DNA from: Saccharothrix australiensis
GTDB taxonomy: Bacteria > Actinomycetota > Actinomycetes > Mycobacteriales > Pseudonocardiaceae
Direction: 5' to 3'
Length of the DNA stretch: 64,000 nt
Assembly: GCF_003634935.1 (NCBI RefSeq)
Contig: NZ_RBXO01000001.1
Location: 248,001-312,000 of the forward strand
Part shown: in pieces, positions 1-64,000 of the stretch
Layout of the letters: every line of letters begins with the position of its first letter
Numbering within the stretch: the stretch's first letter is position 1
The notes under the pieces: generated by a model
Database searches by the model: none
What the model was told of the DNA's origin: nothing
What the model saw: the letters and a program-made list of their open reading frames with translations, nothing else
Translations under genes and position numbers: made by a program

Positions 1-91
1 CGCTCGGCGGCCCGCCCCAGCCGATGTCGTCGCCGGCCGCGGCGATGTAGCCGTCCAGGGTGACGTTCATGCCGAAGATCAGTTTCCGCAT
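1..91 (-). CDS. dihydrofolate reductase (RibD C-terminal) family protein, 5' end only
   Basis: Only the first 30 codons lie in the window; the gene runs off the left edge. The translation opens MRKLIFGMNVTLDGYIA and continues with AGDDIGW, the usual N-terminal beta strand and loop of the small actinobacterial DHFR-like proteins (RibD_C fold), which bind NADPH. The ATG is preceded by a GGGAGG ribosome-binding site at a normal distance. Substrate is unknown for most members of this family and cannot be inferred here. The family call is secure for the part that is visible; nothing can be said about the rest. Confidence 0.8.
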   Translation of the reverse strand, partial: MRKLIFGMNVTLDGYIAAAGDDIGWGGPPS

Positions 92-115
92 GGCGCCACC
101 CTCCCGCAAGTCGGT

Positions 116-133
116 CCCACCTGTACAGACGGG
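116..133. promoter_or_regulatory. imperfect palindrome upstream of the DHFR-family gene
   Basis: An 18-base near-palindrome centred on the perfect 8-mer CTGTACAG (121-128), with CCC and GGG at its outer ends. It sits 25 bases upstream of the leftward DHFR-family start and could be an operator for a dimeric repressor. No partner regulator can be assigned from the sequence. Confidence 0.35.
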
Positions 134-211
134 GGCGGCGCGGGAACTCACCGGTGCGCGGGCGCGGAGGGGCGGGGTGGTCCCGCCTGCTGGTCCGGGC
201 TTGCGGCGGAG

Positions 212-316
212 ATGAGGTTCATCGCGTTCCCGAGCCTCCCGTTCGAGCGCGTCGCCGACGCGTACCGGGTGCTCGACAGCGGACACCTCCACGGCAAGCT
301 CGTCCTCACCCCCTGA
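212..316 (+). pseudogene. remnant of the C-terminus of a quinone oxidoreductase (MDR family)
   Basis: The 34-codon open frame ends in a stretch reading FERVADAYRVLDSGHLHGKL and then VLTP before the stop. This is the characteristic last segment of zinc-free medium-chain NAD(P)H:quinone oxidoreductases, where a helix is followed by a GK-hydrophobic strand. The rest of the roughly 320-residue protein (Rossmann fold, GroES-like domain) is absent upstream. It is therefore read as a gene relic, not a functional small protein. The similarity is by inspection only; a protein search of these 34 residues would settle it. Confidence 0.6.
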
Positions 317-410
317 TCCCCGGTGCGTTCGGCCCGGTGCGTTCGGCCCCGGTCGTCCGGCGCACAGGTCTATCCTCGCCATCGACGACGATCACGCCGG
401 GGAGGTCCCC

Positions 411-1466
411 ATGCGCGCAGGCGTCGTGGCCACCGCGCGACCGGGCGTGGAGGACCTCGCCGTGCGGGCCGAGGAGCTGGGCCTGCACAGCTTCTGGCTC
501 AACGACACCCCGATGGTCCACGGCGACCCCTTCATCGCCTTGGCCCTGTGCGCGAAGGCCACCCGTCGCATCAAGCTCGGCATCGGCGTGACCTCACCGG
601 CGCTGCGCTCGGCCCCGGCCGCCGCGAGCGGGTTCGCGGGCCTCAACGCCCTGGCGCCGGGCCGAATCGTCTGCGGGGTCGGCACCGGGAACACCGCCCG
701 GCGCACCCTGGGCATGCCGCCGACCACGACGGCCGCGCTGGAGGAGTTCACCGCCGCGTTGCAGGACCTGTGCGCCGGGCGCTCGACCGGGTACCGCGAG
801 GGCGACCGGGTCCGCGACATCCGGTTCCTGCACACCGGGGCGCACGTGAACACCACCGACCCGATCGAGTTCGTCGTGGCCGCGCTCGGGCCGAAGGCCG
901 CCGCCGTCGCCGGCCGCCTCGGCACCGGCCTCGTCTCCTTCGGCCTGCCGGACCCCGCCGCCTGGCGCGCGCTGCACGACGCCCGCCGCCACGCCGCCCG
1001 GGGGACGCACCGCCATCCCGTGGATTCCTACCTGGTCACCGCGCTCCACGTGCTCGACGAGGACGAGGACCCCCACGGCGACGCGGCCCGCGACGCGACC
1101 GGCCACCTCGTCCTGTCGCTGCTGGCCTTCGCCGCCGACACGGCCGCCGACACGCCCTCCTTCGCCGAGCGGCTCGGCCCCGGTGAGCGCGAAGCGGTGC
1201 GGCGACTGCTCGACCGGCGCGGCACCACCGCCACCGCGCCGGACCGGCACACCAAGCTCTACCCCGGCTACCTCGGGCGCATCGCACCGGAGGACCGCGA
1301 CCTGGTCCTGCCCTCGCTGATGACCAGGCTGGCCCTGGTCGGCACCCGCGACGACCTGCGCAGCCGCATCACCGCCCTGGCCAGGGCCGGCGTCGACGAA
1401 CTCCTCGTCCAGCCGGTGGTCGACCCGCCCACCGAGATGGCCCGCCTCGCCGAACTCCTCGCCTGA
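411..1466 (+). CDS. LLM class F420/flavin-dependent oxidoreductase
   Basis: The 351-residue protein has the (beta/alpha)8 luciferase-like pattern: an N-terminal AEELGLHSFWLND segment, an IKLGIGVTSP strand, and GRIVCGVGTGNTARRTLG, which matches the cofactor-binding region of the LLM family. The C-terminal LVGTRDDLRSRITALARAGVDEL motif is also typical of F420-dependent members. Length is normal. The ATG follows a GGGAGG box. Such enzymes transfer hydride between F420H2 or FMNH2 and varied substrates; the substrate here is unknown. It stands alone, convergent with the monooxygenase gene 29 bases downstream, so it gives no operon clue. Confidence 0.85.
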   Translation: MRAGVVATARPGVEDLAVRAEELGLHSFWLNDTPMVHGDPFIALALCAKATRRIKLGIGVTSPALRSAPAAASGFAGLNALAPGRIVCGVGTGNTARRTLGMPPTTTAALEEFTAALQDLCAGRSTGYREGDRVRDIRFLHTGAHVNTTDPIEFVVAALGPKAAAVAGRLGTGLVSFGLPDPAAWRALHDARRHAARGTHRHPVDSYLVTALHVLDEDEDPHGDAARDATGHLVLSLLAFAADTAADTPSFAERLGPGEREAVRRLLDRRGTTATAPDRHTKLYPGYLGRIAPEDRDLVLPSLMTRLALVGTRDDLRSRITALARAGVDELLVQPVVDPPTEMARLAELLA

Positions 1467-1495
1467 GGGCCCCCGCCGGCCGGGCGCCCGGTCGC

Positions 1496-2605
1496 TCAGC
1501 CGGGCTGGAAGAACGCGAGCATCTTCCGCGCGGCGTCCGGTGACATCAACAGTTCGTGCACGTCCGCGGACATCCGGGCGGCGGCAGCGGTGCGCTCGAA
1601 CATCTCGCGCTCGTACTCCGCGACGGCGGTGGGGTGGTCGTCCGGGTGCGCGGCCAGCGCGAGGCCCAGCGAGGCGCCGTCGAGCAGCGCCATGTTGGCG
1701 CCCTCGCCCACCGGCGGCATCAGGTGCGCGGCATCGCCCAGCAGCGTGACGCCCGGTGTCGACGGCCAGGTCAGGCCGATCGGGAGCGCGGTGATCGGCC
1801 GAGGCACGACCACGTCGTCGCAGGCCGCGATCAGCGCGGTGAACCGCGGGTCCCAGCCGGCGAGCAGGTCGACCAGCCGCGCCTTGGCGGCGGCCGGGTC
1901 GTCGAACGGGATGCCGCTGGTGGCGATCCAGTCCTCGGCGGTGCGGTGGAAGCCGAGGCCGATGCGGACGCGGCCGTCGCCGTTGCGCTGCGCCGCCAGG
2001 GACAGGCCGTCGCCGAGCACCCAGTAGTTGCCGCGCCCGACCATCGCCGCGAGGTCGGGGCGGGTGCGGTCGATGTCGGGGATGCCGAGCTCGACGACGT
2101 GCCGGCCGATGTGCGCCGGTCGGGCGTCGGTGAGCAGCGCGCGGACGCGGGAGCCCGCGCCGTCGGCACCGACGAGCAGGTCGTGCGTCGCGCTGCCGCC
2201 GTCGGCGAAGCGCAGCACGCCGCCGTCGGCGGACGCGAAGGCGCGGCCCCAGCGCACCGTGCCCTCGGGGAGCGAGTCCAGCAGCAGGTCGCGCAGGTCG
2301 GCGCGGTCGACCTCGGGGCGCAGCAGCGGGGCGTCCTCGGGTGTGTCCTCCTGCCACAGCAGGGTGCCGTCCGGCTCCAGGAGCCGCATGTCCTGGCCCT
2401 CGGCGCGGGCGATCGCGTGGAACCCGTCGACCAGGCCGGCCTCGCGCAACGCCCGCTGACCGGAGTGGATGTCCAGCATCCCGCCCTGACCGCGCGCGTG
2501 GCGCGACGACTCGCGCTCGTACACGACGGCCTCGATGCCGTGCACGTGCAGCACCCTGGCGAGGGTCAGGCCGCCCAACCCCGCGCCGACGATGGCGATG
2601 GTCAT
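1496..2605 (-). CDS. FAD-dependent monooxygenase, TetX-like
   Basis: The predicted 369-residue protein begins MTIAIVGAGLGGLTLARVL, the GxGxxG dinucleotide-binding motif of PHBH-fold monooxygenases. The second FAD motif, GDAAHLMPPVGEGANMALLDG, lies near residue 280, and the DG motif (VGADGAGSRVR) lies near residue 150. These three together identify a group A flavoprotein hydroxylase; overall layout resembles TetX-like proteins. The start at 2605 is preferred over longer in-frame options because it places the FAD motif at the N-terminus and because the promoter and operators lie immediately upstream. It diverges from a TetR gene, which probably represses it in response to an aromatic ligand. 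Whether it inactivates a drug or acts in catabolism cannot be told. Confidence 0.88.
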   Translation of the reverse strand: MTIAIVGAGLGGLTLARVLHVHGIEAVVYERESSRHARGQGGMLDIHSGQRALREAGLVDGFHAIARAEGQDMRLLEPDGTLLWQEDTPEDAPLLRPEVDRADLRDLLLDSLPEGTVRWGRAFASADGGVLRFADGGSATHDLLVGADGAGSRVRALLTDARPAHIGRHVVELGIPDIDRTRPDLAAMVGRGNYWVLGDGLSLAAQRNGDGRVRIGLGFHRTAEDWIATSGIPFDDPAAAKARLVDLLAGWDPRFTALIAACDDVVVPRPITALPIGLTWPSTPGVTLLGDAAHLMPPVGEGANMALLDGASLGLALAAHPDDHPTAVAEYEREMFERTAAAARMSADVHELLMSPDAARKMLAFFQPG

Positions 2606-2617
2606 GGCCCACTCCTT

Positions 2618-2662
2618 CGATACAGTGTATTTGTCGATACAGCGTATCGTACGCGTGTATCG
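2618..2662. promoter_or_regulatory. TetR-type operator cluster between the monooxygenase and tetR genes
   Basis: In the 65-base divergent intergenic space there are two strong palindromes: ATACA-G-TGTAT (2620-2630) and CGATAC-AGC-GTATCG (2635-2649). They share the core CGATACAG and repeat with a 17-base period. A third half site in inverse orientation, GTGTATCG, lies at 2655-2662. A TetR dimer pair bound here would cover both promoters, as in other tetR/monooxygenase pairs. Direct observation of the repeats; operator function is inferred. Confidence 0.75.
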
Positions 2663-2670
2663 TCGGCGGC

Positions 2671-3351
2671 ATGTTGGTGTGGGAGCGGCCGGAGCCGCCG
2701 GAACGGCCGGCACCCGCCCCGCTGAGCCGGGAGCGGATCGTCCGGGCGGCGATCCGGCTGGCCGACGCGGACGGGCTGGACGCGGTGTCGCTGCGCAAGG
2801 TCGCCGCGGTGCTGGGCGTCGGCCCGATGCGGCTGTACGGCTACATCGCCACCAAGGAGGAGCTGCTCGACCTGATGGTCGACGCGGTCCACGTCGAGAT
2901 CCGGCCGACCGGGGACGGGTGGCGGGAGGTGCTGCGCTCCCTCGCCGAGGCCACCCGGCAGGCCGCCCACCGGCACGAGTGGCTGGCCGACCTGCTCGGC
3001 GGGCGACCCCGGCTCGGGCCCGCCACGCTGGCCGCCGGCGAAGCCGTGGTGGCCGGGCTGGGCGGGGTCGACCTGGCCACCGTCGTGCCTGCGGTCGCCG
3101 CGGTCAACGCGTACGTGGTCGGCGCGGTGCGGCGGGAGATCACCGAGCGGCGCGCCGAGCGTGCCTCCGGGCTGGACCAGGCGCAGTGGCAGGCCGCCTT
3201 CGGGCCCTACCTGGAGCGGACCTTCGCGACGGGCCGGTTCCCCGCGCTGGCCTCGGTCGTCCGCGACGGCCCCCACCTGGACGCCGACCAGACCTTCCGG
3301 GCCGGTCTCGACTTCCTGCTCGACGGCATCGAGGCGCGGATACGGGGCTGA
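2671..3351 (+). CDS. TetR family transcriptional repressor
   Basis: The 226-residue protein carries an N-terminal TetR helix-turn-helix: SRERIVRAAIRLADADGL, then SLRKVAAVLGVGPMRLYGY, then KEELLDLMVD (residues about 19-70). The C-terminal two-thirds is alpha-helical and resembles the TetR_C_1 ligand-binding domain of the classical TetR group. The ATG lies only 8 bases beyond the last operator half site and has no convincing Shine-Dalgarno sequence, so the transcript may have a very short leader. It probably represses itself and the divergent monooxygenase. Confidence 0.88.
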   Translation: MLVWERPEPPERPAPAPLSRERIVRAAIRLADADGLDAVSLRKVAAVLGVGPMRLYGYIATKEELLDLMVDAVHVEIRPTGDGWREVLRSLAEATRQAAHRHEWLADLLGGRPRLGPATLAAGEAVVAGLGGVDLATVVPAVAAVNAYVVGAVRREITERRAERASGLDQAQWQAAFGPYLERTFATGRFPALASVVRDGPHLDADQTFRAGLDFLLDGIEARIRG

Positions 3352-3660
3352 CGCACGAGCACCGCGGGGAGCGGCGGACGACGACCGGTGCGCGGGCGAC
3401 CGGGCCCGTCAGCCCGCGCTCTCAGGACGGCACGGCGAAAACGTCGTACCTCTGTGATCCAATGAAAATCGGGGAACCCCCAGGCGGGGACCTCTGCGCG
3501 AGCGTTGGTGCGGAGACCTCTGCGCCGGCGGCTGCGGCGGACGGCGGGCCGGGGTCGCGTGGTCGGTGACCCGCCGGTCCCCGCCGGGCAGGCCACGCAG
3601 CGCGCGCGTGCCTGGCGGACAGCGGACCGGGGCAGTTCCTCGCCGCCGCCGGACGCCGAC

Positions 3661-3825
3661 TCGGCCGATCACGGGGCCGCGGGCGGGGTGCGGGCTCGGC
3701 CGATCACCGGGTCGCCGGCGCGCGCGGGCTCGACCGGTCGTGAACCGCCGCCGGACGCGGGCTCAGTCGATCGCGGGCCGCCGCCGGCGCGGCTCGGCCG
3801 ATCGCGGGCCGCCGGCGGGCGCGGG
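3661..3825. repeat. imperfect tandem repeat in a gene-free stretch (3352-3844)
   Basis: The 490 bases between the tetR stop and the next gene hold no supported gene on either strand. Within them, five imperfect copies of a 31-35 base unit follow one another, each beginning near TCGGCCGATC (3661, 3696, 3730, 3763, 3794) and continuing into a GGGCCGCCGGCG-like half. A shorter direct repeat, GACCTCTGCGC, occurs twice around 3490-3525. No coding frame uses the period consistently. The region may be a decayed gene or a repeat tract; nothing else is visible. Confidence 0.5.
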
Positions 3826-3844
3826 GGCGCTGCCGGGCCGGAAG

Positions 3845-4615
3845 TCACCGCGCTCGGCCGGGCGCGGGGTCCTCGTCGATCTCGGCGTCGTCGGCCTCGG
3901 CGGTCGGGTGGGTGGCGTGGACCCGGCGCCAGTGCTTGGCCGAGCGCACCAGGTCGTCGCTGACGTGGTGGAGGAACTGGCCCATGTTCTCCAGCCGCGC
4001 GCCGGCGGGTGTGGCGACGCCGAGCCGCCGGGCGCCGTCCCGGCACTCCGCGGCGATCCGGGCGTCGATGCGCGCGCTCGCCATGATGGCCTGGAACCAC
4101 ACGTCGTCGTCGATGGCGTAGCGCTCCGCGCGGTGGTGCGGGTCGCGCTCGCGCTTGATGATCTCCATCCCCTCCAGGTAGCCGACGGCCTTGGAGACGG
4201 AGGCGGGGCTGACCCGCAGGCGTCGCACGAGGTCGGCCGACGTGAGGCTGCCGCTGTCGGTGGTGAGCAGCGCGGCGAGCACCCTGGCCGGCATCCGCGC
4301 GAACCCGGACTGGACGAACAGCTCCGCGTTCCGCGCGGCCACCCCGTCGACGAGCCGCGGGTCGCGCCCGCCCAGGTCGGCTCGCCGCGGTGCCGGGGTC
4401 GGCGGCGTGGTCCCGCGCCGGGGCGCGCGCCGGGTGCCCTCCCGGTGCGCCCGGTCGGCCTGGTAGCCGCCCGGCCCGCCGTGGCGCATCACCTCGCGGG
4501 TGACGGTCGAGGTCGGCCGCCCGATGCGGCGGGCGATCGCGGCGTAGGTCAGGCCGTCGCGCAGTCCCGTGGCGATCTGCCGCCGGTCCTGGTGGGTGAG
4601 CCTCTCTCCAGGCAT
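3845..4615 (-). CDS. GbsR/MarR family regulator with an IS30-like N-terminal HTH
   Basis: The 256-residue protein has two DNA-binding modules. Residues about 1-60 (HQDRRQIATGLRDGLTYAAI, then ARRIGRPTSTVTREVMRHGG) match the HTH_38 domain found at the N-terminus of IS30-type transposases. A basic linker follows. Residues about 95-180 (ARVLAALLTTDSGSLTSADL, then VRRLRVSPASVSKAVGYLEG) are a MarR/GbsR winged helix. The start at 4615 is chosen for the AAGGGG box upstream; an in-frame GTG at 4648 is a longer alternative with a weaker site. No transposase catalytic domain is present, so this is a regulator, not an insertion sequence. Its target is unknown. Confidence 0.8.
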   Translation of the reverse strand: MPGERLTHQDRRQIATGLRDGLTYAAIARRIGRPTSTVTREVMRHGGPGGYQADRAHREGTRRAPRRGTTPPTPAPRRADLGGRDPRLVDGVAARNAELFVQSGFARMPARVLAALLTTDSGSLTSADLVRRLRVSPASVSKAVGYLEGMEIIKRERDPHHRAERYAIDDDVWFQAIMASARIDARIAAECRDGARRLGVATPAGARLENMGQFLHHVSDDLVRSAKHWRRVHATHPTAEADDAEIDEDPAPGRAR

Positions 4616-4779
4616 CCGCGCCCCTTGCCGCTCGACGTCAGGAACCACTTCTCACGGCAAGATCATTGCATTACCGGACTGACGAACGCAACGAAGACCG
4701 TCCGCTGACCTCAGCAGATGTCCGTTGCTTCAGGGCTGTCCGGTCAACCGCGCCGTGCATGCGACCCGGCGGCCGGCGG

Positions 4780-4941
4780 TCAGTCGGCGTCGGCCAACCA
4801 CATGTCCGACAGGTGGGACCGGGCCTCCTCCGTGTGCCGCACGCGGAAGCACGACATCCGGAACTCCGCCGCCCCGACGGTCCTGGCCTCGGGGTGGCGT
4901 TCGGCCACCGCCGTGACGATCACCCCGCGGGCGCGGCTCAC
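4780..4941 (-). CDS. small hypothetical protein translationally coupled to the AfsR-like regulator
   Basis: A 53-residue reading frame (MSRARGVIVTAVAERHPEAR at the start, ending HLSDMWLADAD) opens with a GTG whose last three bases form the TGA stop of the upstream AfsR-like gene (GTGA overlap). Third codon positions are nearly all G or C, as in true genes here. The overlap argues for translational coupling. No known domain is recognised; it is too short for a helix-turn-helix plus partner domain. It could equally be the surviving tail of the regulator separated by a frameshift, but the start overlap favours a separate gene. Confidence 0.5.
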   Translation of the reverse strand: MSRARGVIVTAVAERHPEARTVGAAEFRMSCFRVRHTEEARSHLSDMWLADAD

Positions 4942-7900
4942 CCGTCGAGCACGGCCGCGACCAGCTCGTGCCAGTCCGCCCGCGCGCCCTCCCGGACGGC
5001 CTCGGCGAACCGCGCGTCGCCGAGGTGGCCCCGCGCGGCCCGCTCGACCCGCTCCTCGTCCGGTTGGGAGCGGTCCGGCAGTCCCCGCACGGCGGCGCTC
5101 GCCCCGAGCAACCGCGCGGCCTGCTCGTGCTGCTCCCGGCGCAGCGCCAAGTCCGCGACGCCCACGACCACCTGCGCCGTCGTGGGCGCGTTCCCGGCCT
5201 CGTCGGCCGCCCGCAGGGCGGCGGCGCGGTGCTCGCGCGCCTCGGCGAGCCCCTCGGCCAGGTAGCCGAGGAAGTTCCGCACCAGCGCGCGGACGTTCGG
5301 CCGGTCGACGGCCTCGCCGAGCAGGGCCGTGGCGACGCCGAGGTGCCGGGACGCCTGCTCGACGTCGCCGCTCCAGCGGGCGAGTTCCGCCCTCGACAGC
5401 GCCAGCTCGACCAGCGCCTCCGGCCAGGCGACCCGTTCCGCGCACCGCTGCGCCTCGGCCAGGGCGGTCGCGCTCGCCTCCTCGTCACCCGCCAGCCGGT
5501 GCAGCTGGGCCTGCCGCGACCGCATCCGCACGACGTCCTCCAGGGCGCCGACCTCGGTGACGACGGCGATGGCGTCCTCGTAGTGCGCGCACGCGGCGGC
5601 GAAGTCACCGCGCACGGCGATCCGGTCGGCCAGCTCGCTCAGGGCGAACGAGGTGCCCCACCGGTCGCCGATCGCGCGGAACTCGGCCAGCGCCGTCTCC
5701 AGGTGGGCGTCCGCCTCCCGCCCGGCGACGCCGTGGACGATCCGCATCTTGCCGAGTTGCAGCCGGGCGAGGGCGCGGACCCAGGGGTCGTCGTGGTCGA
5801 GCAGCGGCTCGAACGCGCGCTGGAACTCGTCCGGCGCGCGCACCAGGTGTTCCAGGGCGGCGAGGAACGCCGCCGTCGGGTGCGGGTCCCGGACGCGCCT
5901 GCCCGCCTCGTGCCCCTCGCGGATCCACCGCTCCGCCTGGTACTGGTCGCCGCCCCGCCCGGAGGACAGGAACATCGTGACGAACCCGTACACGACGACC
6001 CGGATCTCGTCGGGCACCTCGCCGGGCGTGGCGGTGGCCGCCGTGATCAGCTCGTTGCCCTCGACCTTGTGCCCGCCGAGCCACCAGTACCAGCCGGCCG
6101 CCGCCGCGAGCCGCATCGCGCCGTGCGCCTCGCCCGCCGCGAGCGCGCCGCGCATGGCGGCGGCGATGTTGTCGTACTCGGCGTCGAGCACGGCGAGCCA
6201 GTCCAGCTGCTCGGCGCGGCGCAGGTGCGGCTCCGCGGCCTCGACCAGCTCGGTGAAGTGCGCGAGGTGCGCGTGGCGCGTCGACTCCGCCTCGCCCGCT
6301 TCCGCGAGCCGGTGCGCGGCGTACTCCTTGACCGTGCCCAGCATCCGGTAGCGCGGCGCGCCCCCGCCCTCGGTGCGCACCAGCGACTTCTCCGTCAGGG
6401 CGGTCAGCAGTTCGAGCACCTGCCCCGCCTCGACCGCGTCGCCCGCGCAGACCCGCTCGGCCGCTTCCAGGCTCGCGCCGCCGGAGAACACCGAGAGCCT
6501 GCGCAGGACGACCCGCTCGGCGTCGTTGAGCAGCTCCCAGCTCCAGTCGATCACCGCGCGCAACGTGCGGTGCCTTGGCAGCGCGGTTCGGCTGCCGCCG
6601 GTCAGCAGGCGGAACCGGTCGTCCAACCGGTTGGCGAGCTGGTCGAGGGACATGGTGCGCAAGCGGGCCGCGGCGAGTTCGATGGCCAGCGGCATCCCGT
6701 CCAGCGCGCGGCAGACGCGCGCCATCGTCGCCGACACCTCCGCGTCCACCGCCAGGTCCTTGCGCACCGCGCCGGCCCGGTCCCGCAGCAGCCGGACGGC
6801 CGGGGAGGACTCGATCCCGTCGGCGTCGGCGTCCGCCGCGGGCAGGGCCAGCGGCTCGACCGGCCACAGCGCCTCGCCGGTGATGCCGAGCGGTTCCCTG
6901 CTCGTCGCGAGGATGCGCAGCCGACGGCACTCGCCGAGCACCCGGTGGGCGAACTTCGCCACCGAGTCGACCAGGTGCTCGCAGTTGTCCAGGACCAGCA
7001 GCGCCTCGCGCTCGCGCAGCGCGGCGACGACCCGTTCGATCGGCTCCGCGTCCGGTGTGCCGCCGAGCAGCGCGTCCCGCAGGCCCAGCACGGCGAGCGT
7101 CGACTGCGCCACGTCACCGCCCGCGCCGACGGGCGCCAGCTCGACCAGCCACGCGCCGTCGGGCAGGTCGTCGAGGACCGTGCGCACGGTTTCCGCGGCC
7201 AGCCTGGTCTTGCCCGAGCCGCCCGGCCCGACCAGGGTGGTGAGCCGGTGCCCGGCGACGAGCGCGCGGACCGCGGCGACGTCGTCCTCCTTGCCGACGA
7301 AGCTGGTCAGCTCGGCGCGCAGGTTGGTCCTGCGGTCCTCCTCCCGCCGGCCCACCTCGCCCCGCAGCAGCGCGACGTGCAGCTCGGACAGCTCCGGCGA
7401 GGGGTCGACGCCCAGCTCGTCGGCGAGGGCCTCGCGCGCCCGCTGGTACACCAGCAGCGCCTCGGTGCTCCGGCCGGCCGCGCCGAGCGCGCGCATCAGC
7501 GCGGCGACGAGCCGCTCCCGCAGCGGGTGCGCGGCGACCAGCTCGGTCAGCTCCGCGACCAGCCCGGCACCGCGCCCGAGGCGGACCTCCGCCTCGAACC
7601 GGTCCTCCAGCGCGGTCAGGCGCAGCCCCTCCAGCCGGGTGACCGCCGCGTCGAACGCCGCGCTGTCCGACAGGCCGACGTCCTGCATGGCCGCGCCGCG
7701 CCACAGGCCGAGGGCCTCGCGCAGCAGCTCCACCCGGCGCGGCTCCCCGTCGTCGCGGGCACGGGCGACGAGCTGTTCGAACCGCACGGCGTCCACGGCG
7801 TCGGGCGCCACCGCCAGCCGGTAGCCGCCCGCCTGCCCGTCCACCACGCCGTCCGGCAGCACCCTCCGCAGCCGGGACGCCAGGCGCTGGAGGGCGTTCG

Positions 7901-8078
7901 CCGCGTCGGACGGCGGGTGCTCGCCCCAGATCCAGTCGATCAGCGTCGCCTTCGGGACCACGCGGCCGGGTTCCAGCGCGAGGGCGACCACCAGCGCGCG
8001 CAGCCGGGCGCCCGGCACGCCCGCCGCGCCGCCGTCGTCCGTGTGGACCTCGAACGGCCCCAGCATCCCGATCCGCAC
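4938..8078 (-). CDS. AfsR/SARP-like BTAD transcriptional activator with NB-ARC ATPase and TPR region
   Basis: The 1046-residue protein starts MRIGMLGPFEV, the N-terminus of the OmpR-type winged helix of the SARP group. A BTAD domain follows to about residue 250 (LREALGLWRGAAM, ALLVYQRAREALADELGVDP). An NB-ARC/STAND ATPase comes next, with Walker A VGPGGSGKT at about 283-291 and Walker B LLVLDNCEH at about 360-368. The rest, about residues 560-1046, is helical and TPR-like. This is the full AfsR/large-SARP architecture; such proteins integrate a signal through the ATPase/TPR part and activate nearby or pathway genes. It starts with GTG. It diverges from the rox-like gene across a 500-base region with palindromes, so rox or an antibiotic-response promoter is a candidate target. 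No biosynthetic cluster is in the window. Confidence 0.92.
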   Translation of the reverse strand: MRIGMLGPFEVHTDDGGAAGVPGARLRALVVALALEPGRVVPKATLIDWIWGEHPPSDAANALQRLASRLRRVLPDGVVDGQAGGYRLAVAPDAVDAVRFEQLVARARDDGEPRRVELLREALGLWRGAAMQDVGLSDSAAFDAAVTRLEGLRLTALEDRFEAEVRLGRGAGLVAELTELVAAHPLRERLVAALMRALGAAGRSTEALLVYQRAREALADELGVDPSPELSELHVALLRGEVGRREEDRRTNLRAELTSFVGKEDDVAAVRALVAGHRLTTLVGPGGSGKTRLAAETVRTVLDDLPDGAWLVELAPVGAGGDVAQSTLAVLGLRDALLGGTPDAEPIERVVAALREREALLVLDNCEHLVDSVAKFAHRVLGECRRLRILATSREPLGITGEALWPVEPLALPAADADADGIESSPAVRLLRDRAGAVRKDLAVDAEVSATMARVCRALDGMPLAIELAAARLRTMSLDQLANRLDDRFRLLTGGSRTALPRHRTLRAVIDWSWELLNDAERVVLRRLSVFSGGASLEAAERVCAGDAVEAGQVLELLTALTEKSLVRTEGGGAPRYRMLGTVKEYAAHRLAEAGEAESTRHAHLAHFTELVEAAEPHLRRAEQLDWLAVLDAEYDNIAAAMRGALAAGEAHGAMRLAAAAGWYWWLGGHKVEGNELITAATATPGEVPDEIRVVVYGFVTMFLSSGRGGDQYQAERWIREGHEAGRRVRDPHPTAAFLAALEHLVRAPDEFQRAFEPLLDHDDPWVRALARLQLGKMRIVHGVAGREADAHLETALAEFRAIGDRWGTSFALSELADRIAVRGDFAAACAHYEDAIAVVTEVGALEDVVRMRSRQAQLHRLAGDEEASATALAEAQRCAERVAWPEALVELALSRAELARWSGDVEQASRHLGVATALLGEAVDRPNVRALVRNFLGYLAEGLAEAREHRAAALRAADEAGNAPTTAQVVVGVADLALRREQHEQAARLLGASAAVRGLPDRSQPDEERVERAARGHLGDARFAEAVREGARADWHELVAAVLDG

Positions 8079-8089
8079 CCGGCCGATTC

Positions 8090-8286
8090 TCCCCGGGCGA
8101 CCGGCGGTCGCCGGTGCCGGGGTCGCCGACCACCCGCGGCACCGCGAGCAGCCGCAACCGCGTGTCGCCGAACCGCAGCAGGTCGGCCACCCCCTCCGGC
8201 GTGCGCGGCGGCCGGGCCCGCATCGCCGCGTGCCACTCCTCCCGCAGCGTGCCGGGGATGTAGCGCAGCCGGTCCCGCACCACCAC
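8090..8286 (-). other. coding-like open frame with no stop of its own, upstream of the AfsR-like gene
   Basis: Reading leftward from GTG at 8286, about 60 codons show the strong G/C third-position bias of real genes here (VVVRDRLRYIPGTLREEWHA, later EGVADLLRFGDTRLRLLAVP). The bias fades near 8095, just before the AfsR-like start, and the frame has no stop until deep inside that gene. A GAGGTG box precedes the start. I do not recognise the product. It may be a small gene that lost its stop through a frameshift, or a relic. It occupies part of the 497-base divergent space between the AfsR-like gene and rox. Confidence 0.3.
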
Positions 8287-8378
8287 CTCGCGAAATCGAC
8301 GGCAGCGGGCCGGAAACGGGAATTCCGGGCATTCGAGGCGGGGTCGGGAGGCTTTCCTCGTCGCAGGCGGGAGCCGCA

Positions 8379-10006
<1,628 letters not shown>

Positions 10007-10041
10007 GCGCGCGGCCGGGATGGCGTCGCGGGCCGGCCGGT

Positions 10042-10097
10042 GCGGCCGGGTGGCCGGAGTGGCGGGTGGCCGGGTGGTCGGTGTGGCCGGGTGGTCC
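10042..10097. repeat. short G-rich direct repeats before the second tetR gene
   Basis: The unit GTGGCCGGGTGGTC occurs at 10066 and 10083, with shorter GGCCGGGTGG copies before it. The tract fills most of the 166 bases between rox and the next tetR gene. No gene or operator is evident in it. Confidence 0.4.
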
Positions 10098-10172
10098 GCG
10101 CGACAGCGGTCCGGGCGGGTGGTCCGCTCCGCGCGGTGTGAACGCCCACAGCACGGCGCATACGATCAAGGG

Positions 10173-10730
10173 ATGCCACCCGACGCGGCGCGGCGCAGCG
10201 ACCGTTCGCGGTTGGCCGTGCTCACGGCCGCTCTGGAGCTGGTCGAGGAGCTCGGCTACGCGAAGCTGACCGTCGAGGCGGTCGCCGCGCGGGCGGGGGT
10301 CGGCAAGCAGACGATCTACCGGTGGTGGCCCACCAAGGGCACCCTGCTGTTCGACGCGTTCGTCGAACTCCGCGCGGCCGGGCGGGACGTCCGGCCGCGC
10401 GGCGAGTTGGGCGACGACCTCAAGCTGGAGCTGCGGGAGGCGATCGCCGAGCTGGTCGAGCGGCGGTTCGACCAGGTGTGCCGGATGCTGGTGCACGAGG
10501 CCCGGACCGACCTGGTCACCCTGCTGCTGACGCCCCGGCGGGTGGTGCTGGAGCAGCGGCTGGCGGAGGCCGGGCGGGCCGGGGAGATCCGGTCGGACGT
10601 GGACGTGCCGACGGCCGCCGAGCTGCTGCTGGGCCCGGTGTACCAGCGGTGGCTGCTGCGGACGGGCCCGTTGACGGGCGCGTTCTCCGACACGGTCGTC
10701 GACCTCACGCTCCGGGCGCTGCGGGCGTGA
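10173..10730 (+). CDS. TetR/AcrR family transcriptional regulator
   Basis: The 185-residue protein has a textbook TetR N-terminus: RLAVLTAALELVEELGYAKL, VEAVAARAGVGKQTIYRWWP, then TKGTLLFDAF (residues about 11-58). The C-terminal part (PRRVVLEQRLAEAGRAGEIR, AAELLLGPVYQRWLLRTGPL) matches the TetR_C_11 group. The chosen ATG follows AAGGG and leaves the HTH at its usual position. It lies downstream of rox in the same direction, 166 bases away, so it may or may not share regulation. No palindromic operator is obvious directly upstream. Confidence 0.87.
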   Translation: MPPDAARRSDRSRLAVLTAALELVEELGYAKLTVEAVAARAGVGKQTIYRWWPTKGTLLFDAFVELRAAGRDVRPRGELGDDLKLELREAIAELVERRFDQVCRMLVHEARTDLVTLLLTPRRVVLEQRLAEAGRAGEIRSDVDVPTAAELLLGPVYQRWLLRTGPLTGAFSDTVVDLTLRALRA

Positions 10731-10755
10731 TCGGCCTCGGTATGGTCTGCCGATC

Positions 10756-11592
10756 ATGGGGTATGCCGTGGTCGACGTCGAGACGACCGGGTTCGCGGCG
10801 GGCCGGTCGGACCGGATCGTCGAAGTCGCCGTGGTGCACGTGGACGAGCTGGGCAGGCGGACCGGCGAGTGGTGCACGCTGCTGAACCCCGGCCGCGACC
10901 TGGGTCCCCAGCACGTGCACCGGATCAGCGCCGCCGACGTGTGGGACGCGCCCACGTTCGCGCGGGCCGCCGGCGCGCTCGCCCGCAGGCTCGCCGGGCG
11001 GGTGCTGGTCGCGCACAACCTGGGGTTCGACGCGCGGTTCCTGGCGGCCGAGTTCGGCCGGCTGGGCGTCGACCTCGCCCTCGACGGGCTGTGCACGATG
11101 CGGTTGGCCGCGCGGTACCTGCCCGGCCGCGGGCGGTCGCTGCGGGAGTGCTGCGCGGCGGCGGGCGTCGCGTTGGACGACGCGCACTCGGCGCTGCACG
11201 ACGCCCGCGCCACCGCCGGGCTGCTCGCGCACTACCTGCGGCACGGTGCGTTGGCGGGGCCGACCGTCCCGTGGCCCCGGCTGCCCGGCGACGACGTCGG
11301 CGAGGTGCGCCGGGGCCACGCGGTGGCGACCGCGCCGATCGAGCGGGTCGCGCTGCGGCCGGGCGACCGGGTGGCGTTCACCGGTCAGCTGGCGGAACCG
11401 CGCGACGTGTGGATCTCCCGCGCGCACGACGCCGGGCTGGTGAGCCAGAGCTGCGTGACGCGGTCGACGCGGGTGCTCGTCGCGGCCGACCCGTTCACGT
11501 TGTCCGGCAAGGCGCGGCGGGCTCGGGCGTACCGGGTGCCGATCGTGCCCGAACGGGCGTTCGGCGCGCTGGTCGAGGCGTTGCGCCGGTGA
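10756..11592 (+). CDS. DEDDh 3'-5' exonuclease with a C-terminal BRCT-like domain
   Basis: Residues 1-170 form an epsilon-type exonuclease: ExoI DVETTG (7-12), ExoII HNLGFDARFL (about 91), and ExoIII HSALHDARATAGLL (about 144) with the histidine-aspartate pair of the DEDDh class. The four metal-binding acidic residues appear present. After a linker, about residues 200-275 (GDRVAFTGQLAEPRDVWISR through CVTRSTRVLVAADPFTLSGK) look like the BRCT domain found fused to such exonucleases in actinobacteria. Likely role is trimming or proofreading 3' ends in DNA repair. It starts 25 bases after the tetR stop, so the two may be cotranscribed. Confidence 0.85.
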   Translation: MGYAVVDVETTGFAAGRSDRIVEVAVVHVDELGRRTGEWCTLLNPGRDLGPQHVHRISAADVWDAPTFARAAGALARRLAGRVLVAHNLGFDARFLAAEFGRLGVDLALDGLCTMRLAARYLPGRGRSLRECCAAAGVALDDAHSALHDARATAGLLAHYLRHGALAGPTVPWPRLPGDDVGEVRRGHAVATAPIERVALRPGDRVAFTGQLAEPRDVWISRAHDAGLVSQSCVTRSTRVLVAADPFTLSGKARRARAYRVPIVPERAFGALVEALRR

Positions 11593-11696
11593 TCGAAGAT
11601 CACCGTACCGGGTGGTATGCGTGCACTTGAAAAGCCTGCTACCCGTGGGGATGCTCGTCGTGGACAAGCCTGCACACGGCGGAGGGCACAGGTCCT

Positions 11697-12530
11697 ATGA
11701 GTACCGCGCAGACGACGGCATCCCGTGCGGTGTGGGACGAACTCGTCTCCGCGCTCCCCGTCGGCGTGCTGCTCCAGGACGCGAGCGGCGCGGTGCTCGC
11801 GGGCAACCGGCTCGCCGCGTCGCTGATGGGCGTGCCCTGCGCCGAGCTGCGCGGTTTCCGGCGACCGGCCGCGTGGGACGCGTCGGGCGCGCCGCTGCCG
11901 TCGTGCGCCGAGCTGTCGTCGCAGGTGCTGCGCACCGGTGCGCCGTTGACCATCCCGATGGTCCTGCCGCACGCGCGGCTGTGGGCCGAGTACCACCCGC
12001 TCGAACCCCGGCAGCAGGTGCTGGTGGTGCTGCGGCCGGTGCAGTCGGACGTGCCGCACTCCGCGCGCCTGCTCGACGGGCTCACCGGGCTGCCCGGCCG
12101 GGCGCTGCTGCTCGACCGGCTAGACCAGGCGCTGACGCGGGCGCGCACGCACGGCACGCTGGCGTCGCTGGTGCTGGCCGACGTGCACCGGATGGCGGCG
12201 GTGAACCGGGCGCACGGTTTCCAGCGCGGCGACGAGTTGCTGACGGCGATCGCGGGGCGGCTGCGGCAGGGGCTGCGCGACGACTACACGGTGGCTCGGT
12301 ACGGCGGCGACGAGTTCGCGGTCGTGGCGGAGCACCCGAACGGCAGCGGTGAGGCGGTGGCGGCGCGGGTGCGGGAGCTGGCCGGGCGGTCCGTGCGGAT
12401 CGGCGGTGTGCGGCTGCGGCCCGGTGTGCGGGTGTGCTGGGTGACCAGTGACGGCGACGCGGCGGTGCACTCGGTGCTCGCGCACGTGGAGGAACGCCTG
12501 CGGCACACCGGTCCGCGCACGCCGGCCTGA
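11697..12530 (+). CDS. PAS-GGDEF diguanylate cyclase
   Basis: The 277-residue protein has an N-terminal PAS-like sensor (ELVSALPVGVLLQDASGAVL, residues 15-110), the LDGLTGLPGR hinge at about 126, and a GGDEF domain with an intact signature RYGGDEFAVV (GGDEF at 203-207). The usual DxDxFKxxND strand is changed to LADVHRMAAVNRAHG but keeps one metal-binding aspartate. The product-inhibition site is absent: the residue six before the first signature G is Y, not D. There are no membrane segments, so it is probably a soluble cyclase making c-di-GMP on an unknown signal. The altered metal strand leaves some doubt about activity. Confidence 0.85.
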   Translation: MSTAQTTASRAVWDELVSALPVGVLLQDASGAVLAGNRLAASLMGVPCAELRGFRRPAAWDASGAPLPSCAELSSQVLRTGAPLTIPMVLPHARLWAEYHPLEPRQQVLVVLRPVQSDVPHSARLLDGLTGLPGRALLLDRLDQALTRARTHGTLASLVLADVHRMAAVNRAHGFQRGDELLTAIAGRLRQGLRDDYTVARYGGDEFAVVAEHPNGSGEAVAARVRELAGRSVRIGGVRLRPGVRVCWVTSDGDAAVHSVLAHVEERLRHTGPRTPA

Positions 12531-12619
12531 CGCCGGGACCGGCGCGGCGGGGGCGGGCGAGATCCCGACCCGGACGACGCGGTCCCGCTCCGGACCAGCG
12601 AATTCGGTGCCGGCAGGGC

Positions 12620-12652
12620 TGAGCCCCCGGCGCGGTGGGCGCCGGGGGCTCA
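12620..12652. terminator. bidirectional terminator
   Basis: A perfect 14-bp stem (TGAGCCCCCGGCGC and its complement) closes a 5-base loop between two convergent genes, the PAS-GGDEF gene and the large repeat-protein gene. There is no T-run, as usual in high-G+C actinomycetes. Confidence 0.85.
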
Positions 12653-12711
12653 GTCGTGGAGCCGGGAGGCTCGGTGTCGCCGAGCCACGCGGGCTCGTCG
12701 TGCCGGATCGG

Positions 12712-15700
12712 TCAGATGCGCGGCAGGATCTCGGTCGTCTCCAGCGCGCCGAACACGGTCCGCGCGTCCAGGCCGGCCATCGCCGGCGTGCTGACGCGCT
12801 CGGCGATCGCCGTCACCGGCCGCGTCGCCGCGACCTGGCCCAGCGCCTCGGTGCTCCCGCCACCCAGCACCGGCTCGACGAGGGCGTGCTCGCCCAGCAC
12901 GGGGAGCGCCGTGCGCGGCTGGCCGACGCCCGCCACCGGCACCACGAAGGGCAGGGCGACGGGGGACGCGACCGGCAGGCTCGGCAGGTCGCGCTGGAGG
13001 TCCCGCACCGGCAGGAGCGCTTCCACCGCCGAGGTCGACAGGACCTCGTCACCGACCAGCGGCAGGGTGCCGCTGAACGACCGCTCGGCGGTGTCCAGCA
13101 GGCCACCGTGGTTGGCGGCGAACACCGGCTGGGACAGGTCGGCGTTCCGGACGACGGTCGTCTGCGCCCGGTCGACGTGGCCAACGGGCTCGGCCCGGTC
13201 GAGGTGGCCGGTCAGCGTCGAGAACGCGCCGGGCCGCGCACCCTGGACGGACCGGGCGCGCTCGGACCGGGTGGCCTGCCGGGGCTGCGCGGTCGGCTGG
13301 AACCGGTCGGTCCGGAACTCGGTGGGCCGCTGGAACCCGGTGGGGCGCTGGAACTCGGTGGGCCGCTGGGACCGGGCGGCCCGCTGGGGCGACCGGGTCC
13401 GCTGGGCCGACCGGGACTGCTGGGGCTGCCCGGCCCGCTGGGGCTGCGCCGCCTGCTGGGGGTGCGCCGCCTGCTGGGGGTGCGCCGCCTGCTGGGACTG
13501 GCCGGTCCGCGGCAGGTGCGCGGTGTCGGCGGACCGCAAGCCCTCGGTCAGCCCGCCCAGCGCGGTCTGGCCGGCGAACGCCAGTGCGCCGCCCGGCCCG
13601 TCGGTGGGCAGGCCGTGCCGGCCGATCACCTGCGTCAGCACCGGCAGCACGGCCGGCTCGGACACCGCGGACCGCTCGGCCGACCGCCCCGGCAGCGCGT
13701 TCGGGACCACCGCGGTCGGCTGCTGCCGCACGCCCAGGTCGGACATCCGGTCCAGGCTGCCGAACGACGCCAGCCGGTCCAGCCCGGCCAGCGCGGGCAG
13801 CTCGGTCGGGCCCATCAGGCTGTCGACGCTGCTCGGGAGCTGGATGCTCTGCGGGCTCAGCTCACGGGTCGCCTCGTCGTCGCCCCCGGTGCGCTGGCGT
13901 GCGCTGTCGCGCACGTCGAGGGTCGCGGTGCCGAGCACCTCGCCGGGCACGTCGTGCACGACGGGACGCGTCTCGGTCGGCAGCGAGAACTGCTGCGCGG
14001 CCATCGAGCCCCGGCCCGTCGCGCCGGACTTGCCGCCCGACTCGGACAGGCTGGTGTTGCGGGTCTCCGTCGCGGAGTGGCCGGCCACGGCCACCGCGTC
14101 GCCGAACGCGCCGGACTGGGCGTTCACCGGCGCGGCCAGCAGGTTGCCGGACAGCGAGGAGTCCATCGCCTCGGTCTCGTGGTCGCCGCCGGCGACCACG
14201 GCGTTGTCGTTGGCGGCGACCGACTTGCCGTTGCCCGCGGCCGACACCGTGTCGCCGAACACCTGGAGCGGCAGGGCCGCCGGCGCGCTGACGCCGTTGC
14301 CCGCCACCGATCCCCGGTTGCCCGCGGTGCGCACGTCGCCGCCGGAGAACGAGGTGTAGTCGTTCCGCACGGCGCTGGTCGGGTTGCCCGCCGCGCCGAC
14401 CGCGCTGCCGTACACCTGCGGCGACGACGCCTGGGGCGCGGACAGGACGTTGCCCGCGACCGTGCCCTCGTCGCCGGTGGACAGCGCCGAGCCGCCGGAC
14501 CGCGCGTCGAGCTGGTTGCCCACCTCGGACGAGCTGTTGCCGACGCCCACGGCGGAGAGGCCGAACAGCTGCGCCGGGTTCGAGGTCGGCGCCTCGACGA
14601 TGTTGCCGGACGCCGAGCCGTGCTTGCCGGTCGCCTCGGCCGGACCGCCGGCCACGACCGTGGTGTCGCTGTCGCCCTTGGCGTACGGGTTGCCGACCGC
14701 GCCGGCCGCGTCGCCGAACGCCTGCGCGCCGACGGCCGTGGGCGCGGTGATCACGTTGCTCGACCCGGTGCCGTTGTCGTCGCGGCTGTTGGGCGCGCCG
14801 CCGGCGCGGATCACCTTCCGCTCCGCGGCGGTGCCCGAGGCCGCGCCACCGACACCGGCGCCGTTGCCGAACCCCTCGGCGGGCACGCCCAGCGGCGCCT
14901 GGCCGATGTTGCCGGAGCCCACGCTGTCGTTGCCGGTGGTGCCGTTGTAGCCGCCGGCGTTGGACTCCACCCGGTTGTCGCAGCGGGCGGTGGCGACGCC
15001 GCCGCCGGACACGCCGTTGCCGCACAGGTCGACCGCGCCCGCCGGAGGCGTGTTCGCCGAGTTGCCGGACAGCACCGAGCGGTCGCCGTTGGTCAGCGTC
15101 TCGCCGCCGGCGGTGGCGGCGGAGTCGTTGCGGTGCGTGGCCGAGCTGTTGCCGAGCACCGACCCGACCGCGTTGCCGCCGCCGGACACCGGCAGCGCGA
15201 CCGGCGCGTCGGCGATCGTGCCGGACACCGTCGAGTCGTCGCCGCTGGTGTCCGTGACGCCGCCGGCCTTCGCGGTGTTCGCGCTGGTGCTGGCCGCGTC
15301 CGCGGTGGCGGCGCCGGCGGCGGCGTTGTCGTTCAGCGTGACGGGGCCGGCCAGCTGCGGCTGGACCACGTTGCCCGCGACGGTCGAGTCCTCGCCGCTG
15401 GCGTCGATGAACCGGGCCGCGCCGTTGCGGGCGATCCGCGAGCCGCCCGCGGTGGAGCTGGTGGCCGCGTCGGCCCGCGTGTCGGCGTTGCCGAGGGCGC
15501 CGCCGACGGCGTTGCCGTTGGCCGTGGCCGCCGTGGCGAGGGGCACGCCGACGACGTTGCCGACCGCCGAGCCGCGGTCGCCGTTCGCGGTGAGCGCACC
15601 GCCGGAGCGCGCGGTGCTGTCGGCGGACGCCGTGCTGGTGGCGACACCGGCCGCGCCGATGCCGTTGTTCGCCGCCTGGACGGGCGTCGCCTGCTGGAGC

Positions 15701-16332
15701 GCCACGACGTTGCCGGACAGGGAGCCGTCCGAGCCGTCGGAGTCGACGCCGCCGCCGGCGACGGCGTCCTGCCGCGCGGTGCTCTCCGAGTGGGCGGTCG
15801 CGCCGACGGCGACCGCGTTGCCGGTCACCAGGACCGGGTCCGCGGCGTGGGCGGCGACGGTGTTGCCGGCCAGCGAGCCGCGCGAGCCGTCGGCCTCGAT
15901 GTCGCCGGTGCTGTGGGTGGACTGGTGGCACTCGGCGGCGGAGCGGGCGTCGCCGCCTGCCGCGATGGCGTTGCCGCACGCCTTGACCGGCACGACGACG
16001 TCGCCGTCGACCGAGTTGCCGCGGGTCACGTGCCCGGTGTCGGTCGAGGCCAGGCGGCCCTGCGCCGCGCGGACCAGCGGGTTGTGCGGGACGGTGGCGC
16101 GCAGGCTGTCGGTGCTGATCTCGTGCTTCAGCTCCGGCAGGTTCCGGTTGCCGACCGGCGTGCCCAGGTTGTTCTCGTCCACCTCGATCGGCACGCGGAC
16201 CTTGGTGTCCAGCGGCGAGGGAGGCGCGTCGGGGCTGACGTTCTCCTGGGCTGAAGCGATGCCCGTGCCGAGCATCAGCAGACCACCCGTGACAAGTGCG
16301 GACTGGATACCGCGCTTGGCCCAGGTTTGCAT
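12712..16332 (-). CDS. large secreted chaplin-like repeat protein
   Basis: The 1206-residue protein has a signal peptide (AKRGIQSALVTGGLLMLGTG, then IASA-Q cleavage near residue 28). From about residue 104 to 767 there are about 13 copies of a 51-residue unit with the pattern S-x-x-G-N-V-V-x-x-P-x-x-x-P-V-x-x-x-G-N-A-V-x-x-x-G, which closely resembles the chaplin domain. Two units (first and seventh) also keep the paired cysteines (ACGNAIAAGGDARSAAEC; LCGNGVSGGGVATARC). The C-terminal 430 residues are low in order and include a Q-rich tract with HPQQAAHPQQAAQPQ and repeated RPTEFQRPTGFQ. No sortase signal or membrane anchor is visible. Chaplins form amyloid surface films on aerial hyphae; this protein is far longer. 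An AAGGAG box precedes the ATG. Confidence 0.8.
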   Translation of the reverse strand: MQTWAKRGIQSALVTGGLLMLGTGIASAQENVSPDAPPSPLDTKVRVPIEVDENNLGTPVGNRNLPELKHEISTDSLRATVPHNPLVRAAQGRLASTDTGHVTRGNSVDGDVVVPVKACGNAIAAGGDARSAAECHQSTHSTGDIEADGSRGSLAGNTVAAHAADPVLVTGNAVAVGATAHSESTARQDAVAGGGVDSDGSDGSLSGNVVALQQATPVQAANNGIGAAGVATSTASADSTARSGGALTANGDRGSAVGNVVGVPLATAATANGNAVGGALGNADTRADAATSSTAGGSRIARNGAARFIDASGEDSTVAGNVVQPQLAGPVTLNDNAAAGAATADAASTSANTAKAGGVTDTSGDDSTVSGTIADAPVALPVSGGGNAVGSVLGNSSATHRNDSAATAGGETLTNGDRSVLSGNSANTPPAGAVDLCGNGVSGGGVATARCDNRVESNAGGYNGTTGNDSVGSGNIGQAPLGVPAEGFGNGAGVGGAASGTAAERKVIRAGGAPNSRDDNGTGSSNVITAPTAVGAQAFGDAAGAVGNPYAKGDSDTTVVAGGPAEATGKHGSASGNIVEAPTSNPAQLFGLSAVGVGNSSSEVGNQLDARSGGSALSTGDEGTVAGNVLSAPQASSPQVYGSAVGAAGNPTSAVRNDYTSFSGGDVRTAGNRGSVAGNGVSAPAALPLQVFGDTVSAAGNGKSVAANDNAVVAGGDHETEAMDSSLSGNLLAAPVNAQSGAFGDAVAVAGHSATETRNTSLSESGGKSGATGRGSMAAQQFSLPTETRPVVHDVPGEVLGTATLDVRDSARQRTGGDDEATRELSPQSIQLPSSVDSLMGPTELPALAGLDRLASFGSLDRMSDLGVRQQPTAVVPNALPGRSAERSAVSEPAVLPVLTQVIGRHGLPTDGPGGALAFAGQTALGGLTEGLRSADTAHLPRTGQSQQAAHPQQAAHPQQAAQPQRAGQPQQSRSAQRTRSPQRAARSQRPTEFQRPTGFQRPTEFRTDRFQPTAQPRQATRSERARSVQGARPGAFSTLTGHLDRAEPVGHVDRAQTTVVRNADLSQPVFAANHGGLLDTAERSFSGTLPLVGDEVLSTSAVEALLPVRDLQRDLPSLPVASPVALPFVVPVAGVGQPRTALPVLGEHALVEPVLGGGSTEALGQVAATRPVTAIAERVSTPAMAGLDARTVFGALETTEILPRI

Positions 16333-16518
16333 GGGTTCTCCTTCTTCAGTGTCCCGTTGCGGGAGGTGAGGGGTGGTCGGACGCGGTTGCCAACGTCGGG
16401 CCGGCCACCCGGATCGGGGGGTGGTGCGCGGCTTCTCGACCGGGTGCGGACGTGCGCGAAGAGCGCGTCGGTCGATGACCGGGACGGCCGGCAGGCCGCC
16501 GCGGACCGCGCGCGTGGA

Positions 16519-17358
16519 TCAGTCGGGGGTGGTGCCCGGCTGCTTGCCGGGCAGCGTGGTGTTCCGCTCGGTGGCGGGCAGCAGCGCCCTGGCCACGGCG
16601 GTGTCGACGCCGTCGGCGGTCACGCCCGTGGCCGGGCCGCTGCCGCCGGCGGCGGAACCGGCTCCGTCGCCGCCGCACGAGCAGTGCGCGGGCACGCCGA
16701 ACGGGGGCGTGAACGGGGCGAGCGGCACGTCGACCGGCTCACCCCGCCGAACGCCTGGCTCGTCGGCGGGCAGCGCGCCGGGCGACTGCTCCGCCGAGGC
16801 CGCCCGGATCTCGCCGAGCAGGCTGAACGGCCCTTGCACCACCGGGGTGCCGAGGGAAACCGGCACGGCGGTGGCGGTCGGGGCGGTCTCGGTGGGCCGG
16901 GCTTCCGCCACGCGCCCGCCGTGCTGCGGCCGCCCGGCGCGGTGCTCGCCGCGGACCGGGACGGCGGTGGGGTGCTCGAACCAGGAACCCACCCGGTCGA
17001 CCGCGCCGCGGATCTCCTCCGCGACCTGGCCGAGGTCGGGCGGCGTCACGTCCTCCGCCCGCTGGGCGCGCAACGCGGTGTCGAGGTCGCGCACGGTCGC
17101 GGTGGTGTCGAGGTCGCGCACGGTCGCGCGGACCGGCGCGACGGCCTCCTGGACGGGCCGGTGCTCGGCGACGACCCGCGTGACGACGCCGACCACGCCT
17201 TCGTGGTCGGCCGCCTGCGCGGCGGCGGGCGCGGCGGACAACGCCCACGCGGCGGCGGTGCCCGCCAGCGCGCCGCCGCCGACCAGCAGGGCGCGGGAGA
17301 GCAGCCGCCGGACGCGGCTCACCCCCGCACCCGCTCGCTGGCCGGCCGACGACAGCAC
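16519..17358 (-). CDS. secreted protein of unknown function beside the chaplin-like gene
   Basis: The 279-residue product begins with a basic stretch and a signal sequence (RALLVGGGALAGTAAAWALS, AAPAAAQA-AD near residue 50), which could also serve as a membrane anchor. The mature part includes two copies of ATVRDLDT (about residues 78-95), a helical segment DVTPPDLGQVAEEIRGAVDRV, and a short CSCGGDG motif near residue 230. No domain is recognised. The GTG start has a GGAGG box. It is transcribed toward and 186 bases upstream of the chaplin-like gene, so both may belong to one surface-related unit; that is inference from position and shared secretion. Confidence 0.65.
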   Translation of the reverse strand: MLSSAGQRAGAGVSRVRRLLSRALLVGGGALAGTAAAWALSAAPAAAQAADHEGVVGVVTRVVAEHRPVQEAVAPVRATVRDLDTTATVRDLDTALRAQRAEDVTPPDLGQVAEEIRGAVDRVGSWFEHPTAVPVRGEHRAGRPQHGGRVAEARPTETAPTATAVPVSLGTPVVQGPFSLLGEIRAASAEQSPGALPADEPGVRRGEPVDVPLAPFTPPFGVPAHCSCGGDGAGSAAGGSGPATGVTADGVDTAVARALLPATERNTTLPGKQPGTTPD

Positions 17359-17534
17359 TGGAACCTCCGCCTGGACGCTGGATTCGCCGGCACCGTCGAT
17401 CGGAAGTGATCAAGCCGACGCCGACGAGCGTGCCAGGAGCCGGGGCGGGCGCGCACCCGTTCGCCGCCCTGTTCGCCGGATCGTGTGATCGACACTCCGT
17501 GTTGTCGGATATGACCGAGCGTAACCTACTCTGG

Positions 17535-19709
17535 TCAGACCCGCTTCAGCACGCGGGCCGCGCCGGCCGCCGCGGTCGACGCGAGGATCCAGCCGACCGC
17601 GATCAGCGAGCTGGAGATCCACTGCGAGGCGCCGCTGAACTTCCACTTGCCGTCCTGGCCGAGGTCCACGATCGGGACCAGCAGGTCCACCGACAGCAGC
17701 CACGGGTTCCACGTCGGCGACTCGTCCTCGTTCAACCTGGGCATCTCGTGCCCGAGGAACCACAGCGCCCCGGCCAGCCAGAACGCCGCCAGCCAGGCGA
17801 TCGCCAGCCACGGCCGGTACCCGTAGCCGACCGTCCAGCGCTGGAGGAAGCCCCACACCCGCCCGGCGCTGCCCAGCTCGGAGTACCGGCGGTGCTGCTT
17901 CTCCAGCTGCACGTGCTGCGCCAGCTCCTCCTCGCCACCGTCGCGGTAGACGTTCGCCAACTGCTCGTAAGGACCCGGCGCGAAGTCCGGCTGCACCTCG
18001 CGCAACCAGCGCAACCGCGTACGCACGTCCACGTGCGGCGTGGACGAGATGGAGGAGAACGTGAAGTCCTCCACGTCCACGCCGCCGGTGGCCGCCCACA
18101 GCCCCGGACCGTCCTGCACGGCGGTCGCGCCCACCCGCCGCAGCACCACGCGACCCACCGGCGCGGCGTCCTCCGCCATCCGCAGCACGAGCTGGCTGAC
18201 GGTCAGCCCGTAGGCGTCCAGCGCGGTGTCGATGCCCGGACCGCCCAGCCGCGCGCCCGTGAACGTCGCCATCTTGCCGACCTCGGCCAACCGGACCCGC
18301 ACACCGCCGACCGCCGTGAAGCCGTGGCTGCACAGGAGGTCCTTGCCGATCGTGGCGACCCGCGCGTCCAGCGACGGCTTGAGCGTGCCGTCCGGCCGGC
18401 GGCGCGGCAGCAGCAGCACCGCGCCGGAGCAGTCCAGGGTCGACCCGATCGCGGCGTTCTGGAGCCGCAGCGAACCGCGGGCGCGCAGGCCGCGCAGGAA
18501 CAGCGTGCCGCCCACCCGCAGCCGGTCGGCGAACAGGACGTCGATGCCGGAACCGTGCAGCTGGACGCCGGACAGGCTCGCGCTGCCCCGCACGTGCGCG
18601 TCCACGAGCCGCACCTGCCCGTAGGCGCGCAACGCCGACTCGGCCGCACCGCCGCCGCGGAACCCGCCGTCGACCGCGCCGCGCGCCTCCAGGTCGCCGC
18701 GGACCTGGATGCCGTCCGCGTGCAGGGCGACCGGGATGCGGTCCACGACCGCGCGGTCGGCCAGCTCGTCCACGAGGTCCCGCCTGCCGATCACCGCGCC
18801 GGACAGCCGCAGGTAGCCGCCGACCTCCGCGTTCGGCAGCCGCACCGTGCCGCTGGAGGTGAAGCCGTCGTCCAGTTCGACGTTGCCCTCGACCCGAAGG
18901 CGGTCGGCGACCAGGGCCGCCGCCTCGTCCGCCGTGCCGCGCGGGATCACCAGGACCGGGCGGTCCACGACGCTCGCGCGCAGCCGCGCGCCGGAGAACA
19001 CGACGTTGCCGCCGACGCGGGCGCCGTCCAGCAGGACGCGGCCCTCGGTGGTGAACCGGCCGCCCTCGGCGTCGCAGAACAGGTTGCCCGCGACGGTGAC
19101 GCCCGAGGCGTCCAGCGCGTTCCGGCCGGGGTTGACCAGCCGCGCGCCGCCCAGGTGCACCGAGCCGCCGACGTTCGCGCCGCGCAGCCGCACCTCGCCG
19201 TCCGCCCGCAGCGCGCCGGCCTGGAACGAGCCGGCCAGCCGCACGCGCGCGGCCAGCAGCGCGTGACCGCCGCCGCCGCGCAGCACCGAGCCCGCCAGGC
19301 GCAACGTGCCGTCGACCGCCGCGTCCGTGAGGTCCACCACGCCGTCGCTGGTGAAGCCGGCCTCCAGCACCAGGTCGCTGGCGACCCGGAGGTTGCGCCC
19401 CCACAGGCCGGGCACCTTGCAGCCGCGCATCCGCAACCCGACCAGGTGCGCCATCCGCAGGTCGGGCGGCTGCTCGAAGGTGCAGTCCAGGAAGTCGACG
19501 ACGTGCTCGACGCGCCGGCCCTCCAGCCCGAGCAGGCCGGTGACGTGCGCGCCGACCAGGCGCAGCGCCGCGCCGGGCAGCGGCCGGGCGAGCAGCGCGG
19601 CGAGGACGTCGCCGCGCACGGCCCGGTCCCGCTTGGCCGCCTTGGCGTCGAACGCGACGCGACGGCCGGCGGCGAAGGCGGAGCTGATCGTCTCCTCGGC
19701 GTCGATCAC
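17535..19709 (-). CDS. beta-helix membrane protein of the type annotated as membrane-associated oxidoreductase
   Basis: The 724-residue protein consists mainly of short strands of the form VRLAGSFQAGALRADGEVRL and VGGNVVFSGARLRASVVDRP from about residue 60 to 570, a pattern expected of a right-handed beta-helix. Near the C-terminus a helical stretch (GEEELAQHVQLEKQHRRYSE) leads into hydrophobic segments (PWLAIAWLAAFWLAGALWFL; SSSLIAVGWILASTAAAGAA) that should anchor it in the membrane. Related Streptomyces proteins are often labelled membrane-associated oxidoreductase, but I see no nucleotide-binding or metal-binding motif to justify an enzymatic call. It begins with GTG and stands alone. Confidence 0.7.
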   Translation of the reverse strand: MIDAEETISSAFAAGRRVAFDAKAAKRDRAVRGDVLAALLARPLPGAALRLVGAHVTGLLGLEGRRVEHVVDFLDCTFEQPPDLRMAHLVGLRMRGCKVPGLWGRNLRVASDLVLEAGFTSDGVVDLTDAAVDGTLRLAGSVLRGGGGHALLAARVRLAGSFQAGALRADGEVRLRGANVGGSVHLGGARLVNPGRNALDASGVTVAGNLFCDAEGGRFTTEGRVLLDGARVGGNVVFSGARLRASVVDRPVLVIPRGTADEAAALVADRLRVEGNVELDDGFTSSGTVRLPNAEVGGYLRLSGAVIGRRDLVDELADRAVVDRIPVALHADGIQVRGDLEARGAVDGGFRGGGAAESALRAYGQVRLVDAHVRGSASLSGVQLHGSGIDVLFADRLRVGGTLFLRGLRARGSLRLQNAAIGSTLDCSGAVLLLPRRRPDGTLKPSLDARVATIGKDLLCSHGFTAVGGVRVRLAEVGKMATFTGARLGGPGIDTALDAYGLTVSQLVLRMAEDAAPVGRVVLRRVGATAVQDGPGLWAATGGVDVEDFTFSSISSTPHVDVRTRLRWLREVQPDFAPGPYEQLANVYRDGGEEELAQHVQLEKQHRRYSELGSAGRVWGFLQRWTVGYGYRPWLAIAWLAAFWLAGALWFLGHEMPRLNEDESPTWNPWLLSVDLLVPIVDLGQDGKWKFSGASQWISSSLIAVGWILASTAAAGAARVLKRV

Positions 19710-19853
19710 GATCCGATCCGATCACCCGGACGGCGCCGCCGGCCGGCGTTCGGGCAATCCGTGACGAGGGATACCCCGCGGCGCGGCGACTCGCGACCCG
19801 GTGTTGGCGGTTTGTTCGACTCGCGGCGGCGGTGCGCGGGCTACGGTGATCGT

Positions 19854-21185
19854 GTGACGGGGAGTGATTCGGGGATCAGTGCGCGGGTGCCACGGCTGCT
19901 GAGGGTCAGCGCGGCGCTGAGCTGGCGGTTCGTCGCGGTCGTCGCCGCGCTGTACGTCGTCGGCATCGTGGTCAGCTACCTGACCACGATCGTCATCCCG
20001 GCGGGTGTCGCGCTGCTGCTCGCGGCGCTGCTGTCGCCCGCGGTGTCGCAGCTGGTCCGGATCGGGGTGCCGCGGGGGCTGGCGACCGGTCTGGTGCTGA
20101 TCGGCGGCATCGCGGTGGTCGGCGGGGTGCTCACGTTCGTGATCACCGAGTTCTCCAACGGCCTGCCGGAACTCCAGAAGCAGGTCAGCGCGAGCCTCGA
20201 CACGATCCGCGGCTGGCTGCGCGACGGGCTGCACCTGAGCGACCTCCAGCTCCAGCAGTACCTCGACCGCGTGCTCCAGACCGTGAAGGAGAACCAGGCC
20301 GAGATCACGTCGGGCGCGCTGACCACCGCGGCGACCGTCGGCGAGCTGCTGACCGGCCTGCTGCTGGCGCTGTTCACGCTGATCTTCTTCCTGCACGACG
20401 GCGACGGGATCTGGCGGTTCCTGATCCGGGCCGTGCCCGCCGACGTGCGGGACCGGGCGGACGTCGCCGGGCGGCGCGGGTTCGCGTCGCTGGTGTCGTA
20501 CGTGCGGGCGACGGCGCTGGTGGCCGTGGTGGACGCGGTCGGCGTCGGCATCGGGCTGTGGATCGTGGGCGTGCCGCTGGTCGTGCCGCTGTCCGCGCTG
20601 GTGTTCCTGGGCGCGTTCATCCCCATCGTCGGCGCGGTGATCACCGGCGCGGTGTCGGTGCTGGTGGCGCTGGTGGCCGAGGGCCCGGTCGCGGCGCTGA
20701 TCGTGCTGGCCGTGCTGATCGGCGTGATGCAGCTGGAGAGCCACGTGCTCCAGCCGCTGCTGCTGGGCCGGGCGGTCAAGCTGCACCCGCTCGCGGTGGT
20801 GCTCGCGATCACGGCCGGGTTGGTGGTGGGCGGCATCGCCGGCGCGCTGCTGTCCGTGCCGCTGCTGGCGGTGCTGAACTCGGGCATCCGGTCGCTGCTG
20901 TCGGACTCGGACAGGGCCGTCCGGCCGCGTGAGGTGGACGTGCACGAACCGCAGGAGACCGGTCCGCCGGACACCGGCGGTGAGCGCGTCGGGGACCTGG
21001 AGGACGGTCCCGGCGCGGCCGGCGGCACCGCGTCGGGCGGCACCGCGTCGGGCGGCACCACGTCGGGCGGCACCGCGTCGGGCAGCGCCGCGGCCCAGGA
21101 CGCCGCCGGGGGTTCCGCGACCGGGAAGCACGGGAAGCACGGGGCGACCGGCGCCGGGCCAGGGGACGCCGCGCAGGGCGACTGA
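19854..21185 (+). CDS. AI-2E family transporter (PerM/YdiK type)
   Basis: The 443-residue protein has the AI-2E transporter layout: an N-terminal pair of membrane helices (FVAVVAALYVVGIVVSYLTT, IVIPAGVALLLAALLSPAVS), a soluble central helical region (LQKQVSASLDTIRGWLRDGL), then hydrophobic segments ending in the family signature GVMQLESHVLQPLLLGRAVK, which closely matches the conserved xxE..xxQPxxxG motif. About 80 residues of low-complexity tail follow, with four GGTAS-type repeats and a basic KHGKHG stretch. Members export small molecules or ions; some act as sodium/proton antiporters. The substrate is not predictable. The GTG at 19854 is the best start before the first helix. Confidence 0.88.
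   Translation: MTGSDSGISARVPRLLRVSAALSWRFVAVVAALYVVGIVVSYLTTIVIPAGVALLLAALLSPAVSQLVRIGVPRGLATGLVLIGGIAVVGGVLTFVITEFSNGLPELQKQVSASLDTIRGWLRDGLHLSDLQLQQYLDRVLQTVKENQAEITSGALTTAATVGELLTGLLLALFTLIFFLHDGDGIWRFLIRAVPADVRDRADVAGRRGFASLVSYVRATALVAVVDAVGVGIGLWIVGVPLVVPLSALVFLGAFIPIVGAVITGAVSVLVALVAEGPVAALIVLAVLIGVMQLESHVLQPLLLGRAVKLHPLAVVLAITAGLVVGGIAGALLSVPLLAVLNSGIRSLLSDSDRAVRPREVDVHEPQETGPPDTGGERVGDLEDGPGAAGGTASGGTASGGTTSGGTASGSAAAQDAAGGSATGKHGKHGATGAGPGDAAQGD
21021..21080. repeat. 15-bp tandem repeat in the tail of the AI-2E transporter gene
   Basis: Four copies of GGCGGCACCGCGTCG (the third has one A change) encode GGTAS repeats in the cytoplasmic tail. Fifteen bases is five codons, so copy-number changes would keep the frame. 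Confidence 0.9.
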
Positions 21186-21226
21186 CCCCGGACCTCGCCC
21201 GCCACCACCATCGCCCGAGGCCGGGG
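21186..21226. terminator. possible terminator between convergent genes
   Basis: CCCCGG-A-CCTCG pairs with CGAGG-CCGGGG around an 18-base loop, in the 52-base gap between the converging AI-2E and diguanylate cyclase genes. The long loop makes it weaker than the other hairpins here. Confidence 0.45.
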
Positions 21227-21237
21227 GACGCCCGACC

Positions 21238-22434
21238 TCAGGCCATCTCGACCAGGTTGCGGCCGTAGCCCTTCGCCGCGAGCAGCGCCGCGTCGGCCGC
21301 GACCAGCAGGTCCGGCAGCTCGTAGCCGAACCGGCTGGTCGTCGCCACGCCGATGCTCACGGTGAGCCCGGTGAGCAGGTGCTCCCGCCCGTCGGTGCCC
21401 ACCGTCGCCACCGCCAGGTCCTCCACCGCCAGCCGCACGCGCTGCGCGACGGACCGGGCGACCGAGGGCTCGGCGTCCGGCAGCAGCACGACGAACTCCT
21501 CGCCGCCGAACCGCCCGACGAGGTCGCCGCGCCGCACCGTGCCGGACAGCAGCACGGCGACCGCGCTCAGCGCCGCGTCGCCCGCCAGGTGCCCGACCCG
21601 GTCGTTCACCCGCTTGAAGTGGTCGAGGTCGAGCAGCAGCACGGCCATCGGCCGCTCGCGGACGCGGGCCTTGGCCAGCTCGTACCGCGCGCGGCCGTCC
21701 CAGTGCACGGCGTTCGCCAGGCCGGTCTTCGCGTCCCGCTGCGCCGAGCGCCGCCACTGCGGCAGCTGCGCGGCGCGTTCGAGCAGCGCCATCGGCGCGG
21801 CGGCCATCACCGCGTGCACCGGGGTCGTCGTCGCCACGAAGCCCATCAGGCCGCCGATGCTGACCGCGACGATGCCGAGCACGGCGTCGATCGGCTCGCC
21901 CACGACCTCCTCCGCCGCCGCGCGCGGGCTGCGCAGCTTCAGGCCCGCCGCGATGAGCCCCGCCCGCACCACGAGCAGCACCGTCGCGCCCAGCGACATC
22001 ACCAGCAGCCCGTGCGCGGGCTCGGCCCACCCGACCAGGAAGCGGGTGGCGAACACCGACAGCGCGGTCGCGGACAGCGTGAACACCCAGCGGTGCGACT
22101 CCAGGCGCTGGGCCAGCACCCCGTGCAGCGCCGGGCCGAACAGCAGCAGCACCAGCAGGTTGCCCGGCAGCGCGATCACGCCCGCCGTCAGGTAGCAGAG
22201 GTGCGCCGCCCACGGGTTGCGCTCCGTCTCGCCGACCCGGTGGCTGAAGATCGAGCTGCCGATGATCACCGCGCCCGCCGTGCCCGCGATCACGCCGAAC
22301 CGGGCGATCTCCGCCGGCTCGGGCCGCGGCAGGGACGCGATCACGTACACGACCAGCGCGAGGGCGAGGGCGTCGACGAGCAGCCAGTAGGCCAGCGCGG
22401 AGCGCCGCAGCGTCCACAGTGGCCAGTAGCGCAC
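21238..22434 (-). CDS. membrane-bound diguanylate cyclase (GGEEF)
   Basis: The 398-residue protein has about six hydrophobic segments in residues 10-200 (LAYWLLVDALALALVVYVIA; LTAGVIALPGNLLVLLLFGP; LVMSLGATVLLVVRAGLIAA) and a C-terminal GGDEF domain. The metal-binding strand LLLDLDHFKRVND (267-278) and the active-site signature GRFGGEEFVVLL (GGEEF at 310-314) are intact. The RRGD at 301-304, six residues before the signature, matches the RxxD product-inhibition site, so activity should be feedback-controlled by c-di-GMP. The GTG at 22434 places the first membrane helix at the N-terminus; longer frames have no clear ribosome site. It diverges from the sensor kinase operon. Confidence 0.88.
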   Translation of the reverse strand: MRYWPLWTLRRSALAYWLLVDALALALVVYVIASLPRPEPAEIARFGVIAGTAGAVIIGSSIFSHRVGETERNPWAAHLCYLTAGVIALPGNLLVLLLFGPALHGVLAQRLESHRWVFTLSATALSVFATRFLVGWAEPAHGLLVMSLGATVLLVVRAGLIAAGLKLRSPRAAAEEVVGEPIDAVLGIVAVSIGGLMGFVATTTPVHAVMAAAPMALLERAAQLPQWRRSAQRDAKTGLANAVHWDGRARYELAKARVRERPMAVLLLDLDHFKRVNDRVGHLAGDAALSAVAVLLSGTVRRGDLVGRFGGEEFVVLLPDAEPSVARSVAQRVRLAVEDLAVATVGTDGREHLLTGLTVSIGVATTSRFGYELPDLLVAADAALLAAKGYGRNLVEMA

Positions 22435-22486
22435 GCTCAGCCCACCCCCGGTCCGTAGGAGTCGAATGGCGCGGTGTCCCCCGACG

Positions 22487-22501
22487 GTCACACCCAGTGA
22501 C
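22487..22501. promoter_or_regulatory. inverted repeat in the divergent promoter region
   Basis: GTCAC-ACCCA-GTGAC lies in the 169-base space between the diguanylate cyclase and sensor kinase genes, where both promoters must lie. It could bind a dimeric regulator such as the adjacent response regulator; that is speculation. Confidence 0.35.
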
Positions 22502-22603
22502 GTTGGCCAGCCTTCCACACATGTCGGGGTCGGAACAGACCGCCACCTGGGGGTTAGCCGCGACACGCCGACACGGCAAGATTGGGGGCGAAGGGAGCAC
22601 ACC

Positions 22604-23743
22604 GTGCACACAAAGCCGGCGCAGGCAGGTCCATCGGTGACCGAGGACCCCGTCGCGCACCTCTGGCGGGGAACCGTTGCGTTACGGATCGTGACATTCC
22701 TGTTCGCCCTGGGCAACGCGATCGTGCACCACGGCACCTACGAACGGCCCTGGCTCGCCTGGGTGGCGATCGGGGCGATGGCCGTCTGGTCGCTGGTCAC
22801 GATCCGGGCGTACAGCCGCGAGGACGGCCGCCGGCCGTGGTTCGTGTGCGCCGACCTGCTGGTCGCGTGCGGGCTCATGTCGCTGTCGCCGCTGATCATG
22901 ACCGACACCCAGTTCCTCTACAACGTCCCGCTGATCACGACCATCTGGGCGTGCTGCCCGGCGGTGGCGGCGGGCGCGCTGGGCGGCCAGGTCGCGGGCG
23001 CGCTGTCGGGTCTGGTGGTGGGCGTCAGCACCTACCTGAACCGGCGCGAGCTGAGCGTCGACCTGGTCCGGGACGTGGTGCTGCTGGCGGGCGCGGGCCT
23101 GGTCGTCGGCATGGCGTCGACGACCGCGCGCCGGTCGGCGGTCCGGCTGGCGCAGGCGTTGCGCACCGAGGCGGCCACGGCCGAGCGCGAGCGCCTCGCG
23201 CGGTCCATTCACGACGGTGTGCTCCAGGTGCTGGCCCGCGTGCGCAAGCGCGGCTCGGAACTCGGCGGCGAGGCGGCGGAACTGGCGGAACTGGCCGGTG
23301 AGCAGGAGATCGCGCTGCGGTCGCTGGTGGCCGCCGCGCCCGCCGAGTCGACAGTGGACGGTGACGCGGACCTGCGGCCCGCGTTGCAGCTCCTCGCGAC
23401 GCCGCGCGTGCAGGTGTCCACACCGGCCACCCGCGTGATGCTGCCCGCGCTGACGGTGTCCGAGCTGGCGGCGGTGGTGCGCGAGGCGCTGTCCAACGTG
23501 GACAAGCACGCGGCCGGCGCGAAGGCGTGGGTGCTGCTGGAGGACCTGGGCGACGAGGTCGTGCTCAGCGTCCGCGACGACGGCCCCGGCATCCCGGAGG
23601 GGCGGTTGTCGGCGGCGGAGGCGGAGGGCCGGATGGGGGTCGCGCAGTCGATCCGGGGCCGGGTCGAGGCGTTGCGTGGGACGCTGGAGTTGCAAACCGG
23701 GCCGGGGGAGGGCACGGAGTGGGAGGTGCGGGTCTACCGATGA
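22604..23743 (+). CDS. MacS-type sensor histidine kinase
   Basis: The 379-residue protein has membrane segments across residues 25-175 (IVTFLFALGNAIV; LVVGMASTT) resembling the DUF5931 sensor region. A HisKA_3 dimerization helix follows with the phosphorylated histidine H203 in ERERLARSIHDGVLQVL. The ATPase domain has the N box REALSNVDKHA, the G1 box VRDDGPGIPEG, and the G2 box GRMGVAQSIRGRVEALRG. This is the NarL/MacS class. The GTG is preceded by AAGGGAG. Its stop overlaps the start of the response regulator gene (ATGA), so the two are a coupled two-component system. The signal is unknown, but MacS-like kinases are associated with envelope processes. Confidence 0.9.
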   Translation: MHTKPAQAGPSVTEDPVAHLWRGTVALRIVTFLFALGNAIVHHGTYERPWLAWVAIGAMAVWSLVTIRAYSREDGRRPWFVCADLLVACGLMSLSPLIMTDTQFLYNVPLITTIWACCPAVAAGALGGQVAGALSGLVVGVSTYLNRRELSVDLVRDVVLLAGAGLVVGMASTTARRSAVRLAQALRTEAATAERERLARSIHDGVLQVLARVRKRGSELGGEAAELAELAGEQEIALRSLVAAAPAESTVDGDADLRPALQLLATPRVQVSTPATRVMLPALTVSELAAVVREALSNVDKHAAGAKAWVLLEDLGDEVVLSVRDDGPGIPEGRLSAAEAEGRMGVAQSIRGRVEALRGTLELQTGPGEGTEWEVRVYR

Positions 23744-24393
23744 GCGTGTCCGTGATGGTGGTCGACGACCACCCGCTGTGGCGGGACGGTGTCGCGCGCG
23801 ACCTCGCCGAACGGGGCTTCGACGTGGTGGCGACGGCGGGTGACGCCGCCTCGGCGGTCCGGATCGCCCGCGCCGTGCGGCCGGACGTGGTGCTGATGGA
23901 CCTCAACCTGGGCGGCCCGTCCGGGGTCGAGGCGACCGCCATGATCACCGGTTCGCTGGACGCCACGCGCGTGCTGGTGCTGTCCGCGAGCGGTGAGCAC
24001 GACGACGTGCTGGAGGCCGTGAAGGCGGGCGCGTCCGGCTACCTGGTGAAGTCCGCCTCGGCGGAGGAGCTGGTGGAGGCGGTCGAGCGGACGGCGGCGG
24101 GCGACGCCGTGTTCACGGCGGGCCTCGCGGGCCTGGTGCTCGGCGAGTACCGGCGGATGGCCGCGACCCCGGACGAGGACCGGCCGCAGCTCACCGACCG
24201 CGAGACCGAGGTGCTGCGGCTGGTGGCGAAGGGCCTGACGGCGCGCCAGATCGCGACCCGGCTGGTGATCTCGCACCGGACGGTGGAGAACCACGTGCAG
24301 TCCACCCTGCGCAAGCTGCAACTGCACAACCGTGTCGAGCTGGCGCGCTACGCCATCGAGCACGGGCTGGACGTCGAACCGGAGGGGACATGA
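23740..24393 (+). CDS. NarL/FixJ family response regulator
   Basis: The 217-residue protein has a receiver domain (SVMVVDDHPLWRDGVARDLA, phosphorylation site D54 in VVLMDLNLGGPSG, conserved K in GASGYLVKSAS) and a C-terminal LuxR-type helix-turn-helix (LTDRETEVLRLVAKGLTARQ, ATRLVISHRTVENHVQSTLR). It is the direct partner of the preceding kinase: the genes overlap by 4 bases at ATGA. The next gene starts in the same manner, so the response regulator is second in a four-gene operon. Confidence 0.93.
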   Translation: MSVSVMVVDDHPLWRDGVARDLAERGFDVVATAGDAASAVRIARAVRPDVVLMDLNLGGPSGVEATAMITGSLDATRVLVLSASGEHDDVLEAVKAGASGYLVKSASAEELVEAVERTAAGDAVFTAGLAGLVLGEYRRMAATPDEDRPQLTDRETEVLRLVAKGLTARQIATRLVISHRTVENHVQSTLRKLQLHNRVELARYAIEHGLDVEPEGT

Positions 24394-24962
24394 CCGATCC
24401 GAGGCAGTGGCGGGTGTCCGACGCCGAGCGCGAGCACGTCGTCGGGGTGCTCCAGAAGGCCATCGGGCGCGGGCTGCTCACGCTCGACGAGTTCACCGAG
24501 CGGGCCGACACGGCGCTGGCGGCGCGGACGCGGGCCGAGCTGAACTCCGTGCTGCTGGACCTGACCGGTGTCGTGCACAGCGAGCAGCACGCGCACCCCG
24601 TCGCGGCGGAGGAGCAGGTGGAGCTGAGGTCGACGCTGTCGACCGTGCGCCGGAAGGGCATGTGGCTGGTGCCCCGGTCGATGGTCGTGCGCAACCGGAT
24701 GGGCACGACGGAGCTGGACTTCCGGGAGGCCACCATCACCCACCCCGTGGTGGACGTCGAGCTGGACGTGGCGGGCGGCGCGGTGAAGCTCACGCTGCCC
24801 GAGGGCGCGACGGTGAACACCGACGGCGTGCAGGTGTCGCTGGGCACGGTCAAGGACAAGGTGGGCGGCGGTGGCGGTCGGCCGCACTTCGTGGTGCACG
24901 GCAGCGTCACGGCGGGCTCGCTGGAGGTCAAGCGGAAGAAGGGCTGGTTGCGCAACGCGTGA
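24390..24962 (+). CDS. DUF1707 (SHOCT-like) domain protein with LiaF-like C-terminus
   Basis: The 190-residue protein begins with a DUF1707 domain: WRVSDAEREHVVGVLQKAIG, RGLLTLDEFTERADTALAAR (residues 6-50). This domain is common at the N-terminus of small actinobacterial envelope-related proteins. The C-terminal part (LVPRSMVVRNRMGTTELDFR, later GGAVKLTLPEGATVNTDGVQ) has the short-strand pattern of LiaF-like/DUF2154 cell-wall stress proteins. No membrane helix is seen. It overlaps the response regulator by ATGA and the next gene by GTGA, so it is translated as part of the operon and may modulate the two-component system; that role is inferred. Confidence 0.82.
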   Translation: MTDPRQWRVSDAEREHVVGVLQKAIGRGLLTLDEFTERADTALAARTRAELNSVLLDLTGVVHSEQHAHPVAAEEQVELRSTLSTVRRKGMWLVPRSMVVRNRMGTTELDFREATITHPVVDVELDVAGGAVKLTLPEGATVNTDGVQVSLGTVKDKVGGGGGRPHFVVHGSVTAGSLEVKRKKGWLRNA

Positions 24963-25522
24963 GGTGGACGGGGGCGAAGGTCCGGCTGCGCGGTGTCGAG
25001 CCGGAGGACTGGCAGGCGTTCATGCGGTTCGACTCGCACGTGTCGGACATGCGCGACGCGGACATGGTGCACCCACCCCGGTCGACCGCCGGCTACCGGG
25101 CGTGGGCCGAGGCCGAGTCGCTGCGGGAGGCGGGTGACGAGTTCCGCCTGGCCATCGAGTCGGTGGCGGGCGGTGAGCTGGTGGGTTCGCTGGCCACGTC
25201 GGCGGTCGACACGCGGGCCGGGCGGTTCTCCTACGGGATCGGCATCGGGCGCGAGCACCAGCGGCGCGGCTACGCGGGTGAGGCGGTCGTGCTGCTGCTG
25301 GCGTACATGTTCGGGGAGCGGCGGTTCCACAAGTGCGAGGTGGCGATCCACGCGTTCAACGGCGCGTCGATCGCGCTGCACGACAAGCTCGGCTTCCGGT
25401 CGGAGGGTCGGCTGCGCGACCACGAGTTCTTCTCCGGACGCCACCACGACGTGGTCCTGATGGGGCTGACGGCGGCGGAGTTCACGACCCGCCACCCGTT
25501 CCCGCCGCTGCGGCCCGCCTGA
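24959..25522 (+). CDS. GNAT family N-acetyltransferase
   Basis: The 187-residue protein has the GNAT pattern of the RimJ/RimL type: VRLRGVEPEDWQAFMRFDSH at the start, a FSYGIGIGREHQRRGYAGEA strand-turn with the acetyl-CoA pyrophosphate-binding R/Q-x-x-G-x-G/A motif (about residues 95-110), and a C-terminal HAFNGASIALHDKLGFRSEG segment followed by DHEFFSGRHHDVVLMGL. The substrate is unknown. Its GTG overlaps the DUF1707 gene stop (GTGA), making it fourth and last in the operon; a hairpin follows. Confidence 0.88.
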   Translation: MRWTGAKVRLRGVEPEDWQAFMRFDSHVSDMRDADMVHPPRSTAGYRAWAEAESLREAGDEFRLAIESVAGGELVGSLATSAVDTRAGRFSYGIGIGREHQRRGYAGEAVVLLLAYMFGERRFHKCEVAIHAFNGASIALHDKLGFRSEGRLRDHEFFSGRHHDVVLMGLTAAEFTTRHPFPPLRPA

Positions 25523-25530
25523 CGCCGGCG

Positions 25531-25552
25531 GGGTGGCGTGCCACGGCCACCC
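25531..25552. terminator. hairpin after the sensor kinase operon
   Basis: GGGTGGC and GCCACCC form a 7-bp stem with an 8-base loop that can itself partly pair, 9 bases after the acetyltransferase stop and before the leftward gene remnant. Likely a terminator. Confidence 0.5.
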
Positions 25553-25582
25553 TGCCCGTCCCCGCCCGTCGGACCGCGCCGG

Positions 25583-25795
25583 TCAGCGCGCCTCCGCCGC
25601 CCTCATGGCGTCGAGCGCCTCCTGACCCGCGGCGATCATCTTGGTCAGCGCGTGCTCGCTGAAGGTCAGCTCCACCTGCCCGCCGGGGAACGTGAACTTC
25701 GCCCAGTCACGCCCGGTCTGGTGGTCGATCCGCACCTCGTCGTCGAAGTCCGCCGCGGTCCACAGCTCGGCGGCCTCCAGGCGCGGACCCGACCC
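25583..25795 (-). pseudogene. remnant of a small unknown gene, 5' end missing
   Basis: Reading leftward, the frame ends with LWTAADFDDEVRIDHQTGRD, WAKFTFPGGQVELTFSEHAL and a terminal TKMIAAGQEALDAMRAAEAR, about 60 residues with strong coding character. No ATG, GTG or TTG lies in frame between this sequence and the point near 25800 where coding character switches to the opposite strand. The start codon and perhaps more appear to be deleted. I do not recognise the family. It may have lost only a few codons. Confidence 0.55.
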
Positions 25796-25801
25796 GGTGC
25801 C

Positions 25802-26377
25802 GGGCGCACGCCCGCCTGGGGCGACACCTACCGGGTGCTGGAAGCCCACGCGGCCGAGATCAAGACCTTCCGGGAAACCATGCTGCCCGGCACGGTCCAG
25901 ACGGAGGACTACGCACGGGCGCTGCTGTCGATGTCGCTCACCACGCCGCCGGCCGACGTGGGCAACGCCGCCCGCGAACGCGCGCTGCGCCAGGAGCTGC
26001 TCACGTCCGACAACCCGCCCGCCTTCTGGCTCGTCCTCGCGGAACCCGCCCTCCTGCGCCCGGTCGGCGGCACGGCCGTGTTCCGCGCCCAGCTCGAACG
26101 GCTCCGCGAACTGGTCGACCTGCCGAACGTGACGTTCCAGGTGCTGCCGCTGGACCGGGGCGAGCACCACGCGCTCGGCACGCCGTTCACCCTGCTGCGC
26201 CTCGACGTCCCGGCGCTGGCCATCGCGTACCTGGAAGGTCTGACCGACGCGAACTACCTCGACCACCCCAAGGCCACCGACGTCTACGCGCTGGCGTTCG
26301 ACCGGTTGAGGGTGACTGCCCTGGACGACCGGGCATCGGCGAAGATGCTGGATCGTCGGATCAGTGCACTCAAGTAG
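25802..26377 (+). pseudogene. 5'-truncated XRE-family regulator, DUF5753 domain only
   Basis: About 190 codons encode the C-terminal DUF5753 ligand-sensing half of an actinobacterial XRE regulator: YRVLEAHAAEIKTFRETMLP, GTVQTEDYARALLSMSL, FQVLPLDRGEHHALGTPFTL and YLEGLTDANYLDHP. The helix-turn-helix that normally occupies the first 80 or so residues is missing, and the frame upstream is antisense to the neighbouring remnant. The gene therefore lost its DNA-binding domain and promoter. The DUF397 gene that normally accompanies such regulators follows intact. Truncation is directly visible. Confidence 0.82.
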
Positions 26378-26393
26378 CGAAAGGGGCACCCGA

Positions 26394-26597
26394 ATGCCGG
26401 CCCCGAACCTCTCCTCCGCCCGCTGGCGCAAGGCTAGCTACACGGAGGGCAACAACAACTGCGTCGAGGTCGCCCACGCTCGCGGCGTGGTCGCCTTCCG
26501 CGACTCGAAGAACAGCTCCGGCCCGGTGCTGGTGGTGCCACCGGCCGCGTTCACCGGGCTCTTGGACGACCTCAAGGCCGGCCGGCTCGACGGTTAG
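26394..26597 (+). CDS. DUF397 domain protein
   Basis: The 67-residue protein matches DUF397 end to end: SSARWRKASYTEGNNNCVEV, then AHARGVVAFRDSKNSSGPVL and a terminal FTGLLDDLKAGRLDG. These small proteins are almost always encoded directly after XRE/DUF5753 regulators and act as their partners, in the manner of the bldB/whiJ-like systems of Streptomyces. The ATG follows AAGGGG 16 bases after the truncated regulator stop. With the regulator broken, this gene is likely an orphan partner here. Confidence 0.9.
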   Translation: MPAPNLSSARWRKASYTEGNNNCVEVAHARGVVAFRDSKNSSGPVLVVPPAAFTGLLDDLKAGRLDG

Positions 26598-26611
26598 CGC
26601 GCGGTGCGCCT

Positions 26612-26640
26612 CGGCGGGCGGGGTCCGGCCCCGCCCGCCG
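26612..26640. terminator. terminator after the DUF397 gene
   Basis: A perfect 12-bp stem (CGGCGGGCGGGG with its complement) closes the loop TCCGG, 15 bases past the DUF397 stop. Confidence 0.85.
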
Positions 26641-26678
26641 TGCGTGATCGCCCCGCGCCGCCCAGGATCGGTGGTGCC

Positions 26679-27875
26679 GTGAACACCGCGCGCGCCGCCG
26701 AGGAGGCCAGGGTGCGGCGGATCGTCTACCTGGGCGGGCTGCACCCGCCGGGCGCCGCGCTGTCGCCGCACCTCGCGTCCCGCAAGCAGGTCGGGGACGT
26801 CTTCCTCGCCTCCCGCGTGCCCGCGGTGGTCTTCCAGGCGGCCGTCGTCATCGGGTCCGGGTCGGCGAGCTTCGAGATGCTGCGCTACCTCACCGAGCGG
26901 CTGCCGGTCATGGTCACGCCCCGGTGGGTGCGCAACCGCGTCCAGCCGATCGCCGTGCGGGACGTGGTGCGGTACCTGGTGGAGGCCGTCGGCCTCCCCG
27001 AGGGCATCAACCGCGCGTTCGACGTGGGCGGGCCGGACGTCCTCACCTACCGGGACATGATGCTGCGGTACGCGGCGGTCGCCGGGCTGCGGCCCCGCCG
27101 GGTGGTGGGGGTGCCCGTCCTCACGCCGAAGCTGTCCTCCCACTGGGTGAACCTGGTGACGCCCGTGCCCCGGTCGATCGCCGCGCCGCTGATCGAGTCG
27201 CTGGTGCACGAGGTGGTCTGCCGGGAGGACGACGTGCTGCGCCTGCTGCCCGGCCCGCTCACCGGGTACGACCGGGCGGTGGGGTTGGCGCTGGCCCGGA
27301 TCAGGGCGGGCGACGTGGAGACCCGCTGGTCGAACGCCTCGGTGCCGGGCGCGCCGAGCGACCCGCTGCCCACGGACCCCGGCTGGTCGGGCGGCTCGTC
27401 GTACGTGGACCTCCGCGAGCGCCGCACGCACGCGCCGCCGGACCGGCTGTGGGCCGTCGTGGAGGGCATCGGCGGCGAGCACGGCTGGTACTCGTTCCCC
27501 CTGGCCTGGGCGGTGCGCGGCTGGGCGGACCGGCTGGTGGGCGGGGTGGGGCTGCGGCGGGGCAGGCGGGACGCGCGCCGCCTGCACGTCGGCGAGGCGC
27601 TGGACTGGTGGCGCGTCGAGGAGGTCGAGCGGGGCCGGCTGCTGCGGTTGCGGGCGGAGATGCGGGTGCCGGGGCGCGCGTGGTTGGAGCTCCGGGTGGC
27701 GGACGACGGCCGGGGCGGGTCCACTTACCGCCAGCGCGCGGTCTTCGTGCCGCGCGGCCTCGCCGGGCACCTCTACTGGTGGCTGGTGTGGCCGTTCCAC
27801 GGGCTGGTGTTCGGCGGCATGGTCCGGAACATCACCAGTGAAGCGGAACTTACAAGCGAATTCAGAAAGTCCTGA
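26679..27875 (+). pseudogene. N-terminally truncated SDR/NAD(P)H-binding protein with DUF2867 domain
   Basis: The frame begins VNTARAAEEARVRRIVYLGG and continues LHPPGAALSPHLASRKQVGD, which is the middle of the Rossmann domain of atypical SDR proteins; AFDVGGPDVLTYRDMM follows, then a DUF2867 domain from about residue 245 to 385 (SYVDLRERRTHAPPDRLWAV; WWLVWPFHGLVFGGMVRNI). Full-length relatives are about 480-500 residues and start with a GxxGxxG nucleotide-binding motif. That first 100 or so residues are absent; a terminator hairpin lies where they should be. A 398-residue product could be made from the GTG, but without the cofactor motif it is probably inactive. It ends 36 bases before tdh. 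Confidence 0.7.
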
Positions 27876-27911
27876 TGGACTGCACAAGCGCGACGGGAGC
27901 ACACTGCCGGC

Positions 27912-28946
27912 ATGAAGGCTCTGGTCAAGACGACCGCCGGGCCGGGGCTGTCGTTGACGGACGTGCCCGACCCGACCCCCGGTCCCACCGACGTGGTCGT
28001 CCGGGTGCTGCGCACCGGCATCTGCGGCACCGACCTGCACATCGACTCGTGGGACGAGTGGGCCGCGCACAACATCAGCGCGCCGCTCGTCCTCGGCCAC
28101 GAGTTCGTCGGCGAGGTCGTGGAGACCGGGCCCTCGGTGACCGGGGTCGCGGTCGGCGACCTCGTCAGCGGCGAGGGGCACCTGGTGTGCGGCACGTGCC
28201 GCAACTGCAAGGCGGGCCGCCGCCACCTGTGCGCGCACACCCGCGGCCTCGGTGTGCACAGCGACGGCGCCTTCGCCGAGTACGTCGTGCTGCCCGAGCA
28301 GAACGCCTGGGTGCACCGCGCGCCCGTGGACCTGGACGTGGCCGCGATCTTCGACCCGTTCGGGAACGCCGTGCACACCGCCCTGTCGTTCCCGGTCATC
28401 GGCGAGGACGTGCTGATCACCGGCGCGGGGCCGATCGGCATCATGGCCGCCGCCGTCGCCAAGCACGCGGGCGCGCGGAACGTCGTGATCACCGACATCA
28501 GCGAGCACCGGCTGGACATCGCGCGGAAGGTCGGCGTCGACCTCGCGCTCGACGTCGGCAGGCGCACCATCGCCGAGGCGCAGGCCGAGCTGGGCATGTC
28601 CGAGGGGTTCGACGTCGGCATGGAGATGTCCGGCAAGCCGCGCGCCCTCCAGGACATGATCGGCAACATGGCGCACGGCGGCCGGATCGCCATCCTGGGG
28701 CTGCCCGCCGAGGAGTTCCCCGTCGACTGGAGCAGCGTCGTCCTGAAGATGCTGCACATCAAGGGCATCTACGGGCGCGAGATGTTCGAGACCTGGTACT
28801 CGATGTCCGTGCTGCTCCAGCGCGGCCTGGACCTCACGCCGGTGATCACGCACCGGTTCGACTACACCGAGCACGAGCGGGCGTTCGCCACCGCGCGCGA
28901 CGGCCGGTGCGGCAAGGTCATCCTCGACTGGACGGGAGCTCACTGA
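27912..28946 (+). CDS. tdh: L-threonine 3-dehydrogenase
   Basis: The 344-residue zinc-dependent alcohol dehydrogenase family protein has the catalytic C38 in [17 protein letters not shown], the [12 protein letters not shown] motif, the four-cysteine structural zinc loop [15 protein letters not shown], and a Rossmann segment [20 protein letters not shown]. The strings [17 protein letters not shown] and [10 protein letters not shown] match threonine dehydrogenases rather than other ADHs. It oxidizes L-threonine to 2-amino-3-ketobutyrate with NAD. The next gene, one base downstream, encodes the ligase that cleaves this product, which confirms the assignment. Confidence 0.95.
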
Positions 28947-28947
28947 G

Positions 28948-30138
28948 ATGTACGGCGCGATGCGCGAGGACCTGCTGACCGGGCTGGCCGAGATCCGCGC
29001 GGCCGGCCTGTACAAGGCGGAGCGGGTGATCGGCACACCGCAGAACTCCGCCGTCCGGGTGGGCGGCGGCGACGAGGTGCTGAACTTCTGCGCCAACAAC
29101 TACCTGGGCCTCGCCGACCACCCGGCGCTGGTGGCCGCCGCGAAGGACGCGCTGGACCGCTGGGGGTTCGGCATGGCGTCCGTGCGGTTCATCTGCGGCA
29201 CGCAGGAACCGCACAAGGAGCTGGAGAAGCGCCTGTCGGAGTTCCTCGGCACCGAGGACACGATCCTCTACAGCTCGTGCTTCGACGCCAACGGCGGCCT
29301 GTTCGAGACGCTGCTCGGCGCGGACGACGCGATAATCTCCGACGAGCTGAACCACGCGTCGATCATCGACGGCGTGCGGCTGTCCAAGGCGCGCCGGTAC
29401 CGGTACAAGAACCGCGACCTGGACGACCTGGAGCGGCAGCTCAAGGACTCCGCCGACGCCCGGTACCGGCTGATCGCGACCGACGGCGTGTTCTCGATGG
29501 ACGGCTACCTCGCGCCGCTGGACGACATCTGCGACCTCGCCGACCGCTACGACGCGCTGGTCATGGTGGACGACTCGCACGCCGTCGGCTTCACCGGCCC
29601 GACCGGGCGCGGCACGCCCGAGCTGTTCGGCGTGCAGGACCGGGTGGACGTCGTCACCGGCACGCTCGGCAAGGCGCTGGGCGGCGCGAGCGGCGGCTAC
29701 ACGTCCGGGCGGGCCGAGATCGTGGAGATGCTGCGGCAGCGGTCGCGCCCGTACCTGTTCTCCAACTCGCTCGCGCCGTCCATCACGGCCGCCGCGATCG
29801 CGGCGCTGGACCTGCTCAGCTCGTCCGGCGAGCTGCTCACCCGGCTGCGGGAGAACACGGCGCTGTTCCGGCGGCGGATGACCGACGAGGGCTTCGACCT
29901 GCTGCCCGGCGAGCACCCGATCATCCCGGTGATGATCGGGGACGCGGCGGAGGCGTCCCGGATGGCGGACCTGCTGCTGGAGCAGGGCATCTACGTCATC
30001 GGCTTCTCGTACCCGGTGGTGCCGCACGGCAAGGCGCGCATCCGGACGCAGATGTCGGCGGCGCACTCGGTGGACGACGTGAACCGGGCGGTGGACGCGT
30101 TCGTCGTGGCGCGCGAGCGGATGCGGGAGGCCGGCTGA
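28948..30138 (+). CDS. kbl: glycine C-acetyltransferase (2-amino-3-ketobutyrate CoA ligase)
   Basis: The 396-residue alpha-oxoamine synthase family protein keeps [15 protein letters not shown], the substrate-binding [15 protein letters not shown] (R80), the PLP-contacting [15 protein letters not shown] and the PLP lysine K242 in [17 protein letters not shown]. It converts 2-amino-3-ketobutyrate and CoA to glycine and acetyl-CoA, completing threonine degradation begun by tdh. The start lies one base after the tdh stop, so the two form a tight operon. Length is normal. Confidence 0.95.
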
Positions 30139-30291
30139 GCGGGGGCGGGTTCCCCTCCGGGGTTCCGCGCGCGGCGGGTCGGTCCGGTGCGACACCGGTC
30201 CGGCCCGCCGCCGTCGTCCGACGCCGTGGACGCCGCCGGTCCCACCCGTGAACGCGACGGGCCGCTGCGGGCAATACCGCGTGTGAGGACG

Positions 30292-30906
30292 ATGAGCGAA
30301 CGCTCGACCAGCGGCTCCCGACCGGGTGACGGGGACGACGGCGACGACGCGGACGACCGGCCCGACCTGTCCGGCCCCGAGCCGGGCCGGGCCGTCGGGC
30401 GGCTGTTCGACCGCCACGCCCGGTCGCTGCACCGGTACCTCGCGCGCCGGGTCGGCGACCTCGCCGACGACCTCGTCGGCGAGACGTTCCTGGTGGCGTT
30501 CCAGACCCGGACCGCCTACGACCGGGAGCGCGGCACCGCCCGCGCGTGGCTCTACGGCATCGCCACCAACCTCCTGCGCAGGCACGTCCGGCAGGAGGTG
30601 CGCGGCCTGCGCGCCGCCACGCGGGCGGCCGGCCCGGCGACCGGCGACGACGACCACGGCAACCGGGTGGCCGACCGGGTCGACGCGGCGGCGTCCACCC
30701 GGCGGCTGGCGGGCGCGCTGGCGGAGTTGCGCGAGGGCGACCGGGACGTCCTGCTGCTGACGAGCTGGGCCGGGTTGGACACGAACGAGGTCGCCGAGGC
30801 GCTCGGCATCCCGGTCGGCACCGTCCGGTCCCGGCTGCACCGCGTGCGCCGCCACCTGCGCGCGCACGCCTCGACCACCGACCGAGCGAGGACCGGCGAT
30901 GAGTGA
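30292..30906 (+). CDS. ECF-type RNA polymerase sigma factor
   Basis: The 204-residue protein has sigma region 2 (VGRLFDRHARSLHRYLARRV, DLVGETFLVAFQTR, RAWLYGIATNLLRRH) and region 4 (LREGDRDVLLLTSWAGLDTN, EVAEALGIPVGTVRSRLHRV). It lacks a fused extra domain. An acidic low-complexity leader (GDDGDDADDRPD) precedes region 2. The next gene starts inside its last codons and encodes a CU044_5270 protein, the usual partner of this sigma subgroup in actinobacteria and the likely anti-sigma factor. Its regulon is unknown. Confidence 0.9.
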   Translation: MSERSTSGSRPGDGDDGDDADDRPDLSGPEPGRAVGRLFDRHARSLHRYLARRVGDLADDLVGETFLVAFQTRTAYDRERGTARAWLYGIATNLLRRHVRQEVRGLRAATRAAGPATGDDDHGNRVADRVDAAASTRRLAGALAELREGDRDVLLLTSWAGLDTNEVAEALGIPVGTVRSRLHRVRRHLRAHASTTDRARTGDE

Positions 30907-32059
30907 CGACAACGTCCGCCGCATCTGGACCGACGCCGAGCTGGACGCCGCGCTGGCGGCGTTCAACGCCGACGTCCGCACGGACGAGCGGGTGATCGCA
31001 CGGGCCAGGGCCACCCTGGCCGCGACCGCTGCGACCACCACCACTGCGACCACGACCACTGCGACCGCCACCACTGCGACCGCGACCGCTGCGACCGCCA
31101 CCACCCGACAGGAGACCGACGTGACGACGACGCACGAGAGCCGGCCGCGCCGCTCGAAGAGGCGGTGGCTCGCCGGTGCGGCGGCCGTCGCCGTGCTGGT
31201 GGCGGGCGGGCTGGTGGTGCAGACCGTGTCGTTCGGCCGCCGCGCGCCCGCGACCGCCGAGGCCGTGGCGACGCTCGACCGGGCGGCGGCGCGGACCATC
31301 GGCGCGGTGGACCACGAGGTCGGACCCGGCCAGTACAGGTACGTGGCCACGCGCGCGTGGTGGATGGCGTCGACCGGCGGCGACCAGGGCGAGTTCGCCC
31401 GGCTCGTGGAGAACGTGCTGGAGACGTGGGTGCCGGCCGACCCGCGCGCCGAGTGGCTGCTGCGCCGCGACGTCACCGGCAACCAGCGGTGGGTCGTGGG
31501 CACCGAGGAGCAGGCGAAGGCCGCCGGGGTGGACACGCGAGGCGGCTGGCCGGAGGGCGAGTGGCGTGCGCCGTGCGGCGAGTTCTTCGCGCCGTCGCCG
31601 GAGCGGCGGTGCGCCGAGGCGGGCAGCTGGCAGCACCCGACCGCCGAGTGGCAGGCGGGGCTGCCCACCGACCCGGACGCGCTGTTCGAGCGGCTCGCCG
31701 CCGACGCGCCGGACGACCGGGGCGACGCCGAGCTGCTGGTCTACGCCGCCGACGCCCTGCGCAGCGGCCTGATCGGCAAGGACGTCCGCGCCACCCTCTA
31801 CCAGGCGCTGGCCAAGCTGCCGGGCCTGGAGGTCTCCGAGCAGCGGGCCAACCTGGACGGCCGGACCGGCACCGCGCTCGGCATCGACGACGGCTCCCGG
31901 CGGCAGGAGATCATCATCGACCCGGAGACCGGCCGGTTCATCGGTGAGCGGCAGGTCGCGACCGACGACTCGGGCGGGTTCAAGGCGGGCACCGTCCTGA
32001 CGTTCACCTCGGTGACGACGGGGGTCGCGGACGCGATCGGGCAGCAGCCCACCGCCTGA
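30899..32059 (+). CDS. CU044_5270 family membrane protein, probable anti-sigma partner
   Basis: The 386-residue protein has a short cytosolic N-terminus (IWTDAELDAALAAFNADVRT), a threonine/alanine-rich linker made by a DNA tandem repeat (residues about 42-70), a basic patch RPRRSKRRW, one membrane helix (LAGAAAVAVLVAGGLVVQTV, about residues 90-108) and a large outer domain ending EIIIDPETGRFIGERQVATD, the typical CU044_5270 fold. This is the normal arrangement of the family, which is always found after an ECF sigma gene. The 8-base overlap with the sigma gene supports coupled expression. Anti-sigma activity is inferred from position. Confidence 0.83.
   Translation: MSDDNVRRIWTDAELDAALAAFNADVRTDERVIARARATLAATAATTTTATTTTATATTATATAATATTRQETDVTTTHESRPRRSKRRWLAGAAAVAVLVAGGLVVQTVSFGRRAPATAEAVATLDRAAARTIGAVDHEVGPGQYRYVATRAWWMASTGGDQGEFARLVENVLETWVPADPRAEWLLRRDVTGNQRWVVGTEEQAKAAGVDTRGGWPEGEWRAPCGEFFAPSPERRCAEAGSWQHPTAEWQAGLPTDPDALFERLAADAPDDRGDAELLVYAADALRSGLIGKDVRATLYQALAKLPGLEVSEQRANLDGRTGTALGIDDGSRRQEIIIDPETGRFIGERQVATDDSGGFKAGTVLTFTSVTTGVADAIGQQPTA
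31029..31103. repeat. 15-bp tandem repeat inside the CU044_5270 gene
   Basis: Five units of the form CTGCGACC(A/G)C(C/G)ACC(A/G) follow one another without gaps and encode a Thr/Ala-only linker before the membrane helix. Unit length is a multiple of three, so slippage would change linker length but not frame. Confidence 0.9.
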
Positions 32060-32070
32060 CCGGGTGAACC

Positions 32071-32110
32071 CGGAGGGCCCGTGCGCCGTCGGGGGCGCAC
32101 GGGCCCTCCG
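32071..32110. terminator. terminator after the sigma/CU044_5270 operon
   Basis: A perfect 17-bp stem (32071-32087 with 32094-32110) around the loop GTCGGG, 11 bases after the CU044_5270 stop and before the lysR gene. It is one of the strongest hairpins in the window. Confidence 0.9.
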
Positions 32111-32174
32111 CTCGTCCGGGGTGCTCGCGCGCCGCCCCGCCGGCGGCGGGTGCGGGCGACCGGACAATGGGCGC

Positions 32175-33044
32175 GTGATCGATCCTCGACGGCTGCGCGT
32201 GCTGCGGGCCCTGGCCGACCACGGCACCGTGACGGCGGCGGCCCAGGCGCTGCACCTGACGCCGTCGGCGGTGTCGCAGCAGCTCGCGGCGCTGGAGTCC
32301 GAGGTCGGGCAGGAGCTGCTGCGCCGCCGGGGTCGGCGGGTCTCGCTGTCGTCCGCGGGCGAACTCCTAGTGCGGCACGCGAACGCGGTGGCCGCCGAGC
32401 TGGAGCGGGCGCAGGCCACGCTGACCGGGTTGGCGGCGGGCACCGCCGGTCGGGTCGAGGTGGGCAGCTTCGCGTCGGCGATCACGCAGGTCGTCGCGCC
32501 CGCGATCGCCGCGCTCCGGGCGTCCGCGCCGGACGTGATCGTGCGCGTGCGGGACGCGGAGGGGCACGCGAGCGTGCCGCTGCTGCTCGACGGCGAGATC
32601 GACCTGGCGATCACCGAGGAGTACCGGCCGCGCCGCGACGACGGCAGGCTCACCCGCTTCCCGCTCTACACCGAGCCGTTCGACGCGGTGCTGCCGCCGG
32701 GGCACCCGCAGGCCGGGTCGTCGGTGGACCTGCGGGCGCTGGCCGAGGACGACTGGGTGGCCACGCCGCCGGGCAACCCGGTCCGGGACGTGGTGGAGCT
32801 GGCGTGCGGCCAGGCCGGGTTCGCGCCGCGCATCACGCACACGTCCAACGACTTCCGGACGCTCGGCGCGCTGGTCGGCGCGGGCGCGGGCGTGGCGCTG
32901 GTGCCGCGCCACGCCCTGCCGGGCATCCCGGTCCGCGGCACCGCGCCGCTGCGCCGGGTGTTCGCGGCCGTGCGGAAGGGCAGCGAGGAGCACCCGCTGA
33001 TCCGCCTGGTGCGCGAGGCGCTGGCGGTGGCCGCCCGACCCTGA
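32175..33044 (+). CDS. LysR family transcriptional regulator
   Basis: The 289-residue protein has the LysR N-terminal HTH (RRLRVLRALADHGTVTAAAQ, ALHLTPSAVSQQLAALESEV) and a periplasmic-binding-like effector domain (VEVGSFASAITQVVAPAIAA; DLAITEEYRPRRDDG; LVGAGAGVALVPRHALP). Length is typical. The GTG at 32175 gives the standard MIDPRRLRVL start. The neighbours are separated by terminators on both sides, so its target is not evident from context; convergent ptsI lies 134 bases downstream. Confidence 0.9.
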   Translation: MIDPRRLRVLRALADHGTVTAAAQALHLTPSAVSQQLAALESEVGQELLRRRGRRVSLSSAGELLVRHANAVAAELERAQATLTGLAAGTAGRVEVGSFASAITQVVAPAIAALRASAPDVIVRVRDAEGHASVPLLLDGEIDLAITEEYRPRRDDGRLTRFPLYTEPFDAVLPPGHPQAGSSVDLRALAEDDWVATPPGNPVRDVVELACGQAGFAPRITHTSNDFRTLGALVGAGAGVALVPRHALPGIPVRGTAPLRRVFAAVRKGSEEHPLIRLVREALAVAARP

Positions 33045-33178
33045 CCACCGAGCCCTGTTCCACCGAGCCCCGACCACCGGAGCCCCGAACGCCCGGCCCG
33101 ATCGCCGAGCCCCGACCACCGCCGGCCGTGCCGGCGACCGCCGAGGTGCCGGCGACCGGCCGGAGAGCCGTGCCGGTG

Positions 33179-34810
33179 CTAGTGCGGGGCGCGGGCGGCG
33201 AGCTTCGCCGCCGCCGGGTCGGCCGCCGACAGCGCGCCGCGCGCCGCCAGCTGGCACAGGTCGAAGCTGGTGGACGCGAGCTTCGCGCCGACGCCGGCCA
33301 GCGCCGTGTGGTTCATGGACAGGCTGGTCACGCCCAGGCCGGTGAGCACGCACGCCAGCAGCGGGTCGGACGCCGCCTCGCCGCACACGCCGACCGGCTT
33401 GCCCAGCTCCGTGCCCGCGTCGCCGACGAGCTTGACCAGGCGGAGCAGCGCGGGCTGCCACGGGTCGTTCAGCGCGGCCACCGCGCCCACCTGCCGGTCG
33501 GCCGCGAACACGTACTGCGCCAGGTCGTTCGTGCCCAGCGACACGAAGTCCACGACCTGCAGGATCTCGCGCGCCACCAGCGCGGCGGCCGGGATCTCGA
33601 CCATCACGCCGGCGCGCTCGACGCCCGCACCCCTGGCCCGCTCGACGAACCACGCCGCCTCGGCGGCCGTCGCCACCATCGGGGCCATGACGGACACCTC
33701 GGCCCCGCTGTCCCGCGCGGCCAGCGCGATCGCCTCAAGCTGGCGGTCGAGCACGTCCGGCCGGTCGAACGCCACGCGCAGGCCGCGCACGCCGAGCGCC
33801 GGGTTCGGCTCGGGGTCGGGTTCGAGGAACGCGAGCGGCTTGTCCGCGCCCGCGTCGAGGGTGCGGACGACGACGGGCTTGCCCGCGAACGGCGCGAGCA
33901 CCGCCGCGTAGGCCGCGCGCTGCTCCTCCACGGTCGGTTCGCGGGTGGACGACAGGAAGCAGAACTCGGTCCGGAACAGCCCGACGCCCTCCGCGCCGGC
34001 TGCGGCCGCGGCGACCGCGTCGGCGGGCGAGCCGACGTTGCCGAGCACCTTCACCCGGTGGCCGTCCCGCAGCACGCCGACGCCGTTCCACTCGACCTTG
34101 CCGGCGAGGTGCGCGGCGAGCACCGTGCCGTCGGAGACCTCCACGGCACCCGTGTCACCGTCCACGAGCAGCGCGCCCGCCTCCAGCGCGAGCACGCCGC
34201 GGCACGCCACGACGGCCGGGATGCCGAGCGAGCGGGCGAGGATCGCGGTGTGCGAGGTGGGGCCGCCCTCCTCGGTGACCAGGGCCAGCACCTGCGCCGG
34301 GTCCAGGCCGGCGGTGTCGGCGGGCGCGAGGTCGCGGGCCACCAGCACGCTGGGCGAGGTCAGCTCCGGCACGCCGGGCGCGGGCACGCCGAGCAGTTCG
34401 GCGACCAGGCGGTCGCGGACGTCCTGCACGTCGCGGACGCGTTCGGCCAGGTACCCGCCGGCGGCTTCCAGGGCGGTGATGAACCCGGCGGCGGCCTGGT
34501 GGACGGCCCGCGCGGCGGGCAGCGACCGGTCGGCGACGAGCTTCTCGGCCTGCGCGAGCAGCGCGGGGTCGGCGGCCATCGCGGCGGTGGTCTCCAGCAC
34601 GGCCTTCGCGTCGCCGGTGGCCTGCGCGGCACGCGCGAAGAGGCGTTCGGCGACGACGTCGGCGGCGGGGCGGATGCGCGCGGCCTCCTGCGCGACGTCG
34701 TCGGGCGCGGGTGTGGCGGGCGGTTCGCCCAACGGTTCGGCCACTCGCACCACCGGCCCGGAAGCCCGACCGGAACTGACACCGACACCGCTCAGTCGCG
34801 CGCTCGACAT
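33179..34810 (-). CDS. ptsI: phosphoenolpyruvate-protein phosphotransferase (PTS enzyme I)
   Basis: The 543-residue protein has the enzyme I N-terminal swivelling domain with the phosphorylated histidine H187 in TEEGGPTSHTAILARSLGIP and the C-terminal PEP-binding barrel (GVGLFRTEFCFLSSTREPTV; MVEIPAAALVAREILQVVDF; SLGTNDLAQYVFAADRQ; active-site cysteine in VGVCGEAASDPLLA). It passes phosphate from PEP to HPr in sugar uptake. Neither ptsH nor a PTS permease gene lies nearby. The 305 bases upstream hold only repeats and its promoter. It converges with lysR. Confidence 0.94.
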   Translation of the reverse strand: MSSARLSGVGVSSGRASGPVVRVAEPLGEPPATPAPDDVAQEAARIRPAADVVAERLFARAAQATGDAKAVLETTAAMAADPALLAQAEKLVADRSLPAARAVHQAAAGFITALEAAGGYLAERVRDVQDVRDRLVAELLGVPAPGVPELTSPSVLVARDLAPADTAGLDPAQVLALVTEEGGPTSHTAILARSLGIPAVVACRGVLALEAGALLVDGDTGAVEVSDGTVLAAHLAGKVEWNGVGVLRDGHRVKVLGNVGSPADAVAAAAAGAEGVGLFRTEFCFLSSTREPTVEEQRAAYAAVLAPFAGKPVVVRTLDAGADKPLAFLEPDPEPNPALGVRGLRVAFDRPDVLDRQLEAIALAARDSGAEVSVMAPMVATAAEAAWFVERARGAGVERAGVMVEIPAAALVAREILQVVDFVSLGTNDLAQYVFAADRQVGAVAALNDPWQPALLRLVKLVGDAGTELGKPVGVCGEAASDPLLACVLTGLGVTSLSMNHTALAGVGAKLASTSFDLCQLAARGALSAADPAAAKLAARAPH

Positions 34811-35115
34811 GGTCTAGACCATACCCTTCGGGTCGACGGCACGGGAACAGCCAACGCCACTACCCGCGAGTTCGCGACCGCAGGGGGAACGCGCTTTCCG
34901 CCGGTCCGGCGCGACACCGAGCCCGCCCGGCGACCACGCGCGGCGGTTCGGCACCCCGGACCGACGGACGCGCCCGGACCCGCCGCACAGCCCGACCCGC
35001 CGCGCACCGCCCACACCGGACCGCCGCGCACCTCGTGGCCACCGCACCGCCGCGCACCCCACCGCGCCGCACCGCCCACACCGGACCGCACCGCCCGTCC
35101 ACAGCAGACCGCCGG
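34811..35115. repeat. gene-free stretch with direct repeats upstream of ptsI
   Basis: No gene is supported in these 305 bases. They contain the ptsI promoter region near 34811-34870 (AT-richer than the rest) and a C-rich tract with a 21-base direct repeat beginning GCACCGCCCACACCGGAC at 35004 and again at 35069, plus interspersed ACCGCCGCGCACC copies. The repeats have no consistent frame. Function unknown. Confidence 0.45.
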
Positions 35116-35799
35116 TCACCCACCCCGCCCGATCAGCTCGACCACGTCGGCCGTGGGCCGCACGTCGCCGAACGACCGGTAGACGGTGTGCAGGGTCGCG
35201 TTGTGGTCGCGGTCGCGCCGGGCGGCGTTCGCGTCCGCCACCATGATCACCCGCAAGCCCAGCGTGGCCGCGTCGCGGGCGGAGGACTCGCAGCACACGT
35301 TCGTGACCGTGCCGGTGATCAGGACCGTGTCCACGGCGCGCCGCGCGAGCAGCTCGGGCAGCGGGCACCGGCCGGGGAAGAACGCGCTGGACGCGGACTT
35401 CTCCACGAAGAGGTCGTCGTCGTGGCGCGGCAGCCCCGGCCACAGCCGGCCGGCGGGCGGACCGACCCCGCCCGCGGTGCGGTAGGTCTCGGCCGTGACG
35501 GGTCCGTAGAACTCCTCGGCCCACGGGTCCGGCGGTCCCGCGGCGGGCACCACCCAGGCCACCGTGCCACCCGCCGCGCGGAGCGCCTCGGCGAGCAGGC
35601 CGACGTTGGGCACGATGCCCCGGCAGTACGGGTTGGACGACACGAAGAACGGCACCATGTCCACCACGACCAGCGCGGTCCGGGCAGGCGCCACCCGCTC
35701 GAACGCGAACCGCCTGCCGCGCCGCGCCTCGTGCCGGGCGTACTCGGACTCCTCGATCCGCCAGTCGTGCTGCCGCGGCACGTCGTGCGGTGTCGACAC
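35116..35799 (-). CDS. isochorismatase-like cysteine hydrolase
   Basis: The 227-residue protein has the isochorismatase-superfamily catalytic set: D in ALVVVDMVPFFVSSNPYC, K in DDDLFVEKSASSAFF, and the nucleophilic C in LITGTVTNVCCESSARDAAT, followed by the conserved ARDAATLGLRVIMVADANAA. Members hydrolyse amides such as nicotinamide or vinyl ethers such as isochorismate; the substrate cannot be told. The GTG at 35799 is supported by an upstream GAGGGG. It stands alone, 220 bases downstream of rbsD in the same direction, with a repeat tract between. Confidence 0.88.
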   Translation of the reverse strand: MSTPHDVPRQHDWRIEESEYARHEARRGRRFAFERVAPARTALVVVDMVPFFVSSNPYCRGIVPNVGLLAEALRAAGGTVAWVVPAAGPPDPWAEEFYGPVTAETYRTAGGVGPPAGRLWPGLPRHDDDLFVEKSASSAFFPGRCPLPELLARRAVDTVLITGTVTNVCCESSARDAATLGLRVIMVADANAARRDRDHNATLHTVYRSFGDVRPTADVVELIGRGG

Positions 35800-35950
35800 G
35801 GTCCACCCCTCGCCTGCTCGCCGCCGGTACCGGCCGCGCCGAGCGCGCACCGGACGTCCGGGCAGCCCCCGTCGATCCTCCCAGAGACGCGCGCCGGAGC
35901 GCCCCGTCCGGTCAGGCGACGCGGTCCGTCGGTCGGGTGGAACACCGGGT

Positions 35951-36025
35951 CGAGCGGTCCGGAACCGAGCGGTCCGGAACCGAGCGGTCCGGAACCGAGC
36001 GGTCCGGGGTCGAGCGGTCTAGAAC
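35951..36025. repeat. 15-bp tandem repeat spanning the 3' end of rbsD
   Basis: Five consecutive units of CGAGCGGTCCGGAAC: the first three are identical, the fourth ends GGGGT and the fifth reads CGAGCGGTCTAGAAC. The last unit lies across the rbsD stop codon, so the final codons of rbsD and its downstream flank derive from, or gave rise to, the repeat. Confidence 0.92.
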
Positions 36026-36408
36026 GGCACGCCGCAGCGGAGCAGCACGTTCGCGTACGGCGTCGCCTCGCCCGTCCGCACGACCAGCCGCGCGCCGGCC
36101 ACCCTCGCCTTGAGCTGCTCGTGACCGATCCGGTCGACCACCGGCAGCCGCGCGGCCAGCGCCGCCGCGCAGGACGGGTTGCGGTCGGCCAGCTCCAGCG
36201 CGACCACCGCGCGCTCCACCACCAGCTCGGCCAGCAGGCCGTCCAGCACCTGGAGGAACGTCGGCACGCCGAACGTGAACGCCAGGTCGACCACGGCCGG
36301 GCCGGGCGGGATCGGCAGGCCGCAGTCCGCGACCACCAGCTCGTCCGTGTGGCCCAGCCTGGCCAGCTCGGCGTTCAGCGCGGGGTGCAGGATGCCCGAC
36401 CGCTTCAC
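36019..36408 (-). CDS. rbsD: D-ribose pyranase
   Basis: The 129-residue protein matches RbsD throughout: MKRSGILHPALNAELARLGH with the catalytic H near residue 20, VVADCGLPIPPGPAVVDLAF, and a C-terminal RTGEATPYANVLLRCGVPF with the ring-opening tyrosine. It interconverts beta-pyran and beta-furan forms of D-ribose so that ribokinase can use the sugar. It is the last gene of the ribose operon and its GTG overlaps the rbsK stop (GTGA). Confidence 0.95.
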   Translation of the reverse strand: MKRSGILHPALNAELARLGHTDELVVADCGLPIPPGPAVVDLAFTFGVPTFLQVLDGLLAELVVERAVVALELADRNPSCAAALAARLPVVDRIGHEQLKARVAGARLVVRTGEATPYANVLLRCGVPF

Positions 36409-37262
36409 GACGGCACCTCGTCCGGCGTCGGGTACGACGGCTGCGCGCCCGGCCGGGTCACCGACACCGCCGCCACGCGCACCGCGTAGCCGGCGGCCTC
36501 GACCAGCGACTCGCCCGCCGCCAGGCGGGCGGCCAGCGCACCGGCGAAGGCGTCGCCCGCGCCGGTGGTGTCGACCGGCTCGACGGCGGGCGCGGGCACC
36601 TCGACCACGCCGGACGCCGTCACCACCGCCGCGCCGCGCGAACCCAGCGTCACCACGGCGGACCGCGGGCCCAGGTCGAGCAGCCCCTCGAAGGACCCCG
36701 CCAGCGACGACGCCTCGTGCTCGTTGACGATCAGCGGGTCCAGCAGCGCCAGGGTCGACGCGGGCACCGGCGTCACCGGGGACAGGTTCAGCACCGGCCT
36801 CGCCCCACGAGAGGCCGCTGCGCCGATGGCGTGCACGACGGTGTCCAAGGGGACCTCCAGCGAGCACACCAGGACCGTCACGCCGTCCCACTCCAGCCGG
36901 TCCACGTCGGACGGCGACACGTCCGCGTTCGCGCCCGGCGCGACGACGATCGAGTTCTCCCCGTCCGGCGTCACCGTGATGTACGCGAGGCCGGTCGGCC
37001 GGTCCGAGGTGCGCACGAACGACGTGCCCACCCCGGACGCGGCCAACGACTCGCGCAACAGCGTCCCGTACTGGTCCGAGCCCACCGCGCCCACCAGCGC
37101 GACCTCGCACCCGAGGCGGCCGGCGGCGACGGCGGTGTTCGCGCCCTTGCCGCCGGGCATCACCACCGTGTCACCGCCCAGCACCGTCTCGCCGCCGCCG
37201 GGGCGGCGGGGCACCGCCACGACGAGGTCCGCGTTGGCCGAGCCCAGCACCAGTACCGTCAC
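36405..37262 (-). CDS. rbsK: ribokinase
   Basis: The 285-residue PfkB-family kinase has the N-terminal signature region VLVLGSANADLVVAVPRRPG, GGDTVVMPGGKGANTAVAAG, and the C-terminal signature VEPVDTTGAGDAFAGALAAR with the catalytic aspartate of GAGD. It phosphorylates D-ribose to ribose-5-phosphate. The GTG start overlaps the rbsB stop by 4 bases. Somewhat shorter than E. coli RbsK (309) but all motifs are present. Confidence 0.94.
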   Translation of the reverse strand: MTVLVLGSANADLVVAVPRRPGGGETVLGGDTVVMPGGKGANTAVAAGRLGCEVALVGAVGSDQYGTLLRESLAASGVGTSFVRTSDRPTGLAYITVTPDGENSIVVAPGANADVSPSDVDRLEWDGVTVLVCSLEVPLDTVVHAIGAAASRGARPVLNLSPVTPVPASTLALLDPLIVNEHEASSLAGSFEGLLDLGPRSAVVTLGSRGAAVVTASGVVEVPAPAVEPVDTTGAGDAFAGALAARLAAGESLVEAAGYAVRVAAVSVTRPGAQPSYPTPDEVPS

Positions 37263-38179
37263 TTCTTGAACTCTGCCAGGTTCTTCTTGGTCACGACCTT
37301 GACCTCGACGTCGACGACCTCCTGGACGGACTCGCCGCGCGCGGCCTTCACGGCCTGCTCGACGGCCTTGCGGCCGAGCACGTCGGGCTGCTGCGCGATG
37401 GTCGCGGCCATCGTGCCGTCCGCGATGGCCTGGAGGCCGTCCGGCGTGCCGTCGAACCCGACCACCTGGACGTCCTTGCCCGCGCGGTCGCCCAGCGCCT
37501 TGATCGCGCCCAGCGCCATCTCGTCGTTGTCGGCGAACACGCCCTTGATGCCGGGGTTGGCCTGGAGCAGGTTGGTCATGACGTCCAGGCCCTTGGCGCG
37601 GTTGAAGTCCGCCGGCTGGCTCGCCACGACCTTGATGCCGCCCGAGTTCAGGCCCTCCTCGAAGCCGCGACCGCGGTCGCGCGAGGCGGAGGCGCCGGGG
37701 ATGCCCTGGAGGTGCACGACCTCGCCGCTGACCGCGCGGCCGAGCTCGATCGCGGCCAGGGTGCCGCCCTGCACGTTGTCCGACGCCACCTCGGAGGCGA
37801 CCTTGCCCTCGTCCACCGAGCGGTCGACCGCCACCAGCGGGATCGAGGCGTTCTCGGCGGCCTTCGCGGCCGGCGACGCCTGCTTGGAGTCGACGGGGTT
37901 GATGACGATCGCCTTGACGCCCTGCGTGGTGAACGTCTGCACCTGGTTGACCTGGTTGGTCGCGTCGTTCTGCGCGTCCACCACGGTGAGCTTCACGCCC
38001 AGCTCGGCGGCGGCCTTCTCGGCGCCCTCCTTCAGAGCCACGAAGTACGGGTTGTCCAGGGTCGAGATCGCCAGGCCGATGGTGATGTCGCCACCACCAC
38101 CGCCGCCTGTCGCCCCCGAACCGCACGCGGTCAGCGCCAGGGTGAGGGCTGACAGCGCGGCGACACCGCGGAACTTCAT
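37259..38179 (-). CDS. rbsB: ribose ABC transporter substrate-binding lipoprotein
   Basis: The 306-residue protein has a lipoprotein signal (GVAALSALTLALTACGSG, lipid-modified cysteine near residue 19) and a sugar-binding fold of the RbsB group: IGLAISTLDNPYFVALKEGA, KAIVINPVDSKQASPAAKAA, and FADNDEMALGAIKALGDRAG. It captures ribose outside the membrane for RbsC/RbsA. The start at 38179 lies after an AAAGGAAG box that itself overlaps an alternative start six codons upstream lacking its own site. It follows rbsC by 14 bases. Confidence 0.94.
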   Translation of the reverse strand: MKFRGVAALSALTLALTACGSGATGGGGGGDITIGLAISTLDNPYFVALKEGAEKAAAELGVKLTVVDAQNDATNQVNQVQTFTTQGVKAIVINPVDSKQASPAAKAAENASIPLVAVDRSVDEGKVASEVASDNVQGGTLAAIELGRAVSGEVVHLQGIPGASASRDRGRGFEEGLNSGGIKVVASQPADFNRAKGLDVMTNLLQANPGIKGVFADNDEMALGAIKALGDRAGKDVQVVGFDGTPDGLQAIADGTMAATIAQQPDVLGRKAVEQAVKAARGESVQEVVDVEVKVVTKKNLAEFKK

Positions 38180-38193
38180 CAGAGTGCTTCCTT

Positions 38194-39168
38194 TCATCGG
38201 GTACGGCGGCGAAGGGTGTCGAGCAGGACGGCCAGCGCGATCACCGAGCCGATCACGACCTGCTGCCAGAAGGGGGACACCTGCAACTGGTTGAGGCCGT
38301 TGCGGAGGACGGCCAGGACGAGCGCGCCGACCAGCGTGCCGGTGGCGCGGCCGACACCGCCCGACAGCGACGCGCCGCCGATGACGACGGCGGCGATCGC
38401 GTCGAGCTCGTAGCCGACGGCGGCCTGCGGGCCCGCCGACGACAGGCGGCCCGCGAGCAGCATCCCGGCGACGGCCGCGAACAGGCCCGAGAGCGCGTAG
38501 ACGACGAGCTTCTGCCTGCGCACGTCGATACCGGACAGCCGCGCGGCCTCCTCGTTGCCGCCGATCGCGTACATCGCCCGCCCGGAGTAGGTGCGGGACA
38601 GCACGAACCCGGTGACGCCGAAGAACACCAGCATCACCAGCAGCGGCATCGGCAGGTACGGCGCGAGGTTGGAGCCGAGGAAGCCGACGACGTCCGGCGT
38701 GGTGGTCGGGCTGCCCTGCGACACCACGAGGGTCAGGCCGCGGGCGACGCTGAGCATGGCGAGCGTCGCGATGAACGCGGGCAGCCTGCCGTAGGCGACG
38801 AGCGCGCCGTTGACCAGGCCCGCGAGGACGCCGGTCAGCAGGCCGAGCAGCAGCGCGACCGGTCCGGGCAGGCCCGCCTCGGCGGACGACCACGCGCCCA
38901 CCATCGCGGACAGCGCGGCCACGCTGCCCACCGACAGGTCGATGCCGCCGGACACGATGACGAACGTCGACCCGAACGCCAGCACCGCCACGACGGCGGC
39001 CTGCACGCCGACGTTGAGCAGGTTCTGGGTGCTCAGGAAGGTCGGCGCGAGCACCGACAGCGCGACCACCAGCACCAGCAGCCCGGCCAGCGCGCCGTTG
39101 TCCGCCAAGACCCTGCGCACCGACACCTGCCGACCGCCCGCCGTGGTCGTCGTACCGGGTGAACTCAT
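38194..39168 (-). CDS. rbsC: ribose ABC transporter permease
   Basis: The 324-residue protein has 8-10 hydrophobic segments and the BPD_transp_2 family pattern: GGIDLSVGSVAALSAMVGAW, GLVNGALVAYGRLPAFIATL, and YELDAIAAVVIGGASLSGGV, the cytoplasmic loop that contacts the ATPase. This is the RbsC/XylH-type sugar permease. Its ATG overlaps the rbsA stop (ATGA), indicating coupled translation. Confidence 0.94.
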   Translation of the reverse strand: MSSPGTTTTAGGRQVSVRRVLADNGALAGLLVLVVALSVLAPTFLSTQNLLNVGVQAAVVAVLAFGSTFVIVSGGIDLSVGSVAALSAMVGAWSSAEAGLPGPVALLLGLLTGVLAGLVNGALVAYGRLPAFIATLAMLSVARGLTLVVSQGSPTTTPDVVGFLGSNLAPYLPMPLLVMLVFFGVTGFVLSRTYSGRAMYAIGGNEEAARLSGIDVRRQKLVVYALSGLFAAVAGMLLAGRLSSAGPQAAVGYELDAIAAVVIGGASLSGGVGRATGTLVGALVLAVLRNGLNQLQVSPFWQQVVIGSVIALAVLLDTLRRRTR

Positions 39169-40607
39169 GCCGGGAACTCCTGAACTGCCAACGCCATCAC
39201 CTTGTCCTGGGTCGTGCCGGCGGGCAGTTCGCCCGCCACCCGGCCGTGTGCCATCACGACGATCCGGTCGCTCATCCCGATGACCTCGGGCAGGTCGGAC
39301 GACACCAGCAGCACGGCGCGGCCGGCCGCCGTCATCCGGTTGACCAACTCGTAGATCTCGACCTTCGCGCCGACGTCCACGCCGCGCGTCGGCTCGTCGA
39401 GCACCAGCACCTTCGGGTCGGCGAGGAGCCACTTGCCGATGACGACCTTCTGCTGGTTGCCGCCGGACAGCTCGCGGACCTCCTGGCCGAGGCCGGAGGT
39501 CTTGACCCGCAGCCGCTCCGCCATGTCCGCGGCGCGCCCGCGCTGGCCCTTCCGGTCGACCAGGCCGGCCCTGGCCGTCGAGCGGAGGGTGACCAGGCCG
39601 AGGTTGTCGCCGACGGTCGAGGTCAGCACCAGGCCCTGGCCCTTGCGGTCCTCCGGCACGAGCCCGAGGCCGGCGCGCATCGCCGCCCGCACGTCGTGGC
39701 CGGGCAGGGTCCGGCCGCCGACCTCGACCCGGCCCGAGTCGTAGCGGTCCACGCCGAACGCCGCGCGCACGACCTCCGTGCGGCCCGCGCCGACGAGCCC
39801 CGCCACGCCGACCACCTCGCCCGCCCGGACGTGGAAGGACACGTCGTGGAACGCGCCGGCGCGGGTCAGGCCCTCGACCCTCAGCAGCACCTCGCCGGGC
39901 GCCTGGCGGCGGCGCGGGTACTGCTCGGAGATGGTGCGGCCGACCATCAGCTCGATCATCCGGTCGACGCTCGCGCCCCTCGGCAGCACGCCGACGCTGC
40001 GGCCGTCGCGCAGGACCGTGACGCGGTCGGCGATCCGGCGGATCTCGTCCAGGTGGTGGGTGATGAACACCAGGCCGACGCCCTGCTCGCGCAGGTCGGC
40101 CATGATCGCCAGCAGCCGGTCGGTCTCGGTGTCGGTGAGCACGGCGGTCGGCTCGTCCAGCACCAGCACCTGCGCGTCGAGGTCCAGGGCGCGGGCGATC
40201 TCGACCATCTGCTGCTGCGCGATGCCCAGCTCGGCGACCGGCGTGCCGGGGTCCACCCGGAGGCCGACGCGGTCCAGGAGGCGGGTGGCGTCCTGTCGCA
40301 TTCTCGCTTTGTCGACAATTCCGAACCGGCGGGGCGGGCGGCCCAGGAACAGGTTCTCGGCGACCGACAGGCCGGGCACCAGCGTCAGCTCCTGGTAGAT
40401 CACCGCCAGGCGGGCGCCCTCGGCCCGCTCGACCGTGCCCCGGTCCGGCGCGTGCACGCCGGCCAGCACCTTGACCAGGGTCGACTTGCCCGCGCCGTTC
40501 TCGCCGAGCAGGACGTGCACCTCACCGGGCCGGACGTCGAAGTCCACGCCGTCCAGGGCCTTGACCCCGGTGAAGCTCTTGGTGATGTTCCGGGCCTCAA
40601 GCAGCAC
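39165..40607 (-). CDS. rbsA: ribose ABC transporter ATP-binding protein (two NBDs)
   Basis: The 480-residue protein contains two nucleotide-binding domains. The first has a canonical Walker A LLGENGAGKSTLVKVLAG near residue 35, ABC signature LGIAQQQMVEIARALD and Walker B VLVLDEPTAVL. The second has the degenerate GVAGLVGAGRTEVVRAAFG Walker A typical of RbsA/MglA and a good LSGGNQQKVVIGKWL signature with VLVLDEPTRGVDVGAK. It powers ribose uptake. It starts with GTG and overlaps the repressor gene by 11 bases, so the regulator is in the same transcript. Confidence 0.94.
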   Translation of the reverse strand: MLLEARNITKSFTGVKALDGVDFDVRPGEVHVLLGENGAGKSTLVKVLAGVHAPDRGTVERAEGARLAVIYQELTLVPGLSVAENLFLGRPPRRFGIVDKARMRQDATRLLDRVGLRVDPGTPVAELGIAQQQMVEIARALDLDAQVLVLDEPTAVLTDTETDRLLAIMADLREQGVGLVFITHHLDEIRRIADRVTVLRDGRSVGVLPRGASVDRMIELMVGRTISEQYPRRRQAPGEVLLRVEGLTRAGAFHDVSFHVRAGEVVGVAGLVGAGRTEVVRAAFGVDRYDSGRVEVGGRTLPGHDVRAAMRAGLGLVPEDRKGQGLVLTSTVGDNLGLVTLRSTARAGLVDRKGQRGRAADMAERLRVKTSGLGQEVRELSGGNQQKVVIGKWLLADPKVLVLDEPTRGVDVGAKVEIYELVNRMTAAGRAVLLVSSDLPEVIGMSDRIVVMAHGRVAGELPAGTTQDKVMALAVQEFPA

Positions 40608-41580
40608 CGGTCGCCTCCCCGCAGGAGCCGCGCACCACCAGGCGCGCGGCGAGCTGGACGTCGGCCGGCTGCTCGCCCGCGACCAGCGCGAGCAGGCTGC
40701 GCGCGGCCTCCCGGCCCATCTCCACGGTGGGCTGGGCGATCACCGTGATCGGCGGGTCGAGCAGCGGGAACCACGGCTGGTCGTCGTAGACCGCGAGGCC
40801 CACGTCGGCGGGCACCCGGAGCCCGCGCCGGCGGAGCTCCTCCAGCGCGCCGAGGCCCATCAGGTTGTCCATCGCGACCAGGGCGGTGGGCCGGTCGGCG
40901 CGGGTCAGCAGGTCGGCGGCGGCGCGGGCGCCGCTCTCCCGGCGGAAGTCGCCGTGGACCACCACCAGCTCCAGGCCGCCGCGGGCGAACTGCTCCAGGC
41001 GCTCCCGGCCGGTGCTGGTGTGGGCGGGGCCCGCGATCACGCCCACCCGGCGGTGGCCGGCGGAGCGGAGCGCGTCCGCGAGGTCGGCCAGGGCCTGCGC
41101 GCCGTCCGCGCGGACCACCGGGCAGGTCGCCTGCGGGACGGTGCGGTCGAGCAGGACCAGCGGGACGTCCCGCGCCTCCACCTCGGCGATCCACGCCGGG
41201 TCGTCGGTGGCGGGGCAGACCAGGAGGCCGTCGACGCGGCGGTCCAGCAGGGTGCGCACGTAGGTGGCCTGTTGGTCGGCGCTCTCGTCGGCGTTGGCGA
41301 CGATCACGCAGTAGCCGTGGTCGCGCGCCTCCTCCTCCACCGCGCGGGCGATCTCCGCGAAGAACGGGTTCACCAGGTCGCTGATCACCAGGCCGAGGGT
41401 CTGGGTGGAGGTGGTGCGCAGGGAGCGGGCCAGGGCGTTGGGGCGGTAGCCCAGCTCGTCGACCGCGGCGAGGACGCGCGTGCGGGTCTCCGGGGTGGGC
41501 GCGGCGTGGCCGTTGAGGACGCGGGAGACGGTCGCGGTCGAGACCCCGGCGTGCTGCGCGACGTCCTTGATCGTGGTCAC
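40597..41580 (-). CDS. LacI family repressor of the ribose operon
   Basis: The 327-residue protein starts MTTIKDVAQHAGVSTATVSR, the LacI helix-turn-helix and hinge (VLNGHAAPTPETRTRVLAAV, ELGYRPNALARSL), followed by a type I periplasmic-binding effector domain (LVISDLVNPFFAEIARAVEE; GLLVCPATDD; VAMDNLMGLGALEELRRRGL). It heads the rbs operon and overlaps rbsA, so it is very probably the ribose-responsive regulator (RbsR-like), repressing its own operon. The GTG at 41580 is preferred: it gives the standard LacI start with GAGGGG at proper spacing, while in-frame GTGs at 41589 and 41601 are less well placed. Confidence 0.9.
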   Translation of the reverse strand: MTTIKDVAQHAGVSTATVSRVLNGHAAPTPETRTRVLAAVDELGYRPNALARSLRTTSTQTLGLVISDLVNPFFAEIARAVEEEARDHGYCVIVANADESADQQATYVRTLLDRRVDGLLVCPATDDPAWIAEVEARDVPLVLLDRTVPQATCPVVRADGAQALADLADALRSAGHRRVGVIAGPAHTSTGRERLEQFARGGLELVVVHGDFRRESGARAAADLLTRADRPTALVAMDNLMGLGALEELRRRGLRVPADVGLAVYDDQPWFPLLDPPITVIAQPTVEMGREAARSLLALVAGEQPADVQLAARLVVRGSCGEATGAA

Positions 41581-41604
41581 GCTGCGCACCCCCTCGGTCA
41601 CGTG

Positions 41605-41636
41605 GTATCGATTACAGGCGCAAGTTAATCGGTTAC
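41605..41636. promoter_or_regulatory. paired LacI-type operators of the ribose operon
   Basis: Two related near-palindromes centred on CG lie 25-56 bases upstream of the repressor start: GTATCGATTAC (41605-41615) and GTTAATCGGTTAC (41624-41636). Both fit a GTAA-TCGA-TTAC type consensus. The area is sharply AT-richer than its surroundings. They are the natural binding sites for the LacI-type protein encoded first in the operon. Confidence 0.75.
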
Positions 41637-41745
41637 ACGGGGGTTCCTGTCAAGTTGCTCGATTCAGGACCCGTGACCAGTTCGGTACGCGGCTTTGAGT
41701 AGAGGTACGGATTCGCGCACGCGGGCGGGGCGCGACGCTCCTGGC

Positions 41746-43815
41746 ATGACTGGACAGGACCCCCTGGTACGGCTGGCGGACGAACTCGGTTTGCTGGGTC
41801 GCCGCCTGGAGGCGGTCGGGCTGGAGCTGCGGAACGTCGGCGGGGCCGGCGGCGGGGCGAGCGGCGGGGCCACTGAGGGCGCGGACGCCCCGGCCACGCC
41901 GTCCGCCGCGCCCGACCCGGCCACCGGGCGACCCGTCGCCGCGACCACGGGGTCCGGCTCTCCCGACGTGCCCGAGCCACGTGCGGCACAGCCGGTCCCG
42001 ACGCCACCGCGCACGCCGCCGGGGCCCACCGAACCGCCGCACGCGCAGCCCGATCCCGTCGCCCCGCCGCAGGTGCCACCCGGTGCGACCACCCCGCCGC
42101 ACGCCCAGCCCCATCCCGCCGCCCCGCCGCGGGTCCTACCCGGTCCGACCACCCCGCCGCACGCCCGGCAGGCCGCGTTCGCCCAGCCGCTCCCCGCGTG
42201 GCAGGGCTGGAGCGCGTACCCGCCGCCGGGCGCACCCGCTCCCCACCTCCCGCCGGTCCCACCACCGCCGCCGCCCGGCCCCTCGCTGTTCGACCGCCTC
42301 AGCCGGCCCGGCGCGGGCAGCAGGCTGTTGGCCTGGGTCGGCGGCGCGGTCACGCTGCTCGGCGTCGTCCTGCTGCTAATCCTCGCCGTGCAGCGCGGCT
42401 ACCTCGGCCCGCTGCCCCGCGTGGTCGGCGGCGCGGTGCTCGGCGCGGCGCTGATCGCCGTCGCGCTGCGCCTGCACCGCGCCGAAGCGGGCCGCACGGG
42501 CGCGTTCGCCGTGGCCGCCACCGGGTTCGCCGTGCTCTACCTGGACGTCGTCGCCGCGACCTCGATCTACGCCTACCTGCCCGAGGGCGGCGGGTTGGCG
42601 GCCGGGCTCGCGGTCGCCTCCGGCGGCCTGCTCCTCGCCCTGCGCTGGGACTCGGCCGCGTTCGCGGTCGGCGTCGTGGGCGCGTGCGCGGTGTGCGCGC
42701 CGGTCCTGACCGACGGCTTCACGCCGCTGCTGGTGGCGTTCCTGCTGGTGCTCAAGATCGCCGCGAGCCCCGTCCACCTCCGGCGGGACTGGCCGTCGCT
42801 CGCCGTGACGGCAGGCGTGCCGCCGCTGATCGCCACGATCGCCACCCTCGACCGGACCGACGACCCGCGCGCGCTGGCCGGCATCGCGCTCCTCGCCGCG
42901 GTGGTCGGCGTGGCGGCGGCCGTGCTGACCGCGCGCGTCCGGCCCGGCGACCTCACCGCACCGGGCCTCGCGATCGGCTCGCCGATGCCCGCCCTGCTGG
43001 CCACCGCCGTGCTCGACCGGCACTGGGCCGCCGGCCTCGCCGGGGTGATCGCGGCCCTGATGCTCGTCCTGTGGGCCGTCGGCCGGCGCGGCCTGCCGAG
43101 GCCGTTCACCGCGGGCGTCGGCGGCGTCGGCGTGTTCGCGCTGTTCCTGGCCACGGCGATCGCCCTGGACGGCACCACGCGGGCCGCGGTCGTGCTGGCG
43201 GAGGCGCTCGTGCTGACCGTCCTGGCCCGGCGGTCCCGCTCCAGAGGACCGCTCCTCGGCGCGGCGGTGTTCGGGGTGATCGGGCTGGGCATGGCGCTCG
43301 CCGACGCCGTGCCGCCCCGCCTGCTGCTGGACGGGCCGTGGCGGCCGGTCACCGACGGCGCGCTGGTGGCCGGCCTGCTCACCGCGCAGGTCCTCGTGCT
43401 GCTGGGCATCGCGCTCCCGTGGGCGGCGGTGCGGCTCGGCGTCCTCCGGCGGCACCCGCTGCCGTGGGTCGTGGTCGGCCTGGTCGTGCTCTACGCCGAG
43501 GCGGGCGTGGTGCTGTGCGGGGCGCTGCTCGTGTCACCGGGCGTGAGCGGTTTCGTGTTCGGTCACTCGGTCGTGACCGTGTCGTGGGCGGTCGCCGCCC
43601 TGGTGCTGCTGGTGCGGGGCATCGACGTCCGCTCGCTGCGGGTGGCGGGGTTGGTGCTGGTCGCGGCGGCGGTGGCCAAGCTGCTGCTGTTCGACCTGGC
43701 CGCGCTGGACGGCATCGCGCGGGTCCTCGCGTTCATCGGCGCGGGCCTGGTGCTGCTGACCGCGGGCACGCGTTACGCCAAGCTGGTGGCAACACGTCGA
43801 ATTTCGGCCAATTAG
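41746..43815 (+). CDS. DUF2339 domain multi-pass membrane protein
   Basis: The 689-residue protein has a short coiled N-terminus (VRLADELGLLGRRLEAVGLE), a proline-rich linker of about 150 residues with PHAQPDPVAPPQVPP-type repeats, then about 16-18 hydrophobic segments from residue 195 to the end, opening with SRLLAWVGGAVTLLGVVLLL. GAFAVAATGFAVLYLDVVAA and a C-terminal GIARVLAFIGAGLVLLTAGT are hallmarks of DUF2339. Function is unknown in the family. It diverges from the ribose operon; the intergenic region is shared. Confidence 0.82.
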   Translation: MTGQDPLVRLADELGLLGRRLEAVGLELRNVGGAGGGASGGATEGADAPATPSAAPDPATGRPVAATTGSGSPDVPEPRAAQPVPTPPRTPPGPTEPPHAQPDPVAPPQVPPGATTPPHAQPHPAAPPRVLPGPTTPPHARQAAFAQPLPAWQGWSAYPPPGAPAPHLPPVPPPPPPGPSLFDRLSRPGAGSRLLAWVGGAVTLLGVVLLLILAVQRGYLGPLPRVVGGAVLGAALIAVALRLHRAEAGRTGAFAVAATGFAVLYLDVVAATSIYAYLPEGGGLAAGLAVASGGLLLALRWDSAAFAVGVVGACAVCAPVLTDGFTPLLVAFLLVLKIAASPVHLRRDWPSLAVTAGVPPLIATIATLDRTDDPRALAGIALLAAVVGVAAAVLTARVRPGDLTAPGLAIGSPMPALLATAVLDRHWAAGLAGVIAALMLVLWAVGRRGLPRPFTAGVGGVGVFALFLATAIALDGTTRAAVVLAEALVLTVLARRSRSRGPLLGAAVFGVIGLGMALADAVPPRLLLDGPWRPVTDGALVAGLLTAQVLVLLGIALPWAAVRLGVLRRHPLPWVVVGLVVLYAEAGVVLCGALLVSPGVSGFVFGHSVVTVSWAVAALVLLVRGIDVRSLRVAGLVLVAAAVAKLLLFDLAALDGIARVLAFIGAGLVLLTAGTRYAKLVATRRISAN

Positions 43816-44128
43816 TCGCTCTCGGGAGCCAAACCGGTCCGGCTTGCGTCAATCTGGTGGTAGTTCTCCGTCGTCGGGGCGAAGACCACCGGTGCAGCGC
43901 ACCGGCAGGGGTCCGGCGTCGGTCGTTTCGCCCCCCGAGCGACCGGCGCCGGGCAGACCAGGCGCGTCTGCCGCCCGTCCCACCGTCGCGGGCGGCAGTC
44001 CACCGCGGGCGGTGTTCCGCGCTCGACGCCCGCCACCCCGAGCCCGCGCTCACCCGGTCCGGCGAAGAACGCACCCCGACCGTGGTAACGGGGTGGAACG
44101 CCCCACCGGGAAGTGCTCCGATGCGCCC
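43816..44128. other. gene-free stretch between the DUF2339 and beta-propeller genes
   Basis: These 313 bases hold no frame with coding character on either strand and no strong hairpin or repeat. The AT-richer first 60 bases might contain a promoter, but I see no convincing -35/-10 pair. Confidence 0.4.
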
Positions 44129-45130
44129 ATGTCCCCTCGACGAGCGGCCCTCGGCACCGCGGCCCTGCTCGTCTGCGCGCTGGTCGCCACGCTGGCGCCG
44201 GCGCCGGTCGTCGTCACCGCGGCGAGCACCACCGCGCCCCGCGCCTACGTGATCGCGCGCAGCGGCCGGGTGCAGGTGCTCGACACCTCCGACGGCACGG
44301 TCCTCGCGCAGGACGACACCAGGGCGTTCGCCACCGGCGCGGCCGTCGCGCCGGACGGCAGGCGGGTCTACGTGGTCAACGGCTGGTCGGGCACGATCAC
44401 CGCCGTCGACCCCGGCGCGGGCGTGGTGGACCGCATCCAGACCCGGGCGCGGCTCGCGCAGGCCGTGCTGCGGCCGGACGGCAAGCGCCTGTACGTGACG
44501 GGCGGCAACGCGGTCGCGGTCATCGACCCGGTGCGGTTCCGGATGGTCGCCACGGTCGAGGTGGGCAGCCAGCCGCAGGGCATCGCGGTCACCCCGGACG
44601 GCCGGGAGCTGTACGTCGCGAACACCCAGGACGGCACGGTCAGCGTCGTGGACACCAAGTCCGCCACCGCGATCACGACGATCCGGGTCGGCGGCCTGCC
44701 GCAGCAGGTCGCGGTGAGCCGGGACGGCAGGCACGCCTACGTCAGCTCCCTGGAGCTGCCCGACAAGCAGGGCACGCTGTCCGCGATCGACACCGCGACG
44801 CGGCAGGTCCGCTGGACCGCGCCGGTCGGCAAGGGCGCGGGCAGCGTCGCCGTCACCCCGGACGGCGGGCGCGTCTACGTGGCGCTGGACCGGGGGATCT
44901 CCGTGGTCGACACCACCACCCGCGCCGCCAAGCAGCTCAAGATCCGGGTGAAGGGCCTCGCGGTCGCGCCGGGCGACCGGCGGGTGTTCCTCGCCGCCGG
45001 CCGCAAGACGGTCGTGCTCGACAGCGCCGACGACTCGGTCCTGGCGACGTTCCACCTCAGCGGCCTGAACGACGACGACCGCGCCTTCGAGGCCGCGGCC
45101 ATCGCGTTCGAGCAGCCGCCCACCGCCTAG
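44129..45130 (+). CDS. secreted YVTN-family beta-propeller protein
   Basis: The 333-residue protein has an N-terminal signal peptide (RRAALGTAALLVCALVATLA, APAPVVVTA-A) and six or seven propeller blades of the YVTN type: GAAVAPDGRRVYVVNGWSGT, GIAVTPDGRELYVANTQDGT, QVAVSRDGRHAYVSSLELPD and SVAVTPDGGRVYVALDRGIS. Such proteins are surface or periplasm-side scaffolds of usually unknown function. Its stop codon directly abuts the stop of the convergent MMPL gene, with no intervening bases. Confidence 0.85.
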   Translation: MSPRRAALGTAALLVCALVATLAPAPVVVTAASTTAPRAYVIARSGRVQVLDTSDGTVLAQDDTRAFATGAAVAPDGRRVYVVNGWSGTITAVDPGAGVVDRIQTRARLAQAVLRPDGKRLYVTGGNAVAVIDPVRFRMVATVEVGSQPQGIAVTPDGRELYVANTQDGTVSVVDTKSATAITTIRVGGLPQQVAVSRDGRHAYVSSLELPDKQGTLSAIDTATRQVRWTAPVGKGAGSVAVTPDGGRVYVALDRGISVVDTTTRAAKQLKIRVKGLAVAPGDRRVFLAAGRKTVVLDSADDSVLATFHLSGLNDDDRAFEAAAIAFEQPPTA

Positions 45131-47239
45131 CTAGACGCGGGCGGGGACCTTCTCGTCCTCGGCCGGCACGTCCTCGTGGATCGCCATGCGCTCCTGGATG
45201 CGTCGCAGCGGTCCCGGCGCCCACCACGCCGCGTTGCCGAGCAGCTTCAGCACGGCGGGCACGAGCAGCATCCGCACCACGGTGGCGTCCAGCGCGAGCG
45301 CCAGGATCATGCCGACGCCCACGAACCGCATCATGGTGATCTGCGAGAACGCGAACGCGCCGGTCACCACGATCAGCAGCAGCGCCGCCGCCGTGATCAC
45401 CCGGCCGGTCTTCGCCAGCCCCGCCGACACCGCCTCCTCGGTGGTGGCACCGCGACCGCGCGCCTCCACCATGCGGGACATCAGGAACACCTCGTAGTCG
45501 GTGGACAGGCCGAACACCATCGCGGCCATCAGCACGACGATCCCGGACTCCAGCGGCGCGGGCGTCACGCCCAGCAGGTCCGCGCCGTGCCCCTCCTGGA
45601 ACACCCACACCAGCACGCCGAACGTGGCCGACAGCGACAGCGCGCTGACCACGACCGCCTTGATCGGCAGCAGGATCGACCCGAACGCCAGGAACATCAG
45701 CGCGAACGTCGCGCCGACCAGCAGCAGCACCATCCACGGCAGCTTGTCGCGGATCGCGTCGAGGCTGTCCGACACCACCGCCGTGCTGCCGCCGACCAGC
45801 ACCTCCGACGTCCCCGGCCCGGCCAGCGCCCGGACGTCGCGCAGCGCCTGCTTGGACTCGTCGCTGAGCTGGTCGTGCTCCAGGTCGGCGGTGAGCAGCC
45901 ACACGCCGTCCTTCGGCTCGGCCGCGATCCGGGTCTCGCCGACACCGGCCACGTCGCCGACCCCGGTGGCGAACGCCTGCACGTCGGCGGGCGACGGGTC
46001 GCCCGTGACCACGATCTTCAGGCCGCCGGAGGCGAGCGCCGGGAAGTCCCGGTCGATGGTCTCGGCCGCCACCCGCGCGGAGTTGCCCTCCGGCAGCACC
46101 TTCTCGGTGACCTCGCCGAACTTCACGCCCAGGAACGGCGCGCCGAGCGCCAGCAGCACGGCCACGATGGGCAGCACGAACAGCACCGGGCGCTTCATCA
46201 CCCGGCTGGCCAGCCGCCGCCAGCCCGCCTCGGACGGACCGCCCCGGTCCTTGCGCCACGGCACGGCGAGCTTGTCGACGCGGTGCCCGAGGACGCCGAG
46301 CAGCGCGGGCAGCAGGGTGACCGACACCAGCGCCGCGATCGCGACCGCCGACATGCCGCCGTAGCTGAGAGACTTCAGGAAGCCGTGCGGGAACAGCAGG
46401 AGGCCGGACAGCGCGATCACCAGCAGGGTCGCCGAGAACACGACGGTGCGGCCCGCGGACATGACGGTGCGCCGCACCGCGTCCTCCGTGCCGCGCCCGG
46501 CGGCGAGTTCCTCGCGGAACCGACCGACCATGAACAGCCCGTAGTCGATCGCCATCCCGAGGCCGAGCAGGCTGGCCACGTTGACGGCGAACGAGTTCAC
46601 CTCAGCGCCGAGGGAGATCGCGTGGAGGACGCCGAGCGAGCCCATGATCGCGAGACCGCCGACCACGACCGGCAGCGACGCCGCGACCAGGCCACCGAAG
46701 ATGATCACCAGCAGCACCAGCACGATCGGCAGCGACACCGCCTCGGCCTTGGCCAGGTCGGACGACGACATGTCGTTGATGGCCTGCTGCGTGGGCACGA
46801 GGCCGCCGACCTGCTGCGTGACGCCGTCGACCGCCAGCCGGTCGGCGATCTGCTCGTACTGCTTGACGTGCGTGTTGGAGTCCGAGCCGCGCAGGGTGAT
46901 CGCGACCAGCGACTTGCCCGCCTCCGGCGAGGGGATCGGCGGCTGCACCCGCAGCACGGCGTCCTCGGGCAGCTCGGCGAGCTTGCCGGCGATCTGCTGG
47001 AGCCGGGCCGGGTCGACGGTGTCGTAGACCACGACGACGTCGCCGCCCTGGCGGCCGAACGCGTCCTCCGCGACCTGGTTCGCCCGCGCCGACTCGCTGG
47101 CGGGCGCGTCGTAGCCGCCCTGGCTGAGCCGGTCGAAGACGCCGAGGCCCCAGATGCCGCCGGCCACCGCCAGCACCACCGTCGCGATCAACACCACCCA
47201 CCGACGGCGGTACGCCAGCGATCCCCAGTTCGCGAACAC
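45131..47239 (-). CDS. MMPL family RND-type exporter
   Basis: The 702-residue protein has a first helix RRWVVLIATVVLAVAGGIWG, a large outside loop, then a five-helix block with the MMPL proton-relay signature VASLLGLGMAIDYGLFMVGR, a second loop, and a second block with VLMAAMVFGLSTDYEVFLMS. The layout matches actinobacterial MMPL exporters of lipids or drugs. The GTG start has a GGGAGG box. It diverges from a tetR gene that shares an intergenic region with two matching palindromes, so it is probably de-repressed by an exported compound or its precursor. The substrate is unknown. Confidence 0.92.
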   Translation of the reverse strand: MFANWGSLAYRRRWVVLIATVVLAVAGGIWGLGVFDRLSQGGYDAPASESARANQVAEDAFGRQGGDVVVVYDTVDPARLQQIAGKLAELPEDAVLRVQPPIPSPEAGKSLVAITLRGSDSNTHVKQYEQIADRLAVDGVTQQVGGLVPTQQAINDMSSSDLAKAEAVSLPIVLVLLVIIFGGLVAASLPVVVGGLAIMGSLGVLHAISLGAEVNSFAVNVASLLGLGMAIDYGLFMVGRFREELAAGRGTEDAVRRTVMSAGRTVVFSATLLVIALSGLLLFPHGFLKSLSYGGMSAVAIAALVSVTLLPALLGVLGHRVDKLAVPWRKDRGGPSEAGWRRLASRVMKRPVLFVLPIVAVLLALGAPFLGVKFGEVTEKVLPEGNSARVAAETIDRDFPALASGGLKIVVTGDPSPADVQAFATGVGDVAGVGETRIAAEPKDGVWLLTADLEHDQLSDESKQALRDVRALAGPGTSEVLVGGSTAVVSDSLDAIRDKLPWMVLLLVGATFALMFLAFGSILLPIKAVVVSALSLSATFGVLVWVFQEGHGADLLGVTPAPLESGIVVLMAAMVFGLSTDYEVFLMSRMVEARGRGATTEEAVSAGLAKTGRVITAAALLLIVVTGAFAFSQITMMRFVGVGMILALALDATVVRMLLVPAVLKLLGNAAWWAPGPLRRIQERMAIHEDVPAEDEKVPARV

Positions 47240-47288
47240 GCGTCCTCCCAGGCAGGTGCGTTACGGTGGCGTGAATGGCGTCAACTCC

Positions 47289-47344
47289 GTAAACACCGTT
47301 CACTGAATCCTTGGCCGACCGTACGCGTGGTGAACACCGTTTAC
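47289..47344. promoter_or_regulatory. two TetR operators between the MMPL and tetR genes
   Basis: GTAAAC-ACC-GTTCAC (47289-47303) and GTGAAC-ACC-GTTTAC (47330-47344) are near-perfect palindromes with the shared form GTRAAC-N3-GTTYAC, and each is almost the inverse complement of the other. Their centres are 41 bases apart, one close to each divergent promoter. They are the obvious sites for the adjacent TetR. Confidence 0.85.
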
Positions 47345-47362
47345 AACCCGATGGGGTGACAT

Positions 47363-48109
47363 ATGACCGAGGCCACCCGCCGAGAACGGCTCCGTGCCGA
47401 GACGGAGCGTGACATCCGTCGGCAGGCGCGCGCCCTGCTCGTGGCACATGGCCGGGACGCCGTCACCCTGCGTGCCATCGCTCGGGAACTCGGCATCACC
47501 GCGCCGGCCCTCTACCGGTACTACGACTCGCGGGAGGACCTGCTCCACCAGCTCGCCGACGACATCTGCACCGACCTCGCCGCCGAGCTGGACGCCGGGC
47601 TGGCCGCCATCCCGCCCGACGACGTGACGGCGCAGGTCTACTCCGTGTGCCGGGGCTTCCGCCGCTGGGCGCTCGCGCACCCGCAGGAGTTCGTGCTGGT
47701 GTTCGCGTCCACAGAGGACGCCATCGGCCGGTGCCACCCGGACGAGCGGCACCAGGTCGGCGACCAGTTCGGCCGGGTGTTCCTGGAGGTCGCGGGACGG
47801 CTCATCGCAAGCCACCCGGCACCCGAGGCGGGTCCGCCGGAGGTGCCCGCGAGCCTGCACGCGGACCTGGAGGTCTTCCAGCGCGTCCTGATCGACACGG
47901 TCACCGCGCGGGGCGTGCCCGCGGACCCGGACCTGCTGCCGCTGGGCGCGGTCTACCACATCACGCAGTCGTGGGTCCGGCTCTACGGGCACGTGGCGCT
48001 GGAGGTGTTCGGCCGCTTCCCGTTCGCGATGTCCAACCCCGAGCCGATGTTCGACTCGATGCTGGCCGAGATCCTGAGCGAGATGGGCTTCACCGGCTCA
48101 CCTCGGTGA
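47363..48109 (+). CDS. TetR family repressor of the MMPL exporter
   Basis: The 248-residue protein has the TetR HTH in residues about 14-62 (ERDIRRQARALLVAHGRDAV, LRAIARELGITAPALYRYYD, SREDLLHQLADD) and a WHG/TetR_C_13-like ligand domain (VYSVCRGFRRWALAHPQEFV; FQRVLIDTVTARGVPADPDL). It diverges from the MMPL gene with two operators between them, so it most likely controls both. A strong hairpin follows its stop. Confidence 0.9.
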   Translation: MTEATRRERLRAETERDIRRQARALLVAHGRDAVTLRAIARELGITAPALYRYYDSREDLLHQLADDICTDLAAELDAGLAAIPPDDVTAQVYSVCRGFRRWALAHPQEFVLVFASTEDAIGRCHPDERHQVGDQFGRVFLEVAGRLIASHPAPEAGPPEVPASLHADLEVFQRVLIDTVTARGVPADPDLLPLGAVYHITQSWVRLYGHVALEVFGRFPFAMSNPEPMFDSMLAEILSEMGFTGSPR

Positions 48110-48121
48110 ACCGGGCAGTGC

Positions 48122-48151
48122 GGGAGTCGCCCCCCGCGGGGGGCGACTCCC
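48122..48151. terminator. bidirectional terminator, perfect 30-bp palindrome
   Basis: The entire 30 bases are self-complementary (GGGAGTCGCCCCCC with its exact complement around GC). It lies between the convergent tetR and leuS genes. Confidence 0.88.
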
Positions 48152-48169
48152 GGCACGCGAGCGACCCCG

Positions 48170-50962
48170 CTACAGCACCACGTTCACCAGGCGGCCCGGC
48201 ACGACGATGACCTTGCGCGGCTCGCCGCCGCCCACCAGCTCGGCCACCTTCGCGTCCGCCAGCGCGACCGCCTTCACCTCGTCCGCCGACGCCGACGCGG
48301 GCACCACCACGCGGGCCTTCACCTTGCCGTTGACCTGGATCGGGTACTCGACCGTGTCCTCGACCAGGTACCGCTCCTCGGCCCGCGGGAACGGCCCGTG
48401 CGCCAGCGACCCGTCGTGGCCCAGCCGGGCCCACAGCTCCTCCGCCACGTGCGGGCACAGCGGGGCCAGCAGCAGCACCAGCGGCTCGGCCAGCGCGCGG
48501 GGCGCGCCGCCGGTGTAGTGCTTGGTGATGAAGTTGTTCAGCTCGATCAGCTTCGCGCCCGCCGTGTTGTAGCGCAGGTTGCCGTAGTCGTCGTGCACGC
48601 CCGCGATCGTCTTGTGCAGCAGGCGCAGCGCCTCCTCCGACGGCTCCTCGTCCGTCACCCGCAGCGCGCCGGTCTCCTCGTCGACCAGGTTGCGCCACAG
48701 GCGTTGCAGGAACCGGTGCGCGCCGACGACGTCCTTCGTCGCCCACGGGCGGGACACGTCCATCGGGCCCATCGACATCTCGTACAGGCGGAACGTGTCC
48801 GCGCCGTACCGGGCGCACATCTCGTCCGGGGTGACGACGTTCTTCAGGCTCTTGCCCATCTTGCCGTACTCGCGCCGCACCTCCTCGCCCTCGAAGAAGT
48901 ACCGGCCGTCGCGCTCCTCGACCTGCTCGGCGGGCACGGGCGTCCCGCGGCCGTCCCGGTACGCGTACGCCTCGATGTAGCCCTGGTTGAACAGCCGCCG
49001 GTACGGCTCGTCCCCGGACACGTGGCCCAGGTCGAACAGCACCTTCTGCCAGAACCGCGCGTACAGCAGGTGCAGCACGGCGTGCTCGACGCCGCCGATG
49101 TACAGGTCGACGCCGCCGGGGTCGTCCGCGCCGTGCTCCGCGGTGCGCGGGCCCAGCCAGTAGCGCTCGTTCTCGGCGTTGACGAACCGCTCGGTCTCCG
49201 TCGGGTCGACGTACCGCAGCTGGTACCAGCACGAACCCGCCCAGTTGGGCATGGTGTTGGTCTCGCGGCGGTACCGCTTCGGTCCGTCGCCCAGGTCCAG
49301 CTCCACCTCGACCCAGTCGGTGGCGCGGGACAGCGGCGGCGACGGCTCCGAGTTCGCGTCCTCCGGGTCGAAGGTGCGCGGCGAGTAGTCGTCCACGTCG
49401 GGCAGCTCGACGGGCAGCATCGACTCGGGCACGGCGATCGGCGTGCCCTCCTCGTCGTAGACCACCGGGAACGGCTCGCCCCAGTACCGCTGGCGGGAGA
49501 ACAGCCAGTCGCGCAGCTTGAACTGCACGGTGCCCTCGCCGTGGCCGTGCTCCTCCAGCCACGCGACGACCGCCTTCTTGGCCTCGTCGACGGCCAGGCC
49601 GTCCAGGCTGATCCCGCGGTCGCCGTGGCTGTTGATCGCCGGGCCCGCGCCGGTGTACGCCTCGCCGTCGAAGTCCGCCGGCGGCTGCACGGTCCGGATG
49701 ATCGGCAGGTCGAACGCCCGCGCGAAGTCCCAGTCCCGCTGGTCCTGGCCGGGCACCGCCATGATCGCGCCCGTGCCGTAGCCCATCAGCACGTAGTCGG
49801 CGACGTAGACCGGGATCTCCGCGCCGTTGACCGGGTTCACCGCGTGCGCGCCGGTGAAGACGCCGGTCTTCTCCTTGTTCTCCTGGCGGTCCAGCTCGGA
49901 CTTGCGGGACGCCTCGCGGCGGTACCGGGCGATCGCCTCCGCCTGCTCCGGGGTGGCGATCTCGTCCACCAGCGGGTGCTCGGGCGCCAGCACCAGGTAG
50001 GTCGCGCCGAACAACGTGTCCGGGCGGGTGGTGAACACCTCGACCTCGTGCGCGCCGACGGGGAACCGGACCCGCGCGCCGTGCGACCGGCCGATCCAGT
50101 TGCGCTGCATCGACTTGACCTTCTCCGGCCAGTCCAGGCGGTCCAGGTCGTCCAGCAGGCGGTCCGAGTACGCGGTGATGCGCATCATCCACTGGCGCAG
50201 CGACCGGCGGAACACCGGGAAGTTGCCGCGCTCGCTGCGGCCGTCGGCGGTGACCTCCTCGTTCGCCAGCACCGTGCCCAGGCCGGGGCACCAGTTCACC
50301 GGCGCCTCCGACAGGTACGCCAGCCGGTGGCCGCCCAGCACCTTCTGCCGCTCCGCGCCGGTCAGCTCGGCCCAGGCGCGGCCGTCCGGCGTGGCGCGCT
50401 CACCGCGCTCGTACTGGGCCTCCAGCTCGGCGATCGGCCGGGCCCGGCCCGCCTCCGCGTCGTACCAGGAGTTGAAGATCTGTAGGAAGATCCACTGGGT
50501 CCACTTGTAGTAGCCGGGGTCGATGGTGGAGATCCGGCGGCGCTCGTCGTGGCCCAGGCCGACCCGGCGGATCTGCCGCAGGTAGGTCCGGATGTTGTCC
50601 TCGGTGGTCTCGCGCGGGTGCCTGCCGGTCTGCACGGCGTACTGCTCGGCGGGCAGCCCGAACGCGTCGAACCCCATCGTGTGGAGCACGTTGCGGCCGG
50701 TCATCCGGTGGTACCGGGCGAACACGTCGGTGCCGATGAAGCCCAGCGGGTGGCCCACGTGCAGGCCCGCGCCCGACGGGTAGGGGAACATGTCCTGCAC
50801 GAACAGCTTGTCCTCGGGCACGTCGCCCCGGAGCGGGCCGACCGGGTTGGGCGCGTGGAACGTGCCGCGCTCCTCCCACTCCCGTTGCCACCGCTGCTCG
50901 ATCTCGCCCGCCAGCTCGGCGGTGTAGCGGAAGGCGGGCGTCTCCGCCGCGTCGGTGCTCAT
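48170..50962 (-). CDS. leuS: leucyl-tRNA synthetase
   Basis: The 930-residue class I synthetase has the HIGH motif as HVGH (residues 69-72, in [18 protein letters not shown]), the CP1 editing domain ([20 protein letters not shown]), and the KMSKS motif as KMGKS in [16 protein letters not shown]. The C-terminus ends with a [15 protein letters not shown] extension typical of bacterial LeuRS. It charges tRNA-Leu. The ATG follows a GAAGGGAA box. The 100 bases upstream contain a leader peptide gene and hairpins characteristic of attenuation by leucine supply. Confidence 0.97.
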
Positions 50963-51002
50963 GGTGGCGTTTCCCTTCGGTTGCCGGCCCCTGACATGAC
51001 GA

Positions 51003-51034
51003 AACCCCCCAGCCCGTGGAGGGCATGAGGGGTT
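51003..51034 (-). terminator. attenuator terminator of leuS
   Basis: On the leuS strand AACCCC and a GCCC/GGGC inner pair close with GGGGTT, followed by TTTCGTC. It lies 41 bases before the leuS start and 34 bases after the leader peptide stop, where a transcription attenuator is expected. Confidence 0.65.
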
Positions 51035-51068
51035 GCCGCGCCGACCCTGGGTGGTGGGTCCGCGCGGC
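51035..51068 (-). promoter_or_regulatory. hairpin abutting the leuS leader peptide stop
   Basis: GCCGCGC and GCGCGGC form a 7-bp outer stem with an inner GACCC/GGGTC pair. The stem begins at the last base of the leader stop codon and ends next to the terminator, so a ribosome on the leader would disrupt it. This is the arrangement expected of the first stem of an attenuator. Confidence 0.6.
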
Positions 51069-51097
51069 TAGCTAAGGAGCAGGCGGGCCGTGCTCAT
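51068..51097 (-). CDS. leuS leader peptide
   Basis: The nine-codon frame reads MSTARLLLS and stops with TAG. Codons 6-8 are CTG CTC CTT, three consecutive leucines using three different codons, including the rare CTT in this 73 percent G+C genome. A GGACGG box lies 4-9 bases upstream. Stalling of a ribosome at the leucine codons when charged tRNA-Leu is scarce would alter folding of the hairpins before leuS. Attenuation of this kind has been predicted for branched-chain and synthetase genes in actinobacteria; the call here rests on sequence alone. Confidence 0.65.
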   Translation of the reverse strand: MSTARLLLS

Positions 51098-51110
51098 GCC
51101 GTCCACGGTA

Positions 51111-51890
51111 TCAGCGCACGGCAAGCACGATGAACTGGGTGACCGGGTCGCGGCGAAGTTGTCGTCCGAGACCAGGACCAGCGTGCGGTCCGGGCCCCAC
51201 GCCATGCCCTCGACGTTGCCCACCCGGCTGAGCGGGAAGTCGGCGAGGTCGGCGAGCAGGCGCTTGGGCATCGGCCCGGCGCGGTCGAGCGACCTGCCCG
51301 CGACGTCGGTCGCGCCGTGCGTGGTGGCCTCGAACAGGCGGACCTTGTTGCCGACGCCCGGCGCGAACGAGCGCTCCAGCACGAGGAACCGGCCGCCGCG
51401 CGGGTCGGGCAGGATCGCCGTGACGCCCGTGCTGCCGCCCTCGGCGAACACGGGCTCCTGGCGGTAGGCGTACTGGGCGCGCACCCGGTCGGGCGTCTGG
51501 GTGGTGATCCGCGAGACCGCGCCCCTGGTGCGGTCGGCGGGCGGGCCGTCCCGGAGCAGCGGGCCCTCGACGGCGGTGACCACCCGGCCGCGGGCCAGGG
51601 CCGGCCCCTCCAGGGCCTCGTTGCGCCGGGGCCCCTGGTCGGGGCGCATCCGGAGGTTGTCGGCGAGCCGGTACTCGCGGACGAACGCGCCGTCCCGCGC
51701 GGCCTCGCGGACCGACGGGTCGATCGGGGTCGCGCCCCGGTCGCCCTCCTGGCTCCACACGTAGTGGCCGGTGCGCGGGTCGACGCGGATGTCCTCGGGG
51801 TCGACGGTGTTCGCCGGGTACGGCGCGCCCGTCGCGTCGCGCAGGCGGTGCACGGCGGTGAAGGTGGGCACGCCCCGCGGGGAGATCCGC
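51111..51890 (-). pseudogene. degraded phytase-like/esterase-like protein gene
   Basis: Reading leftward, the frame encodes the middle and C-terminal part of a secreted phytase-like protein: YPANTVDPEDIRVDPRTGHY, FLVLERSFAPGVGNKVRLFE and VGNVEGMAWGPDRTLVLVSD. The last residues VTQFIVLAVR are in another frame; one missing base near 51145 separates them from DDNFAAT. The N-terminal third with its signal peptide is also absent, and upstream sequence has no coding character. So the gene is both truncated and frameshifted. The leuS leader lies 14 bases beyond its old stop codon. Confidence 0.75.
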
Positions 51891-52048
51891 GCCGAGCACG
51901 AGCCGCGACATGCGGGCAGCTCACCGGATCGCGGTGGCCACGAGTTGACGACGAGGTGACCGCGAGCCGACCCCGCGCGGGGTGGGGCGCGCCACCTTCC
52001 GCCGACCTGGTTCGGTCCCGCCCGGGGGACGCGCCTACCCTCGATGGC

Positions 52049-52447
52049 GTGAACATCGTGCTGCTCGTGGTGCTGGGGCTGGTGGGCGTCGCATTCGTGG
52101 CCGTCGGCGTCCTGGGGATGCGCGGCCGACTCCACCGCAACCGGTTCTTCGGCGTGCGGACCAAGGCCACGCTGCGCGACGACGAGGCGTTCACGCTGGC
52201 CAACCGGATCGCCGCCGTGCCGACGCTGGTCGCGGGCGCGATCGCGCTGGCCACGGGCGTCGCGGTGGCGCTGAACGCGGAGACCGCGCTGGTCGTGGGC
52301 GCGCTCGGGCTGGTCGGCTCGCTGGTGATCGCGTCCGCGGGCGGCGTGCTGGGCCACCGCGCGGCCGAGGCCATGCCCTCGCCGGAACCCGCCGGCTGCG
52401 GCGGCTGCGCCTGTGCCGGCGCGTGCGGCGTCCTCCAGCGCGCCTGA
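52049..52447 (+). CDS. SdpI/YhfL family small membrane protein
   Basis: The 132-residue protein has three hydrophobic segments (NIVLLVVLGLVGVAFVAVGV; VPTLVAGAIALATGVAVALN; ALVVGALGLVGSLVIASAGG) and the SdpI-family loop RLHRNRFFGVRTKATLRDDE with NRIA following, between helices 1 and 2. The tail GCGGCACAGACG is cysteine-rich, an unusual feature. SdpI proteins are immunity or signalling membrane proteins in Bacillus; the role of actinobacterial versions is unknown. The start is GTG without a clear ribosome site. Confidence 0.8.
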   Translation: MNIVLLVVLGLVGVAFVAVGVLGMRGRLHRNRFFGVRTKATLRDDEAFTLANRIAAVPTLVAGAIALATGVAVALNAETALVVGALGLVGSLVIASAGGVLGHRAAEAMPSPEPAGCGGCACAGACGVLQRA

Positions 52448-52480
52448 CGACCCGGCGCGCGGCCGTCGGACCGTCCCCCG

Positions 52481-53062
52481 CTAGTTGCGCCGCACGTCCA
52501 CCGGGAACGTGGCCAGCAGCGCGGTCGGCATGCCCTGCCTGCGCAGCACCCGGCCCCAGAGGTCGGTGTTGGGCGGTGTGAGGACGTCGTCGGGCAGGCC
52601 GGGCACGACGATCCAGTCACCGCGCTCGATCTCGCCCGCCAACTGGTCCTCGCCCCAGCCCGAGTAGCCCGCGAACACCCGCAGGCCGCGCACCTTCGCG
52701 ACCAGGGCGTCCGGGTCGGAGTCCAGGTCGATCAGGGCGACCGGGCCGTGGACGTTCACCACGCCCTCGATCGAACCCGCGTCCTCGCCCGTGCGCAGCG
52801 CGGCCAGGCACAGCGCGGTCTTCTGCTCCACCGGGCCGCCGATGTACACGGCCTGCGGCCGGCTCACGTGCGGGCCCCACGAGGGCAGGACGTCGTGCAC
52901 GGCGACCTCGCTGGGGCGGTTCAGCACCACACCGAGGGTGCCCTCGCCCCGGTGGTCGATGACGTAGACCACCGTGCGGCGGAAGTTCGAGTCGGTCAGG
53001 CTCGGTGCCGCGACCAGCAGGGAACCCGGTTCGACTTCGGCATCAGGTCGCACGGGGACCAT
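52481..53062 (-). CDS. YqgE/AlgH family protein
   Basis: The 193-residue protein matches the family from end to end: EPGSLLVAAPSLTDSNFRRT, VVYVIDHRGEGTLGVVLNRP, VYIGGPVEQKTALCLAAL, and RVFAGYSGWGEDQLAGEIER, GDWIVVPG. The function of this widespread fold is not established. It is transcribed leftward, away from the MFS gene. Confidence 0.92.
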   Translation of the reverse strand: MVPVRPDAEVEPGSLLVAAPSLTDSNFRRTVVYVIDHRGEGTLGVVLNRPSEVAVHDVLPSWGPHVSRPQAVYIGGPVEQKTALCLAALRTGEDAGSIEGVVNVHGPVALIDLDSDPDALVAKVRGLRVFAGYSGWGEDQLAGEIERGDWIVVPGLPDDVLTPPNTDLWGRVLRRQGMPTALLATFPVDVRRN

Positions 53063-53242
53063 GATCCCAGACGACGCGGATCACACCCGTCGTGGAACAT
53101 CCGGGCTACCGTGGTCGTTGTACGAACCGTCAGGCGCCATCGAGTCCCCCGGGCCCAACCAAAACCGCCTTCGCGGAATACCGTCCGGCTGGAGCCGCGT
53201 AGCGCAACCCGCCGAGAGGCGACCGGGCGTCTGACCCCGGGA

Positions 53243-53267
53243 GGCCGGACCCGTCACGGGTCCGGCC
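53243..53267. terminator. hairpin between yqgE and the MFS gene
   Basis: GGCCGGACCCG and its exact complement form an 11-bp stem around TCA, followed by TTCGCGG. Both neighbouring genes start, not end, on its two sides, so it may terminate an unseen short transcript from the yqgE side or act as a 5' leader element of the MFS gene 75 bases downstream. Confidence 0.5.
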
Positions 53268-53341
53268 TTCGCGGTTCGCCGGGTCGGCCCCCGGCGCACG
53301 GCGGGTCCGGCCACCGCGATCGCAAGGCATAGGCTCGTCGG

Positions 53342-54634
53342 GTGACCAGTGCCGGGACGACCACGGCGAAGCACCACCTTGGTGTCCGGCGACTCCTCGC
53401 CACGGCGGACTTCCGCAGGCTGTTCGCCTCGCGGCTCGCGTCCCAGTGGGGCGACGGGCTGTTCCAGGCCGGGCTCGCCGGCGCGGTGCTGTTCAACCCG
53501 GAGCGCCACGCCGACCCGCTCGCCGTCGCGGCCGGGTTCGCCGTGCTGCTCCTGCCGTACTCCGTGGTGGGCCCGTTCGCGGGCGCGCTGCTCGACCGGT
53601 GGGACCGCCGCCGGGTGCTGGTCGTGGCGAACCTCGTGCGCGGCGTGTTCGTCCTGCTCACCGCCGCCGCCGTCGGGCTCGGCCTGGACGGCGTGCCGCT
53701 GTACGCGGCGGCGCTGTTCGTCACGGGCGTGAGCCGGTTCGCGGGCTCGGGCCTGTCCGCGTCCCTGCCGCACGTCGTCGCGGAGGAGCACCTCGTGGAG
53801 GCGAACGCGTTCGTCACCACCCTCGGCGCGCTCATGGCGGTGTTCGGTGCGGGTTGCGCGGTGGCGCTGCGGCAGGTGTTCGGCGCGGGCGACGGCGGCT
53901 CGGCGTGGACCACGGCGGTCGCCGTCCTCGGCTCGCTGGCCGCGGGGTACCTGGCGTCCCGGTTCGCGCGTGGCGCGCTCGGGCCGGACGAGGTCGACGA
54001 GCCGAGGCGCACGGCCACCGCCGTGGCGCGCGGCCTGCTGGACGGCGGGCGGGCGGCGTGGCGGACGCCCAGCGTGGCCGCCGCGCTGCTGGCGCTGCTC
54101 GCGCACCGGGCCGCGTTCGGGGTGTCCCTGCTGCTCACGCTGCTGCTGATGCGCCACGCGTTCACCGACGTGGGCCCGCTGAAGGCGGGCATGGCCGGTC
54201 TCGGCGAGATCGCCGTCGCGGGCGGCGCGGGCATCCTGCTGGCGGGCCTGATCACGGACCGGATCGTGGACGTGCTCGGCCGCCGGGGGACGGTGTGCGG
54301 TGCGCTCGGCCTGGCCGCCGCGAGCCAGCTCGGGCTCGGCCTGCCGATGCTGCTGCCGACGACGCTGGCCGCGTCGTTCGTGCTGACGTTCGCGGGCCAG
54401 GTGATCAAGCTGTGCGTGGACGCGGCCGTGCAGAGCGACATCGGCGACGAGGTGCGCGGTCGGGTGTTCGCCCTCTACGACACGCTGTTCAACGCGACCC
54501 AGGTGGGCGCGGTGGCGGTGGCGGCGATGGTGGTCCCGCTGGACGGCCGCTCCCCGGCCCTGATCGTGGCGGCGACGGCGTCCTACGTGGTGGGCATCGT
54601 GGTGTTCGTGAACTGGCACCGGATCAGCAGGTAG
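53342..54634 (+). CDS. major facilitator superfamily transporter
   Basis: The 430-residue protein has 12 hydrophobic segments and the MFS motif A between helices 2 and 3 as GPFAGALLDRWDRRRVLVVA. The N-terminus FRRLFASRLASQWGDGLFQA is typical of the MFS_3/antiporter subgroup of actinobacteria. Substrate unknown; many relatives are macrolide or drug exporters. The start is GTG. Its stop lies 64 bases before the nested inverted-repeat element. Confidence 0.88.
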   Translation: MTSAGTTTAKHHLGVRRLLATADFRRLFASRLASQWGDGLFQAGLAGAVLFNPERHADPLAVAAGFAVLLLPYSVVGPFAGALLDRWDRRRVLVVANLVRGVFVLLTAAAVGLGLDGVPLYAAALFVTGVSRFAGSGLSASLPHVVAEEHLVEANAFVTTLGALMAVFGAGCAVALRQVFGAGDGGSAWTTAVAVLGSLAAGYLASRFARGALGPDEVDEPRRTATAVARGLLDGGRAAWRTPSVAAALLALLAHRAAFGVSLLLTLLLMRHAFTDVGPLKAGMAGLGEIAVAGGAGILLAGLITDRIVDVLGRRGTVCGALGLAAASQLGLGLPMLLPTTLAASFVLTFAGQVIKLCVDAAVQSDIGDEVRGRVFALYDTLFNATQVGAVAVAAMVVPLDGRSPALIVAATASYVVGIVVFVNWHRISR

Positions 54635-54697
54635 TAGGCACCGATCAAAGTATCCTGGCACCGGAAAAGAAGGTTGACGCGGTCACACCCGGTCGCG

Positions 54698-55030
54698 CTG
54701 TGTTTAATTGGCCTCGGCTTCGCCTCGGCGGCTCGGCCGCCTTTTAGTCGGCAGGTCGCGCCTGATTTTCCTGCGATCGAAAAGCGTGATCGCAGGAAAA
54801 TGAGGCACGACCTGCCGACGCGGCCTCGCGGTGCGGGAGCGGTGATGGCGTGAAGTGCCATGCGACCTGGTATCGGCTGGCCTACCTGCTCCCGCGCCGC
54901 GAGGCCGCGTCGGCCTGTCCCGCCTGATTTCTCGCCGATCACGCTTTTCGATCGGCGAGAAATCAGGCGGGATGGGCCGACTAAAAGGCGGCCGAGCCGC
55001 CGTCTGCGGAGCAGCGGCCATTAGACACAG
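54698..55030. repeat. nested inverted-repeat element able to form a giant four-way junction
   Basis: Four helices are stacked symmetrically. P1: 54727-54752 pairs with 54976-55001 (26 bp, perfect). P2: 54750-54778 pairs with 54788-54816 (29 bp, two mismatches) around loop GAAAAGCGT. P3: 54814-54840 pairs with 54888-54914 (27 bp, one T/G pair) around a 47-base loop. P4: 54912-54940 pairs with 54950-54978 (29 bp, two G/T pairs) around loop ACGCTTTTC. The left and right halves are also inverted copies of each other. Outer ends look like terminal repeats: CTGTGTTTAATTGGCC (54698) against the complement CTGTGTCTAATGGCC (ending 55030). No protein is encoded. It could be a MITE or REPIN-like mobile element, or a structured RNA gene. 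Confidence 0.85.
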
Positions 55031-55283
55031 GCACCGGCAGTCGGATCAGGCCCGTCTCGTGCGCGAACACCACCGCCGCCATCCGGTCGCGCAGGTTCAG
55101 CGTGCGCAGGATCTCGTCCACCACGGCGCCGACCTGGCGTTGGCTCACCGCGAGCACGCGCGCGATCTCGTGGTCCGCCAGGCCCCTCGCCAGGCACCGC
55201 AGCACGGCCCGCTGGTGGTCCGACAGCGCGGACAGGTCCTGCGCACGGGCGCTTCCCTCCGCGGACAATCCCCAAGCGTTCAT
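54981..55283 (-). CDS. small LuxR-type helix-turn-helix protein
   Basis: The 100-residue protein is essentially a LuxR/Nar[64 protein letters not shown]. No receiver or other sensor domain is present. The last 16 residues ([14 protein letters not shown]) and the TAG stop are encoded by the right arm of the nested inverted-repeat element, so the natural C-terminus has been altered or was always formed that way. An 8-3-8 palindrome lies just upstream. It follows pcnA in the same direction, 91 bases after that stop. Confidence 0.78.
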
Positions 55284-55298
55284 GCACCACCACCCCCA

Positions 55299-55317
55299 GT
55301 GTGCGTACGACGCACAC
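55299..55317. promoter_or_regulatory. perfect palindrome upstream of the small LuxR-type gene
   Basis: GTGTGCGT-ACG-ACGCACAC, an 8-bp perfect inverted repeat, ends 16 bases before the ATG. The position fits an operator, perhaps for autoregulation by the LuxR-type product. Confidence 0.6.
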
Positions 55318-55374
55318 AGTCATGGTGTCGCAACTGCCTGTCACTTGGCTAACGGAAAGCGGGTGATTCCGCCG

Positions 55375-56805
55375 TCACACGGGCGGCTCGATGCCCTCCG
55401 ACCGCGCCCACGCGTACAGCTCCGCGACCGCCTCGTCGTGGTCGAGCGGCCCGCGGTCCAAGCGCAGCTCCTTGAGGAACTTCCACGCCCGGCCCACCTG
55501 CGGGCCCGGCGGGAGGCCGAGCAGCCGCATGATCTCGTTCCCGTCCAGGTCGGGCCGCACGCGCCGCAGGTCCTCCTCGGCGGCGATCCGCTCGATGCGC
55601 CGTTCGAGGTCGTCGTACGTGCGCTGCAACGCGTTGGCCTTGCGCTTGTTGCGCGTGGTGCAGTCGGCGCGCACGAGCTTGTGCAGCCGGGGGAGCAGGG
55701 GACCCGCGTCGGTCACGTACCGGCGGACCGCCGAGTCCGTCCACTCCCCGGTGCCGTAGCCGTGGAACCGCAGGTGGAGGTACACGAGCTGGGCGACGTC
55801 CTCGACGACGTCCTTCGCGTACCGCAATGCCCGCAAGCGTTTGCGGACCATCTTGGCGCCGACCACCTCGTGGTGGTGGAACGACACGCCGCCGCCCTCC
55901 TCGAACCGCCGGGTGTCCGGCTTGCCGATGTCGTGCAGCAGCGCGGCCAGCCGCAGCACCAGGTCCGGCTCCGGCGAGTCCTCCAGGTCGATCGCCTGGT
56001 CGAGCACCACCAGCGAGTGGTGGAACACGTCCTTGTGCTGGTGGTGCTCGTCGATCTCCAGCTTCATCGCGGGCAGCTCGGGCAGCACGACGTCCGCCAG
56101 CCCCGTCGACACCATCAGCTCGACGCCCGCGCGCGGGTGCGCCCCGGTGAGCAGCTTGGACAGCTCCACCTGCACCCGCTCGGGGGTGATCCGGGACAGC
56201 TCGTCCGCCATCGAGGTCATCGCCTCGACCACGCGCGGGGCGGGGGTGAAGCCCAGCTGCGAGACGAACCTGGTCGCGCGCAGCATCCGCAGCGGGTCGT
56301 CGGAGAACGACTCGCGCGGCGTCGCCGGTGTGTCCAGCACCTTCGCGGCGAGCGCAGCCCGCCCGCCGGTCGGGTCCACCAGCACGCGCCCCACCAGGTC
56401 GAACGCCATCGCGTTGACGGTGAAGTCACGGCGCGCGAGGTCGCCCTCGACGGTGTCGCCGAAGGTGACCTCGGGGTTGCGGGTCACGCCGTCGTAGGCG
56501 TCGGCGCGGAACGTGGTGATCTCCACCGTCTGCCCGCGCTTGGCCGCGCCGACCGTGCCGAACGCGATGCCGGTGTCCCAGATCGCGTCCGCCCAGCCGG
56601 CCAGCAGCTTCTGCACGGCGGGCGGGCGGGCGTCGGTGGTGAAGTCGAGGTCGCCGGACAGCCGTCCCAGCAGGGCGTCGCGGACACTGCCCCCGACCAG
56701 GTAGAGCCGGTGGCCGGCGGCGGCGAACCGCTCCGCCAGCTCGTCGGCCACGGGGAAGGCGCTCAGCAGCTCCACCACGTCGGTGGACACGTTCGATCCG
56801 GACAC
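55375..56805 (-). CDS. pcnA: CCA tRNA nucleotidyltransferase
   Basis: The 476-residue protein has the class II nucleotidyltransferase motif [26 protein letters not shown], the [20 protein letters not shown] motif, and the template-like [24 protein letters not shown] segment, followed by an HD domain ([20 protein letters not shown], then [10 protein letters not shown]) as in actinobacterial PcnA/Cca. It adds or repairs the CCA end of tRNA. The GTG at 56805 is likely but uncertain, because upstream in-frame starts exist and no site is strong. It diverges from the NUDIX gene as in mycobacteria. Confidence 0.93.
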
Positions 56806-56946
56806 GAAGAGCCAGCGTACTGGTCGCGGTCGCCGGCCCACCCGGTCGTGCGACGATCACCGCGGCGCGCACCTCCACCCGATCGGTCACCACCGGCAAC
56901 GGGGCTGCCACGTCCCGTAATTGCTGGTCGGCACTACCATCAGGAC

Positions 56947-57549
56947 ATGCCCCACTCGTCCGGTCGCTCCGGCGGTCCCAAGCCGAGGCGCCGGAGCCGA
57001 CGCCGAGGCCGCCGCCTGAAGACGGTGGACGAGACCTCGGCGGGCGGGCTGGTGCTGGACGCGCCGCACCGGGCCGCCGCGATCATCGGGCGGCTGGACC
57101 GGCGTGGCAGGCTGCTCTGGTCACTGCCCAAGGGCCACATCGAGGCCGGCGAGACCGCGGAACAGACCGCGGTGCGCGAGGTCGCGGAGGAGACCGGTAT
57201 TCATAGCAGGGTGCTCCGGCCCCTCGGCTCGATCGACTACTGGTTCGTCGCCGAGGACCGCCGGGTGCACAAGACCGTCCACCACTTCCTCCTCGAAGCG
57301 CTGGGCGGCGAGCTTTCCGACGAAGACGTGGAGGTCACCGAGGTGGCGTGGGTGCCCCTTGGCGAACTGGACGAGCGGCTCGCCTACGCGGACGAGCGGC
57401 GTCTGGTGCGCCGTGCCGTCGAACTGCTCGCCGGGCCGGGCCCGGTCGGCCCGGTCCGGGCGGGCGCGAACCGGGCCGGTGCGCGCCGGACGGCGTCGGA
57501 CCCGGCCGGGCTCGACCTGGCCGACGCGGGTGTGGACGGAGCGGAGTAG
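56947..57549 (+). CDS. NUDIX hydrolase
   Basis: The 200-residue protein has a basic N-terminus ([14 protein letters not shown]) and a complete Nudix box at residues 63-85 ([23 protein letters not shown]). [10 protein letters not shown] precedes it. A low-complexity G/A/R-rich tail of about 45 residues follows the domain. The gene sits between pcnA and the DUF6049 gene, as in mycobacteria. The substrate is not determined; a nucleotide diphosphate or diadenosine polyphosphate is likely by family. The next gene starts 2 bases after the stop. Confidence 0.92.
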
Positions 57550-57551
57550 GC

Positions 57552-59831
57552 GTGAAACGGCTGCTGTCCGCGCTCGCGGCGGCTGGACTCCTGCTGGTGG
57601 GCACGCCGGCCTCGGCGGCTCCCGCCGACGGCGGGCGCATCCCGGTGAAGCCCGCGCCCGCGACCCAGGTGTGGGCGACCCGCCCGGCCTCCTACCAACC
57701 GGGCGGCACGGTCCAGCAGCGGCTGCGGCTGGACATCGAGAACCTGTCGCCCAGGGTGGTCACGGCGGGCGCGGACTCGGTCACCATCTCCGGCAAGGTC
57801 GTCAACGTCGGTGACCGCGACATCTTCGACCTCGAACTGCGCCTGGAGCGCGGCGACCCGCTGACCGGCGAGGAGGACGTCCGCCACGCGCTGCGCGAGC
57901 CGGCGGGCGCCGAGTCCGTCCAGCCGTGGTTCACGCCGATCGCGGGCGAGTTGCGGCGCGGCGAGAGCAAGCCGTTCAGCCTGACCGTGCCGGTGAACGG
58001 GCCGGGCAACACGTCGCTGCGCATCGACCAGCCGGGCGTCTACCCGATCCTGGCCAACATCAACGGCCGCCCCGACTACGGCGACCGCGCCCGCCTGGCC
58101 GCGCTGAGCACCCTGCTCCCGGTGCTCGCGGTGCCCGGCGGCGCGACCCTCGGCGCGCCGCCGAACCCGGCGAAGATCACCCTGCTGTGGCCGCTGGCCG
58201 ACCGGCCCCGGATGGTGTCCGGCGGGCTGGAGCCCGTGCTCACCGACGACGACCTGGCGACCTCGCTGGCGCTGGGCGGACGCCTGCACAGCCTGCTCAA
58301 GGCGTACGAGTCGGCGCTGGACGGCCCGCTGGGCTCCGCCGTGTGCCTGGCCGTCGACCCGGACCTGCTGCGCACCGTCCAGGCGATGAGCCGGGGCTAC
58401 CAGGTCCGCGACCAGGGCGCGGGCAAGGGCCGCAACGACGCCGAGCTGTGGCTCGCGCAGGTCAAGCTGCTGGCCGGCGGCCGGTGCGTGGTGGCGCTGC
58501 CCGACGCGGACGCCGACCTGGTCGCGCTGTCCCGCGCCAAGCTCGCCGACCTGTCGGCGCTCGCGAACAAGGGCGCGGACACGGTCCGGGAGGTGCTCCA
58601 GGTGCAGGCGCTGCCCGGCCTCGCGTGGCCCGAGGACGGCGTGATCGACCAGCAGACGCTCAGCGACCTCGTCGCGCAGGGCATCACGTCGCTGGTGGTC
58701 GACCAGTCCGCCGTCGCGGGCACGCCCGGCACCGGCCCGGTGCGCCTGGACGCGGGCGCGGGCAAGCCCGTCACGGCGGTCCGGGTGGACGGGATGGTGT
58801 CCGACGCGCTGCGCGGCCCGGTCGTCGCCCGGCCGGTGGCCGGCATCACCACGCCGTCCGAGACCCTGCCGGTGTCCGTGCAGAACGCGCTGGCCGCGCT
58901 CGCCTTCCGGACCGGTTTCCAGGGCGACGGGCGGAACGTCGTGATCAGCCCGCCCCGCCGCTGGAACGCGCCGACGGGCGAGGTCAACACGTTCCTCCAG
59001 ATCACGAAGTCGCTGGTGGCCGGCGGGTTCGCCACGCCGCTCGGGCTCGACGCCCTGCTCGGCGCGCCGCCCGAGCGGACCGCGGCGCTGAGCTACCCGG
59101 TCGAGGCGGGCGCGCAGGAGGTGCCGCCCGCGGTCACCGCCGACGTGGCCGCGTCCTGGCACGAGCTCCAGCGGCTGCACGGCGCCATGAACCAGCAGGA
59201 CGCGGAGTCCACCAAGCCGGGCGCGCTGGTCGACCCGCTGCGGCAGGGCCTGCTCCGGTCGGTGTCCGGCGCGTGGCGCGGCAACGAGGCGGGCGCGCGG
59301 GCCGCGCTGGCCATCGCCGACGACCAGCTCGGCGCGCTGCGCGGCCGGGTCACGGTGAGCGAGCCGAACAGCCCGATCCTGCTCGCGTCCGCCGACAGCC
59401 CCATCCCGGTGACCATCCGGAACCGCCTGGACGTCCGGATCACCGTGCGGATCGTGGTCGAGGACACGCCGGGCATCATCGCCCAGCAGCTGCCCGACCA
59501 AGTGCTGCCCGCGCGCGGCGACCGGCAGCTCACCGTGCCGGTGGAGGTCCTGCGGTCCGGGCGGTTCCCGGTGCACATCCGCCTGACCACCCCCGACGGC
59601 GTCGAGCTGGGCGAGCGGGCCCGCCTGGAGGTGTCCTCCTCGGCCTACGGCACGATCACCATCGTCATCACCGTGCTCGCCGGCGCGCTGCTGGTGCTGC
59701 TGTCCGCCCGGCGCATCTTCCGGCGGGCACGCGCGTCGCGGTCGGCGGCGGCCGCTCCGCCCGCTCCGGCGCGGGGGGCGCCCGCCGACGCGGGCGGCGC
59801 CGTCACGCCGGAGAAGTCGAGCACGAGCTGA
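57552..59831 (+). CDS. DUF6049 family exported protein
   Basis: The 759-residue protein has a signal peptide (MKRLLSALAAAGLLLVGTPA, SAAPA) and a C-terminal membrane helix (YGTITIVITVLAGALLVLLS, then a basic RRIFRRAR stretch), so most of it lies outside the membrane. The sequence between shows Ig-like beta strands near the start (TISGKVVNVGDRDIFDLELR) and end (VTIRNRLDVRITVRIVVEDT). The family is conserved next to murJ in actinobacteria and is suspected to act in envelope synthesis, but its biochemistry is unknown. It starts 2 bases after the NUDIX stop and ends 12 bases before murJ. Confidence 0.88.
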   Translation: MKRLLSALAAAGLLLVGTPASAAPADGGRIPVKPAPATQVWATRPASYQPGGTVQQRLRLDIENLSPRVVTAGADSVTISGKVVNVGDRDIFDLELRLERGDPLTGEEDVRHALREPAGAESVQPWFTPIAGELRRGESKPFSLTVPVNGPGNTSLRIDQPGVYPILANINGRPDYGDRARLAALSTLLPVLAVPGGATLGAPPNPAKITLLWPLADRPRMVSGGLEPVLTDDDLATSLALGGRLHSLLKAYESALDGPLGSAVCLAVDPDLLRTVQAMSRGYQVRDQGAGKGRNDAELWLAQVKLLAGGRCVVALPDADADLVALSRAKLADLSALANKGADTVREVLQVQALPGLAWPEDGVIDQQTLSDLVAQGITSLVVDQSAVAGTPGTGPVRLDAGAGKPVTAVRVDGMVSDALRGPVVARPVAGITTPSETLPVSVQNALAALAFRTGFQGDGRNVVISPPRRWNAPTGEVNTFLQITKSLVAGGFATPLGLDALLGAPPERTAALSYPVEAGAQEVPPAVTADVAASWHELQRLHGAMNQQDAESTKPGALVDPLRQGLLRSVSGAWRGNEAGARAALAIADDQLGALRGRVTVSEPNSPILLASADSPIPVTIRNRLDVRITVRIVVEDTPGIIAQQLPDQVLPARGDRQLTVPVEVLRSGRFPVHIRLTTPDGVELGERARLEVSSSAYGTITIVITVLAGALLVLLSARRIFRRARASRSAAAAPPAPARGAPADAGGAVTPEKSSTS

Positions 59832-59843
59832 GCGGGGCCCGCG

Positions 59844-61457
59844 GTGGTCGACCAGCCGAAACCCCCGTCGGTGGCCAGGGCCTCCGGGTCGATGGCCGTC
59901 GCCACCGTCGTCAGCCGGGCGACCGGGCTGCTGTCGAAGCTGCTGCTGCTCGCCGTGCTCGGCTCGACCACGCTCAACGACTCCTACCAGGCGGCCACGG
60001 CGCTGCCGACGATGATCAACGAACTGCTCCTCGGCGGCGTCCTGACCAGCGTGGCCGTCCCGCTGCTGGTGCGGGCCGAGCGGGACGACGGTGACGGCGG
60101 CGAGTCGTACGCGCAGTGGCTCATCACCATGTCGGCGGTGCTGCTCGGCGTCGGCACGCTGGTCGCGATCGCGTGCGCGCCGCTGCTGACGTCGCTGTTC
60201 GTCGCCGAGCGCTCCGAGGCCGATCCGGAGCTGGTCACCGCGTTCGCCTACCTGGTGCTGCCGGGCATCGTGTTCTACGGCATGTCGGCGCTGCTGGGCG
60301 CGATCTTGAACACCAAGCACGTGTTCGGGCTGCCCACGTGGGCGCCGGTGCTGAACAACGTCGTGGTGGTCCTGACGCTCGGCGCGTACTGGCTCGTGCC
60401 GGGCGCGATCAGCGTCGACCCGGTGCGCATGGGCGAGCCGAAGCTGCTGGTGCTGGGCCTGGGCACGATGCTGGGCGTGGCGGTGCAGGCGCTCGTGCTG
60501 GTGCCCGCGCTGCGGCGGGCGGGCATCCGGTTCCGGTGGCGGTGGGGCTGGGACCGCAGGCTCGGCGAGTTCGGCGGCCTCGCGGGCTGGGTCCTGCTGT
60601 ACGTGGCCCTGGGCTTCGTCAGCATGATCGTGTTGACGCGGGTCGCGTTCCACGACACCGGCGCGCTGGTCGCGTACAACCTCCAGTGGCTGATCGCCCA
60701 GGTGCCCTACGGCGTGCTGGGCGTGTCGCTGCTGACCGCGCTGATGCCCCGGATGTCGCGCTCGGCGGCGGCGGGCGACACCGCCGCGCTGGTCGGCGAC
60801 CTGTCGTTCGGCAACCGCATGTCGGCGGTCCTGCTGATGCCGTTCAGCGCGCTGATGACGGTCGGCGGCGTGTCCATCGGCGTGGCGCTGTTCTCGTACG
60901 GCGAGTCGACCGCCGAGGAGGGTGCGCGGATCGGCACGGCGCTGGCGCTGTCGGCGTTCGGCCTCGTGCCCTACGCGATCACGCTGCTCCAGCTGCGGGT
61001 GTTCTACGCGTTGAAGGACGCGCGGACGCCGACGCTGATCCAGGCGATCATGGTGGCCGTCCGGATCGCGCTGCTGTACGCGTTCCTGGCCTGGACGCCG
61101 ACCGACAAGCTCGCGGTCGGGGTGTCGGTCGCCATGTCGCTGAGCTTCGTCGTCGGCTGCCTCGTCGGGCAGGTGTGGCTGCGCGTCCGGCTGGGGCGGC
61201 TGCGCACCGGTTACACGGTGTGGACGATCTGCCTGACGGTGGTCGCGTCGGCGATCGGGTTCGCGGTGGCGGCCGGCCTGGCGTGGCTGCTGATCCGGGT
61301 GACGGGCGTGGCGGACGAGGTGGTCCGGGCGTGGGTGCGGGTCGTGGTGCTCACCGCGGTGGGGCTGCCGCTGACCTTCCTGGCGCTGGCGGTGCTCCGC
61401 GTGCCCGAGGTCCGGCCGGCGGTGGCCGGCGCGCTGCGCGCCGTGCGGAGGCGGTGA
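59844..61457 (+). CDS. murJ: MurJ/MviN lipid II flippase
   Basis: The 537-residue protein has about 14 membrane segments and MurJ landmarks: MAVATVVSRATGLLSKLLLL near residue 20, LNDSYQAATALPTMINELLL, VLPGIVFYGMSALLGAILNT, and the LQWLIAQVPYGVLGVSLLTA segment. Its usual conserved arginine cluster is present on helices 1-2. It flips lipid II across the membrane. In mycobacteria MviN carries a C-terminal pseudokinase; here the protein ends after the last membrane helix (ALRAVRRR), and a separate gene encodes that part. Confidence 0.93.
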   Translation: MVDQPKPPSVARASGSMAVATVVSRATGLLSKLLLLAVLGSTTLNDSYQAATALPTMINELLLGGVLTSVAVPLLVRAERDDGDGGESYAQWLITMSAVLLGVGTLVAIACAPLLTSLFVAERSEADPELVTAFAYLVLPGIVFYGMSALLGAILNTKHVFGLPTWAPVLNNVVVVLTLGAYWLVPGAISVDPVRMGEPKLLVLGLGTMLGVAVQALVLVPALRRAGIRFRWRWGWDRRLGEFGGLAGWVLLYVALGFVSMIVLTRVAFHDTGALVAYNLQWLIAQVPYGVLGVSLLTALMPRMSRSAAAGDTAALVGDLSFGNRMSAVLLMPFSALMTVGGVSIGVALFSYGESTAEEGARIGTALALSAFGLVPYAITLLQLRVFYALKDARTPTLIQAIMVAVRIALLYAFLAWTPTDKLAVGVSVAMSLSFVVGCLVGQVWLRVRLGRLRTGYTVWTICLTVVASAIGFAVAAGLAWLLIRVTGVADEVVRAWVRVVVLTAVGLPLTFLALAVLRVPEVRPAVAGALRAVRRR

Positions 61458-61705
61458 GCCGTGCCCGCGTCCGGGCCGCCGGTGATGCCGGGCACGCCGA
61501 CCGGACCGCCGGTGGTCCGGTTGGGCCGCCCGCCGACCGGGTACCACCGTCACGGGCGGCGGCGGGAGTCCCCGGTCGCCGCGGGTTCCCGTTCCCCTGG
61601 TCGCGTTCCGCTTACCCGAGGTGAAGCCGGTGGTGCACAAGATCAGTCGACTGGCGGGGTGGCGATGAGCGCGCCGCCCGAGCCGATTCCCGTACCCTCG
61701 GGCGC

Positions 61706-63229
61706 GTGAGCAGCGGCCCGATCCAGAACACCTCGCTGGTGCCCGGCGGGGTGATCGGCGACGGACGCTACCGGCTGCTGGCGCGGTCCGGCGTCGACCG
61801 GCGCTGCGACGCGCACCTGTGGCGCGCGCGGGACGGCCAGCTCAACCGCGACGTGGCGCTGACCGTCCTGGTCGGCAACCCGGCGGACCGCGCGGCGCTG
61901 GCGAGGGCCAAGCGCACCGCCGAGCGCGCGATGCACGCGGCCAGCTTCACGCACCCCGGCGTGGCGAGGGTGATCGACGTGCTCACGCCGGGCGCGGGGA
62001 TCAGGTTCGAGGAGGGCATCCTCGGCATGGTCGTGGCCGAGTGGACGCAGGGCACCGACCTGATGGACCTGATCGCCGAGGGCCCGCTGCCCGCGGGCGC
62101 GGCGACCCGGCTGCTGGAACCGCTGGGCGCGGCCATCGAGGGCGCCCACCACGCGGGCCTGGTGCTCGGCGCGGACCACCCGCAGCGCATCCGCGTCACG
62201 GCCGACGGGCGGCTGCGGCTGGCGTTCCCCGGCCCCCGGCCGGAGGCGATCGCGCGGGACGACGTCAAGGGCCTGGGCGCGATCCTCTACCTGCTGCTGA
62301 CCGGCCGGTGGGCGCTGCCCGGCGGACCGGAGGGCGTGCCGGTCGCGCCGACGGGCCCGGACGGCGCGGTGGTCGCGCCGAGCGCGTTGCACCCGTACGT
62401 GCCGCACGAGCTGTCGTCGGTCGCGGTGCGCTCGCTGGAGGACACGAGCGTCGGCGGCATCCGGACGTCGGCGGCGATCCTCCAGGTGCTGGACCAGATC
62501 GCGGAGTCCGAGGCGCAGACGGCGCTGATCAAACCGGTGCCCGACGCCTCGGACGACGGCGCGGTGTGGACGACGCAGCGGCCGGAGCGCGGCAAGGACC
62601 ACCGGCGCAAGCTGCTGATCAGCGTGGGCGTGCTGGCAATCGCGACGCTGGCCGTGCTGGTGTGGCTGGGCGTGCAGATCGTGAGCTTCTTCAGCGACGA
62701 GCCGACCAAGGGCGGCGGTCCGACGGTCGTCATCGGCCAGACCGGCCAGCCCGCCTCGGGCCAGCCCGCGCCACCCGCGCCGAACCCGGCGGGTCCGGTG
62801 CAGCCCGCGTCGGTCGGCGTCTACGACGTGACCAACCAGCCGGACAACGCGAGCCGGGCGGGCCGGGCGGCCGACAACGACCCGACCACGGTCTGGCAGA
62901 CGGAGAACTACTTCCAGCCGTTCCCGTCGCTGAAGCCGGGCATCGGCCTGATGGCGTCGTTCGCCGAACCGGTGAAGCTGGCGTCGGTGACGATCACCTC
63001 GCCGAGCGAGGGCACGGTGGTGGAGGTGCGGGTGGCGGCGTCGGAGGGCGCGCCGCTGGAGGAGACGAAGGTCGTCGCGACGGCGACCCTGTCGGCGGGG
63101 CAGACCCAGGTCCAGCTCGACGAGCACGACGCGAGCCGGCACGTCCTGGTGTGGGTGACGAAGCTGGCGGGCAGCGGGCGGAACAACAAGTCGGAGATCG
63201 CCGAACTGGTCTACACGCGGGCGCAGTAG
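61706..63229 (+). CDS. membrane pseudokinase, split counterpart of the MviN kinase-like domain
   Basis: Residues about 20-270 follow a Ser/Thr kinase fold (GDGRYRLLARSGVDRRCDAH, then a RDVALTVLVG strand, and VKGLGAILYLLLTGRWALPG), but the ATP-site lysine is replaced by T, the HRD is read as GADHPQRI and no DFG motif is visible, so it is a pseudokinase. One membrane helix (KLLISVGVLAIATLAVLVWL, residues 303-322) and a P-rich linker follow. The outer C-terminal part (ASRAGRAADNDPTTVWQTEN; VTITSPSEGTVVEVRV) is discoidin-like. This is the domain order fused to MviN in mycobacteria, where the pseudokinase recruits FhaA. It lies 248 bases after murJ. Confidence 0.85.
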   Translation: MSSGPIQNTSLVPGGVIGDGRYRLLARSGVDRRCDAHLWRARDGQLNRDVALTVLVGNPADRAALARAKRTAERAMHAASFTHPGVARVIDVLTPGAGIRFEEGILGMVVAEWTQGTDLMDLIAEGPLPAGAATRLLEPLGAAIEGAHHAGLVLGADHPQRIRVTADGRLRLAFPGPRPEAIARDDVKGLGAILYLLLTGRWALPGGPEGVPVAPTGPDGAVVAPSALHPYVPHELSSVAVRSLEDTSVGGIRTSAAILQVLDQIAESEAQTALIKPVPDASDDGAVWTTQRPERGKDHRRKLLISVGVLAIATLAVLVWLGVQIVSFFSDEPTKGGGPTVVIGQTGQPASGQPAPPAPNPAGPVQPASVGVYDVTNQPDNASRAGRAADNDPTTVWQTENYFQPFPSLKPGIGLMASFAEPVKLASVTITSPSEGTVVEVRVAASEGAPLEETKVVATATLSAGQTQVQLDEHDASRHVLVWVTKLAGSGRNNKSEIAELVYTRAQ

Positions 63230-63294
63230 CCCCCGTCCGGAACCGCACCGGACCGGGCCGGGTCCACCCCGCCCGGCTCGGCCACCCGCCCCAA

Positions 63295-63366
63295 CCGACC
63301 ACCACCACCGGACCGACCACCACCACCGGACCGGCCACCACCACCGGACCGACCACCGCCGCGCCC
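63295..63366. repeat. 18-bp tandem repeat before sigM
   Basis: CCGACCACCACCACCGGA is repeated exactly at 63295 and 63313, with one change at 63331, and a fourth decayed copy from 63349. It lies in the 263-base gene-free gap between the pseudokinase and sigM genes, along with a possible sigM promoter near 63430-63460. Confidence 0.9.
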
Positions 63367-63492
63367 GGGGCAGCCCGCCCCGGTCGGCCGCCACCGCCGC
63401 CCGCCACCGGTCACCGTGCTGACAGCGGGTTGCGACGATCATCCGAACGGGTGATCTAGGTGTCACTGGTGTGGGCCGATACGCTCTGCCGC

Positions 63493-64000
63493 GTGACCGC
63501 CGCAGCCAGCTCGGACGCAGACCTCATCGCGGCCCACGCCGCGGGCGACCCGCACGCGTTCTCGGAACTGGTGAAACGGCACCGAGATCGGATGTGGGCG
63601 GTCGCCCTCCGCACGCTGCGCGACCCCGAAGAGGCGGCGGACGCGCTGCAGGAGGCGTTCATCTCCGCCTTCCGCGCCGCCGCGAGCTTCCGGGCCGAGT
63701 CGCAGGTCACCACCTGGCTGCACCGAATAGTGGTGAACGCCTGCCTCGACCGGATGCGCCGCAGGCAGACGCGGCCGACCGTGCCGCTGCCCGAGGCCGG
63801 GCCGGGCGAGCCCGCCGCGCCGCGCGACGCGATGGCCGAGCGGGAGACGCGGCTGGTCGTGCAGGAGGCGCTGGCCGAGCTGCCGGAGGAGCAGCGCGCC
63901 CCGATCGTGCTGGTCGACGTGGAGGGATACTCCGTGGCCGAGACGGCGCAGCTCCTCGGCATCGCCGAGGGCACCGTGAAGTCGCGGTGCGCGCGGGGTC
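63493..64000 (+). CDS. sigM: ECF sigma factor SigM, cut by the right edge
   Basis: The first 169 codons are present. Region 2 (SDADLIAAHAAGDPHAFSEL, MWAVALRTLRDPEEAADALQ, SQVTTWLHRIVVNACLDRMR) and most of region 4 (ALAELPEEQRAPIVLVDVEG, SVAETAQLLGIAEGTVKSRC) are visible. LHRIVVNACLDRMRRR and the position after murJ and the pseudokinase match SigM of mycobacteria. The GTG at 63493 gives the usual SigM-like start; an in-frame GTG at 63460 is an alternative. The anti-sigma gene should lie beyond the edge. Confidence 0.88.
   Translation, partial: MTAAASSDADLIAAHAAGDPHAFSELVKRHRDRMWAVALRTLRDPEEAADALQEAFISAFRAAASFRAESQVTTWLHRIVVNACLDRMRRRQTRPTVPLPEAGPGEPAAPRDAMAERETRLVVQEALAELPEEQRAPIVLVDVEGYSVAETAQLLGIAEGTVKSRCARG

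Follow-up and report, generated by a model that had tools for sequence, protein, structure and literature searches.

The described systems closest to the element reported here are the enterobacterial repetitive intergenic consensus (ERIC) sequences, also known as RU-1, the REP/REPIN repeats associated with RAYT, the attC sites of integrons, and the MITEs of DDE insertion sequences. ERIC sequences are regarded as MITE-like, non-autonomous mobile sequences, and they can fuse to the 3′ ends of some enterobacterial genes, in which case the normal stop codon is lost and the protein is extended (PMC2759123). A cloverleaf fold has been proposed for a REP doublet (PMC3116915). The repeat family described below shares features with all four systems. 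Likened by description only, it has in common with ERIC (a 127-bp consensus) a length of about 127-132 nt, a long imperfect palindrome and many intergenic copies, the present units being of about 132 nt and their loop motif occurring at 142 sites. Like REP/REPIN, it consists of palindromic, intergenic, non-autonomous repeats that sometimes form inverted pairs or tandem arrays. With attC sites it shares a similar size range, head-to-tail arrays and a folded bottom strand, and with DDE MITEs the small size, non-autonomous nature, high copy number and intergenic location.

We analyzed a window of 64,000 nt from Saccharothrix australiensis (contig NZ_RBXO01000001.1, positions 248,001 to 312,000), in which an initial annotation had described a giant four-way junction between an MFS gene and a small LuxR-type gene. 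The locus is best read as part of a family of mobile hairpin repeats that behaves like ERIC and REP-type repeats and that we rate as new. The comparisons given below set it apart from the other systems: it is not REPIN because RAYT is absent and doublets are rare, not attC because of the arrangement of its core, and not a DDE MITE because of its ends and the lack of target duplication. It is best explained, and probably so, as a non-autonomous mobile hairpin repeat with a polar unit of about 132 nt that is moved in trans by a putative enzyme. No description of the family was found in a search limited to open-access literature, and the genome paper of S. espanaensis does not mention repeats. 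Rfam gave no match above the gathering score in the window and, at the locus itself, only sub-threshold hairpin matches, mostly to microRNA families.

Fold and composition of the locus

An inverted repeat with two side hairpins bearing 9-base loops had been described at this locus, and both were found as described: the arms at 54726-54840 and 54888-55002 are 84% complementary, and inside them lie two hairpins of 32 nt, whose 9-nt loops read GAAAAGCGT and ACGCTTTTC. The cloverleaf proposed for 54727-55001 is also the minimum-energy single-strand fold of these 275 nt, with -241.6 kcal/mol compared to a mean of -122.9 (sd 5.1; z -23.2) for 200 dinucleotide shuffles, none of which was as good. The equation of this four-way junction with the element itself has to be given up, as what is inserted, covarying and conserved is a single unit of about 132 bp. 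The outer limits had likewise been drawn too tightly, since the conserved unit starts at CTGTGTT, which extends the feature to 54698-55030. The features of the locus are as follows (handles such as G006 or L295 denote genomes and loci of the comparison).

54698-54829, + strand: left unit, a complete family member of about 132 nt (covariance-model match of 137 bits, E 1e-24; alignment)
54899-55030, - strand: right unit, also a family member, independent of the left unit and lying tail to tail with it (covariance-model match of 146 bits, E 1e-26)
54698-54713, + strand: CTGTGTTTAATTGGCC, the fixed end of the left unit, common to nearly all copies, full or truncated
55015-55030, - strand: CTGTGTCTAATGGCC, the fixed end of the right unit, where the LuxR-type gene ends (junction CTGCCGGTGC/CTGTG, also in G006)
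54747-54819, + strand: main hairpin of the left unit (94% complementary inverted repeat; covariation)
54779-54787, in the + strand unit: loop GAAAAGCGT of the left main hairpin
54909-54981, - strand: main hairpin of the right unit (94% complementary inverted repeat; covariation)
54941-54949: loop ACGCTTTTC (+ strand letters) of the right main hairpin
54830-54898, no strand: tail-to-tail spacer, which holds the ATGGC/GCCAT loop of the initial annotation (comparison of 3′ flanks and of spacer sequences)
54981-55283, - strand: LuxR-type (GerE) ORF, with its last codons and stop in the right unit (PF00196, E 3e-9)
53342-54634, + strand: MFS transporter gene, the convergent neighbour (PF07690, E 3e-20), with its stop 63 nt before the left unit

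The left and right units are 82% identical, and they rank only 28th and 51st of 92 as each other's relatives, so they are separate members of the family and do not derive from a recent duplication. The spacer consists of the joined, shortened tails of both units and lies outside the conserved unit. The four-way junction is thus an accident that arises where two independent units, each next to one member of a convergent gene pair, lie tail to tail. The inverted pair as a mobile unit is unsupported, the halves not being closest relatives.

Dispersal, architecture and folding strand of the family

If the window were seen alone, it would allow chance or a one-off inverted duplication without further meaning. 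However, the loop motif GATCnAAAAGCGTGATC, with up to two mismatches allowed, occurs at 142 sites in the S. australiensis genome (7.86 Mb), 70 and 72 of them on the two strands, whereas its reversed control occurs at none, and a similarity search of the same genome with the element gave at least 100 matches. Together with the ranks of the two halves, these sites rule out an origin by chance or by a single duplication, to which we attach practically no credence. The refuting condition named with the initial annotation, a lack of further copies and pairing due to one recent inverted duplication, clearly does not hold. The class suggested initially, a MITE, REPIN-like or structured element, is confirmed to the extent that the locus belongs to a dispersed structured repeat.

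In the 1.13 Mb of DNA around the motif sites, 108 hairpin matches were detected, 107 of which were taken as units, in 81 clusters. All context statistics refer to this DNA around known units only and rely on a home-made, simple codon-usage gene caller. Most units are single or head to tail, with a spacing of 123-131 nt in arrays, while tail-to-tail pairs were seen in five of the 81 clusters and in one further pair (loci L004/L005), and head-to-head pairs in none of the 81. Next units are abutted by full units at 123-131 nt as well as by partial ones of about 13-20, 32-42, 62 and 75 nt. Nearly all partial units keep the TGTGTT end, and arrays are mostly homogeneous within one locus; truncations anchored at the fixed end and homogeneous arrays point to a process that starts at this end. 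Besides moving, copies may thus be amplified locally, in head-to-tail order starting at the fixed end, which would give full or truncated repeats. In some units the long hairpin is largely or completely missing while both ends are partly preserved, which looks like a deletion of the hairpin (L357 and L360 in G003 and G019, L167 in G007). When four inverted unit pairs lying 0.7-2.5 kb apart were inspected by eye as candidate autonomous elements, no transposase was recognised between them, only ordinary-looking genes such as that of a Crp-like regulator.

The unit starts with the fixed CTGTGTTnGATnGCC end. After it come, in this order, a small hairpin whose loop is TYC, the sequence CTCGGCCGCC, a TGGAA-like bulge on one side, GTCGG, the long hairpin, CCGAC and GCGGCCTCGC. 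The long hairpin, in which GATC closes the 9-nt loop, sits on an outer stem that carries the one-sided bulge. The fixed end is unpaired and the unit has polarity. The fixed end contains GTTGGAT, which fits the attC core GTTRRRY, but in attC this core would be expected where the folded stem begins, and here it lies elsewhere; the unit has only this one GTTRRRY-like end, which is unpaired, with no partner core at the other end, and no gene cassettes lie between the members of an array. Unlike a DDE MITE, the single unit has no terminal inverted repeat, as the CTGTGTT... and ...GCGGCCTCGC ends are not complementary, and inverted ends are found only in tail-to-tail pairs. Compared to REP/REPIN, the unit is about 132 nt long and not a short REP, and singles are the rule instead of inverted doublets. 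ERIC, again compared by description, is an enterobacterial family, whereas the units here belong to Pseudonocardiaceae; features of these units that ERIC may or may not share are a two-hairpin architecture, one fixed unpaired end, anchored truncated tandem copies and a bottom-strand G·U polarity.

Behind the non-fixed end, units of the window genome have a G-rich low-complexity tail, with a skew of 0.48 versus 0.00 in control intergenic DNA (interquartile range about +/-0.1; p 7e-24). It is weaker in relatives (median skew 0.22) and therefore lies outside the core unit. At 6714724, 1068444 and 2762594 (G000:C1, the window genome), the tails are composed of different simple repeats in each copy, such as GGAGCGGAGCGAGCA and GGGAACGCGTGT, which suggests that each tail originates on the spot, next to its hairpin. 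At a subset of units (G000:C1 384457, 614254, 617460, 1068444 and 1116456, among others), another short repeat of approximately GGGCGGGAGCGGTGAGACAGGGCGTAGAG stands immediately before the CTGTGTT end.

A covariance model built from the copies, which had been proposed along with the initial annotation, matches both units of the window, and its base pairs covary strongly. Among 39 diverse units, two-sided compensatory changes were observed in 25 of 44 pairs, and compensatory cells numbered 189, compared to 48 +/- 5 in shuffles and 13-27 when the partner was slid by 1-3 columns. When other genera were included in a bottom-strand alignment, two-sided changes were found in 32 of 41 pairs. Imperfect pairs reveal which strand is folded: in 165 distinct main hairpins, they are overwhelmingly A·C when read on the unit strand and hence G·U (or G·T) when read on its complement (341 versus 18). 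Since many of the 341 are inherited, the ratio obtained by counting once per position and context (90 versus 13) is the safer one. The complementary strand is also more stable as RNA in 139 of 164 hairpins, compared to 4 of 164 matched perfect hairpins, and, with units present in either strand of the chromosome, a replication-tied mutation bias should cancel. It is therefore the fold of the complementary (bottom) strand, with the 3′ end ...GGCAATCCAACACAG (...AACACAG), that is under constraint, and RNA and single-stranded DNA fit this alike.

Insertion sites and gene ends

The convergent MFS/LuxR gene pair is syntenic in all 25 Saccharothrix species, and occupied sites were compared with empty ones, as had been suggested for this locus. 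In 17 species the site is empty and the two genes are close together or overlapping; the other eight are occupied (two units in G000, the window genome; also G006, G011, G002, G017 and G001) or carry remnants without the long hairpin (G003 and G019). The insertion in G001 is clean, consisting of a single unit of 133 nt (AAGCG/CAGTGTTTGATGG...CTCGCG/GTCACCGCGG versus AAGCGGTCA[CG]CGCGG in relatives); nothing was deleted, and the target is not duplicated except perhaps for GCG. Units at this locus are in the + orientation in G001 and in the - orientation in the others, so the site has been hit more than once, while the identical LuxR/unit junction (CTGCCGGTGC/CTGTG) in G000 and G006 shows that inheritance also contributes. 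Further sites of the window genome are likewise empty in relatives. The comparison is one between species, with flanks about 80% identical, so that the mobility read from it may lie in the past; this counts against the mobile-repeat model. Around 5521104 (G000:C1; loci L185-L200), the window genome has a unit in place of an intrinsic-terminator-like hairpin that is conserved in relatives, where it lies 15-25 nt downstream of the stop codon.

A general target duplication was not found in 129 + 34 flank pairs, and the absence of a fixed-length duplication (at most GCG in G001) again distinguishes the family from DDE MITEs. The one case found is a unit in G010 (L295, the same locus as L059) that has a direct repeat of 51 nt on its two sides, made up of the 3′ end of the host gene. 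This repeat may go back either to a long duplication of the target or to a tandem duplication at an earlier time. In the proposed mechanism new copies would be inserted precisely, without target duplication, and this 51-nt repeat is left unexplained by such a model and counts against it.

The same repeat would agree with a SINE-like element, in which a bottom-strand RNA with the fixed 3′ end AACACAG would be reverse-transcribed at nicked gene ends, and 5′ truncations and tandem copies would result from stops at hairpins and from template jumps. The bottom-strand polarity is consistent with this alternative, as are the truncations, which keep the end matching the RNA 3′ end and several of which lie near hairpin bases, and the tandem junctions, which start exactly at that end. 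However, the G001 insertion is clean and without target duplication, tandem copies are mostly locus-specific with no mixture of templates, and no RVT_1 domain (PF00078) was detected in the window genome, which is the most copy-rich, or in G006, G001, G005 and G015. Although a diverged reverse transcriptase or a past source could still be compatible with this absence, we consider a SINE-like origin improbable.

With respect to neighbouring genes, 37 of the 81 clusters lie between convergent genes, compared to 103 of 478 intergenic gaps longer than 100 bp in the same DNA. Of 50 stop-facing cases at the fixed end, 21 have the facing stop codon between -13 and +7 nt, compared to only 1 of 51 at the other end, and the orientation of units towards the gene is biased only about two to one. 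The stop is often supplied by the unit itself (CTGTGTTTGA, CTGTGTCTAA or CTGAGTT). In the window, the C-terminal end of the LuxR-type protein is read from the right-hand unit, versus ...LPLPR in G001 and in relatives without an overlapping unit. The initial view that the element encodes no protein is therefore only partly right, as it fails for the LuxR-type ORF (54981-55283, - strand), whose last codons and stop come from that unit. The same response-regulator-like gene, as judged by eye, ends in ...AEL[IS][YF]R[AI]-stop inside a unit at L060 (G015), L064 (G021) and L262 (G024), where the unit either has been the end of this gene since a common ancestor or was gained repeatedly.

In the mobile-repeat model that we favour, insertion would be tolerated best in the least harmful places, the 3′ ends of genes and above all the gaps between convergent genes, and harmlessness would then be the cause of the location bias. 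The fixed end would fall on the stop codon, and the unit could provide a stop or a short protein tail. A putative trans-acting enzyme would recognise the folded bottom strand at the AACACAG/CTGTGTT end and move the element, presumably as a folded single strand.

The position at gene ends may also be read in favour of the host. According to this alternative, the units are mainly a useful RNA: the bottom-strand transcript at the 3′ end of the far-side gene, a stretch rich in C and poor in G with very stable hairpins behind it, would end transcription or protect the mRNA and block read-through into the facing gene, with mobility being secondary or old. The G·U polarity fits RNA of the bottom strand, and the excess between convergent genes (37/81 versus 103/478 long gaps), the C-rich bottom strand of the tail (skew 0.48 versus 0.00, p 7e-24), the structure kept across genera and the terminator-like hairpin of relatives in place of the unit at 5521104 all point in the same direction. 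On the other hand, tails beside gene starts (skew 0.43 in the window genome) are no less G-rich than those beside gene ends, the tail is weak in relatives, and the orientation bias relative to the gene amounts to no more than about two to one. The site of the window is empty in 17 of 25 species and three species have no copies, so a host role would be dispensable at each site. A cis-acting RNA, either a terminator or a 3′ protection, fits most of the data and the empty sites speak against an essential role; as the main explanation we regard it as rather unlikely. Mobile element and cis-acting RNA may both apply at once.

Candidate enzymes, distribution and implications

Neither of the two enzyme types searched for was detected in the window genome, the most copy-rich one. 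The Y1 transposase domain PF01797 had no match in the window genome, G006, G010, G001 or G005; it is present in only 5 of the 25 Saccharothrix genomes and absent from most of the copy-rich ones. The absence of the Y1 transposase from most copy-rich genomes and of RVT_1 from several counts against the favoured model of movement in trans. It also refutes mobilization of REP/REPIN by a PF01797-type RAYT of the window genome. A REPIN origin, in which the inverted pair would be the mobile unit and RAYT, a Y1 HUH transposase, would move it, could account for a short palindromic intergenic repeat that is sometimes an inverted pair and for the cloverleaf-like fold of the pair, but the units are mostly single or head to tail, the six inverted pairs have unrelated halves, and the clean G001 insertion is a single unit, which makes this origin very improbable.

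Within the genus, covariance-model matches vary greatly among the 25 species: the window genome has at least 136, the next three have 133, 99 and 82, and the others range from 46 down to 2, with none in G004, G012 and G014. Besides the window genome, G010, G013 and G019 are rich in copies. These counts are somewhat inflated by weak opposite-strand matches. Outside the genus, nine genomes from four other genera had matches (E down to 5e-16) among 120 genomes drawn from the family. Among 396 sampled genomes of the phylum, the exact loop motif turned up in no further one. The copies in other genera keep the CTGTGTT end, the small hairpin, the outer stem, the bulge and the GTCGG/CCGAC stem, while their long stem and loop are entirely different. 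At the individual loci (L366-L380, genera g8, g275, g277 and g300), the frame is kept and the long stems and loops are wholly different; these copies could serve to build a covariance model of the whole family. Many old copies have retained the structure, a hint that the host may benefit from it too, which counts against the mobile-repeat model.

Considering the mobile-repeat model as a whole, we tentatively suggest a more specific picture, in which the element might spread in a folded, single-stranded form, one end of which is recognised, via bottom-strand RNA or single-stranded DNA, by means of an enzyme that is neither Y1 nor RVT_1; it would have been kept across at least five genera with its stems and loops rewritten and its architecture unchanged, and would repeatedly have served as a ready-made gene end that combines a stop codon with a 3′ hairpin.

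These results describe a large, old and strongly covarying family of interspersed repeats in actinomycetes, whose copy number ranges from none to more than 130 among the species of a single genus. The polarity tells which strand folds, and clean empty and occupied sites offer usable genetics. Two open questions thereby become testable, namely how short palindromic repeats spread without RAYT and whether mobile repeats serve bacterial genes as ready-made 3′ ends.
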